Source: Thermoleophilia bacterium
Lineage (GTDB): Bacteria; Actinomycetota; Thermoleophilia; Miltoncostaeales; Miltoncostaeaceae
Assembly: GCA_020848615.1 (NCBI GenBank)
Contig: JADLHW010000016.1
Coordinates: 1 to 32,480, forward strand
DNA length: 32,480 nt
Reading direction: 5' to 3'
Shown here: positions 1 through 32,480 of the stretch, piece after piece
Numbering within the stretch: position 1 is the first letter of the stretch
Layout of the letters: every line of letters starts with the position of its first letter
The notes under the pieces: generated by a model
Told to the model about the DNA's origin: nothing
Databases searched by the model: none
What the model saw: the letters and a program-made list of their open reading frames with translations, nothing else
Position numbers and translations under genes: made by a program

Positions 1-527
1 CGTTCATGCTCCGCACCCACTACCGGTCGAAGCTGCCGCTCAGCGACGACGGCCTGGAGGACGCCACCCGGCAGGTGGAGACCATCCGCAACGCGGTCCT
101 CGGGCTCGACCGGGCGGCCTCCGCGCCGGGCACCGACGTGGACCCGCGGCTCGCCGAGGCCGTGGTGCGCGCGCGCAACGAGTTCTTCGCCGCGCTGGAC
201 GACGACCTCAACACGCCCCGGGCGTTCGCCGCGCTGTTCGAGCTGGTGCGGGCCGCGAACCGGGCCGTTGACGGGCCCCGCCGTCCCGACGAGGGGCAGC
301 TGCGCGCCACCCGGTCCGAGCTCGTGCAGCTGCTCGACGTGCTGGGCCTCGCGGACCTCGCCGCGGAACGGGCGGTGCCCGCCGAGGCGGTGGAGATGGC
401 CCGGCTGCGGGATGCCGCCCGGGCGGCCCGGGACTTCGCGGAGGCCGACCGCCTGCGCGACGCGATCGCCGCGATGGGCTACGAGGTGCGCGACACCCCG
501 GAGGGCCCGCAGGTCACCGCCCGGTGA
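1..527 (+). CDS. cysS: Cysteinyl-tRNA synthetase, C-terminal part (5' truncated by window)
   Basis: Cysteine-tRNA ligase charges tRNA-Cys in the cytoplasm. Only the last ~174 codons are present; the reading frame is open to the left edge, so the Rossmann domain with HIGH and KMSKS lies outside. The visible part starts in the helical region after the catalytic core (MLRTHYRSKLPLSDDGLEDA, matching the family's 'HYR' segment). It continues through the anticodon-binding helical bundle, including the conserved FFAALDDDLNTPRAFAALFEL segment, and ends in a short DALR-like tail (ARDFAEADRLRDAIAAMGYEVRDTPEG), which is diagnostic for CysRS. The stop overlaps the rlmB start by 4 bp (GTGA), so the two genes are translationally coupled. 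cysS-rlmB adjacency is common in Actinomycetota and Firmicutes. Confidence 0.95.
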   Translation, partial: FMLRTHYRSKLPLSDDGLEDATRQVETIRNAVLGLDRAASAPGTDVDPRLAEAVVRARNEFFAALDDDLNTPRAFAALFELVRAANRAVDGPRRPDEGQLRATRSELVQLLDVLGLADLAAERAVPAEAVEMARLRDAARAARDFAEADRLRDAIAAMGYEVRDTPEGPQVTAR

Positions 528-1237
528 GCCCGCCCCCCGATGCGGAGGTCGTGTACGGGCGCAACCCGGTGCGGGAGCTGCTGGCGGCCGGCCGCCGACA
601 CGTGCACGAGGTGTGGGCGCTGCGGCAGCTCCACGACGAGCCGTGGCTGAAGGGCGTCCGCCCCAGGCCCCGTCAGCGGGACGAGCTGGGCAGGGCCGCC
701 GGCACCGCCGACCACCAGGGCGTGGTGGCGTTCGCCGATCCGTACCCGTACGCGAGCGTCGCGGAGGTGCTGGAGGGCGACGGCCCCGTGGTGTGCCTCG
801 ACGGTGCGCAGGACCCCCGGAACCTCGGGGCGATCTGCCGGGTCGCCGACGGCGCCGGGGCGGTGGGCCTGGTGACCGCCCGCCGCGGGTCGCCGGGCGT
901 GACGCCGACGGTCTGCAAGGCGTCGGCCGGCGCGGTGGAGCACATGCGGGTCGCGCAGGTCGAGAGCATCAACGGCTTCCTCGGCGAGGCCCGCGACCGG
1001 GGCCGGGTCATCGTGGGCGCCGACCCGGACGGCACCGCCGACTTCCGTGACGGGGTCATCCCCCGGCACTCGGTGGTCGTGCTGGGCAGCGAGGGGGCGG
1101 GCCTGCGGCCCAAGGTGAGCGCCGCGTGCGACCGGCTCGTGCGGATCCCGATGGGCGGGCGGGTGGCGTCGCTGAACATCTCGGTGGCCGCCGCGCTGCT
1201 GCTGTACGAGGCGGGCCGGCCCGCCTCGGCGCGCTGA
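524..1237 (+). CDS. rlmB: 23S rRNA (guanosine-2'-O-)-methyltransferase, TrmH/SPOUT family
   Basis: A 237-residue SpoU/TrmH-type 2'-O-methyltransferase that uses S-adenosylmethionine. Residues 10-80 form the small N-terminal substrate-binding domain (VYGRNPVRELLAAG). The SPOUT core carries all three knot motifs: DPRNLGAICR (97-106), LGSEGAGL (187-194) and IPMGGRVASLNISVAAALL (208-226). The Asn/Arg of motif 1 and the Ser-Leu-Asn of motif 3 are intact. The GTG start overlaps the cysS stop (GTGA), and no better start exists. RlmB (G2251 of 23S rRNA) is the best match by neighbourhood and N-domain. Related TrmH-family enzymes with other rRNA targets cannot be excluded from sequence alone. Confidence 0.93.
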   Translation: MSPPPDAEVVYGRNPVRELLAAGRRHVHEVWALRQLHDEPWLKGVRPRPRQRDELGRAAGTADHQGVVAFADPYPYASVAEVLEGDGPVVCLDGAQDPRNLGAICRVADGAGAVGLVTARRGSPGVTPTVCKASAGAVEHMRVAQVESINGFLGEARDRGRVIVGADPDGTADFRDGVIPRHSVVVLGSEGAGLRPKVSAACDRLVRIPMGGRVASLNISVAAALLLYEAGRPASAR

Positions 1238-1273
1238 CCCGGCGTCCCCGCGCCCTCCCCGGAGGTCCAGGAG

Positions 1274-1289
1274 CACCGCTGACGCGGTG
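1274..1289 (+). terminator. Short hairpin after rlmB, possible weak terminator
   Basis: CACCGC-TGAC-GCGGTG gives a 6-bp stem with a 4-nt loop, 37 nt after the rlmB stop and before the putative sigH promoter. It has no U-tract, so termination is only a suggestion. Confidence 0.3.
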
Positions 1290-1320
1290 TCATGCCTTCC
1301 CTTTGGCACGGGTTTGGGCA

Positions 1321-1326
1321 TAAGAT
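1321..1326 (+). promoter_or_regulatory. Candidate -10 box (TAAGAT) for the sigma factor gene
   Basis: TAAGAT fits the TAnnnT pattern seen before many genes in this window. It lies 57 bp upstream of the chosen GTG start. No convincing -35 is visible at 16-18 bp. Between it and the gene lies a 5-bp hairpin (AGAGG/CCTCT at about 1339-1354). The rest of the 146-bp gap (1238-1383) shows nothing else. Confidence 0.35.
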
Positions 1327-1383
1327 GCCGCCCATCCCAGAGGCCCGAACCTCTACCTAAGCTCAAGGTCAGCGAGAAAACCC

Positions 1384-2088
1384 GTGTCCTTCGCGATCCG
1401 CGCTCTTCAGACCCCCAAGGAATCGCCACGGTACAGCCCTGGAGCCGGGCACCCTCAACCTCAACATGAGATCGCCGACCGGGCGCTCGTGGAGCGTGCG
1501 AGGCATGGCGACAGCGTTGCGATGGATCGCATCATCGACCGCTACCGCGGATTCGTCCGCCTCAAGGCGTCGTCCTACTTCCTCGCCGGCGGCGAGGGCG
1601 AGGACCTCATCCAGGAGGGCCTCATCGGGCTCTTCAAGGCGGTGCGCGACTACCGCCACGACCGGGAGGCGTCCTTCCGGTCGTTCGCCGAGCTGTGCGT
1701 CACGCGGCAGATCATCACCGCGATCAAGACCGCGGCCCGCAACAAGCACACGCCGCTGAACACCTACGTGTCGTTCAGCCACTCCCGGGCGGGGGCCTCC
1801 TCCGACCAGGAGATGTCGCTCGCGGAGATCCTGCCCGACGACCCCGCGTGGGACCCGGTGAACCAGGCGATCTCCTCCGAGGAGCTGCGCGCGCTGGTGG
1901 GGTGCCTCGGCGAGGTCCTGTCCGGTCTGGAGAGCTCGGTGCTCACCATGTACCTGGAGGGGCGCTCCTACGAGGAGATCGCGGCCCGCCTGGACTGCAC
2001 CCCCAAGACGGTCGACAACGCGCTGCAGCGCGTGAAGCGCAAGGTCACGGCGCACCTGCGGACCCGCGAGGTCGTCGACCTGAGGTAG
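1384..2088 (+). CDS. sigH: SigH-type RNA polymerase sigma factor (sigma-70 family)
   Basis: A 234-residue sigma factor of the SigH/Spo0H group. Region 2 spans about residues 34-115, with the core-binding helix DLIQEGLIGLFKAV (74-87) and the stretch FAELCVTRQIITAIKTAARNK, very like Bacillus SigH. Region 4 spans about 170-225, with the helix-turn-helix YEEIAARLDCTPKTVDNALQR binding a -35 element. There is no region 1.1 or 3. The GTG start is uncertain: residues 1-28 are not conserved in the family, and initiation further downstream is possible. No anti-sigma gene is adjacent. The position after cysS-rlmB is the usual one for this gene. In Bacillus SigH drives early stationary-phase and sporulation genes; the target here is unknown. 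A strong hairpin follows the stop. Confidence 0.88.
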   Translation: MSFAIRALQTPKESPRYSPGAGHPQPQHEIADRALVERARHGDSVAMDRIIDRYRGFVRLKASSYFLAGGEGEDLIQEGLIGLFKAVRDYRHDREASFRSFAELCVTRQIITAIKTAARNKHTPLNTYVSFSHSRAGASSDQEMSLAEILPDDPAWDPVNQAISSEELRALVGCLGEVLSGLESSVLTMYLEGRSYEEIAARLDCTPKTVDNALQRVKRKVTAHLRTREVVDLR

Positions 2089-2092
2089 TCCC

Positions 2093-2125
2093 GCGACGGC
2101 GGCCCGGGGCCCGGGTCGCCGTCGC
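2093..2125 (+). terminator. Strong intrinsic-type hairpin after sigma factor gene
   Basis: GCGACGGCG (2093-2101) pairs with CGCCGTCGC (2117-2125). The stem extends inward by about four more pairs around a GGGGCCC loop, giving roughly 13 bp. It starts 5 nt after the stop. There is no U-tract, as is common in high-G+C genomes. Confidence 0.65.
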
Positions 2126-2164
2126 ATCCCGCTGCCCGGTGGGATCACGGTGGGGAGGCCGTTC

Positions 2165-2170
2165 TATACT
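2165..2170 (+). promoter_or_regulatory. -10 box (TATACT) of the pspA-pspAA operon
   Basis: TATACT is a near-consensus -10, 32 nt before the pspA ATG and after the preceding terminator. No clear -35 is seen 17 bp upstream, so an alternative sigma factor or an activator may be involved. An AAAGGAA ribosome-binding site (2192-2198) lies 4 nt before the ATG. Confidence 0.5.
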
Positions 2171-2202
2171 CGGCTCGTTCCCCCACCGTCGAAAGGAACC
2201 GA

Positions 2203-2946
2203 ATGGGCCTCATCAGCCGGTTCTTGTCGATCTTCAAGGCGAAGATCAGCAAGCTCCTGGACCGCGCCGAGGATCCGCGCGAGACCCTCGACTACTCGTA
2301 CGAGAAGCAGCTCGAGCTGCTCCAGCAGGTCCGCCGCGGCGTCGCCGACGTCGCAACCAGCAAGAAGCGCCTGGAGCTCCAGGCGGCCAAGCTGGAGCAG
2401 AGCGTGACCAAGCTCGACGGCCAGGCACGGTCCGCGCTCTCCGCGGGCCGCGAGGACCTCGCCCGCACCGCCCTGGAGCGCAAGAAGGCCGTCCAGGCGC
2501 AGCTGCAGTCCCTCGACGAGCAGCGCGGGCAGCTCCAGGCCGAGCAGGACAAGCTGGTGAACGCCGAGCAACGCCTCACGCAGAAGGTCGAGGCGTTCCG
2601 CACCCAGAAGGAGACCATCAAGGCGCAGTACACCGCCGCCGAGGCCCAGACCAAGATCGGGGAGGCCGTGTCCGGCATCTCCGAGGAGATGACCGACATC
2701 GGCATGGCGATGGACCGGGCGCACAACAAGGTCGAGACGATGCGCGCGCGGGCCGGCGCCATCGACGAGCTGCTCGAGTCCGGCGCGCTGGAGGACTTCA
2801 CGTCCCCGGGTCAGGACAGCATCGACCGGGAGCTGTCGAAGATCAGCGCCAACGAGGGCGTCGACGCCGAGCTCGAGGCGCTGAAGAAGGAGCTGGGCAC
2901 CGGCTCCGCGCCCGCGGGTGAGGTGGGGCAGGGAGGCACGCCGTGA
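2203..2946 (+). CDS. pspA: Phage-shock protein A / IM30 family membrane-stress protein
   Basis: A 247-residue PspA/IM30/Vipp1-family protein, an ESCRT-III-like peripheral protein that oligomerises on the inner face of damaged cytoplasmic membrane. The N-terminus (MGLISRFLSIFKAKISKLLD) is the amphipathic membrane-binding helix. The family segment AEDPRETLDYSYEKQLELLQQ follows, then heptad-like charged helices to about residue 200, the usual long coiled coil. The C-terminal ~25 residues (GTGSAPAGEVGQGG) are flexible. Start and ribosome-binding site are clear. The stop overlaps pspAA by 4 bp. The convergent htpX-pspAB unit nearby supports a membrane-maintenance module. No PspF, PspB or PspC homologue is seen, so regulation differs from E. 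coli. Confidence 0.93.
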   Translation: MGLISRFLSIFKAKISKLLDRAEDPRETLDYSYEKQLELLQQVRRGVADVATSKKRLELQAAKLEQSVTKLDGQARSALSAGREDLARTALERKKAVQAQLQSLDEQRGQLQAEQDKLVNAEQRLTQKVEAFRTQKETIKAQYTAAEAQTKIGEAVSGISEEMTDIGMAMDRAHNKVETMRARAGAIDELLESGALEDFTSPGQDSIDRELSKISANEGVDAELEALKKELGTGSAPAGEVGQGGTP

Positions 2947-3221
2947 TCGTCCGCGTGCTCGGCGAGGGGCAGTTCCGCATCGCCGACGGGGTGTTCTCCC
3001 AGGCGAACAGCATCGACGACCGGCTGCAGGCCGCCGTCGAGGCCGACGACGCCGGCGCGTTCTCCTCGGCGCTCGGCGACCTCATCGCCTTCATCACGGC
3101 GAACGGCACGCCGGTGCCCGCCGACGAGCTCATCGGCTCGGATGCGATCGTGCCGGCGCCGGACACCACCCTGGAGGAGGTCCGCTCCCTCCTGGGCGAC
3201 GAAGGGCTCATCCCCGACTGA
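2943..3221 (+). CDS. pspAA: PspA-associated protein PspAA
   Basis: A 92-residue acidic protein starting MIVRVLGEGQFRIADG and containing DDRLQAAVEADD, GTPVPADEL and TLEEVRSLLGDEGLIPD. This is the pattern of the PspAA family, encoded immediately after pspA in many actinobacteria and archaea. The GTG start overlaps the pspA stop (GTGA), so the two are co-translated. It has no signal peptide or membrane segment, so it is expected to be cytoplasmic and to work with PspA; the molecular role is not established. A hairpin 10 nt after the stop closes the operon. Confidence 0.88.
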   Translation: MIVRVLGEGQFRIADGVFSQANSIDDRLQAAVEADDAGAFSSALGDLIAFITANGTPVPADELIGSDAIVPAPDTTLEEVRSLLGDEGLIPD

Positions 3222-3231
3222 CGCTCGCGCT

Positions 3232-3259
3232 GGGGGTGCCGGCCGTCGTCGGCGCCCCC
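3232..3259 (+). terminator. Hairpin terminator after pspA-pspAA
   Basis: GGGGGTGCCG (3232-3241) pairs with CGGCGCCCCC (3250-3259), one pair being G-U, around an 8-nt loop. It lies 10 nt after the pspAA stop. It separates pspA-pspAA from the following membrane-protein gene. Confidence 0.6.
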
Positions 3260-3327
3260 GCGGGGCACCCGTGTGCGGGTCGCGGGACGGACCGGAAGCC
3301 GTCCGGAGCGCCCCCGGGTCCCACTCG

Positions 3328-3333
3328 TAACTT
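3328..3333 (+). promoter_or_regulatory. Candidate -10 (TAACTT) for the three-helix membrane protein
   Basis: TAACTT fits TAnnnT and lies in a locally A+T-rich patch 57 bp before the chosen GTG. It is downstream of the pspAA terminator, where a new promoter would be needed. Confidence 0.35.
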
Positions 3334-3390
3334 TTGGAGGTTCGGTGCTGTCGCCTCAAGACGACGGTCCTTTCCTCCGAGGAGTTGCGC

Positions 3391-3819
3391 GTGACGACGG
3401 ATCCGGTGTTCTCGATGCCCGTGCCGGGCGGCCTGCTGGGTGCCCAGGCGACGTTCATGCTCATCCTCCTGCTGTGCGCCGCGGCCGTCGCCGGCTGCTG
3501 GGCGTCCACGTACCTGGGCCGCGCCGGCGGTGAGCGCCTGCCCGCCCGGACGGTGGGCGTCGCGGCCCAGTTCGCCATCGTGCTGTGGGCGGCCAACGGG
3601 GCGCTGGGCCTGTCGGGCGCACCCGGGTGGGTGTTCACCGCGCTCGACGTGACCGTCGTCGCCGTGGCGGTGCTCACGGCGGCCATCATCACCATGTCCC
3701 GGCGCGTCACGGGCGATCCCGGGTCCGGCGAGGCCGCTCAGGTGACCGGCGCGCCCCAGACCGGGAACCAGCGCTCCAGCTCCGGCTCGATCGGCAGTTC
3801 CCGCCCCAGCGCCGCCTGA
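3391..3819 (+). CDS. Small membrane protein with three predicted helices, unknown function
   Basis: A 142-residue protein I do not recognise. Three hydrophobic segments are visible at about residues 17-38 (ATFMLILLLCAAAVAG), 54-73 (TVGVAAQFAIVLWAANGALG) and 82-102 (FTALDVTVVAVAVLTAAIIT). A Ser/Gly-rich cytoplasmic or extracellular tail follows. The GTG at 3391 was chosen because GAGGAG (3379-3384) sits 6 nt upstream; an upstream in-frame TTG at 3334 has no such site. The last ~80 bp overlap the 3' end of the convergent pspAB gene, so the tail is antisense to conserved coding sequence. Its place between pspA-pspAA and pspAB-htpX suggests a membrane partner in envelope stress, which is inference. 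Confidence 0.6.
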   Translation: MTTDPVFSMPVPGGLLGAQATFMLILLLCAAAVAGCWASTYLGRAGGERLPARTVGVAAQFAIVLWAANGALGLSGAPGWVFTALDVTVVAVAVLTAAIITMSRRVTGDPGSGEAAQVTGAPQTGNQRSSSGSIGSSRPSAA

Positions 3820-4307
3820 AGGCGGAGCTCGGTGGCCGTGTCGCGCGTGCGGTCGCCGCGCGGCACGAACGGGTAGAACGCCCCCCGCTTGTAGCCGTAC
3901 ACCAGCAGCACCGGCCCGTCGGCGTTCGAGAAGCCGAACACCGAGCACAGCAGCTGCTCCCCGAAGCCCCGCTCCTCCAGGCTGCCGTTCACCAGGTGGA
4001 CGGTGGTGACGAGGTCCGGGAGGTCCTCGTCCTCCAGGACGATCCAGGTGAAGCCCAGGTCGTCCTGACTGCGGCGCATGCGGGTCCCGGAGTCGCGGCC
4101 GGAGATCGCCAGCAGCTCGTCGAGCTCGCGCAGCAGCTCGTCGAACTGACCCATCTGCACCGGCTTGAAGCACACCCCGGCCTTCCCGGAGGGCCGCAGG
4201 CCGAGGTTGACCACCAGCGTCGCCTCCGCGGTGGAGATGGCGAACAGGGCGTCGAGGTCGGGCTTCCGGGGACGCCGCTCGCCGCGGAGGATGTCCAGGA
4301 GCCCCAT
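3738..4307 (-). CDS. pspAB: PspA-associated protein PspAB
   Basis: A 189-residue cytoplasmic protein of the PspAB family. It begins MGLLDILRGERRPRKPDLDALF and contains LGLRPSGKAGVCFKPVQMGQ, LGFTWIVLEDEDLPDLVTTVH, EERGFGEQLLCSVFGF, VYGYKRGAFYPFVP and the ending ELERWFPVWGAPVT, all typical of the family. The ATG lies 4 bp after the htpX stop, so the two are co-transcribed; upstream in-frame codons inside htpX are not needed. The family co-occurs with PspA and HtpX in actinobacteria and archaea. The exact role is unknown, but the linkage implies membrane-protein quality control. The 3' end overlaps the opposing small membrane-protein gene by 82 bp. Confidence 0.88.
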   Translation of the reverse strand: MGLLDILRGERRPRKPDLDALFAISTAEATLVVNLGLRPSGKAGVCFKPVQMGQFDELLRELDELLAISGRDSGTRMRRSQDDLGFTWIVLEDEDLPDLVTTVHLVNGSLEERGFGEQLLCSVFGFSNADGPVLLVYGYKRGAFYPFVPRGDRTRDTATELRLQAALGRELPIEPELERWFPVWGAPVT

Positions 4308-4311
4308 GCGG

Positions 4312-5220
4312 TCAGGCCGCCGCGACCGGGCCGGAGTCGATGTCGGCCTGCATCGCCATGAGCCGCTCGATGCGCTTCTGCACCGGCGGGTGCGTCGCGA
4401 ACAGGCTGGACAGCGAGAAGCCCTTCGCGACCGCGGGCATGATGAAGAAGGCGTTGAGCCCCTCCGCCTCACGCAGGTCCTTGCTGGGGATCCTCGCCAT
4501 GTCGCCGCTGATCTTCACCAGGGCGGAGGCCAGGTTGGCGGGGGCGCCGGTCATGATCGCCGCGCCGCGGTCCGCCGCGTACTCCCGGTAGCGGGACAGG
4601 GCGCGCAGCAGCAGGTACGACACCACGTAGGTCACGATGCTCACCAGGAGCACCGCGAAGAACGCCGCGGCGGCGTTGTCGCGTCCGCGGCCCACCCGGC
4701 CCCACGCGCTCATGCGGATGAGCAGGCCGGCCACCGTCGCGAGGAACGATGCGACGGTCATCACCACGACGTCGCGGTTGGCGACGTGCGACAGCTCGTG
4801 GGCGAGGACGCCCTCCAGCTCGTGCGGCTCCAAATCCCGCATGATCCCGGTGGTCACGCACACCGTGGCGGCCTTGCGGCTGCGGCCCGTCGCGAACGCG
4901 TTCGGCATGTCGGTGGCGGCCACCGCGAGGCGCGGCTTCGGGAGGTCGCTGAGCTGGCACAGCCGGTCGACCATGGCGTGCAGTTGCGGCTCCTCCTCGG
5001 CGGTCACCACGCGGGCCCTCATGCTCGCCAGCGCGAGCTTGTCGCTGAAGAACAGCTGGACCAGCAGGATGATCGCGGCGATCGCCACGACGATCGTCGT
5101 GCCCGCCCCCATGGCGATGACCACGCCCATGAAGACGACGTAGACGAGCCCCAGCAGGAACATGGTGAGACCCATCCGGGCGGTGAGCCCGCGATCGCGG
5201 CCGTACCAGCGCTTCGCCAT
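4312..5220 (-). CDS. htpX: Membrane zinc metalloprotease HtpX
   Basis: A 302-residue M48-family integral-membrane protease that degrades misfolded membrane proteins. Two helices lie at about 16-38 and 41-58. The catalytic zinc motif is HELSH (141-145), with the third ligand in EYAAD (213-217). Two further helices lie at about 152-170 and 183-206. The C-terminal cytoplasmic part contains THPPVQKRIERL (276-287), also family-typical. ATG 5220 fits the family N-terminus (MAKRWYGRDRGL); the frame extends 30 codons further, but that part is not conserved. The -10 TATCAT (5263-5258, minus strand) would give a leader of about 30 nt with GAGGA as ribosome-binding site. pspAB follows by 4 bp. Confidence 0.95.
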   Translation of the reverse strand: MAKRWYGRDRGLTARMGLTMFLLGLVYVVFMGVVIAMGAGTTIVVAIAAIILLVQLFFSDKLALASMRARVVTAEEEPQLHAMVDRLCQLSDLPKPRLAVAATDMPNAFATGRSRKAATVCVTTGIMRDLEPHELEGVLAHELSHVANRDVVVMTVASFLATVAGLLIRMSAWGRVGRGRDNAAAAFFAVLLVSIVTYVVSYLLLRALSRYREYAADRGAAIMTGAPANLASALVKISGDMARIPSKDLREAEGLNAFFIMPAVAKGFSLSSLFATHPPVQKRIERLMAMQADIDSGPVAAA

Positions 5221-5257
5221 CGGATTCCGGTCCTCGTCGGGTGCCGACCCGGCTTCG

Positions 5258-5284
5258 ATGATACGCGCTGCCAGGCGGTAGCCT
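5258..5284. promoter_or_regulatory. Divergent promoters between htpX and the PH-like gene
   Basis: On the minus strand TATCAT (5263-5258) is a good -10 for htpX. On the plus strand TAGCCT (5279-5284) ends 10 nt before the ATG at 5295, so that transcript would have almost no leader. The intergenic gap is only 74 bp, so the promoters nearly overlap. Confidence 0.45.
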
Positions 5285-5294
5285 CCCCGGACCC

Positions 5295-5675
5295 ATGGAA
5301 CGTTTCGCAATGCCCCGGTCGCGGTGGGCCGTCGTCTTCATCGGGCTGCTCGCGCCGCGCGGCGGCGTGGTGGAGCTGGACGGTCGGGAGCTGCGCATCC
5401 GGGTGGGCCTCATGGGCTCCGCCAGCATCCCCGTGGAGCGCATCGCCCGCGTGTCACGCACCGAGTGGCCGGGCTTCGCCGGGCTGGGCGTTCGCATCGG
5501 ACGGGGCCTGGTGGCGTTCGTGCTGCGGTCCGGGTCGTGCGTGGTCATCGAGACCCAGGACGAGGTGAGCGTGCGGGCCCCCCTGCCGTGGAGGACGCGG
5601 AAGATCCTGGTGCGCGTGGAGGACCCGCCGGAGCTCATGGCGGCGATCGCCGACGCGCGCCGCGCGGTCCCGTGA
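5295..5675 (+). CDS. Small PH-like-domain protein, function unknown
   Basis: A 126-residue protein rich in predicted beta strands: VVELDGRELRIRVG, ASIPVERIARVSR, VAFVLRSGSCVVIETQ and ILVRVEDPPELMAAIADARRA. This order of strands followed by a final helix, including the 'D-P-P-E' before the helix, resembles bacterial PH-like domains found in uncharacterised actinobacterial proteins. A weak N-terminal hydrophobic stretch (WAVVFIGLLA) is too short for a confident membrane helix. ATG 5295 and an in-frame ATG at 5310 are both possible. The gene overlaps the next hydrolase gene by 4 bp, forming a two-gene operon. No function can be assigned. Confidence 0.7.
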   Translation: MERFAMPRSRWAVVFIGLLAPRGGVVELDGRELRIRVGLMGSASIPVERIARVSRTEWPGFAGLGVRIGRGLVAFVLRSGSCVVIETQDEVSVRAPLPWRTRKILVRVEDPPELMAAIADARRAVP

Positions 5676-6301
5676 CCACGGCGCCCGTCGTGGAGGTCCC
5701 CACGCCCAGGGGACCGGGGCGCGTGCACCTGCACGTGGCGCCGGACGCCCGGGGGGCGCTGGTGATGGGCCACGGGGCCGGCGGGGGCGTGGGCGCGCCC
5801 GACCTGGTCGCGGCGACGGGCGCCGCCCTCGCCGAGGGCGTGAGCGTGGCGCTGGTGGAGCAGCCCTACCGGGTGGCGGGCCGGCGCGCACCCGACCGGG
5901 CACCGGTGCTGGACGAGGCGTGGACGGCGATCGTCGCGCACCTGCGGGAGGGGCCGCTGAAGGGCCTTTCCCTCGTCACGGGCGGGCGCTCCTCCGGTGC
6001 GCGGGTCGCCTGCCGGACCGCGGCGGCGACCGGTGCCGCCGGGGTGCTGTGCCTCGCCTTCCCGCTGCAGCCCGCCGCCCGTGCCGGGCGCCCGCCGGCC
6101 CCCGGCAGGCTGCCCGAGCTGGACGGCGCCGGGGTGCCCGTGCTGGTGGTCCAGGGGACGCGGGACCCGTTCGGGATGCCGCCCGCGGGCCCGGACCGGC
6201 GGGTCGTGGAGGTCCCGGGGGACCACTCCCTGCGCGCCGGCCTGGCGGGGGTGCGCGAGGCGGTGGCGGCCTGGCTGCCGGGGGTCCTCGGGACCACCTG
6301 A
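5672..6301 (+). CDS. Alpha/beta hydrolase (KANL3/Tex30-like dienelactone-hydrolase fold)
   Basis: A 209-residue predicted cytoplasmic hydrolase. Visible elements are the oxyanion-hole strand VMGHGAGGG (31-39), EQPYRVAGRRAP (63-74), the nucleophile elbow GRSSG (105-109, Ser107), the acid in VLVVQGTRDPFG (Asp165) and the catalytic His in GDHSL (His185). 'E-Q-P-Y-R-V-A-G-R-R-A-P' after the third strand is characteristic of the KANL3/Tex30-like group. The substrate is unknown. The GTG start overlaps the preceding stop (GTGA). A longer in-frame reading (from 5324) lies inside the upstream gene and is rejected. A strong bidirectional hairpin follows. Confidence 0.82.
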   Translation: MTTAPVVEVPTPRGPGRVHLHVAPDARGALVMGHGAGGGVGAPDLVAATGAALAEGVSVALVEQPYRVAGRRAPDRAPVLDEAWTAIVAHLREGPLKGLSLVTGGRSSGARVACRTAAATGAAGVLCLAFPLQPAARAGRPPAPGRLPELDGAGVPVLVVQGTRDPFGMPPAGPDRRVVEVPGDHSLRAGLAGVREAVAAWLPGVLGTT

Positions 6302-6308
6302 CGCGGGT

Positions 6309-6339
6309 GTGTCCCGCGCCGCCGGGCGGCGCGGGACAC
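6309..6339. terminator. Bidirectional hairpin terminator between convergent genes
   Basis: GTGTCCCGCGCC (6309-6320) pairs perfectly with GGCGCGGGACAC (6328-6339) around GCCGGGC. It is 7 nt after the hydrolase stop and 5 nt from the stop of the opposing VOC gene, so it can serve both. Confidence 0.8.
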
Positions 6340-6344
6340 CGGCG

Positions 6345-6701
6345 CTACCCGGCGGTGGGCTCCATCAGCACGACCTGGTTCCCGTCCGGGTCGTAGACGT
6401 CCACCATGCGGGCGCCCCCGAGGTCGTCCACGGACCCCACGACGATGCCGGCGGCCTTCAGGGTCGCGGCGATCTCGTCGATGCCCTCCGCCCGCAGGAC
6501 GACGGTGGCACCGCCGCGCTGGGGGGCGACGGCCAGCTCTCCGGAGAGGGCGAGGTTGATCGCGCCGGCGTCGAACTCCGCCCAGTCGTTGCCCTCGCGG
6601 CGGGCGAGCGGGAGCCCGAGCGTGTCGCGGTAGAAGCTGACCGAACGGTCCATGTTGCACACCTGGTAGAAGACCGTGTCGATCCCAGTGACCTGGCCCA
6701 A
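6345..6701 (-). CDS. VOC-superfamily (glyoxalase/bleomycin-resistance-like) protein
   Basis: A 118-residue single-domain vicinal-oxygen-chelate protein. It has the paired beta-alpha-beta-beta-beta modules: TVFYQVCNMDRSVSFYRDTLGL (9-30), WAEFDAGAINLAL (40-52), TVVLRAEGIDEIAATLKAAG (66-85) and MVDVYDPDGNQVVLMEP (99-115). Glu114 in the last strand fits the usual metal-ligand position. The substrate is unknown. The start is an unusual TTG at 6701, chosen because GGAGG on the coding strand lies 5 nt upstream and a TAGACT -10 (6739-6734) lies 32 nt upstream. The next in-frame ATG would remove the first beta strand. Confidence 0.8.
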   Translation of the reverse strand: MGQVTGIDTVFYQVCNMDRSVSFYRDTLGLPLARREGNDWAEFDAGAINLALSGELAVAPQRGGATVVLRAEGIDEIAATLKAAGIVVGSVDDLGGARMVDVYDPDGNQVVLMEPTAG

Positions 6702-6733
6702 TGCCGCCTCCGGTTGGTCGGTGAACGACCGGG

Positions 6734-6739
6734 AGTCTA
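6734..6739 (-). promoter_or_regulatory. -10 (TAGACT) for the VOC gene
   Basis: Reading on the minus strand, TAGACT precedes the GGAGG ribosome-binding site and TTG start by a plausible distance, giving a leader of about 26 nt. Confidence 0.5.
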
Positions 6740-6828
6740 CGGGGGTCGCGTGCGCCCGGGGCCGGCACGTCGCCCGAGGGCGGGAAGCCGGGGGCCGCGC
6801 CGGGCGGCGGGAGGAGCCGCCCCCCCGG

Positions 6829-6859
6829 CCACCCCCGCTCACATGGTGAGCGAGGGTGG
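6829..6859 (-). terminator. Hairpin after receiver-like gene
   Basis: CCACCCCCGCTCAC (6829-6842) pairs with GTGAGCGAGGGTGG (6846-6859) with one mismatch around a 3-nt loop. It starts 18 nt past the stop of the minus-strand gene at 6878. A second 7-bp hairpin (GGGCGGC/GCCGCCC, 6802-6822) follows. The remainder of the 176-bp gap (6702-6877) holds the VOC promoter. Confidence 0.6.
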
Positions 6860-6877
6860 CGCCGGGGACGCCACGGG

Positions 6878-7303
6878 CTACTGGGCCGCGGCGGTCCGGA
6901 GACCGGCGGAGGCCCAGCCGCTGGTGCGCGGGGCCACGGTGCGGCGACGCGGGGCGAGCGCGGCGGCGAGGGTCAGGGCGACGCGGTAGCCGCAGTCGTC
7001 CTCGGACCCGGTGAGCAGCAGGGTGCCCGCGGCGCGGCCGGCGAGCACGCTGACCAGCTTGCGCGGCCGGTCGGCCACGATGATGAGCGGACGGTCGTCG
7101 TGGAGGAGCTCCTCGGTGACCTCGTCCCAGACCGGCGCGTCGTCGCGCAGGTCCACGATGAGGACGTCGCCCATCACCGGGGCGCCGCGCAGCTCGGCGG
7201 GCTCGTTGGAGGTGGCGTGGTGGCCGAGCCGGCGGACGGTCTCCTCGAGCGTCGTCCGGGGGGCGCCCTCGGCGCCCATGATCACGAAGTCGTGCGTCTG
7301 CAT
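6878..7303 (-). CDS. Degenerate receiver-like protein, function unknown
   Basis: A 141-residue cytoplasmic protein. The central part resembles a CheY-like receiver fold: GDVLIVDLRDDAPVWDEV (46-63, with Asp51 where the phosphorylated Asp would sit), RPLIIVADRP (71-80) and VLAGRAAGTLLLTGSEDD (86-103). The conserved Lys of the receiver active site appears to be missing, and the N-terminal acidic pair is not obvious, so it may not be phosphorylated. Residues 118-141 form a basic, Ala-rich tail. No output domain or kinase is adjacent. ATG 7303 is chosen; AGAGGGG lies about 12 nt upstream, a little far. The gene follows the low-complexity secreted-protein gene on the same strand, after a gap with hairpins. 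Confidence 0.6.
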   Translation of the reverse strand: MQTHDFVIMGAEGAPRTTLEETVRRLGHHATSNEPAELRGAPVMGDVLIVDLRDDAPVWDEVTEELLHDDRPLIIVADRPRKLVSVLAGRAAGTLLLTGSEDDCGYRVALTLAAALAPRRRTVAPRTSGWASAGLRTAAAQ

Positions 7304-7339
7304 TTTGAGTTCGATCCCCTCTGGGACGGAGTGTCGGGA

Positions 7340-7399
7340 CCGGTGCACAAGGGGCACCGGACCACACGGCCGTGTCTGCCGCCGGTGCGCGGGCGCACC
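7340..7399 (-). terminator. Two hairpins between two minus-strand genes
   Basis: GGTGCG/CGCACC (7384-7399), 18 nt past the stop of the secreted-protein gene, could end that transcript. CCGGTGC/GCACCGG (7340-7360, 7-nt loop) lies in the leader of the receiver-like gene. Neither has a U-tract. Confidence 0.4.
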
Positions 7400-7416
7400 A
7401 CGGCTGGGGGACCGGA

Positions 7417-8472
7417 CTAGCCGGGTCTCAGGGCGACCGGGTTGTAACCCGGGCACCCGGCGCCGCGCTGGGCGACGAGGGTGGCGAGATGCAGGCGCGG
7501 GATCCGCGGCGTGAGCGTCGCCATGAGCAGGGCCGCGGCGAAGATCAGGAGGATGGCGCCGGAGCTGCTGTTGCTGGCTCCGGGGAAGACGTACCCCGCC
7601 AGCATCTGCAGCAGGGAACCGCGGTCGTCGGAGCCCGTCGCGCGGAGCGGGATCTCCAGCGTCGCGGTGAGCTCGACGGCCTTGTCCCGACCGGTCGCGG
7701 CGCGAACCGACGGGTCACGCTGGACCGGGAAGACCGGCTGCGGGGATGCGTCCGCGACCGCCGGCGTGTTGCCGAGCACGGTCGTGGTGCCGAGCTGCGG
7801 GGTGAGGGTTGGCACCACCGCCGGGTCGGCGGCCGTCTTGGCCGGCTTGACCACGGGCGGCGTGTCCGCGCCGCGGGACGCGATGGGCAGCGACGAGGCT
7901 CCGGACGACGGCTCGGGGGCCGTGGCCGGGGTGCCGGTGCCGGCGGTGCCCGAGCCGGTCGCGGGAAGGGCTGCGGGAGCGATGGTGGCGCCGCCGGTGC
8001 CCGTGGCGGGGGCGACCTGGTCGGGGGCCAGGGAGTCGGGGATCGCCGTCACCGCGACCGGCACGGTCGCCGGGGTGGTGGGCGATGCCGGGGTCGCCGG
8101 GTCGGCCGCCGGGGTGGGCGTGGCCGCCGGTTCGGGGGCCGTGACGGCGACGGTCGTGGCGACGACCGGGGCCTGGGCGACCGGGATCGGCGTGGGGTCC
8201 GTCACCGGGTCGGGGACGGGAGTCGCGGGGTCCGTGGCGGTCGGCGTGACGCCCACGGGAGTGGGTGTGACCTCGGCGCTGACGGTCGCGGCTGCCTCGG
8301 CGGCGACGGCTGCCTCGGCGGCGACGGCGGCCTGGTCGCTGACGGCGACCTCATCGGTGGCGCCGACGGCGGCGGTGGCGCCGAGCGCGAGCGCGACGAC
8401 GGCCGCGGCAAGCGCGCGGGCGAGCCGGCTGCGGGGCGGGGCACTGCGTCCTGTCAGCGGGATGCGGGTCAA
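7417..8472 (-). CDS. Low-complexity Ala/Pro/Thr-rich exported protein with C-terminal membrane anchor
   Basis: A 351-residue protein I cannot assign to a family. The N-terminus has an Arg-rich stretch followed by a hydrophobic core and Ala sites (RLARALAAAVVALALGATA, 16-34), a signal peptide or signal anchor. Residues 40-285 are Ala, Pro, Thr and Val-rich with repeats such as PATPVPDP and VAAEAAVAAEAA, typical of a disordered wall-spanning or glycosylated stalk. Residues 305-320 (GAILLIFAAALLMATL) form a membrane helix, followed by a short basic tail. There is no LPXTG motif. The start is TTG with a weak AGG upstream, so the start is uncertain. The low complexity makes the reading frame less secure, but the antisense frame is less protein-like. 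Confidence 0.6.
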   Translation of the reverse strand: MTRIPLTGRSAPPRSRLARALAAAVVALALGATAAVGATDEVAVSDQAAVAAEAAVAAEAAATVSAEVTPTPVGVTPTATDPATPVPDPVTDPTPIPVAQAPVVATTVAVTAPEPAATPTPAADPATPASPTTPATVPVAVTAIPDSLAPDQVAPATGTGGATIAPAALPATGSGTAGTGTPATAPEPSSGASSLPIASRGADTPPVVKPAKTAADPAVVPTLTPQLGTTTVLGNTPAVADASPQPVFPVQRDPSVRAATGRDKAVELTATLEIPLRATGSDDRGSLLQMLAGYVFPGASNSSSGAILLIFAAALLMATLTPRIPRLHLATLVAQRGAGCPGYNPVALRPG

Positions 8473-8651
8473 GCGGACCTATCGCTCGTCGTTGCGCGGC
8501 ACCCTATACGCAAGTGGGGGCGCCCGAGAAGGGCCCGTGGTGCGTTTGTTGCTGTTCGCCACTCAATATCCCTCCAATGGGTGAGACGACCTGGCCGTTC
8601 CAACGGTTCCCCGCGACACGTGGAGGACCCGGGGCATCCGGGGCGGAGGGC

Positions 8652-8657
8652 TAGCAT
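8652..8657 (+). promoter_or_regulatory. -10 (TAGCAT) giving a leaderless transcript
   Basis: TAGCAT ends 8 nt before the GTG start at 8666, so transcription would begin at or within 1-2 nt of the start codon. No Shine-Dalgarno is present. The remaining gap 8473-8657 has an A+T-richer patch (about 8550-8580) and a small palindrome CCGTTCCAACGG (8595-8606) of unknown meaning. Confidence 0.5.
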
Positions 8658-8665
8658 CGGCCGCG

Positions 8666-10591
8666 GTGACGCTTCCCGGCCAGCTCGGACTGCAGCTCGA
8701 GACGCCGAGGCCGGCGGGGTCCACGCCCGCCCTCTCGGACCGCCTCTGCGCGCTGCTGGTGCGGCGGGGCCGGCCGCTCGAGGTGGGGCAGATCGCGTCG
8801 CAGCTGCTGCGCCTGCGGCGGTGCCCGGAGCGCCTGCAGCGCCGGCTCGTCGCGGAGATCATCGACGGCGACGCCCGCCTGGCCTGGCTCGGCCGCGACC
8901 TGGTGGGCCTGGCGCCGCAGGAGTGGGCCACCCGCGACCTCCGCGAGGCGACGTTCTGCGTGGTGGACCTGGAGACCACCGGCGGCTCCCCCGGGCGGTC
9001 GAGGATCACGGAGATCGGCGCGGTGCGCGTGGAGGGCATGCGCATCGCGGAGCGGTTCGCCACGCTCGTCGATCCCGGCCGTCCCATCCCCGAGATGATC
9101 ACCCGGCTCACCGGCATCGACGACGGCACCGTCGACGGCGCGCCGGAGGTCGCCGATGCCCTGGAGGGGTTCATCGCGTTCGCGCGGCAGGACGTGCTGG
9201 TGGCGCACAACGCGCCCTTCGACCTGCGGTTCCTGAACTACGAACGCCGCCGCGCCTCGGGCACGTACTTCACCCAGCCGTGGCTGGACACGCTCACCAT
9301 GGCGCGCCGGCTGCTGGGCGGCCGGGTGGGGCGGCACGACCTGGCGACCCTCGCCGCGTGGGCCGACACCGAGGTGCGGCCGGTCCACCGTGCGCTGCCG
9401 GACGCCGAGGCGACGGCTGAGCTGCTCATGCGGTTCGTGGACCTGCTCACGGAGGCCGGCCACGACACGCTGGAACGGGCCGTGGCGTTCGCCGCTCCCG
9501 GGGGGACACGGCACTCGTGGAAGCTGGCGCTCGCCGACGACCTGCCGACGCTGCCCGGCATCTACCTCATGCGCGACGCCCATGGCGGGGTGCTGTACGT
9601 GGGCAAGGCGCTGGATCTGCGCCGCCGCGTGCGGGCGTACTTCGGCCCGGGCGGGAGGCACGGCCGGCTCATCGGCCGGGCGCTGGAGCAACTGGACCGC
9701 ATCGACCACGAGGTGTGCGACTCGGACCTCGACGCCCTGCTGCGCGAGAGCCGCCTGCTGCGCGAGCTGCAGCCACCGTGCAACCGCAGGGGGCTCGGCG
9801 GGGCGCCGCGGTTCCTGGTGGCGACGGGCGCCCGGTACGCGCGCCTGCGGGTGGTCGCCGAGCCGGCCGAGGGGGCGTCGGTGCTCACCGAGGTGGGTGG
9901 CGAGAAGGTCGCCGAGCGGGCCCTCGAGTTCGTCGAGGCGGTGTACCCGGTGCGCACGTGCCACCCCCTGTGCCCGCCCGGGGCGGGCCTGGACGCCGGC
10001 GGCCGGCGATGCGCGGGGCCGTGCGGGGACGGCGACCCGGCGGCCCATGCCGCCGCGGTCGATGACGTCGCGGGGTTGTTCTCCGATCGTCCGGCGGCCG
10101 CCCTCGGGCGGCTGGGGGCGCGGCTGCTGGAGGCCGCCGCCGACGGCCGGTGGACCGGTGACGAGGACCAGCTGTCCGCGCTGCGCGCGACGCTCGGCAT
10201 GGCCCGGGCCGAGTGGCGGCGACGGTCGGGCGCCACCCCGGTGGCGGGGGTCGCCGAGCCCGCCGGCCGGCCCGGCGAGGTGGTGCTGGTCGCGATGTTC
10301 CGCGGCGCGGTGACCGGGCGGGCCCTGGTGCGTGCCGACGAGTGGTGGGACCAGGCCGCGGCCCTCCTGGCGGCCATCGCGGCGGCGGAGGCCGGTGGCC
10401 TCGTGCCGGCGGGGCACCCCGCGGAGGCGGCCCTCCTGGAGCAGCGCGTCCGCGACCGGGGGACGCTCGCGGCCGTCACGCTGCCCGAGGGATGGCGGGC
10501 CCCGGACATGCTCGACCGCATCGGCCGGGCGGTCGCCTGGGCCGTCGCGCAGCCCCGGCGGGCGCGGCCGGAGCCCGACCCGCCGGACTGA
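8666..10591 (+). CDS. DnaQ-like exonuclease fused to UvrC-type GIY-YIG endonuclease
   Basis: A 641-residue two-nuclease fusion, similar in architecture to mycobacterial Rv2191-type proteins. Residues 1-92 are a small helical N-domain. A DEDDh 3'-5' exonuclease spans about 95-265: ExoI VVDLETTGG (Asp101, Glu103), ExoII HNAPFDLRFL (Asn182, Asp186), ExoIII HRALPDAEAT (His241, Asp246). The GIY-YIG domain spans about 290-370: PGIY (297-300), YVGKALDLRRRV (311-322), ESRLLRELQP (361-370, metal-binding Glu361). A Cys-containing segment and an unassigned C-terminal region follow. The UvrC C-terminal RNase-H-like half appears absent, so it is Cho-like. The likely role is DNA repair; substrates are not established. 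GTG 8666 appears leaderless. Confidence 0.9.
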   Translation: MTLPGQLGLQLETPRPAGSTPALSDRLCALLVRRGRPLEVGQIASQLLRLRRCPERLQRRLVAEIIDGDARLAWLGRDLVGLAPQEWATRDLREATFCVVDLETTGGSPGRSRITEIGAVRVEGMRIAERFATLVDPGRPIPEMITRLTGIDDGTVDGAPEVADALEGFIAFARQDVLVAHNAPFDLRFLNYERRRASGTYFTQPWLDTLTMARRLLGGRVGRHDLATLAAWADTEVRPVHRALPDAEATAELLMRFVDLLTEAGHDTLERAVAFAAPGGTRHSWKLALADDLPTLPGIYLMRDAHGGVLYVGKALDLRRRVRAYFGPGGRHGRLIGRALEQLDRIDHEVCDSDLDALLRESRLLRELQPPCNRRGLGGAPRFLVATGARYARLRVVAEPAEGASVLTEVGGEKVAERALEFVEAVYPVRTCHPLCPPGAGLDAGGRRCAGPCGDGDPAAHAAAVDDVAGLFSDRPAAALGRLGARLLEAAADGRWTGDEDQLSALRATLGMARAEWRRRSGATPVAGVAEPAGRPGEVVLVAMFRGAVTGRALVRADEWWDQAAALLAAIAAAEAGGLVPAGHPAEAALLEQRVRDRGTLAAVTLPEGWRAPDMLDRIGRAVAWAVAQPRRARPEPDPPD

Positions 10592-10603
10592 CGGGCCGTC
10601 CGG

Positions 10604-10609
10604 TACCCT
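10604..10609 (+). promoter_or_regulatory. -10 (TACCCT) giving a leaderless trpS transcript
   Basis: TACCCT lies in the 26-bp gap after the nuclease gene and ends 8 nt before the trpS ATG. There is no Shine-Dalgarno in between. Confidence 0.45.
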
Positions 10610-10617
10610 CGGCGGCC

Positions 10618-11610
10618 ATGCCTCGCGTCCTCTCCTGCATCCAGCCGTCCGGCGCCGTCCACCTCGGGAACTACCTGGGGGCCCTCCGCAACTGGGTCCT
10701 CGGGCAGCACGAGGCCGACGCCTTCCACGGCATCGTCGACCTGCACGCCATGGTCTCCGTCCAGGAGCCCGGGGTCATCGGCGCCCAGACCATCGAGCTC
10801 GCCGCCGTCCTGTTCGCCGTGGGCCTCGACCCCGATGTGGCGACGGTGTTCGTGCAGAGCCACGTCCCGGAGCACGCCCGCCTGTCGTGGCTCATGGAGT
10901 GCACCGTCTCGTACGGCGAGCTGTCCCGGATGACCCAGTTCAAGGACAAGACCGCGAAGGGCGGCACGGACTTCGTGCCCGCGGGGCTGTTCACGTACCC
11001 GGCGCTGCAGGCCGCCGACATCCTGCTGTACGACACCGACCACGTGCCGGTGGGCGACGACCAGCGCCAGCACGTGGAGATCACGCGGGACATCGCGGTG
11101 CGCTTCAACCAGCGCTACGGGGCCGAGGTGTTCCGGCTGCCCGACGCGGTGGTGCCGAAGGCCGGCGCACGGGTCATGGACCTCCAGGAGCCGACGAGCA
11201 AGATGTCCAAGTCCAACAGCGCCGAGACCGGGATCATCTACCTGTCGGACCCGCCGGCCACGGTCGCGAAGAAGTTCAAGCGGGCCGTCACGGACTCCGA
11301 GAACTCGGTGCGGTACGACCGGGCGGCCAAGCCCGGCGTGTCGAACCTGCTGGACATCCTGGCGGCGTGCGGGGGCGGGGACCCGGCGGCCCTGGCCGGG
11401 GACTTCACCCAGTACGGGCCGCTGAAGGCCGCCGCCGCGGACGCCGTGGTGGCGACGCTGGAGCCCATCCAGGCCCGGTACCGCGAGCTGATGGACGACC
11501 GGGCCGAGCTGTCGCGGCTGCTGCGGGTCGGGGCGCACAAGGCCGAGGTGGTGGCGTCCGAGACCTACCGGCGCGCGACCGAGGCGGTCGGATTCCTGCC
11601 GCCGGGGTGA
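10618..11610 (+). CDS. trpS: Tryptophanyl-tRNA synthetase
   Basis: A 330-residue class I synthetase charging tRNA-Trp, of normal bacterial length. Signatures are the HIGH-type motif HLGN (15-18) in SGAVHLGNYLGALR, DLHA (41-44), the tryptophan-pocket and dimer segment YPALQAADILLYDTDHVPVG (127-146), GDDQRQHVEITRDIA, and the catalytic loop KMSKS (195-199). ATG 10618 matches the family N-terminus; longer in-frame readings lie within the upstream gene. It is followed by mutY with a 1-bp stop/start overlap (TGATG), so trpS, mutY and mutT form one operon. Confidence 0.97.
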   Translation: MPRVLSCIQPSGAVHLGNYLGALRNWVLGQHEADAFHGIVDLHAMVSVQEPGVIGAQTIELAAVLFAVGLDPDVATVFVQSHVPEHARLSWLMECTVSYGELSRMTQFKDKTAKGGTDFVPAGLFTYPALQAADILLYDTDHVPVGDDQRQHVEITRDIAVRFNQRYGAEVFRLPDAVVPKAGARVMDLQEPTSKMSKSNSAETGIIYLSDPPATVAKKFKRAVTDSENSVRYDRAAKPGVSNLLDILAACGGGDPAALAGDFTQYGPLKAAAADAVVATLEPIQARYRELMDDRAELSRLLRVGAHKAEVVASETYRRATEAVGFLPPG

Positions 11611-12410
11611 TGCGGGCGGCGCCCGCTGCCCGGCCGGTCCCCGCGGGGGACGCGGTCGCACGACTGCTGGCGTGGTTCGCCTCGGAGGGGGCCGATCTCC
11701 CGTGGCGGCGCACCCGCGACCGGTACGCGGTGCTGGTCGCCGAGGTGATGCTGCAGTCCACCCAGGTGGCGCGCGTGGTGCCCTTCTACGAGGCGTGGCT
11801 GCGCCGCTGGCCGTCGGCGGGGGACCTGGCGGACGCCGCGCTGGGCGACGTGCTCGCGCTGTGGCACGGCCTGGGGTACCCGCGGCGCGCGCGGAACCTG
11901 CGGTCCGCGGCCCGGCACGTGGTGGACCACGGCTGGCCGGACCGCCTCACCGACCTGCCCGGCGTGGGGCCGTACACGGCGGCCGCGATCCGGTGCTTCG
12001 CCGACGGTGAGGCCGTGCTCCCCGTGGACACCAACGTGGAGCGCATCCTCGCGCGGCGGTTCCCGGGCGGCTGGCCCGGCACGCCCGACGGCGAGGGCTG
12101 GGCGGCGGGCCAGGCCCTCATGGACCTGGGGCGCCTGTGGTGCACGGCCCGGACCCCGGGCTGCGGTTCGGGCTGCCCCGTGCGGGAGGGCTGCCCCGCG
12201 GCCGATGCCGGGTCGGTGGACGAGGTGACCCCCAGGAAGCGGCCGCAGGGACGCTACGCGGGGTCGATGCGCCAGCGCCGGGGGACGCTCCTGGGCCGGC
12301 TGGCCGAGACGGGACGGGTGCCGGTGGCCGCCGACCCGGACGCCGCGGCGGGCCTGGTGGCGGACGGCCTCGCCGCGCGCGACGGCGCCGACCTGGTCCC
12401 CGCGGGATGA
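11610..12410 (+). CDS. mutY: A/G-specific adenine DNA glycosylase, short form
   Basis: A 266-residue MutY that removes adenine mispaired with 8-oxoguanine. Visible: the catalytic helix AEVMLQSTQV (Glu45), the helix-hairpin-helix LPGVGPYTAAAI (116-127), the catalytic Asp in VDTNVERIL (Asp140), and a four-Cys iron-sulphur loop (Cys178, 185, 189, 195). The Cys spacing reads C-x6-C-x3-C-x5-C, one residue more than the usual C-x6-C-x2-C-x5-C. The C-terminal NUDIX-like 8-oxoG domain is absent; in its place is a short winged-helix-like segment (YAGSMRQRRGTLLGRL...), as in other actinobacterial MutYs. The ATG overlaps the trpS stop; GTG 11607 is also possible. The next gene is a true NUDIX enzyme, overlapping by 4 bp. 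Confidence 0.93.
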   Translation: MRAAPAARPVPAGDAVARLLAWFASEGADLPWRRTRDRYAVLVAEVMLQSTQVARVVPFYEAWLRRWPSAGDLADAALGDVLALWHGLGYPRRARNLRSAARHVVDHGWPDRLTDLPGVGPYTAAAIRCFADGEAVLPVDTNVERILARRFPGGWPGTPDGEGWAAGQALMDLGRLWCTARTPGCGSGCPVREGCPAADAGSVDEVTPRKRPQGRYAGSMRQRRGTLLGRLAETGRVPVAADPDAAAGLVADGLAARDGADLVPAG

Positions 12411-12826
12411 GCGGCTCCCCGACCCGGGTCGTGGTCGCCGGGGTGATCGTCCACGGCGGCCGGGTGTTGGTGAGCCAGCGGCGGCCCGGCGGCGGGCAGG
12501 CCGGGAGGTGGGAGTTCCCGGGAGGCAAGCGCGAGCGCGGCGAGACCGACCAGGCGGCCCTGCGGCGCGAGCTCATGGAGGAGCTCGGCGTGGAGCTGCG
12601 GGTGGGCGAGCGCCTGTGGACCGCCCCCGCCGGGCCCCTCGAGCTCCGCTTCTACCGGGTGCCCTGGGCCCCGGGCCTGCGGCCCCGTCCGCTGGGGGTC
12701 GTCCAGTTCCGCTGGGTGCGCCTGGAGGATCTGCCGGCGTATCCCTTCCCGCCCGCGGACGACGAGCTGGTGCGGCGTCTCGCGGCGGGGGCCCTGCCGC
12801 TGGGCGGGCCCACCCCGTCCGCCTGA
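12407..12826 (+). CDS. mutT: NUDIX hydrolase, MutT-type (8-oxo-dGTP diphosphatase candidate)
   Basis: A 139-residue single-domain NUDIX pyrophosphohydrolase. The complete Nudix box is present: Gly40 to Val62, with Gx5E at 40-46 and RELMEELGV at 54-62. It is preceded by GRWEFPGGK (33-41), the MutT/8-oxo-dGTPase signature. The N-terminal strand (RVVVAGVIVHGGRVLVSQR) and the C-terminal FRWVRLEDLPAYPFPPADDELV fit MutT or CTP pyrophosphatase relatives. It starts inside the mutY stop (ATGA), so the pair would cleanse the nucleotide pool and repair A:8-oxoG mispairs together. Substrate specificity is inferred from the box and the neighbour. Confidence 0.88.
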   Translation: MSGSPTRVVVAGVIVHGGRVLVSQRRPGGGQAGRWEFPGGKRERGETDQAALRRELMEELGVELRVGERLWTAPAGPLELRFYRVPWAPGLRPRPLGVVQFRWVRLEDLPAYPFPPADDELVRRLAAGALPLGGPTPSA

Positions 12827-12845
12827 GTCATCCTGTCCGGGGGGC

Positions 12846-12851
12846 TACAAT
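12846..12851 (+). promoter_or_regulatory. -10 (TACAAT) of the 55-residue gene
   Basis: TACAAT is one mismatch from consensus, 20 nt after the mutT stop. CTGAGT at 12823-12828 is at the right distance for a poor -35. GGGAGG (12867-12872) is the ribosome-binding site, 5 nt before the ATG. Confidence 0.55.
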
Positions 12852-12877
12852 CCCCCGGCGATTCCAGGGAGGTGGAC

Positions 12878-13045
12878 ATGGCCAAGGCAAAGCGTGAACG
12901 GCGGGCGAGCATCCGGAACATGTCGGGTGCCGACGACGCCCTCGAGGCGTTGAACCGCCTGGAGAAGATGGAGCGGGAGCAGCAGGCCGCGGCCACTCCT
13001 CCGGACGAGGGGACCGAGGAGCAGCCGGAGGCCCAGGAGGCCTGA
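12878..13045 (+). CDS. Small charged protein (55 aa), function unknown
   Basis: A 55-residue protein starting MAKAKRERRASIRNMSGADD, followed by a short amphipathic helix (ALEALNRLEKMEREQQ) and an acidic Glu/Pro tail. The highly basic N-terminus next to an acidic C-terminus suggests a cytoplasmic nucleic-acid- or ribosome-associated protein, but I recognise no family. Support for a real gene is strong for its size: a TACAAT -10, an ideal GGGAGG Shine-Dalgarno 5 nt from ATG, in-frame G/C-rich third positions, and a hairpin after the stop shared with the convergent gene. Confidence 0.72.
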   Translation: MAKAKRERRASIRNMSGADDALEALNRLEKMEREQQAAATPPDEGTEEQPEAQEA

Positions 13046-13053
13046 GCCTCCTC

Positions 13054-13073
13054 GCCCGGGCTCAGCCCCGGGC
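13054..13073. terminator. Bidirectional hairpin between convergent genes
   Basis: GCCCGGG (13054-13060) pairs with CCCGGGC (13067-13073) around a 6-nt loop. It overlaps the stop codon of the minus-strand gene and is 8 nt past the stop of the small plus-strand gene. Confidence 0.6.
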
Positions 13074-14123
13074 CGGGACGAAGCGGATCGTCCGGGCGGT
13101 GAAGTCGCCCACCCACACCCCGCGACCCGCGGGGGCGAGGGACCACGGGTCGAAGCCGACGCGCACCGGCGCGGCGGTGAGCCGGCCCGTGGTGCCGTCG
13201 AGGCGGAACACCCTGGCGCGCGTGTGACCCCGGACCTGCCCGATCGCCCACAGGGCACCGTGGCCGTCGGCGGTGATGCGCCGCAGGCGGCAGCCGCCGC
13301 GGGAGGTGGCGTCCCACCGTTCGGGAACCGATGTCGCCCTGCCGGCCGGCGAAAGCCGGGTGATGGCGCAGGCGTACTGCTGCTTGAGCCATGTGACGCC
13401 GCGGGCGCGGGCGATGAGCCTGCCCCCGGAGACGACCGGCACGCCGGCGCCGCGGGATGCGGCGAGGCGGTCGAGGCGATATGTGCGCATGCTGACCGAG
13501 GCCTTCGTCCCCCAGAAGATCCCGGGGTTCCCGGCGGCGAGCTGGAGCGGGCCCTGCCCCTCGAAGATGGTCCCGCCGGTGACCGGGGGGTCGAAGATCC
13601 GGCCCACGGCCACCGCGTCGGTGGCGGTGTCGATGGTGTCCACCCGGTGCCCGGCCCACGGCACGCCGCCCGGCACCCGCACCTCCAGGGCGTAGAGGCC
13701 CGAGCTGCCGGCGGCCACGTCACGGGCCGAACCCTCCAGGCCGATCGAGGTCACCGTGATCGTGTTCCCGGTGCGGGTGGCGCGCACGATGCGGCCGCCG
13801 GCGGTGACGGTCCACGCCGACCCGGCGCTGACCACCAGCGGGTGGGGAACGGCGCAGCACGGGACGAGGGGCTTGCCCCAGTACCGCTGGAGCGAGGCGT
13901 CGTCGTGCAGGATCACCGGCTCGCCGACGGGCGTGCCCGTCGTGAGGTCGTACAGCCGCAGGGTCCGGGGCGTGCCCTCCTGCACCACCCACATGCCGCC
14001 GGCGCCCACCGCGATCTCGCCGGGCGGCGCCTCGGTGCGGATGAGCGTGGGCGCCGCGGACGCGGGGGCGGCGCAGGCGAGCGACGCGGCGACCAGGGCG
14101 AGCAGGCGGGTGCGCGAGGCCAT
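13062..14123 (-). CDS. Secreted beta-rich (propeller-like) protein, function unknown
   Basis: A 353-residue exported protein. The signal peptide is clear (MASRTRLLALVAASLACAAPASA). The rest is beta-rich, with recurrent blades: IAVGAGGMWVVQEGTPRTL, VVSAGSAWTVTAGGRIVRAT, DVAAGSSGLYALEVRV, LQLAAGNPGIFWGTKA, ITADGHGALWAIGQVR and LAPAGRGVWVGDFTARTIR. This 'aGsgalWvv...g.v.r' pattern resembles streptogramin-lyase/NHL-type propellers. Several Cys pairs (CC at about 97-98, Cys268/286) could form disulphides outside the cell. There is no membrane anchor. The ATG at 14123 has AGGA 8 nt upstream. The gene follows phoU by 61 bp on the same strand; a functional link is not evident. Confidence 0.72.
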   Translation of the reverse strand: MASRTRLLALVAASLACAAPASAAPTLIRTEAPPGEIAVGAGGMWVVQEGTPRTLRLYDLTTGTPVGEPVILHDDASLQRYWGKPLVPCCAVPHPLVVSAGSAWTVTAGGRIVRATRTGNTITVTSIGLEGSARDVAAGSSGLYALEVRVPGGVPWAGHRVDTIDTATDAVAVGRIFDPPVTGGTIFEGQGPLQLAAGNPGIFWGTKASVSMRTYRLDRLAASRGAGVPVVSGGRLIARARGVTWLKQQYACAITRLSPAGRATSVPERWDATSRGGCRLRRITADGHGALWAIGQVRGHTRARVFRLDGTTGRLTAAPVRVGFDPWSLAPAGRGVWVGDFTARTIRFVPARG

Positions 14124-14184
14124 GACGCGCATCCTGGTGCCCGATCGCGGTGCTCCCGTCAGCGCCTCGCGGGAACGGTGCGCG

Positions 14185-14850
14185 TCAGGCGGACGCCTTC
14201 CGGACGAACGGCTCACCCGTGACGAGGAAGCGCACGCGGCCGCCGAGCTCGGCGCCGTTGTTCGCGACGCGCTCCAGGTGCCGGGCGGTGAGGATGGCGG
14301 CGGCGCGCCACGACCGGTTCTGCGGGTCGGCCTGGACCGTGCCGGCGAGCTCCAGCACGTCGTTGAGCATCCCCTTGACGTGCCGGGCCTGCTCCACGGC
14401 ACGTTCCCCCAGCTCCACGTCGCCGCGCGCGATGGCCTGCACCGCGACCGCCAGGGTGTCGACGGCCTGGCTGCTCATGCGCTGGACGAGCTCCTGCACC
14501 TCCGGCACGGTGGCCTCGGGACGCTGGTTCCGGGCGAGGGTCGCCATCGCGACCGCGAGGTCGCCCACGCGTTCCAGCGCGATCACCGTGATGAGGCCCA
14601 CGTGCAGCAACCGCAGATCGGCGGCCACGGGGGCCTCCAGCAGCTGGATGCTGAAGATCTTCTGGTCGAGCTCCACGCACCGCTCGTCCACGCGGTCGTC
14701 GCCGGCGATGACCGCGTCGGCCGCGTCGAAGTCCAGCGTCTCCCATGCCGCGACGGCCCGCTCCACCTGGTTGAGCACGACGCTGGCCATCTCGACCATG
14801 CCGGCCCGGAAGGACTCCATCTCGGTCTGGAAGTGCACCCGAACGGCCAT
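14185..14850 (-). CDS. phoU: Phosphate signalling/transport regulator PhoU
   Basis: A 221-residue all-helical PhoU with two tandem three-helix repeats. The first is at about 1-110: FQTEMESFRAGMVEMASVVLNQVERAVAAW, with the metal-binding pattern AVIAGDDRVDERCVELDQKIFSIQLLEAPVAADLR and ITVIALERVGDLAVAMATLA. The second, at about 115-215, is less conserved: AVDTLAVAVQAIARGDVELGERAVEQARHV and AILTARHLERVANNGAELGGRVRFLVTGE. It acts in the cytoplasm and restrains PhoR and the PstSCAB transporter. None of those genes is in the window, so this phoU stands alone. A TACGAT -10 ends 6 nt before the ATG, which implies a leaderless mRNA. Confidence 0.93.
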   Translation of the reverse strand: MAVRVHFQTEMESFRAGMVEMASVVLNQVERAVAAWETLDFDAADAVIAGDDRVDERCVELDQKIFSIQLLEAPVAADLRLLHVGLITVIALERVGDLAVAMATLARNQRPEATVPEVQELVQRMSSQAVDTLAVAVQAIARGDVELGERAVEQARHVKGMLNDVLELAGTVQADPQNRSWRAAAILTARHLERVANNGAELGGRVRFLVTGEPFVRKASA

Positions 14851-14856
14851 GCGGGG

Positions 14857-14862
14857 ATCGTA
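14857..14862 (-). promoter_or_regulatory. -10 (TACGAT) giving a leaderless phoU transcript
   Basis: On the minus strand TACGAT ends 6 nt before the phoU ATG. No Shine-Dalgarno can fit between the expected transcription start and the ATG. Confidence 0.5.
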
Positions 14863-14898
14863 GGGGTGTCGCTTCCCCCGTGAAAGGGCGGGGGTGAC

Positions 14899-14933
14899 CG
14901 TGCCCCGCCGGAATCGCCTCCCGGCGGGGCACG
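14899..14933 (-). terminator. Strong hairpin terminator of the B12-regulated operon
   Basis: CGTGCCCCGCCGG (14899-14911) pairs perfectly with CCGGCGGGGCACG (14921-14933) around a 9-nt loop. It lies 21 nt past the stop of the alpha/alpha-barrel gene and upstream of the phoU promoter, so it separates the two units. Confidence 0.75.
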
Positions 14934-14954
14934 GGGCGCCGATGTGTCAGATCG

Positions 14955-15827
14955 TCACCGTGGCGGCAGGGTGCGCCCGGTGAGCGCGACGACCGCGTCC
15001 GTGGTGGCCATCAGCGGGCTGCCCTCGCTGGCCGTCGTGAACCGGATGCGCCCGTCCGCGGCCTGCAGCGACCGCAGGGCGGAACGCAGGCGGGCGGGCA
15101 CCGGTGCCCCGGACGCGCACAGGGCCCGCCACGCCATGGCGGTGGTGTTGCCGTCCGCGGGGCGCCCGCCCCCGGCGCTCGCCACGCCGCCGTCCCGTCC
15201 GCGCTGGGACAGCATCCACGCGCGGGCGGAGGCGACCCACGCCGTGCGCGGGGACACCCCGGCGGCGGCCAGCGCCTCGAGCACGACGGCGGTCGCGTCG
15301 ACCTGGTCGCGGCTCGCCGCCCGCAGGTCGAACCCCCAGCCGCCCGTGCCGCGGGTGCCGCGCAGCGCACGCACGGCGGCGGCCGGCACGGGCCGTCCCG
15401 CGCCGGCCAGGGCCATCATCGAGAAGGCCTGGTCGTAGGCCGTCGCCCCGTAGCGGCCGTCGGCGTAGGCGCGGCGGATGCGGGCGAGGTAGTCCACCCC
15501 GCCGAAGCGGGCCGGGTCGGCGCGCACCGCCAGGGCGGCCAGCGCCACCTTGGCCGACGCCCCGGCGGTGGCGGCGTACGCGGGGCCGCGCCGGCGCAGC
15601 GCGGTGGTGCGGGACGCCAGCGCCGATGCCGGGCGCCCGGCGGCGCGCAGCGCCACGATCGTGTCGGCCAGCTGACCGGGCGGCATCGCCGCGGCGTCCC
15701 TGGACGCGAGCCACGCGGCGGCGCGCCGGCCCGCCGAGATGTCCGCCGGGGTGGCGCAGGTCGCCCCGGCGCCCGCGGCGGGCACGGCGGCGAGCACCGC
15801 CACCGCACCCGCGAGGGCGGCCCTCAT
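14955..15827 (-). CDS. Secreted alpha/alpha-barrel (prenyltransferase/transcobalamin-like) protein
   Basis: A 290-residue exported protein. Signal peptide: MRAALAGAVAVLAAVPAAGA. The mature part consists of repeated helix pairs separated by Gly-rich turns: GRRAAAWLASRD (33-44), GQLADTIVALRAAG (51-64), ASAKVALAALAVR (90-102), YDQAFSMMALAGAG (131-144), GGWGFDLRAASRDQVDATAVV (162-182), ARAWMLSQRGRDGGV (201-215) and NTTAMAWRALCASG (227-240). GGWGFD and RDGGV are the QW/ISOPREN-C2-type turns of terpene-cyclase/prenyltransferase and transcobalamin alpha6-alpha6 barrels. The zinc ligands and DXDD motif of the enzymes are not evident, which favours a binding role. The ATG overlaps the upstream DUF4430 gene's stop (ATGA). 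The pair is under a cobalamin riboswitch, so corrinoid binding is inferred. Confidence 0.75.
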   Translation of the reverse strand: MRAALAGAVAVLAAVPAAGAGATCATPADISAGRRAAAWLASRDAAAMPPGQLADTIVALRAAGRPASALASRTTALRRRGPAYAATAGASAKVALAALAVRADPARFGGVDYLARIRRAYADGRYGATAYDQAFSMMALAGAGRPVPAAAVRALRGTRGTGGWGFDLRAASRDQVDATAVVLEALAAAGVSPRTAWVASARAWMLSQRGRDGGVASAGGGRPADGNTTAMAWRALCASGAPVPARLRSALRSLQAADGRIRFTTASEGSPLMATTDAVVALTGRTLPPR

Positions 15828-16999
15828 CGCGCCCGGCGCGTCCGCGGCGCCGTCACGGTGAACTGGCCGGTGTTGATGCGCGCGATGCCGGTGGACTCCG
15901 CGTTGCCCGCCCCGTCGGTCGCCCGCGACCACACCCGCCACAGCCCCGGGGCGAGGGCGGCCCGCAGCGGCAGGGTCCAGTAGCCGCCGGCCGACCGGGT
16001 GCGCAGCCAGGCGCGCGCCGAGCACGGGCCGGGGGCGGCCAGGCGGCCGGCGGCCGTCATGAACCGGCACTGGGTGCCCACGCGGCGGGCGAGGGCCACC
16101 TCGACCCGCGCGACGTCGGAGCGGTCGGGCCCGGCGACGCCGGTGATGCCCCGCACGCGGGCCACGCGCGAGCCGATGCGCGGGAACGCGATGCGCGAGC
16201 CGGGCGCCACGGTGTCGCCCGCGGCGGCCGCCGCCCCGCCGGTGCCGTCCCCGTACTGCGGTGCGGTGGGCAGGCCGCACACCGATGCGTCGGTGGTGAC
16301 CGCGCACACCTGTCGGGCGGGGCTGCGCACCTCGTCGGTCAGCGTCGCCGACACCGCCTGGGTGCCGGTGCCGGTGGCGGTGAACGTGACGCGTCCGGTG
16401 GCGCCGGCCGTGGCGGTGCGGCCCGCGTACACCACCGTGGCGCCCGCCGCGGGCCGCGAGGTGCCGTCGGTGGCGTGGCTGCTCACCGTCACCTCGAACG
16501 GGTCGCCGGCCTTCACGAGGTCCCCGGACACCGCGAGGTCCAGCTCGCGGGTCGCGAAGTCGCTCACGAACGCCCACACCACACGGTCGCCCGGGAGGAC
16601 GGTGGTGGCGTCCGCGCCGGTGTCGCGGGCGACGTGGTTCACCGTGACCCGCCAGGACGGGGTGAACGACGCGGGCATCGTGTCGGCGCCGATGCGGGTG
16701 ATGAAGCTGGTGGGGCCCGTGCCGAAGTCGAAGACCTGGAAGCCCACCGGCACGGCGGCGGCCGCGGCGGCGCGGCCGAGCTGCCCGGTGGCGCTGTCGG
16801 CGGGCACCGTGATCTGGTCGGTGTCGGCCGGGTCCCTCAGGGTGAACGGCGAGCCCGTGAGCTCCACGGGGGTCTCGGGCAGCAGGGTCGCGCCGGACCC
16901 CTCGACCCGGACGGTGGCGGTGGCGCCGAGGACGGTCGCCGGGACGGCGCCGCAGGCCAGCAGGGACGCGAGCAGGGCCCGCCGGACGGTGTGATGCAT
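15824..16999 (-). CDS. Secreted DUF4430 (transcobalamin C-terminal-like) domain protein with Ig-like domains
   Basis: A 391-residue exported protein. Signal peptide: MHHTVRRALLASLLACGAVPATVLGA. Residues 28-145 fit DUF4430, the beta domain related to the transcobalamin/intrinsic-factor C-terminus: TVRVEGSGATLLPETPVEL, VGFQVFDFGTGPTSFITRIG, then WRVTVNHVARDTGADATTV and LPGDRVVWAF (136-145), the 'W-x-x-x-V-N ... L-x-x-G-D-x-V-x-W' pattern. Residues 150-230 look like an Ig-like fold (VKAGDPFEVTVSS...GATVVYAG...GRVTFTATGTGTQAVSATL), and about 265-385 like a second one ending in WRVWSRATDGAGNAES. There is no LPXTG or membrane anchor. ATG 16999 has AGAGAGG 8 nt upstream; the longer frame runs into the riboswitch and is rejected. 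Confidence 0.78.
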   Translation of the reverse strand: MHHTVRRALLASLLACGAVPATVLGATATVRVEGSGATLLPETPVELTGSPFTLRDPADTDQITVPADSATGQLGRAAAAAAVPVGFQVFDFGTGPTSFITRIGADTMPASFTPSWRVTVNHVARDTGADATTVLPGDRVVWAFVSDFATRELDLAVSGDLVKAGDPFEVTVSSHATDGTSRPAAGATVVYAGRTATAGATGRVTFTATGTGTQAVSATLTDEVRSPARQVCAVTTDASVCGLPTAPQYGDGTGGAAAAAGDTVAPGSRIAFPRIGSRVARVRGITGVAGPDRSDVARVEVALARRVGTQCRFMTAAGRLAAPGPCSARAWLRTRSAGGYWTLPLRAALAPGLWRVWSRATDGAGNAESTGIARINTGQFTVTAPRTRRAR

Positions 17000-17017
17000 G
17001 GATGGAGCCTCTCTGTT

Positions 17018-17045
17018 CCGCGAAGAAGCGTTTGTCTGTTCGCGG
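17018..17045 (-). promoter_or_regulatory. Hairpin between B12 aptamer and start codon (possible expression platform)
   Basis: On the minus strand CCGCGAA (17045-17039) pairs with TTCGCGG (17024-17018) with a 14-nt loop. It sits just after the B12 box and just before the Shine-Dalgarno (complement of 17008-17014). It could be part of the switch's expression platform. Confidence 0.4.
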
Positions 17046-17047
17046 CC

Positions 17048-17200
17048 GGGGCAGGTCTCCTGGCTCCCCGGTCTTCCGCGGTGATCCGCGCCTTCCCAGG
17101 GCCCTCGCCCCAGTGGCCGGCGCCGTGACGCCTGCGGTTCCGCTCCCGGGTCACAGTGGCGGGTCCGCGCCGGATTCACACCGGCTTCCCTCTCGCGCGC
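17048..17200 (-). ncRNA. Cobalamin (B12) riboswitch aptamer
   Basis: Read on the minus strand, this has the conserved core of the cobalamin riboswitch in the right order. GCCGGTGTGAATCCGGC is at 17185-17169, followed at once by a GGACCCGCCACTGTGA segment. A second GCCACTG (17117-17111) and GGGAAGG (17097-17091) follow. The B12 box AGCCAGGAGACCTGCC (17065-17050) comes last. In this class adenosyl- or other cobalamin bound to the leader reduces expression downstream. The next gene on this strand encodes the DUF4430 secreted protein, whose ATG lies about 50 nt past the B12 box. Exact ends are approximate. Confidence 0.95.
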
Positions 17201-17230
17201 CCCGGGGGGCGACCACCGACCGTCCTGGGA

Positions 17231-17236
17231 ACCCTA
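17231..17236 (-). promoter_or_regulatory. -10 (TAGGGT) for the riboswitch operon
   Basis: On the minus strand TAGGGT fits TAnnnT and would start transcription near 17224, about 25 nt before the aptamer. There is no clear -35. Confidence 0.4.
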
Positions 17237-17285
17237 TCCGGCGGCCCGGGCGCGCGTCGCCCGCGGACGCTCGGCGGCGGCACGG

Positions 17286-17291
17286 TACCCT
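17286..17291 (+). promoter_or_regulatory. -10 (TACCCT) giving a leaderless membrane-protein transcript
   Basis: TACCCT ends 8 nt before the GTG at 17300, the same box and spacing as before trpS. It is divergent from the riboswitch promoter. Confidence 0.5.
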
Positions 17292-17299
17292 GGGGGGCC

Positions 17300-18073
17300 G
17301 TGGCCACCCTCGCACCCCCGCGCCCCGTGATGGGCGCGCTCGACCGCATCGGCACCACCCCCGCCCTCACCTGCGCGGCGATCGTGGGGCTCACCCTCGC
17401 CGGGTTCGCGCTGGACCGGATGGTGGACCTGTCCGTGCAGCACCTGCTGGGGTTGTGCTGCTGGGTGTTCCTCATCGGGCTGCTGCGGTACGCGACGTCG
17501 CTGGAGCGCGTGCAGACCCTGGTGGTGGTCGTGGTCGCGACCTTCTTCGAGGTGCTCGGGTCGGTGCTGTGGGGCGTGTACGTGTACCGGCACGGGAACC
17601 TGCCCATGTTCGTGCCGCCCGGCCACGGGATGGTCTACCTGTTCGGCCTGCGCCTCACCCAGACGGGCTTCATGCGGGCCCACCACCGCACCATGGTGCG
17701 CGTCGCCCTGGTCGCCGGGGCGGGCTGGGCCCTGGCCGGGCTCACCGTGCTGGAGCGCACCGATGTGGGCGGGGCGTTCGGGGTGGCGGTGCTGAGCTTC
17801 TTCCTGCTGCGCGGCCGCGTGCCGCACGTCTACGCCGGGGTGTTCTTCTTCGTCGCGTTCCTGGAGCTGTACGGCGTGGCGATGGGCACGTGGGCGTGGA
17901 AGCCGGAGATCCCGTACACCGGCATCCCCAACGGCAACCCCCCGTCCGGGATCGCCTCCGGGTACGTGTACTTCGACATGGCGGCGATCGCCCTCGCCCC
18001 CTTCGTGCTGGAGGCCGTGGGGTGGGCGCGCGGCCTCACGGGCCGCCGTCAGGCCGCGGGGCCGGCCAGGTAG
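17300..18073 (+). CDS. Polytopic membrane protein, function unknown
   Basis: A 257-residue integral-membrane protein with about seven hydrophobic segments. They include ALTCAAIVGLTLAGFAL, LLGLCCWVFLIGLL, TLVVVVVATFFEVLGSVLW, MVRVALVAGAGWALAGL, VYAGVFFFVAFLELYGVAMG and FDMAAIALAPFVLEAV. Conserved-looking loops carry polar motifs: GNLPMFVPPGHGMVYLFGLR and PYTGIPNGNPPSGIASGYVY. Such Pro/Gly/His-rich loops recall a conserved actinobacterial hypothetical family, but I cannot name a function. GTG 17300 was chosen over the longer frame from 17156 because that frame would run through the opposing riboswitch, and a -10 lies just before 17300. The 3' end overlaps the convergent small gene by 25 bp. Confidence 0.75.
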   Translation: MATLAPPRPVMGALDRIGTTPALTCAAIVGLTLAGFALDRMVDLSVQHLLGLCCWVFLIGLLRYATSLERVQTLVVVVVATFFEVLGSVLWGVYVYRHGNLPMFVPPGHGMVYLFGLRLTQTGFMRAHHRTMVRVALVAGAGWALAGLTVLERTDVGGAFGVAVLSFFLLRGRVPHVYAGVFFFVAFLELYGVAMGTWAWKPEIPYTGIPNGNPPSGIASGYVYFDMAAIALAPFVLEAVGWARGLTGRRQAAGPAR

Positions 18074-18309
18074 TCCCGGCAGGCGGACTCGTGGTCCTCG
18101 TCGGTCACGCCCGCCAGCGTCACCTCCGGGGGCCACGACGGAGGCGTGTGCCCGGCGTCCTCCGGGGGTGCGGTCACCACGGCCTGCCAGCGCACGACGC
18201 TCATCCGCCAGCCGACCTCCTCGAAGTCCGTCCGGAGGTCATGCAACAGGTCCGGGGGGCCGATGATGCGGTAACTGGTCGGTCGTGGGGGGACGGCGTC
18301 GCCGGTCAC
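18049..18309 (-). CDS. Small hypothetical protein (86 aa)
   Basis: An 86-residue acidic, probably cytoplasmic protein: SYRIIGPPDLLHDLRTDFEE, VGWRMSVVRWQAVVTAPPED and VTLAGVTDEDHESACRDYLAG. The composition is protein-like and codon third positions are G/C-rich, but I recognise no family. It starts with GTG at 18309 with no obvious Shine-Dalgarno. It lies head-to-head with the gene at 18331 (21 bp between starts) and its 3' end overlaps the membrane-protein gene by 25 bp. Confidence 0.5.
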   Translation of the reverse strand: MTGDAVPPRPTSYRIIGPPDLLHDLRTDFEEVGWRMSVVRWQAVVTAPPEDAGHTPPSWPPEVTLAGVTDEDHESACRDYLAGPAA

Positions 18310-18314
18310 GGATG

Positions 18315-18320
18315 TAGAGT
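18315..18320 (+). promoter_or_regulatory. -10 (TAGAGT) for the 100-residue hypothetical gene
   Basis: TAGAGT ends 10 nt before GTG 18331, so the transcript has almost no leader. A second GTG at 18343 is in frame. Confidence 0.4.
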
Positions 18321-18330
18321 CTGCACGCTC

Positions 18331-18633
18331 GTGGCCGGCGCCGTGTCAATCACCGGGGAGATCGCCCTGCTGTGGCAGGACGTCGACCCCTACGACGGTG
18401 ACGTGATCCTCCTCACCCTGGACACGGACGAGACCCTCGCCATGAACACGTTCGAGCTCCGCGGGCCCGTCGCCCAGCGGTTCAAGGACGGCGTCCTGGA
18501 GGAGGGGATGCGCGTCCGCATCGACTGCCGGAGCGACGTCATCGAGATGGTCAACATCGAGACCGGCGACACGTCCGACGAGGACGTGGCGGTGGTGGTC
18601 GACGTGATCGTCCTCGACGCCGGGATCGCCTGA
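18331..18633 (+). CDS. Small beta-rich acidic protein (100 aa), unknown
   Basis: A 100-residue cytoplasmic protein with alternating strands: SITGEIALLWQDVD, GDVILLTLDTDETLAMNTFELRG, GMRVRIDCRSDVIEMVNIETG and VAVVVDVIVLDAG. It is strongly acidic. The strand pattern would fit a small barrel (OB-like), but no family is recognised. GTG 18331 is used because of the TAGAGT box; GTG 18343 (VSITGEI) is an alternative. The tRNA-Gln promoter follows 22 nt after the stop. Confidence 0.6.
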   Translation: MAGAVSITGEIALLWQDVDPYDGDVILLTLDTDETLAMNTFELRGPVAQRFKDGVLEEGMRVRIDCRSDVIEMVNIETGDTSDEDVAVVVDVIVLDAGIA

Positions 18634-18655
18634 TGCGGCCCCCGGACCCCCTGCC

Positions 18656-18661
18656 TATAAT
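18656..18661 (+). promoter_or_regulatory. -10 (TATAAT) of tRNA-Gln
   Basis: A perfect consensus TATAAT, 17 nt before the 5' end of the mature tRNA. No clear -35 is seen. Confidence 0.65.
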
Positions 18662-18678
18662 CGCCACGCCGGTATCGC

Positions 18679-18752
18679 TGGGGCGTAGCCAAGCGGTAAG
18701 GCAGCGGGTTTTGGTCCCGCGATCGGGGGTTCGAATCCTCCCGCCCCAACCA
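18679..18752 (+). tRNA. tRNA-Gln (anticodon TTG), CCA encoded
   Basis: A 74-nt cloverleaf. Acceptor stem TGGGGCG/CGCCCCA; D-arm GCC...GGC; anticodon stem GCGGG/CCCGC with loop TTTTGGT, giving anticodon TTG (Gln, CAA/CAG by wobble); T-arm GGGGG-TTCGAAT-CCTCC with one G-U pair; discriminator A; 3' CCA encoded at 18750-18752. It lies directly before glmU. Confidence 0.97.
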
Positions 18753-18790
18753 GGAACCTCGTTGCCGCCGATCCCCCGGAGCCTTCCCAC

Positions 18791-20179
18791 ATGAAGCTGG
18801 GTGTCGTCGTTCTCGCCGCCGGCCTCGGGACGCGCATGCGGTCCGCCACCCCCAAGGTGCTGCACCGCATCGCCGGACGTCCCCTCGTCGGCTGGGTCCT
18901 CGCCGCGCTGGAGGGGGTCGACCCCGTCCACACGGTGGTCGTCGTGGGCCACGGGGCCGACGACGTGACCGCGGTCCTGCCCGACGGGGTGGCCACCGCG
19001 GTGCAGGAGCGGCAGCTGGGCACCGGCCACGCCGCGAGCGTCGGGCTGAACGCCCTGGACGCCGCCTGCGACACGGTGCTGCTGCTGTGCGGTGACACGC
19101 CGCTGCTGCGCGCGGAGCTCATCACCGAGCTGGTGGGCATGCACGCGGGCTCCGGGCGCGCCGTGACCATGGTGAGCGCCGACCTCGACGACGCGGGGGC
19201 CTACGGGCGGGTGCTGCGCGACGGCGCCGGCGAGGTGACCGGCGTGGTGGAGGCCCAGGACGCCACCCCCGGTCAGCTCGCGATCACCGAGATCAACGCC
19301 GGGATCTTCGTCTTCGACCGGGCCGCGCTCGCCGCCGCCCTCGGGCAGGTGGGCTCCAAGAACGCCCAGGGGGAGATGTACCTCCCCGACACCCTGCCCC
19401 TGGTGGGCGGCCCCATCGGGGCGCTGCGCAGCGCCGACCCGGACGTGGTGGCCGGCGTGAACACCCGCGTCGACCTCGCCGCCTGCGAGGCCGCGATCCA
19501 GGCGCGGCTGCGCGAGGAGCTCATGCTCGCCGGCGTCACCATGCCCGACCCGTCCGGCGTGTACGTGGACCACGACGTCACGGTGGGGCAGGACACGGTC
19601 CTGCTGCCCGGCGTGCACCTGCGGTCCGGCACCACCGTGGGCGAGGGCTGCACCATCGGCCCGGACTGCGTGCTCGAGGGCTGCGCGGTGGGCGACGGCG
19701 CGAGCGTCACCGCGGCCCACGCGTTCAGCAGCGAGATCGGCCCCGCCGCCCAGGTGGGCCCGTTCGCCTACCTGCGCCCCGGCACGCGGCTGGCCGAGTC
19801 GGGGAAGATCGGGACGTTCGTGGAGACCAAGAACGCCCGCATCGGCCGGAAGGCGAAGGTGCCGCACCTGTCCTACATGGGGGACGTCGAGATCGGCGAG
19901 GGCTCCAACATCGGGGCCGGCAACATCACCGCGAACTACGACGGCTTCCGCAAGCACGCCACGAGGATCGGGGCGCGCGTGAAGACCGGCTCGGACTGCG
20001 TGTTCGTCGCCCCCGTCACCCTCGGGGACGACGTCATGACCGGGGCGGGTTCGATCATCACCGACGACGTGCCGGACGGTGCCCTGGGCATCGCCCGCGC
20101 CCGGCAGGCCGTCATCGAAGGGTTCACCGCCAAGGCGGTGGCGAAGGCCAAGGCGGCAAACGACTCCGGGGGGCACTAG
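18791..20179 (+). CDS. glmU: Bifunctional GlcN-1-P acetyltransferase / GlcNAc-1-P uridyltransferase
   Basis: A 462-residue GlmU making UDP-GlcNAc for peptidoglycan. The N-terminal uridyltransferase spans about 1-230: LAAGLGTRMRSATPKVLH (8-25), the QLGTGHA loop, and LLLCGDTPLL with the metal-binding Asp. The C-terminal left-handed beta-helix acetyltransferase spans about 250-440, with hexapeptide repeats. Its active-site stretch includes PFAYLRPGTRL, GTFVETKNARIG, VPHLSYMGDVEIG and GAGNITANYDG; the catalytic His is in VPHLSY. Length and both active sites are normal. ATG 18791 follows tRNA-Gln by 38 bp with a weak GGAG. prs follows after 2 bp, the usual arrangement. Confidence 0.98.
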   Translation: MKLGVVVLAAGLGTRMRSATPKVLHRIAGRPLVGWVLAALEGVDPVHTVVVVGHGADDVTAVLPDGVATAVQERQLGTGHAASVGLNALDAACDTVLLLCGDTPLLRAELITELVGMHAGSGRAVTMVSADLDDAGAYGRVLRDGAGEVTGVVEAQDATPGQLAITEINAGIFVFDRAALAAALGQVGSKNAQGEMYLPDTLPLVGGPIGALRSADPDVVAGVNTRVDLAACEAAIQARLREELMLAGVTMPDPSGVYVDHDVTVGQDTVLLPGVHLRSGTTVGEGCTIGPDCVLEGCAVGDGASVTAAHAFSSEIGPAAQVGPFAYLRPGTRLAESGKIGTFVETKNARIGRKAKVPHLSYMGDVEIGEGSNIGAGNITANYDGFRKHATRIGARVKTGSDCVFVAPVTLGDDVMTGAGSIITDDVPDGALGIARARQAVIEGFTAKAVAKAKAANDSGGH

Positions 20180-20181
20180 GG

Positions 20182-21174
20182 GTGGGCAGCAGCATCGATC
20201 GCGAGGACAGCAAGCGCCTGATGGTCTTCAGCGGGCGGGCGAGCCGGGAGATCGGCGACCGGATCGCCGACGAGCTCGGGATCGACCTCGGCGAGGTGAC
20301 CCTGAAGACGTTCGCGAACGGCGAGATCTACGTGCGGTTCGAGGAGAGCATCCGGGGGGCGGACGTCTTCCTGGTGCAATCCACGTGCAGGCCCGTGAAC
20401 GACGCGCTCATGGAGCTGCTCATCATGATCGACGCCGCGAAGCTGGCGTCGGCGCACCGCATCAACGCGGTGATCCCCTGGTACGGCTACTCCCGGCAGG
20501 ACAAGAAGTCCGCGCCGCGCGAGCCCATCACCGCGAAGCTCATCGCGGAGCTCCTGCAGGCCGCCGGCGTGGACCGGGTGCTCACCATGGACCTCCACGC
20601 GGGCCAGGTGCAGGGTTTCTTCCGCATCCCGGTGGACCACATGACCGCCATCCCCCTCCTTGTGGAGCACTTCAAGGAGCGGCGCGAGCGCGGGGACATG
20701 CGGGACATCGTGGTGGTGTCGCCCGACGCCGGACGCGCCAAGCTCGCCAACCACGTGGCCGAGCAGCTGGGCGCCGACCTCGCGGTGCTCACCAAGCAGC
20801 GCCCGGAGCACAACGAGGCCGAGATCACCCTGCTGGTGGGTGACGTGTCCGGCAAGGACGCGATCCTCATCGACGACATGATCGACACGGCCGGCACCCT
20901 GGTGGCCGGCGCCGACACCATCAAGCAGGCGGGCGCCCGCCGCGTGTTCAGCGCCGCCGTGCACGGCCTGTTCAGCGGCCCCGCCTTCGAGCGCCTCCTC
21001 GCATCGGAGATCGAGGAGGTGGTGGTGACCGACACCATCCCGCTGCCCGACGGGGCCCCACGTCAGCTGATCAAGGTCGTGAGCGTCTCCAAGATCCTCG
21101 CCGACTCCGTGCACAACGTGTTCTGCGACGAGTCGGTGTCGGAGATCTTCGCGGGCCAGAACCAGCTCTTCTAA
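20182..21174 (+). CDS. prs: Ribose-phosphate pyrophosphokinase (PRPP synthetase)
   Basis: A 330-residue class I PRPP synthetase, converting ribose-5-phosphate and ATP to PRPP for nucleotide, His and Trp synthesis. Signatures: the N-terminal LMVFSGRASREIGDRIADEL, the flexible-loop and ATP-binding region NAVIPWYGYSRQDKK, the metal-binding MDLHAGQVQGFFRIPVDH, VVVSPDAGRAKLANHVAE, and the PRPP-binding loop ILIDDMIDTAGTL. The GTG start is 2 bp after the glmU stop, so they form an operon. A perfect hairpin follows the stop. Confidence 0.98.
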   Translation: MGSSIDREDSKRLMVFSGRASREIGDRIADELGIDLGEVTLKTFANGEIYVRFEESIRGADVFLVQSTCRPVNDALMELLIMIDAAKLASAHRINAVIPWYGYSRQDKKSAPREPITAKLIAELLQAAGVDRVLTMDLHAGQVQGFFRIPVDHMTAIPLLVEHFKERRERGDMRDIVVVSPDAGRAKLANHVAEQLGADLAVLTKQRPEHNEAEITLLVGDVSGKDAILIDDMIDTAGTLVAGADTIKQAGARRVFSAAVHGLFSGPAFERLLASEIEEVVVTDTIPLPDGAPRQLIKVVSVSKILADSVHNVFCDESVSEIFAGQNQLF

Positions 21175-21185
21175 AGGAACGCCCG

Positions 21186-21216
21186 GGGTGGTGCGCCCTC
21201 AGCGGGCGCACCACCC
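21186..21216. terminator. Perfect 13-bp hairpin between prs and the SDR gene
   Basis: GGGTGGTGCGCCC (21186-21198) pairs with GGGCGCACCACCC (21204-21216) around a 5-nt loop. It is 11 nt after the prs stop and covers the stop codon and last codons of the opposing SDR gene, so it can terminate both. Confidence 0.8.
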
Positions 21217-21963
21217 GCCGTCCACGGAGAGCATCGACCCGGTCATGAAGTCCATGCCGTCCTGCGCGAGCAGGAGGGCCGCCCTCGCGACCTCCTCCTC
21301 CGTGCCGAACCGTCCCATGGGGTGCTGGGACAGGAAGAACGCCTCGGCCGCAGCCGGGTCGGGGGCGCCCGCGAAGACCTCGGCGACCATCGGGGTCACG
21401 CTGGTGCCGGGGCAGAGGGCGTTCACCCGAACGCCTGTGCCGGCCAGCTCGAGCGCCATGGACCGGGTGAGCTGGTTGATCGCGCCCTTGCTGGTGTTGT
21501 AGGCGGAGGCCCCGGGGCAGGCCTTGATGCCCAGCACGGAGCTGTTGTTGATGATCGCGCCGCGGCCGCGCTCCAGCATGTGGGGGATCACGGCCCGGGA
21601 CATGAGCCACGTGCCGCGGACGTTGACGGCCATGGTGAGGTCCCACACGTCGGTGCTCGTCTCCCATGTGGTGCCGGCGAACAGCACCCCCGCGTTGTTG
21701 AAGAGCACGTCGATGCGGCCGTGCCGCGACAGGACCTCGCCGACGGTGCGCCGGCAGTCGTCCTCGTCGGAGACGTCCCCCCGGATGGCCTCGAGCACGA
21801 CGTCCTCGCCGGCCGCCCTGGCCACGGCGTCGTCGAGGGCCTCCTGCCCGCGCCCGGTGATGACGACCTGCGCGCCGTTGCGGGCGAACTCCAGGGCCGT
21901 CGCGAAGCCCAGGCCCTTGCTTCCCCCGGTGATCAGCACGATCTTCTCACTCAACAGTGCCAC
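21199..21963 (-). CDS. Short-chain dehydrogenase/reductase (classical SDR)
   Basis: A 254-residue NAD(P)-dependent oxidoreductase. Visible: the cofactor motif TGGSKGLG (12-19), GDVSD (62-66), NNAG (89-92), the structural Asn114 in AVNVRG, and the catalytic triad Ser142, Tyr155, Lys159 (SSVLGIKACPGASAYNTSK). PG (185-186) and the C-terminal TGSMLSVDGGW complete it. Arg38 after the second strand (VITGRG) favours NADP(H). The substrate is unknown; relatives reduce ketones or oxidise secondary alcohols. GTG 21963 has GAGGAG 5-6 nt upstream. It is divergent from a MarR regulator with a palindrome between, so it is probably that regulator's target. Confidence 0.88.
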   Translation of the reverse strand: MALLSEKIVLITGGSKGLGFATALEFARNGAQVVITGRGQEALDDAVARAAGEDVVLEAIRGDVSDEDDCRRTVGEVLSRHGRIDVLFNNAGVLFAGTTWETSTDVWDLTMAVNVRGTWLMSRAVIPHMLERGRGAIINNSSVLGIKACPGASAYNTSKGAINQLTRSMALELAGTGVRVNALCPGTSVTPMVAEVFAGAPDPAAAEAFFLSQHPMGRFGTEEEVARAALLLAQDGMDFMTGSMLSVDGGWCAR

Positions 21964-21990
21964 GGTGACTCCTCGTAGACAGCTCGCTAT

Positions 21991-21998
21991 TTAGCTAA
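21991..21998. promoter_or_regulatory. Palindrome TTAGCTAA, candidate MarR operator
   Basis: An 8-bp perfect palindrome in the 58-bp gap between the divergent SDR and marR genes, in a locally A+T-rich stretch. It includes TAGCTA, a possible -10 of the SDR gene on the minus strand, so bound regulator would block that promoter. Confidence 0.45.
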
Positions 21999-22007
21999 CT
22001 GCCGCGG

Positions 22008-22013
22008 TACGCT
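22008..22013 (+). promoter_or_regulatory. -10 (TACGCT) giving a leaderless marR transcript
   Basis: TACGCT ends 8 nt before ATG 22022; no Shine-Dalgarno is present. Confidence 0.4.
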
Positions 22014-22021
22014 ATCTCCCG

Positions 22022-22522
22022 ATGGCCGACGAGCGCAAGGACGCAGGGACCGCCGCCGCCGCCGGCACGGTCAACGAGCTGCTGATGGCGGGCCTGGAGC
22101 TGGGTCAGGTGCTGGAGCGGGGCCTGCGGGAGCGGGCCGGGCTGAGCGTGAACCAGTTCAACGTGCTGCGCGTCGTCGCGGGGCGCGAGACCGGGACCGC
22201 CCACGCCGTGGACCTCACCCGGGTGCTGGGCATGAGCTCGGCGCACGCCACCACCGTGCTGCACCAGCTGGAGGAGCGCGGCCTCGTCCAGCGGCACGAG
22301 AGCGCCATGGACCGCCGCCGCCGGGCCGTGACCGTCACCGACCAGGGGCGGGAACTGCTGCAGGCGGCCTTCCCGCTGCTCGGCGACCTGGAGGACCGCA
22401 TCTCCAGCGTCCTCGGCCCCGAGGAGCAGCGCCTCCACCTGCGGTCGCAGCTGCGTCAGTTGCGTCTCGCCCTGCGCCACGGGCTCACGGCGCAGGAATG
22501 GGACGACTGCGTCGGTCCCTAA
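22022..22522 (+). CDS. MarR-family transcriptional regulator (first)
   Basis: A 166-residue winged-helix regulator. The recognition region is LTRVLGMSSAHATTVLHQLEERGLVQRHES (about 65-94), followed by the wing MDRRRRAVTVTDQGRELL (96-113), the 'DRR...v.lT..G' signature. Helices at both ends would form the dimer. MarR proteins usually repress a divergent gene and release DNA on binding a phenolic or similar ligand, so the SDR gene is the likely target. The stop overlaps the opposing nei stop by 4 bp. Confidence 0.9.
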   Translation: MADERKDAGTAAAAGTVNELLMAGLELGQVLERGLRERAGLSVNQFNVLRVVAGRETGTAHAVDLTRVLGMSSAHATTVLHQLEERGLVQRHESAMDRRRRAVTVTDQGRELLQAAFPLLGDLEDRISSVLGPEEQRLHLRSQLRQLRLALRHGLTAQEWDDCVGP

Positions 22523-23313
22523 CGGCCCGGCTGGCACGCCGGGCACGCGAACGCGTTCCGGCCCGCCACGGTCCAGCGCTCCACCGGCCCGCCGCACCGC
22601 CGGCACGCGTCCTGCCGGTACACGTAGGTGCGGTCCCCGCGGCGCATCCGCGAGCGCGGGATCCCCAGCTCGTGCGGTGACGTGGTGATGATCCGGCCCC
22701 GCCGGACCCCGTCGCGGAGCATCTCCCGCACCGTGTCCCACAGGGCGCGGGCCTCGTCCTCGGTGAGGTCGCGGCCCTCCCGCGAAGGGTGGATGCCCCG
22801 CGCGAACAGGGACTCCGCCCGGTAGACGTTCCCGACGCCGGCGATCACGGACTGGTCCATGAGCAGCGTCCCGACGGGCGCCCGGCTGCGCAGCACCCGG
22901 CGCACGAATCGCTCGGGGTCGGCGTCGTCGCGCAGGGGGTCCGGGCCCAGGCGGGTAAGGATGCGCTCCCGCCCGCCCTCGTCCATGAGCGCGCAGGCGG
23001 TGGGTCCGGTGAGGTCGATCGCGCCGGCGGGCACGGCCATGCGCAGGCGGGTCGTGGGGCGCGGCTCCGGCGGCGTGCCCTCGTGACGACGGAACTTGCC
23101 GAAGAGGCCCAGGTGCACGTGCACGATGTCGCCGGTGTCCCAGCGGTAGAACAGGTGCTTGCCGTGGGCCTCCACGTCGTCGAGCCGGCGACCGTCGAGC
23201 AGGCGCGCGCCGTCGGCGAACCGCCCCTGCGGCGACCGCACCTCCACCTCGCGTCCCGCCAGCAGCCCGCGGTGCTCGGTGGCGGCGCGGTGGATGGTGT
23301 GCCCCTCCGGCAC
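22519..23313 (-). CDS. nei: Fpg/Nei-family DNA glycosylase (endonuclease VIII-like)
   Basis: A 264-residue bifunctional base-excision glycosylase/AP lyase. The GTG start gives V-P-E-G-H-T-I-H, so after removal of the first residue the catalytic Pro and Glu are at the N-terminus, as the family requires; this fixes the start. Lys52 (GKHLFYRW) is the conserved catalytic Lys. The H2TH region is MDQSVIAGVGNVYRAESLF. The C-terminal zinc finger has Cys237, 240, 257 and 260 (C-x2-C-x16-C-x2-C). PEGHTIHRAA is typical of actinobacterial Nei rather than Fpg. It starts 1 nt after the marR stop, so the two are co-transcribed. Confidence 0.9.
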   Translation of the reverse strand: MPEGHTIHRAATEHRGLLAGREVEVRSPQGRFADGARLLDGRRLDDVEAHGKHLFYRWDTGDIVHVHLGLFGKFRRHEGTPPEPRPTTRLRMAVPAGAIDLTGPTACALMDEGGRERILTRLGPDPLRDDADPERFVRRVLRSRAPVGTLLMDQSVIAGVGNVYRAESLFARGIHPSREGRDLTEDEARALWDTVREMLRDGVRRGRIITTSPHELGIPRSRMRRGDRTYVYRQDACRRCGGPVERWTVAGRNAFACPACQPGR

Positions 23314-23314
23314 C

Positions 23315-23809
23315 TCAGTCCGCCACGGCCGTCGCGGACAGCCGCTTGAGCAGCCGCGCGAGGTCGGACCGCTGGCGGTCGGACAGGCCCCCGAGCAGGC
23401 GGGCCTCCAGCTCCACGTGCGACGCCATCGCCGTGTCCTGCAGCTCCCGGCCCTCCGGGGTGAGCGACACCAGCACGCTCCGCCGGTCACCGGGGTCCGG
23501 CCGCCGGGCGACCAGGCCGCGCTTCTCGAGCTTGTCGAGCCGGTGGGTCACGGTGCCGCTCGAGATGAGCATCGACTCGCCGAGGTCACATGGGTTCATC
23601 TCGAAGGGGACCCCTTCGCGCCGGAGCGTCGCCAGCACGTCGAACTCGTCGGGGGTGAGGCCGAACCGGCGCTGGTTCACCCGCAGGGCGTCCTCGATCT
23701 GCCGGGTCGCGCGGGCCAGGCGGCCGACGATCGCAAGGGGCGAGTGGTCCAGGTCGGGACGCTCCCGCGCCCACTGCTCGAGGATGAGGTCCACGCGGTC
23801 GTCGCCCAT
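23315..23809 (-). CDS. MarR-family transcriptional regulator (second)
   Basis: A 164-residue winged-helix regulator starting MGDDRVDLILEQWARERPDLD. The DNA-binding part is GLTPDEFDVLATLRREG, then LGESMLISSGTVTHRLDKLEKRGLVARRPDPGDRRSVLVSLTPEGRELQD, a textbook MarR HTH plus wing. Long N- and C-terminal helices form the dimer. The ORF extends 74 codons upstream, but ATG 23809 fits the family and has a TAAACT -10 (23822-23817) 7 nt before it, implying a leaderless mRNA. That -10 overlaps a palindromic operator, so it should repress itself and nei, and perhaps the divergent micro-ORF. Confidence 0.9.
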   Translation of the reverse strand: MGDDRVDLILEQWARERPDLDHSPLAIVGRLARATRQIEDALRVNQRRFGLTPDEFDVLATLRREGVPFEMNPCDLGESMLISSGTVTHRLDKLEKRGLVARRPDPGDRRSVLVSLTPEGRELQDTAMASHVELEARLLGGLSDRQRSDLARLLKRLSATAVAD

Positions 23810-23820
23810 GCGGGACAGTT

Positions 23821-23893
23821 TATCTCGACGTCGAGCTTGTGAGCCGCGGCACCCGCCATTACGCTTGACATCAAGATAGATGACGTCGAGACG
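23821..23893. promoter_or_regulatory. Triple operator array upstream of the second marR gene
   Basis: Site 1: TATCTCGACGTCGAGC (23821-23836), containing the perfect palindrome CTCGACGTCGAG. Site 2, on the minus strand: TATCTTGATGTCAAGC (23878-23863), 13 of 16 matches to site 1. Site 3: GACGTCGAG (23882-23890) inside a partial copy (23879-23893). The shared pattern is TATCTYGAYGTCRAGC. Site 1 overlaps the -10 of marR. Centres of sites 1 and 2 are 40 bp apart. These are probable MarR-dimer binding sites. Confidence 0.7.
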
Positions 23894-23905
23894 AATGGAG
23901 ACGAC

Positions 23906-24058
23906 ATGAACGGAGCGCCTCCCCTGCGGGGGTACCCCGTCGACCACGGCCTGCGCCGCTCCGCGGCCGCCCGCCGCCGCGCGGGGCTCGTGCGACGCGC
24001 CGCCGCGATGCTCGCGGGGCGCCGCGGACACGGCGCGTCCTGCCCGGGGCCGCGCTGA
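23906..24058 (+). CDS. Arg-rich 50-residue micro-ORF divergent from marR
   Basis: A 50-residue, very basic ORF: MNGAPPLRGYPVDHGLRRSA, then an Arg/Ala-rich helix-like stretch (ARRRAGLVRRAAAMLAGRR) and a short Cys-containing end. GGAG (23897-23900) lies 5 nt before the ATG. It starts just past the triple MarR operator, so it is probably in the same regulon. I recognise no family. Arg-rich frames arise by chance in such G+C-rich DNA, so the ribosome-binding site and the operator position are the main support. Confidence 0.45.
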   Translation: MNGAPPLRGYPVDHGLRRSAAARRRAGLVRRAAAMLAGRRGHGASCPGPR

Positions 24059-24079
24059 CGCGCCGGCGCCGCGGCTCAG

Positions 24080-24102
24080 CGCCGGCGATCTGTTTGCCGG
24101 CG
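24080..24102 (+). terminator. Hairpin in the 269-bp gap before rplY
   Basis: CGCCGGC (24080-24086) pairs with GCCGGCG (24096-24102), loop GATCTGTTT, 21 nt after the micro-ORF stop. Further GCCGGC copies nearby allow alternative pairings. The rest of the gap 24059-24327 holds a CGCGCG-rich inverted repeat (about 24219-24240) and the rplY promoter. I see no other gene. Confidence 0.45.
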
Positions 24103-24279
24103 TTCAGCCGGCGCGCCGAACGGGAGCGGGCCCGCTGACCCCCTTCATGGAGGGCGACCTCGAACCCGTTCCAGGCAGGCGTGAGCCGTGGTTCCTGGAG
24201 CCGACGGCCCCGAACGCGCGCATGCGGAGCGCTCGCGCGAGTCGACCGGGCGATGGAGGACCGGTGATTCAGAAACCGG

Positions 24280-24285
24280 TATGAT
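24280..24285 (+). promoter_or_regulatory. -10 (TATGAT) of rplY
   Basis: TATGAT is close to consensus, 42 nt before the rplY ATG. AAGGA (24312-24316) is the ribosome-binding site, with a spacing of 11 nt. There is no clear -35. Confidence 0.5.
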
Positions 24286-24327
24286 CCCCGGCCGGCCGAA
24301 CCCTGGATCCGAAGGACGACCCACCCG

Positions 24328-24774
24328 ATGGCACACCCCAGTCTCGACGCAGTCACCCGTACCGAGCGCGGCAACGGACCCGCCCGCCGCCTGCGCAAGC
24401 AGGGTCTGGTGCCCGGCGTCCTCTACCACTCGCCCGGCGCGTCGATCTCCTTCTCGGTGAACGAGCGCGAGCTCCGCCGCGCCCTGCACGCCGAGGGCGG
24501 CCTGGGTGTCGTCGAGCTGGCGATCGACGGCGGCACCCGCCAGACCGTCGTGCTCGTCGACCGCGACCTCGACCCCGTGCGCGGCGACTACTGGCACGTC
24601 GACTTCCGTCCCGCCGACGCCGCCCTCATCGCCGAGGCCGTCGAGGCCCAGCACGAGGCCGAGGTCGAGGCCGAGGAGCGCGCCGCGCTCGCCGCCGCCG
24701 AGCCCGTCTTCGTGGAGCCCGAGGAGTCCGAGGGCGAGGCCGAGGCCGAGGCCGACGAGGCGGAGTCCGAGTAG
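24328..24774 (+). CDS. rplY: Ribosomal protein L25/Ctc family, with an acidic tail instead of a full TL5 domain
   Basis: A 148-residue bL25 protein binding 5S rRNA. The 5S-binding domain is complete (1-95): RTERGNGPARRLRKQGLVPGVLY, FSVNERELRRAL and LVDRDLDPVRGDYWHVDFRP. The TL5/Ctc-type C-terminal beta domain (about 90-100 residues) that normally follows is missing. Residues 97-148 are an almost pure Ala/Glu/Asp tail (AVEAQHEAEVEAEERAAL...). The frame is unbroken, so this is a variant rather than a frameshift. It lies in the usual order glmU-prs-(insert)-rplY-pth-mfd, interrupted by the SDR/MarR/Nei insert. Confidence 0.88.
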   Translation: MAHPSLDAVTRTERGNGPARRLRKQGLVPGVLYHSPGASISFSVNERELRRALHAEGGLGVVELAIDGGTRQTVVLVDRDLDPVRGDYWHVDFRPADAALIAEAVEAQHEAEVEAEERAALAAAEPVFVEPEESEGEAEAEADEAESE

Positions 24775-24809
24775 CCAGGTCCCCGGTCGCCCGGCCCCAC
24801 CGGCCGGGC

Positions 24810-24815
24810 TACCAT
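24810..24815 (+). promoter_or_regulatory. -10 (TACCAT) upstream of pth
   Basis: TACCAT lies 36 nt after the rplY stop and would start transcription near 24822, about 17 nt before GTG 24839. Confidence 0.4.
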
Positions 24816-24838
24816 CGATCGCAGGTCGGCGTTCCACC

Positions 24839-25561
24839 GTGCGCGGACCCGTCCACGTCTTGAACGCCGACCCGATCAGCCCCTCACCGGATCCCATCCG
24901 ACTCGTCGTCGGCCTGGGCAACCCGGGCGGCAGGTACGCCGCCACCCGCCACAACGCGGGCCAGATGGTCGTGGAGGAGCTCGCGCTGCGCCTCGGCGTG
25001 ACCCGCTTCGGCGAGAAGTACGCCGGCCGCTGGGCGGAGACCCGCGGGCCGGGCGGGCCGCTGGCCCTCCTGGTGCCCACCACGTTCATGAACGACTCCG
25101 GCCGTTCCGTGGGCCCGGCCGCCGGGTCGCTGCGCATCACCCCCGGGCAGGTGCTGGTGGTGCACGACGAGATCGACCTGCCGTTCGGCGTCGTGCGGGG
25201 CAAGTGCGGGGGTGGCCACGGCGGTCACAACGGCCTGCGCTCGATCGATCAGGGACTGGGTTCCCGGGACTACGCCCGGGTGCGCGTGGGCGTCGGCCGG
25301 CCGGGACCGGAGTTCCGCGGCGACGATGCCGCCTGGGTGCTGCAGGCGTTCACCGAGCCGCGCGACGAGGTGCTCGCGCTGCTGGGCGCCGCGCTGCGGA
25401 TGGTGGAGACCGCGCTGGAGTCCGGCATCGACGCCGCGATCGCCGAGCATCACGCGGCCCCGCCGGGGGCCCGGGCGAAGGCACGTGCCGAGCGCCGCGC
25501 CGCCGCCGAGGCCACGGCGGCCGCCGACACCGAGGGGGAGGCCGCCGATGTCGCGGAGTGA
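24839..25561 (+). CDS. pth: Peptidyl-tRNA hydrolase
   Basis: A 240-residue Pth releasing tRNA from stalled peptidyl-tRNA. Core motifs: LVVGLGNPGGRYAATRHNAG with catalytic His38, TFMNDSG (Asn85), VVHDEIDLPFG (Asp110) and GGHNGLRSI (Asn131). The family core ends near residue 205; a 35-residue Ala/Arg/Glu tail follows, longer than usual. The start is uncertain: GTG 24839 or TTG 24860, both upstream of the conserved strand at residue 20. The 3' end overlaps mfd by 14 bp. Confidence 0.95.
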   Translation: MRGPVHVLNADPISPSPDPIRLVVGLGNPGGRYAATRHNAGQMVVEELALRLGVTRFGEKYAGRWAETRGPGGPLALLVPTTFMNDSGRSVGPAAGSLRITPGQVLVVHDEIDLPFGVVRGKCGGGHGGHNGLRSIDQGLGSRDYARVRVGVGRPGPEFRGDDAAWVLQAFTEPRDEVLALLGAALRMVETALESGIDAAIAEHHAAPPGARAKARAERRAAAEATAAADTEGEAADVAE

Positions 25562-28500
25562 GGCGGCCACCTCCGCCCTGGAGGCGCTGGTGCTGGGGGT
25601 CGCCCCCATGGGCGCTGCCGCCGAGCTGCTCGCCGGCGGGGAGTCCGCCGGGCGCGTGACGCTGGCACGGCCGGGATGGCCGCTCGCGCTCGCCGCGCTC
25701 GCCCGCGTCGCCGGCCGGCCGCTCATCGCCGTGTGCGCCGAGGACGACGAGGCGCGTGACCTGGCGACCGACCTGGAGGCCCTGCTGGGCCGGGCGGCGG
25801 TGGCCCTGTACCCGTCCCGCGGGGTGCCGCTGGGCGGGGCGGTGGGCGCGTCGCCGCACCTGGTGGGCCAGCGTGCCCGTGCCGCCGCCACCGCGGGACG
25901 GCCGGGCAGCGTCGTGGTGACCGGCGCCCCCGCCCTCGCCGAGCTCGTCGCGCCGGCCGGCGAGTGGCCGGAGGCGCTGCGGATCGCGGTGGGCGAGCGC
26001 GTGGAGCTGGACGAGCTGCTCGACCGCCTGGTCGCCCTGGGGTACGACCGCACCGACCAGGTGGAGGAGCGCGGGGAGGTCGCCGTGCGCGGCGGCCTCA
26101 TGGACGTGTACCCGTCCACCGCCGACATGCCCGTCCGCATCGAGCTATTCGGCGACGAGATCGAGAGCATCCGGGCGTTCTCGCCGTTCACGCAGCGCAC
26201 GATCCGGCCGGTGGAGCGGATCCTGGTGTGGCCCGCCGCCGAACCCGTCTCGGACGTCCCGCACGCGCCCCTCGACGATGAGCGGTTCCGGGACGCCGCC
26301 GTCGTGCGGCTGGGCCCGGCGCAGTTCCCCGGTGCCCTGCGCGACGCGCGCGAGCGGTTCGAGGACGAGGCCGCCTCCGGCGCGCTGGCGGACATCGACG
26401 CCGTGACCGGGCGCCTGGAGGCGCTCACCGCCCTCGACCTGGCGCCGCCCGCCGGGGGCGCGGAGGCCGCCTTCGACGCGGTGGAGGCGCGCTTCGCCAC
26501 CCGCGGCCAGAAGGAGGCGGAGGCGGAGCTCGCCCGCCTGGCCCGGAACGGGCACCGGGTGCTGGTGGCCTTCGGCCGCCGCGGCGACATGGAGCGGGCC
26601 GCCTTGCGCATGGAGCGCATCCGCCCGGTGCTGATGGGGGCGGGCGAGCTGCCGGAGCCGGGCACGGTGGCCTTCGCGCCGCTGCCGCTGCGCGACGGGG
26701 TGCTGAGCCAGTCCCTCCGCCTGGCGCTCATCCCGGAGGGCGCGATCCTGCGCCGCCGCCGTCCCGCGGCCGAGCGCGGCCCGGTGGTGGGCCGCCGCCT
26801 GGCGAGCTTCATGGACCTGCGGGTGGGCGACTACGTGGTGCACGAGGACCACGGCATCGGGCGCCTCACCGGGTTCGAGACCCGCACCGTCGCGAACGTG
26901 ACCCGCGACTACCTCGCGCTGGCGTTCGCGGGCAGCGACCGCCTGTACGTCCCGCACGACCAGCTCGACAAGGTCACGCGCTACGTCGGCGCCGACGGCG
27001 GCGCCCCGTCCCTGTCGAAGCTGGGCGGCAAGGCGTGGGACAGGATGAAGGCCCGCGCCCGCGCCGCGGTGCGGGAGATGGCCGGCGAGCTCATCGCCCT
27101 GTACGAGGCCCGCCAGCGGGTGGAGGGGCACCGGTTCCCCGCCAACGACGAGTGGATGGGGGAGCTGGAGCGGCGCTTCGCCCACCAGGAGACCCCCGAC
27201 CAGCAGCGCGCCATCGACGCCGTCTACGACGACATGGAGCGCGCGCGCCCCATGGACCGGCTCATCTGCGGCGACGTCGGGTTCGGCAAGACCGAGATCG
27301 CGATGCGCGCGGCGTTCAAGGCCGCGGTGGGCGGCAAGCAGGTGATGGTGCTGGTGCCCACCACCATCCTCGCCCAGCAGCACGCGGCGACCTTCCGGGA
27401 GCGCTTCGCCGACCTGCCGGTCACCCTGGACATGGTGAACCGCTTCCGCAGCGCCGCCGAGGTGCGGGACGCCCTCAACCGGTTCGCCGAGGGCAAGCTC
27501 GACGTGCTGGTGGGCACCCACCGGCTGCTGTCGATGGACGTCCGCCCGAAGGACCTGGGCCTGGTGATCGTGGACGAGGAGCAGCGGTTCGGCGTGGCCC
27601 AGAAGGAGGCGCTGCGCCAGCTGCGCGTGCGCGTCGACGTGCTGGCGATGAGCGCCACCCCCATCCCGCGCACCCTCCAGATCTCCATGTCGGGGCTGCG
27701 CGACATCAGCGTGATCGAGACCCCGCCGCGCGGTCGCCGCCCCATCGCCACGCACGTGGGCGAGTACGACGAGCACATGGTGCAGGAGGCCCTGCGCCGC
27801 GAGCACGAGCGCGGCGGGCAGAGCTTCTACCTCCACAACCGCGTGGAGACCATCGACCAGGCCGCCGAGCGGGTGCGCGCGCTGGTGCCGGATCTCACCG
27901 TGATGGTCGCCCACGGGCAGATGCCGGAGCACCGCCTGGAGGACGTCATGCTCGCGTTCATCCGCGGGGAGGGGGACGTGCTGGTGGCCACCAGCATCAT
28001 CGAGAGCGGCATCGACATCCCCCAGGCCAACACCCTGGTGGTGGAGCGCGCGGACATGCTGGGCCTGTCGCAGCTCTACCAGATCCGCGGGCGGGTGGGC
28101 CGCAGCAGCGTGACCGCCCACGCGTACCTGCTGTATCCCGACGAGGCCGCCCTCACGCGGGACGCGGCCTCCCGCCTGCGCGCCCTGGCCGACTACACCG
28201 AGCTGGGCTCCGGGCTGCGCATCGCGATGCGCGACCTGGAGATCCGCGGCGCCGGCAACCTGCTGGGCGACGAGCAGACCGGCCACGTGGCCGCGGTGGG
28301 CTTCGAGCTGTACGTCGAGATGCTGCAGGAGGCCGTCGCCCTGGGGCAGGGCATCCTGGTGCCCGAGCGCGAGGTGCGCGTCGAGATCCCGATCTCCGCG
28401 TACATCCCCGCCGACTACGTGCCGTTCGAGGCCGCGAAGATCGAGCTGCACCGGCGCATCTCGCTCGCCGCCGACCTCGAGGCCGTCGCCGGCCTGCGCG

Positions 28501-28817
28501 ACGAGATCTCCGACCGCTTCGGCCCCCCGCCGCCCGGGGTGGAGGCACTCCTGGGCGTCCAGGAGCTGCGCGTGCGCATGCGCGAGGTGGACGCCGGCCA
28601 GGTGGCCGTGCGCGGTGGCCGGATCGTGCTGGCGCCGGTGAGCCTCACCAGCAGCCGGCTGAAGGACCTGCGGGAGCGGGCCCCGCGGGCCCTGTACGAC
28701 TCCCGTGCCCAGACGGTGTCGGTGCCGGCGCCCAGCGCCCCGTCCGAACGCGTGGAGAGCGCGAACGAACTGCTGCGCGTGCTGGCGGCCCTGGCCCACC
28801 CGGCCGCCGCCGCGTGA
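25548..28817 (+). CDS. mfd: Transcription-repair coupling factor Mfd
   Basis: A 1089-residue SF2 translocase that removes stalled RNA polymerase and recruits UvrA. N-terminal UvrB-homology region about 1-400 (GEVAVRGGLMDVYPS, ELFGDEIESIRAFSP). RNA-polymerase-interacting CarD-like domain about 423-480 (RVGDYVVHEDHGIGRLTGFE). Motor: Walker A GDVGFGKTE (575-583), DEEQ (676-679), SATPIPRTLQIS, then the second RecA domain with ATSIIESGIDIP and QLYQIRGRVGRS. The C-terminal D7 domain is at about 960-1060 (RRISLAADLEAVAGLRDEI). All motifs are intact and the length is normal. ATG 25548, preceded by GGGGAG, lies within the end of pth. Confidence 0.97.
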   Translation: MSRSEAATSALEALVLGVAPMGAAAELLAGGESAGRVTLARPGWPLALAALARVAGRPLIAVCAEDDEARDLATDLEALLGRAAVALYPSRGVPLGGAVGASPHLVGQRARAAATAGRPGSVVVTGAPALAELVAPAGEWPEALRIAVGERVELDELLDRLVALGYDRTDQVEERGEVAVRGGLMDVYPSTADMPVRIELFGDEIESIRAFSPFTQRTIRPVERILVWPAAEPVSDVPHAPLDDERFRDAAVVRLGPAQFPGALRDARERFEDEAASGALADIDAVTGRLEALTALDLAPPAGGAEAAFDAVEARFATRGQKEAEAELARLARNGHRVLVAFGRRGDMERAALRMERIRPVLMGAGELPEPGTVAFAPLPLRDGVLSQSLRLALIPEGAILRRRRPAAERGPVVGRRLASFMDLRVGDYVVHEDHGIGRLTGFETRTVANVTRDYLALAFAGSDRLYVPHDQLDKVTRYVGADGGAPSLSKLGGKAWDRMKARARAAVREMAGELIALYEARQRVEGHRFPANDEWMGELERRFAHQETPDQQRAIDAVYDDMERARPMDRLICGDVGFGKTEIAMRAAFKAAVGGKQVMVLVPTTILAQQHAATFRERFADLPVTLDMVNRFRSAAEVRDALNRFAEGKLDVLVGTHRLLSMDVRPKDLGLVIVDEEQRFGVAQKEALRQLRVRVDVLAMSATPIPRTLQISMSGLRDISVIETPPRGRRPIATHVGEYDEHMVQEALRREHERGGQSFYLHNRVETIDQAAERVRALVPDLTVMVAHGQMPEHRLEDVMLAFIRGEGDVLVATSIIESGIDIPQANTLVVERADMLGLSQLYQIRGRVGRSSVTAHAYLLYPDEAALTRDAASRLRALADYTELGSGLRIAMRDLEIRGAGNLLGDEQTGHVAAVGFELYVEMLQEAVALGQGILVPEREVRVEIPISAYIPADYVPFEAAKIELHRRISLAADLEAVAGLRDEISDRFGPPPPGVEALLGVQELRVRMREVDAGQVAVRGGRIVLAPVSLTSSRLKDLRERAPRALYDSRAQTVSVPAPSAPSERVESANELLRVLAALAHPAAAA

Positions 28818-28869
28818 CCCGCCGCAGGTCGCCCGGAACGGGGTTGCCGGGGACGCCGGAGCCCCGTGC

Positions 28870-28875
28870 TAGCAT
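28870..28875 (+). promoter_or_regulatory. -10 (TAGCAT) for the foldase gene
   Basis: The sequence GTGCTAGCATCCCGC is almost the same as the box before the nuclease gene at 8652. The hexamer ends 10 nt before GTG 28886, so the transcript is nearly leaderless. Confidence 0.45.
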
Positions 28876-28885
28876 CCCGCCCGCT

Positions 28886-29923
28886 GTGGGAGAGGCCGTC
28901 CGCTCACATCGCCCCCGAACGCGGTTCGTTGCGGGCATCGCCATCCTCCTCGCCGGGGCCTCCCTGGGCCTTGCCGCGTGCGGTGGCGACGACGGCGCGG
29001 ACCTCCCGGCGGGTGTCGTCGCCCGTGTCGGTGACGCCGAGATCACCCAGGCGCAGCTCGACCGCCTGCTCGCACAGGCGAAGGCCGGGGCGACCGGCCA
29101 GTCCTTCCCGGAGAAGGGCACGGACGAGTACAAGGACTACGAGCGCCAGGGGCTCCAGCAGCTGGTCCAGCAGAAGATCATCGAGTTCGAGGCCCGCAAG
29201 TGCGGCAAGCCGTGCGTGGTCGCCGACTCGGAGGTCACCAAGCAGCTGGACGCGCTGAAGACCCAGCAGAACATCACGACGGACAAGGCGTTCACCAAGT
29301 TCCTGTCCGACCGCAAGTTCACGCTCGCCGAGGCCCGCAAGGTCGTGCGCATCCAGCTCGCGCAGGGCAAGGTGGAGAACAACGTGACCCGCGGGGTCCG
29401 GTTCACCGCCGCCGACGCGAAGAAGTACTACGACACGAACCGCGCGGAGTTCCGCAAGCAGGAGGAGCGCACCGCGTCGCACATCCTGGTGGCCACCGAG
29501 GCCAAGGCGACGGCGCTGCGCGCCGAGGCGACGCCGGCGAACTTCGCCGAGCTCGCCAAGCAGAACTCCACCGACACCGGCACCAAGGCCGCCGGCGGCA
29601 ACCTCGGGGTCATCCAGAAGGGCCAGCTGGTCCCGGAGTTCGAGAAGGTCGCGTTCAAGCTCAAGCAGGGCCAGATCTCCGACCCGGTGAAGACCCAGTT
29701 CGGCTGGCACCTCATCTACATCAGCAAGATCACGGCGGCGCGCACGGTCCCCTTCTCGGAGGCGCGGGCCAACATCATCACGACCCAGCTGTCGAGCAAA
29801 CGGCAGGCCGAGCTGTCCACCTGGGGTGAGAAGACGCTGGGCGACTGGGAGAAGCGGACGGTCTACGCGAACGACGACCTGAAGCCGCAGACCACCACCG
29901 GGACGACCACCACCGCCCCGTGA
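28886..29923 (+). CDS. PrsA/SurA-like peptidyl-prolyl isomerase lipoprotein
   Basis: A 345-residue extracytoplasmic foldase. N-terminus: RTRFVAGIAILLAGASLGLAAC with lipobox LAAC, so Cys32 would be lipidated and membrane-anchored. The N-terminal chaperone domain (about 45-185) has the SurA-like start VVARVGDAEITQAQLDRLL and Cys106/Cys110. The parvulin (PpiC) domain is at about 196-284: ASHILVATEAKA, FAELAKQNSTDTGTKAAGG, LGVIQKGQLVPEFEKVAF and QFGWHLIYISKI. A Thr-rich C-terminal tail follows. It assists folding of exported proteins. The stop overlaps mazG by 4 bp. GTG 28886 was chosen by the promoter; the frame upstream lies inside mfd. Confidence 0.9.
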   Translation: MGEAVRSHRPRTRFVAGIAILLAGASLGLAACGGDDGADLPAGVVARVGDAEITQAQLDRLLAQAKAGATGQSFPEKGTDEYKDYERQGLQQLVQQKIIEFEARKCGKPCVVADSEVTKQLDALKTQQNITTDKAFTKFLSDRKFTLAEARKVVRIQLAQGKVENNVTRGVRFTAADAKKYYDTNRAEFRKQEERTASHILVATEAKATALRAEATPANFAELAKQNSTDTGTKAAGGNLGVIQKGQLVPEFEKVAFKLKQGQISDPVKTQFGWHLIYISKITAARTVPFSEARANIITTQLSSKRQAELSTWGEKTLGDWEKRTVYANDDLKPQTTTGTTTTAP

Positions 29924-30936
29924 CCCTGGTCGTGGGCCTGGGGCCCGGCGGCCCCGACGCCCTGCCGGCCGCGGCCATCGCGGCGCTCGCCCCGCCCGCC
30001 CGCGTGTTCGCGCCGCCCCTGCCGGAGGGGCTCCTCGCGGCCCTGGCACCCGTCGTCCCTGAGCCGCTGGGCGACCTCGCCGCGTTGCCCGCCGGCGCCG
30101 TGGTGGCGGCGCCCGACCCGGAGGCGCATCGCATCGCGACGGCCCTCCCGGACGCGACGACACTGCCGGTGCGCGACGCCCTGCGGGACCGGGCGATCGG
30201 CGCGCACGTCGCCCGCCTCGCCCGCGTGGGGCGACGGCTGCGCCGGGACTGCCCGTGGGACCGCGAGCAGGACGCCTCCACGATCGTGCCGCACACCATC
30301 GAGGAGGCCTTCGAGGTGGCGGACGCCGTCGCCTCGGGTGACGCCGCCAAGCAGGCCGACGAGATCGGCGACCTGCTCTTCCAGGCGGTGTTCCTCGCCC
30401 AGCTGCTGGAGGAGACCGGCGACGCCGACCTCGGGACGGTCGCCGGCGGCCAGGCGGACAAGCTCATCAGCCGCCACCCCCACGTGTACGGCGACGCCGT
30501 CGCCCGCGACGCCGGACGGGTGCTGGAGCTGTGGGAGCGCCGCAAGCGCGAGGACCGCGCGGACCAGGGGGTCTTCCACGACCTGCCCGCGGGGCTCCCG
30601 GCGCTGGCGTACGCCACGAAGGCCCAGCGGCGCGCCGCCGCCGTGGGGTTCGTGTTCGGCACCACCGCCGATGCGCTGGACCAGCTGCGCGAGGAGGTCG
30701 CGGAGCTCACCGCCGACCCCTGCGCCGCCGAGCTCGGCGACGTGCTGTTCGCCGCGGTGGCGGTGGCCGGGCGCCTCGGCGCCGACCCGGAGCTCGCGCT
30801 GCGGGGCACCGCACTGAGGTTCCGCGGCCGCGTGGAACGCGCCGCCGCCCTGGCCGCCGTCGCCGGGGAGCGGTTCGAGGAGCTGCCGCCGGAGCGTCAG
30901 CTGGAGTGGTACGCGCGCGGCCGCCTGGACGACTGA
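29920..30936 (+). CDS. mazG: Nucleoside triphosphate pyrophosphohydrolase MazG with vestigial N-terminal domain
   Basis: A 338-residue all-alpha NTP pyrophosphohydrolase with two MazG repeats. First repeat: CPWDREQ (111-117), HTIEEAFEVADAV (125-137), DEIGDLLFQAVF (147-158). Second: KAQRRAAAVGFVF, LREEVAEL (256-263), ELGDVLFAAV (271-280). Metal-binding Glu/Asp are present in both. Residues 1-85 start VVGLGPGGPDALP, the glycine-rich entry motif of tetrapyrrole methylases. In Bacillus YabN a full methylase domain of over 200 residues precedes MazG, so this looks like a shrunken remnant. It probably hydrolyses non-canonical or excess NTPs. The GTG start overlaps the foldase stop. Confidence 0.93.
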   Translation: MTLVVGLGPGGPDALPAAAIAALAPPARVFAPPLPEGLLAALAPVVPEPLGDLAALPAGAVVAAPDPEAHRIATALPDATTLPVRDALRDRAIGAHVARLARVGRRLRRDCPWDREQDASTIVPHTIEEAFEVADAVASGDAAKQADEIGDLLFQAVFLAQLLEETGDADLGTVAGGQADKLISRHPHVYGDAVARDAGRVLELWERRKREDRADQGVFHDLPAGLPALAYATKAQRRAAAVGFVFGTTADALDQLREEVAELTADPCAAELGDVLFAAVAVAGRLGADPELALRGTALRFRGRVERAAALAAVAGERFEELPPERQLEWYARGRLDD

Positions 30937-30992
30937 CCCGGGTTCCCGGCGCGGGGCGAAAGACCCCACGCCGCCCGCCGATACACAGGGAC

Positions 30993-31727
30993 GTGGAACG
31001 GATTCCGCAGCAGCGGCCCCCGGGCCGCCCGGGGCCCGGCGCCGACGACGTGCGCGACCTGCTCGTGCTGGCCTCCGAGGAGCTCCGGGGCCCCCTGACC
31101 TCCGTGAGCGGCTACCTGCAGGTGCTGCTGGACGGCGAGGTGGGGGAGCTGGGGCCGGGGCAGCACCGCGTCGCATCCATCGCGGCCCGCAACGCGGAGC
31201 GGCTGGAGCGCCTGGTGGACGACCTCATCGTGGTCGCCCAGCTGCAGGCCGGAGCGCCGGCCGGCGACCCCCTGGACCTGGGCGCGCTGGTGCGCGAGCG
31301 GGTGCGCGGCGCGGCGGGATCCGCCGAGGCCCGCGGCGTGCTGCTGGGCGCCGGCAGCGAGCCCTGCCCGCGGGTCGCCGGGGACGTCATCTCCCTGGGA
31401 CAGGCCGTGGACTACCTGCTGCAGTACGCCATCGGGTTCTCCATGCCCGGCGGCGCGGTGGAGGCGCTGGCCTGCGCGGCCGGCCCCGGCGAGGTGGCGG
31501 TCGAGGTCCGCGACCAGGGGATCCCCCTGGACCCCGCCGAGGTGGGGGAGCTGTTCGCGGGACGCACCGCGCCCGCGAGCGCGGGGCCTCGCGGGATGCT
31601 CGGCTCGCGCCTGGGCCTGTACCTGGTGCGGATGGTCGCCGAGGCGCACGGCGGGCGCGCCGAGGCCGAGTGCGGCGATGACGGCGGCACCCGCCTGCGG
31701 ATGGTCCTCCCGGCGCTCACCGCCTGA
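30993..31727 (+). CDS. Histidine-kinase-like protein lacking phospho-acceptor His and N-box Asn (pseudokinase)
   Basis: A 244-residue cytoplasmic protein with HisKA plus HATPase architecture but no sensor or membrane domain. The H-box reads LASEELRGPLTSVSGYLQ (27-44): Glu29 replaces the phosphorylated His of the usual SHELRTPL. The dimerisation helix continues (AARNAERLERLVDDLIVVAQLQAG). In the HATPase part the N-box reads VDYLLQYAIGFSMPGG, with Tyr141 and Tyr145 replacing both Asn. The G1 box DQGIPL (174-179) and G2 box GSRLGLYLV (204-212) persist. It probably cannot autophosphorylate and may be an adaptor. GTG 30993 has only GGGA 2 nt upstream, so the start is provisional. No response regulator is adjacent. 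Confidence 0.75.
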   Translation: MERIPQQRPPGRPGPGADDVRDLLVLASEELRGPLTSVSGYLQVLLDGEVGELGPGQHRVASIAARNAERLERLVDDLIVVAQLQAGAPAGDPLDLGALVRERVRGAAGSAEARGVLLGAGSEPCPRVAGDVISLGQAVDYLLQYAIGFSMPGGAVEALACAAGPGEVAVEVRDQGIPLDPAEVGELFAGRTAPASAGPRGMLGSRLGLYLVRMVAEAHGGRAEAECGDDGGTRLRMVLPALTA

Positions 31728-31772
31728 CGCACCGTGCGCACGACGTCCGCCCGGAACGGGCAGACTTCGCGC

Positions 31773-32411
31773 ATGACCGCCTCCTCGTACCACGACGCGA
31801 CCGCGGTGAGCGGACGCCGCGTGCTCGCGGCGCTCATCGACCTCGCCATCTACCTTGCGGCCTCGTGGCTGGTGTTCGCCGCGATGGCCGAGCGCATCGG
31901 CGGCGCCGTGGGCGCCGCGGGGTGCACCGACTACCAGGACGCCGAGGGCGGCCTCAACCTGTGCGCCGGCTTCAACGACGAGATCCACGTGGTCCACGAC
32001 GCCCGGGCGGTGGCGTACCTCCTGGCGATCCTCGTGATCTGGTTCGCGTACCACGGGGTGCTGCAGGGCCTGCTGGGCGGCACGCCGGGCAAGCTCCTCA
32101 CCGGCCTGCGCGTGGTGGGACGCGACGGCGCCCCGGCCGGGATCGCGCGGTGCCTCATCCGCAGCGCGACCCTGGGCATCGGGTGGGTCGTGTTCGGCGT
32201 CGGCTTCCTCATCGCCGCCCTCGTGGGTGCGGTCCTCATCCTCGGCGGCCGCGACCACCAGCGCGTGGGCGACCGGTGGGCGAAGACCTATGTGATCCGG
32301 ACGCGGGACCTGGGGAAGCCGCCGTCCAGGGCCGCCGCGCCCGGCGCGGACCGGTACGCGCAGGGCACCATCCCGCCGCCGCCACCCCCGCCGCCGGTCA
32401 CGGACCGCTGA
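31773..32411 (+). CDS. RDD-family membrane protein
   Basis: A 212-residue protein with an RDD domain. The first helix carries Arg/Asp (GRRVLAALIDLAIYLAASWLVF, about 14-35), there is a second helix near 79-98 (AVAYLLAILVIWFAYHGV), then the hallmark GGTPGKLLTGLRVVGRDG (102-119), and a third long hydrophobic stretch (131-158). A periplasmic loop between helices 1 and 2 has two Cys (51, 64). The C-terminus is a Pro-rich cytoplasmic tail with eight consecutive prolines. RDD proteins are often of unknown function; some affect ion transport or membrane homeostasis. ATG 31773 is preferred to GTG 31734, though neither has a good Shine-Dalgarno. Confidence 0.85.
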   Translation: MTASSYHDATAVSGRRVLAALIDLAIYLAASWLVFAAMAERIGGAVGAAGCTDYQDAEGGLNLCAGFNDEIHVVHDARAVAYLLAILVIWFAYHGVLQGLLGGTPGKLLTGLRVVGRDGAPAGIARCLIRSATLGIGWVVFGVGFLIAALVGAVLILGGRDHQRVGDRWAKTYVIRTRDLGKPPSRAAAPGADRYAQGTIPPPPPPPPVTDR

Positions 32412-32421
32412 CGGGCGAGCG

Positions 32422-32480
32422 GTGAGCTGGGTCCTCGAGTTCTCCGTGACGGTGCCCGGCGGCCTCCCCTTCGGAATTGA
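32422..32480 (+). CDS. Possible start of another gene, cut by window end
   Basis: GTG at 32422 opens a frame without stop to the window edge (about 19 codons, VSWVLEFSVTVPGGLPFG). Only a weak GGCGAG lies just upstream. It is too short to identify. Confidence 0.25.
   Translation, partial: MSWVLEFSVTVPGGLPFGI

Follow-up and report, generated by a model that had tools for sequence, protein, structure and literature searches.

Could a bacterium hold vitamin B12 outside the cell between two separate proteins, much as animal B12 carriers do with two domains of a single chain? This question is raised by a gene pair on the minus strand of a 32,480-nt stretch of DNA (the window) from a Thermoleophilia genome of the family Miltoncostaeaceae, in which a cobalamin riboswitch is followed by gene 1 (15824-16999), gene 2 (14955-15827) and a hairpin. 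The first-pass annotation had read this arrangement as an operon for two secreted proteins that could clamp a corrinoid in trans. B12 auxotrophy is widespread, and the capture of scarce B12 by bacteria that lack an outer-membrane BtuB is poorly known. The explanation that we regard as probable is that the pair constitutes a putative extracellular corrinoid-capture module feeding an ECF importer of the CbrT type: in relatives, its parts are clustered with or sometimes fused to a B12 importer, and therefore their most likely task is to capture B12 extracellularly and deliver it to that importer.

Layout and conservation of the gene pair

The riboswitch is a complete RF00174 aptamer (17034-17232, minus strand; model positions 1-189) that scores 73.4 bits in cmscan, with a gathering threshold of 31.5 bits (E 1.8e-16), and that contains the B12 box AGCCAGGAGACCTGCC at about 17049-17064. 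It is one of only two cobalamin riboswitches in the 3.6-Mb genome (183 contigs, 96% complete). Genes 1 and 2, which code for 391 and 290 aa, overlap in a stop-start ATGA (CG-ATG-A), and on inspection both encoded N-termini possess a hydrophobic core and an A-x-A-like, plausible signal-peptidase site, so that both proteins are predicted to be secreted. The canonical riboswitch, the two-gene operon with its overlap and the two predicted signal peptides had thus been annotated correctly. The operon had also been described as closed by a 13-bp hairpin, and this stem indeed exists, with 13 perfect base pairs between the arms 14921-14933 and 14899-14911 (minus strand), a loop of 9 nt, a folding energy of -37.8 kcal/mol and a z-score of -4.4. 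However, there is no U-run behind the hairpin, which therefore is not a classical intrinsic terminator, and it is likely to represent a 3' end or a transcript-stabilizing stem.

Relatives of the same family retain this arrangement. Where the context of the locus is uncut, a cobalamin riboswitch lies directly upstream in 16 of 17 cases, which is beyond chance given a background of about two such riboswitches per family genome, and the order riboswitch-gene 1-gene 2 is kept in 15 of the 17, in line with the conservation that the annotation had expected of a functional pair. Exceptions are G010, in which the riboswitch is followed by the barrel gene (gene 2) and a DUF4430 lipoprotein gene, without the secreted DUF4430 protein of gene 1, and G018, in which the barrel gene and a riboswitch-DUF4430 unit are found on separate contigs; from these two genomes it follows that the gene pair is not strictly obligatory. 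An exact-pattern search of genome contigs with gene 2 alone gave no match, whereas a search with the alignment recovered relatives, which are named as MAGs of the Thermoleophilia/Miltoncostaeales. Three public records, two titled Bifidobacterium breve and one Acidobacteria (L050, L054, L055), contain the same Miltoncostaeales-type genes and are probably mislabelled MAGs.

The two encoded proteins

Gene 1 codes for a signal peptide, a DUF4430 domain (about residues 27-150), an Ig-like domain (about 151-240) and a variable C-terminal beta domain. On its own, the protein is a borderline member of DUF4430 (Pfam PF14478), with 22.4 bits and E 1.7e-4 in the protein scan, which is below the curated cut-off of 23.8, and 25.9 bits in the genome search, which is above it. 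The assignment becomes firm through the orthologues, which reach 31-41 bits and in many cases exceed the cut-off, and through a profile-profile comparison with strong DUF4430 lipoproteins that gives 96.8% probability over residues 66-146. The structural model (pLDDT 79) has two Ig-like beta domains, as well as a helix at 70-80 that is followed by strands at 85-91 and 96-103, an order that would suit a transcobalamin-like SLBB domain. According to the orthologue alignment, DUF4430 and one Ig-like domain form the conserved core, while the C-terminal part is swapped between genera. The annotated combination of signal peptide, DUF4430 and Ig-like domains is thereby supported. In a Foldseek search with the whole model, Ig domains dominate and the transcobalamin beta domain is not matched, and profile searches of the PDB with both DUF4430 alignments, including profile A3, gave nothing significant. 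In animal transcobalamins, DUF4430 is found towards the C-terminus (PMC4350170), and it corresponds to the transcobalamin-like SLBB domain of PMC1796856, an equation of names that is made in the present analysis. In the open-licence literature, we found no study on a bacterial function of DUF4430.

Gene 2 was modelled with AlphaFold (19 orthologues) as a 12-helix alpha6/alpha6 barrel, i.e. a toroid, with a pLDDT of 92.7. Foldseek searches of the PDB place terpene cyclases first (8pak, 9e-6), slightly better than transcobalamin, and these are followed by the transcobalamin structure 2v3n (2.7e-4), by 2bb6 and 3kq4, and by the alpha domain of intrinsic factor (2pmv_B, TM 0.62 by target length); transcobalamin and intrinsic factor come ahead of nearly all other toroids. 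The annotation had compared the protein with the alpha half of animal B12 carriers, and this comparison is borne out by the fold but not by sequence profiles, which reach squalene-hopene cyclases (2e-23 to 4e-22) and do not match transcobalamin. Conserved polar positions are over-represented where the six inner helices make their first turns (10 of 24, versus 20 of 90 among all polar positions, p about 0.01), which we take to be the rim where the ligand of transcobalamin sits. A second, distant barrel paralogue with neither a riboswitch nor a DUF4430 gene nearby occurs in one relative (L042, G025:C1, about 2163553-2164215).

The ECF importer and its arrangement across the class

The other cobalamin riboswitch of the genome (G000:C14:7578-7769, 93.8 bits) heads an operon for a DUF4430 lipoprotein (lipobox Cys30), EcfT, EcfA in the form of a double ATPase, and an S component. 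EcfT matches Pfam CbiQ, and the S-component profile (A5) has a single match in the PDB, chain A of 6FNP (E 1.9e-26), which is the CbrT subunit of ECF-CbrT. CbrT transports vitamin B12 (PMC5997447). As this is the sole match, the importer is of the ECF/CbrT type and not a BtuFCD system. BtuFCD would serve the same purpose that is proposed here, namely capture and import of B12, and none is encoded in the pair operon, as had been annotated. FecCD permeases are present elsewhere in the genome (contigs C107 and C49), where neither cobalamin riboswitch is located, and some of them are paired as in siderophore systems; a classical B12 importer among them is conceivable. In a sample of 119 genomes from across the phylum, 50 have related S components. 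Three B12-binding domains are encoded in the genome of the window, and CbiC is lacking, which, as far as one marker family and a 96% complete genome can tell, fits a scavenging and possibly auxotrophic B12 user.

It had been concluded that capture and uptake would be encoded separately in the genome. This is true only within the present family; in G006 (L028) the ECF operon directly precedes the riboswitch of the pair (the two riboswitches are at 1457 and 5471), and elsewhere in the class everything is combined in a single operon. Among 149 genomes of the class, 94 contain the barrel, a count that takes in weak matches to other toroid proteins, 82 contain DUF4430, and 145 contain a cobalamin riboswitch. 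At 55 of the 78 barrel places considered, a DUF4430 gene is encoded on the strand of the barrel, no more than 7 kb upstream or 1.5 kb downstream of it, and at least 71 of 140 DUF4430 matches are preceded by a riboswitch at a distance of up to 2.6 kb. We mapped 20 further regions outside the pair locus, most of which were chosen because both genes shared one contig, and wherever the set is complete, the order is secreted DUF4430 protein, DUF4430 lipoprotein, EcfT, EcfA, S component, barrel.

In 10 of these 20 regions (L070, with the fusion at 5168-6643, L071-L076, L080, L081, L084), the CbrT-like S component and the barrel are encoded in one stop-free frame, and for L070, L072, L073, L074 and L075 Pfam recognizes an ECF S domain as well as toroid domains. 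Another region, L082, has a gene (3605-5578, plus strand) for a single chain of 658 aa with the order DUF4430-Ig-toroid, in which the domains line up with those of genes 1 and 2 read in succession. Together with the split pair, the S-toroid fusions and the single chain of L082 represent a natural series that bears on whether ECF importers can have an extracellular capture stage, and also on the origin of the two-domain B12 carriers of animals. Several of the fusions have a C-terminal transmembrane anchor that ends in RRRLP-like motifs. The single-chain gene of L082 is flanked by a second DUF4430 gene upstream and a weak S-component-like gene downstream. In L078 and L079, the order is secreted DUF4430 protein, toroid (about 597 aa), DUF4430 lipoprotein, S component.

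A putative capture mechanism, its alternatives and known systems

How might such a module work? At low intracellular adenosylcobalamin, the riboswitch would permit expression, and the toroid of gene 2 and the gene 1 protein with its DUF4430 beta-grasp and Ig domains would be exported and clasp cobalamin between them, in the manner of the alpha and beta domains of single-chain transcobalamin and intrinsic factor. The ligand would then be passed to the DUF4430 lipoprotein and/or to the S component encoded behind the second cobalamin riboswitch, with EcfT and EcfA powering the import. Secretion, cobalamin binding, complex formation and hand-over are inferred, and a clamp formed in trans by the two proteins is plausible. 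Alternatively, the partner of the barrel could be the DUF4430 lipoprotein or the S component itself.

The latter thought leads to an alternative that we regard as possible but clearly weaker, in which the barrel works mainly with the lipoprotein and the S component, and the gene 1 protein is an accessory wall anchor or an independent binder. The operon of G010 combines the barrel with the DUF4430 lipoprotein and lacks gene 1, barrels are often fused to S components, nearly all mapped operons of other families encode two DUF4430 proteins, and the gene 1 protein has Ig-like domains and a replaceable C-terminus. On the other hand, genes 1 and 2 are stop-start overlapped in the family loci and lie apart from the ECF operon, and the single chain of L082 mirrors just these two proteins in its domain order. 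Rather unlikely, in our estimate, is a different ligand, i.e. another corrinoid or tetrapyrrole-like compound such as cobinamide or an incomplete corrinoid. Cobalamin riboswitches also govern corrinoid salvage, and B12 importers commonly accept cobinamide; the CbrT-like S component points to cobalamin itself, while nothing speaks specifically against such a ligand.

Two further readings concern the families to which the components belong. As squalene-hopene cyclases and their relatives top both the profile and the fold matches of gene 2, the protein might be a toroid enzyme of the terpene cyclase/prenyltransferase class that has nothing to do with B12 carriage. The DxDD motif of squalene-hopene and type II terpene cyclases is not kept, however: Q-V-D-A is found at its position, none of the 19 orthologues has D377, and L024 and L029 carry Ser in place of D376, so that the barrel does not present itself as an unrelated enzyme with active-site residues. 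Moreover, the large cyclases are about twice as big as this protein, which carries a predicted signal peptide and is under B12 riboswitch control, and relatives of which are fused to ECF S components or DUF4430. On the basis of motif and context, this reading was dropped as very improbable. Marginally less credible still is a system that moves cobalt ions and not corrinoids, for which one could refer to the resemblance of EcfT and EcfA to CbiQ and CbiO, with EcfT indeed matching Pfam CbiQ. This reading was dropped because the S component is CbrT-like, with a B12 transporter as its sole PDB match, and toroid and DUF4430 domains have no known role with free cobalt.

The capture module that we prefer has a forerunner. 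It had been noted that no characterized bacterial system of this form was known, and this holds insofar as we found no experimental study of one in the open-licence literature. The idea itself, however, dates back to Burroughs et al. (2007), who predicted that Gram-positive DUF4430/SLBB and toroid proteins encoded beside CbiO/CbiQ scavenge B12 (PMC1796856). As far as the accessible part of that paper goes, the two systems share the DUF4430/SLBB domain and the alpha/alpha toroid, signal peptides, Ig-like fusions, a second paralogous SLBB protein, an operon with a CbiO-like ATPase and a CbiQ-like protein, and the predicted scavenging of B12. There, toroid and SLBB domain are joined in one chain in either order, whereas here they are two proteins with an operon of their own, and the accessible description includes neither a riboswitch nor a CbrT-type S component nor an S-toroid fusion, all three of which are found here. 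Compared with that part of the paper, the two-chain form, the riboswitch control, the CbrT-like S component, the S-toroid fusions and the class-wide spread in Thermoleophilia are new.

With transcobalamin, intrinsic factor and haptocorrin, the pair shares the alpha6/alpha6 barrel and the DUF4430 beta domain, but the animal carriers unite both domains in one polypeptide with the barrel first, while here there are two genes with DUF4430 first, additional Ig domains and riboswitch control, and B12 binding is putative. ECF-CbrT (PMC5997447, PDB 6FNP) is related through its CbrT subunit, which is homologous to the S component encoded behind the second riboswitch as well as to that of the class-wide operon; what is different here is the dedicated operon with a DUF4430 lipoprotein and an extracellular toroid, which in many relatives is fused to the S component.

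Our judgment is evenly poised on the more far-reaching idea that the ECF transporter has an extracellular binding stage of its own, in which a transcobalamin-like clamp loads cobalamin onto a CbrT-type S component; the clamp would consist of two secreted chains in this genome, while in relatives it is joined to the S component. ECF transporters are generally held to do without extracellular binding proteins and to bind their substrate directly on the S component in the membrane, and a capture stage would therefore be a new uptake architecture and possibly a bacterial relative of the form from which the B12 carriers of animals descend.

Two other protein families were encountered. The fusions of L070 and L075 match the SCO2321 family membrane protein (NCBIfam NF053823) over their toroid part with 89-91 bits, which is far below the 300-bit cut-off of that family; no paper on its function was found in the open-licence literature. 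Divergent from the riboswitch operon lies a gene (17330-18070, plus strand) for a membrane protein of 247 aa that belongs to no Pfam family and is possibly tied to the uptake function. In eight relatives, a homologue (50-83% identity) is encoded next to the pair, and in L028 the homologous gene is located directly 3' of the barrel gene on the same strand.
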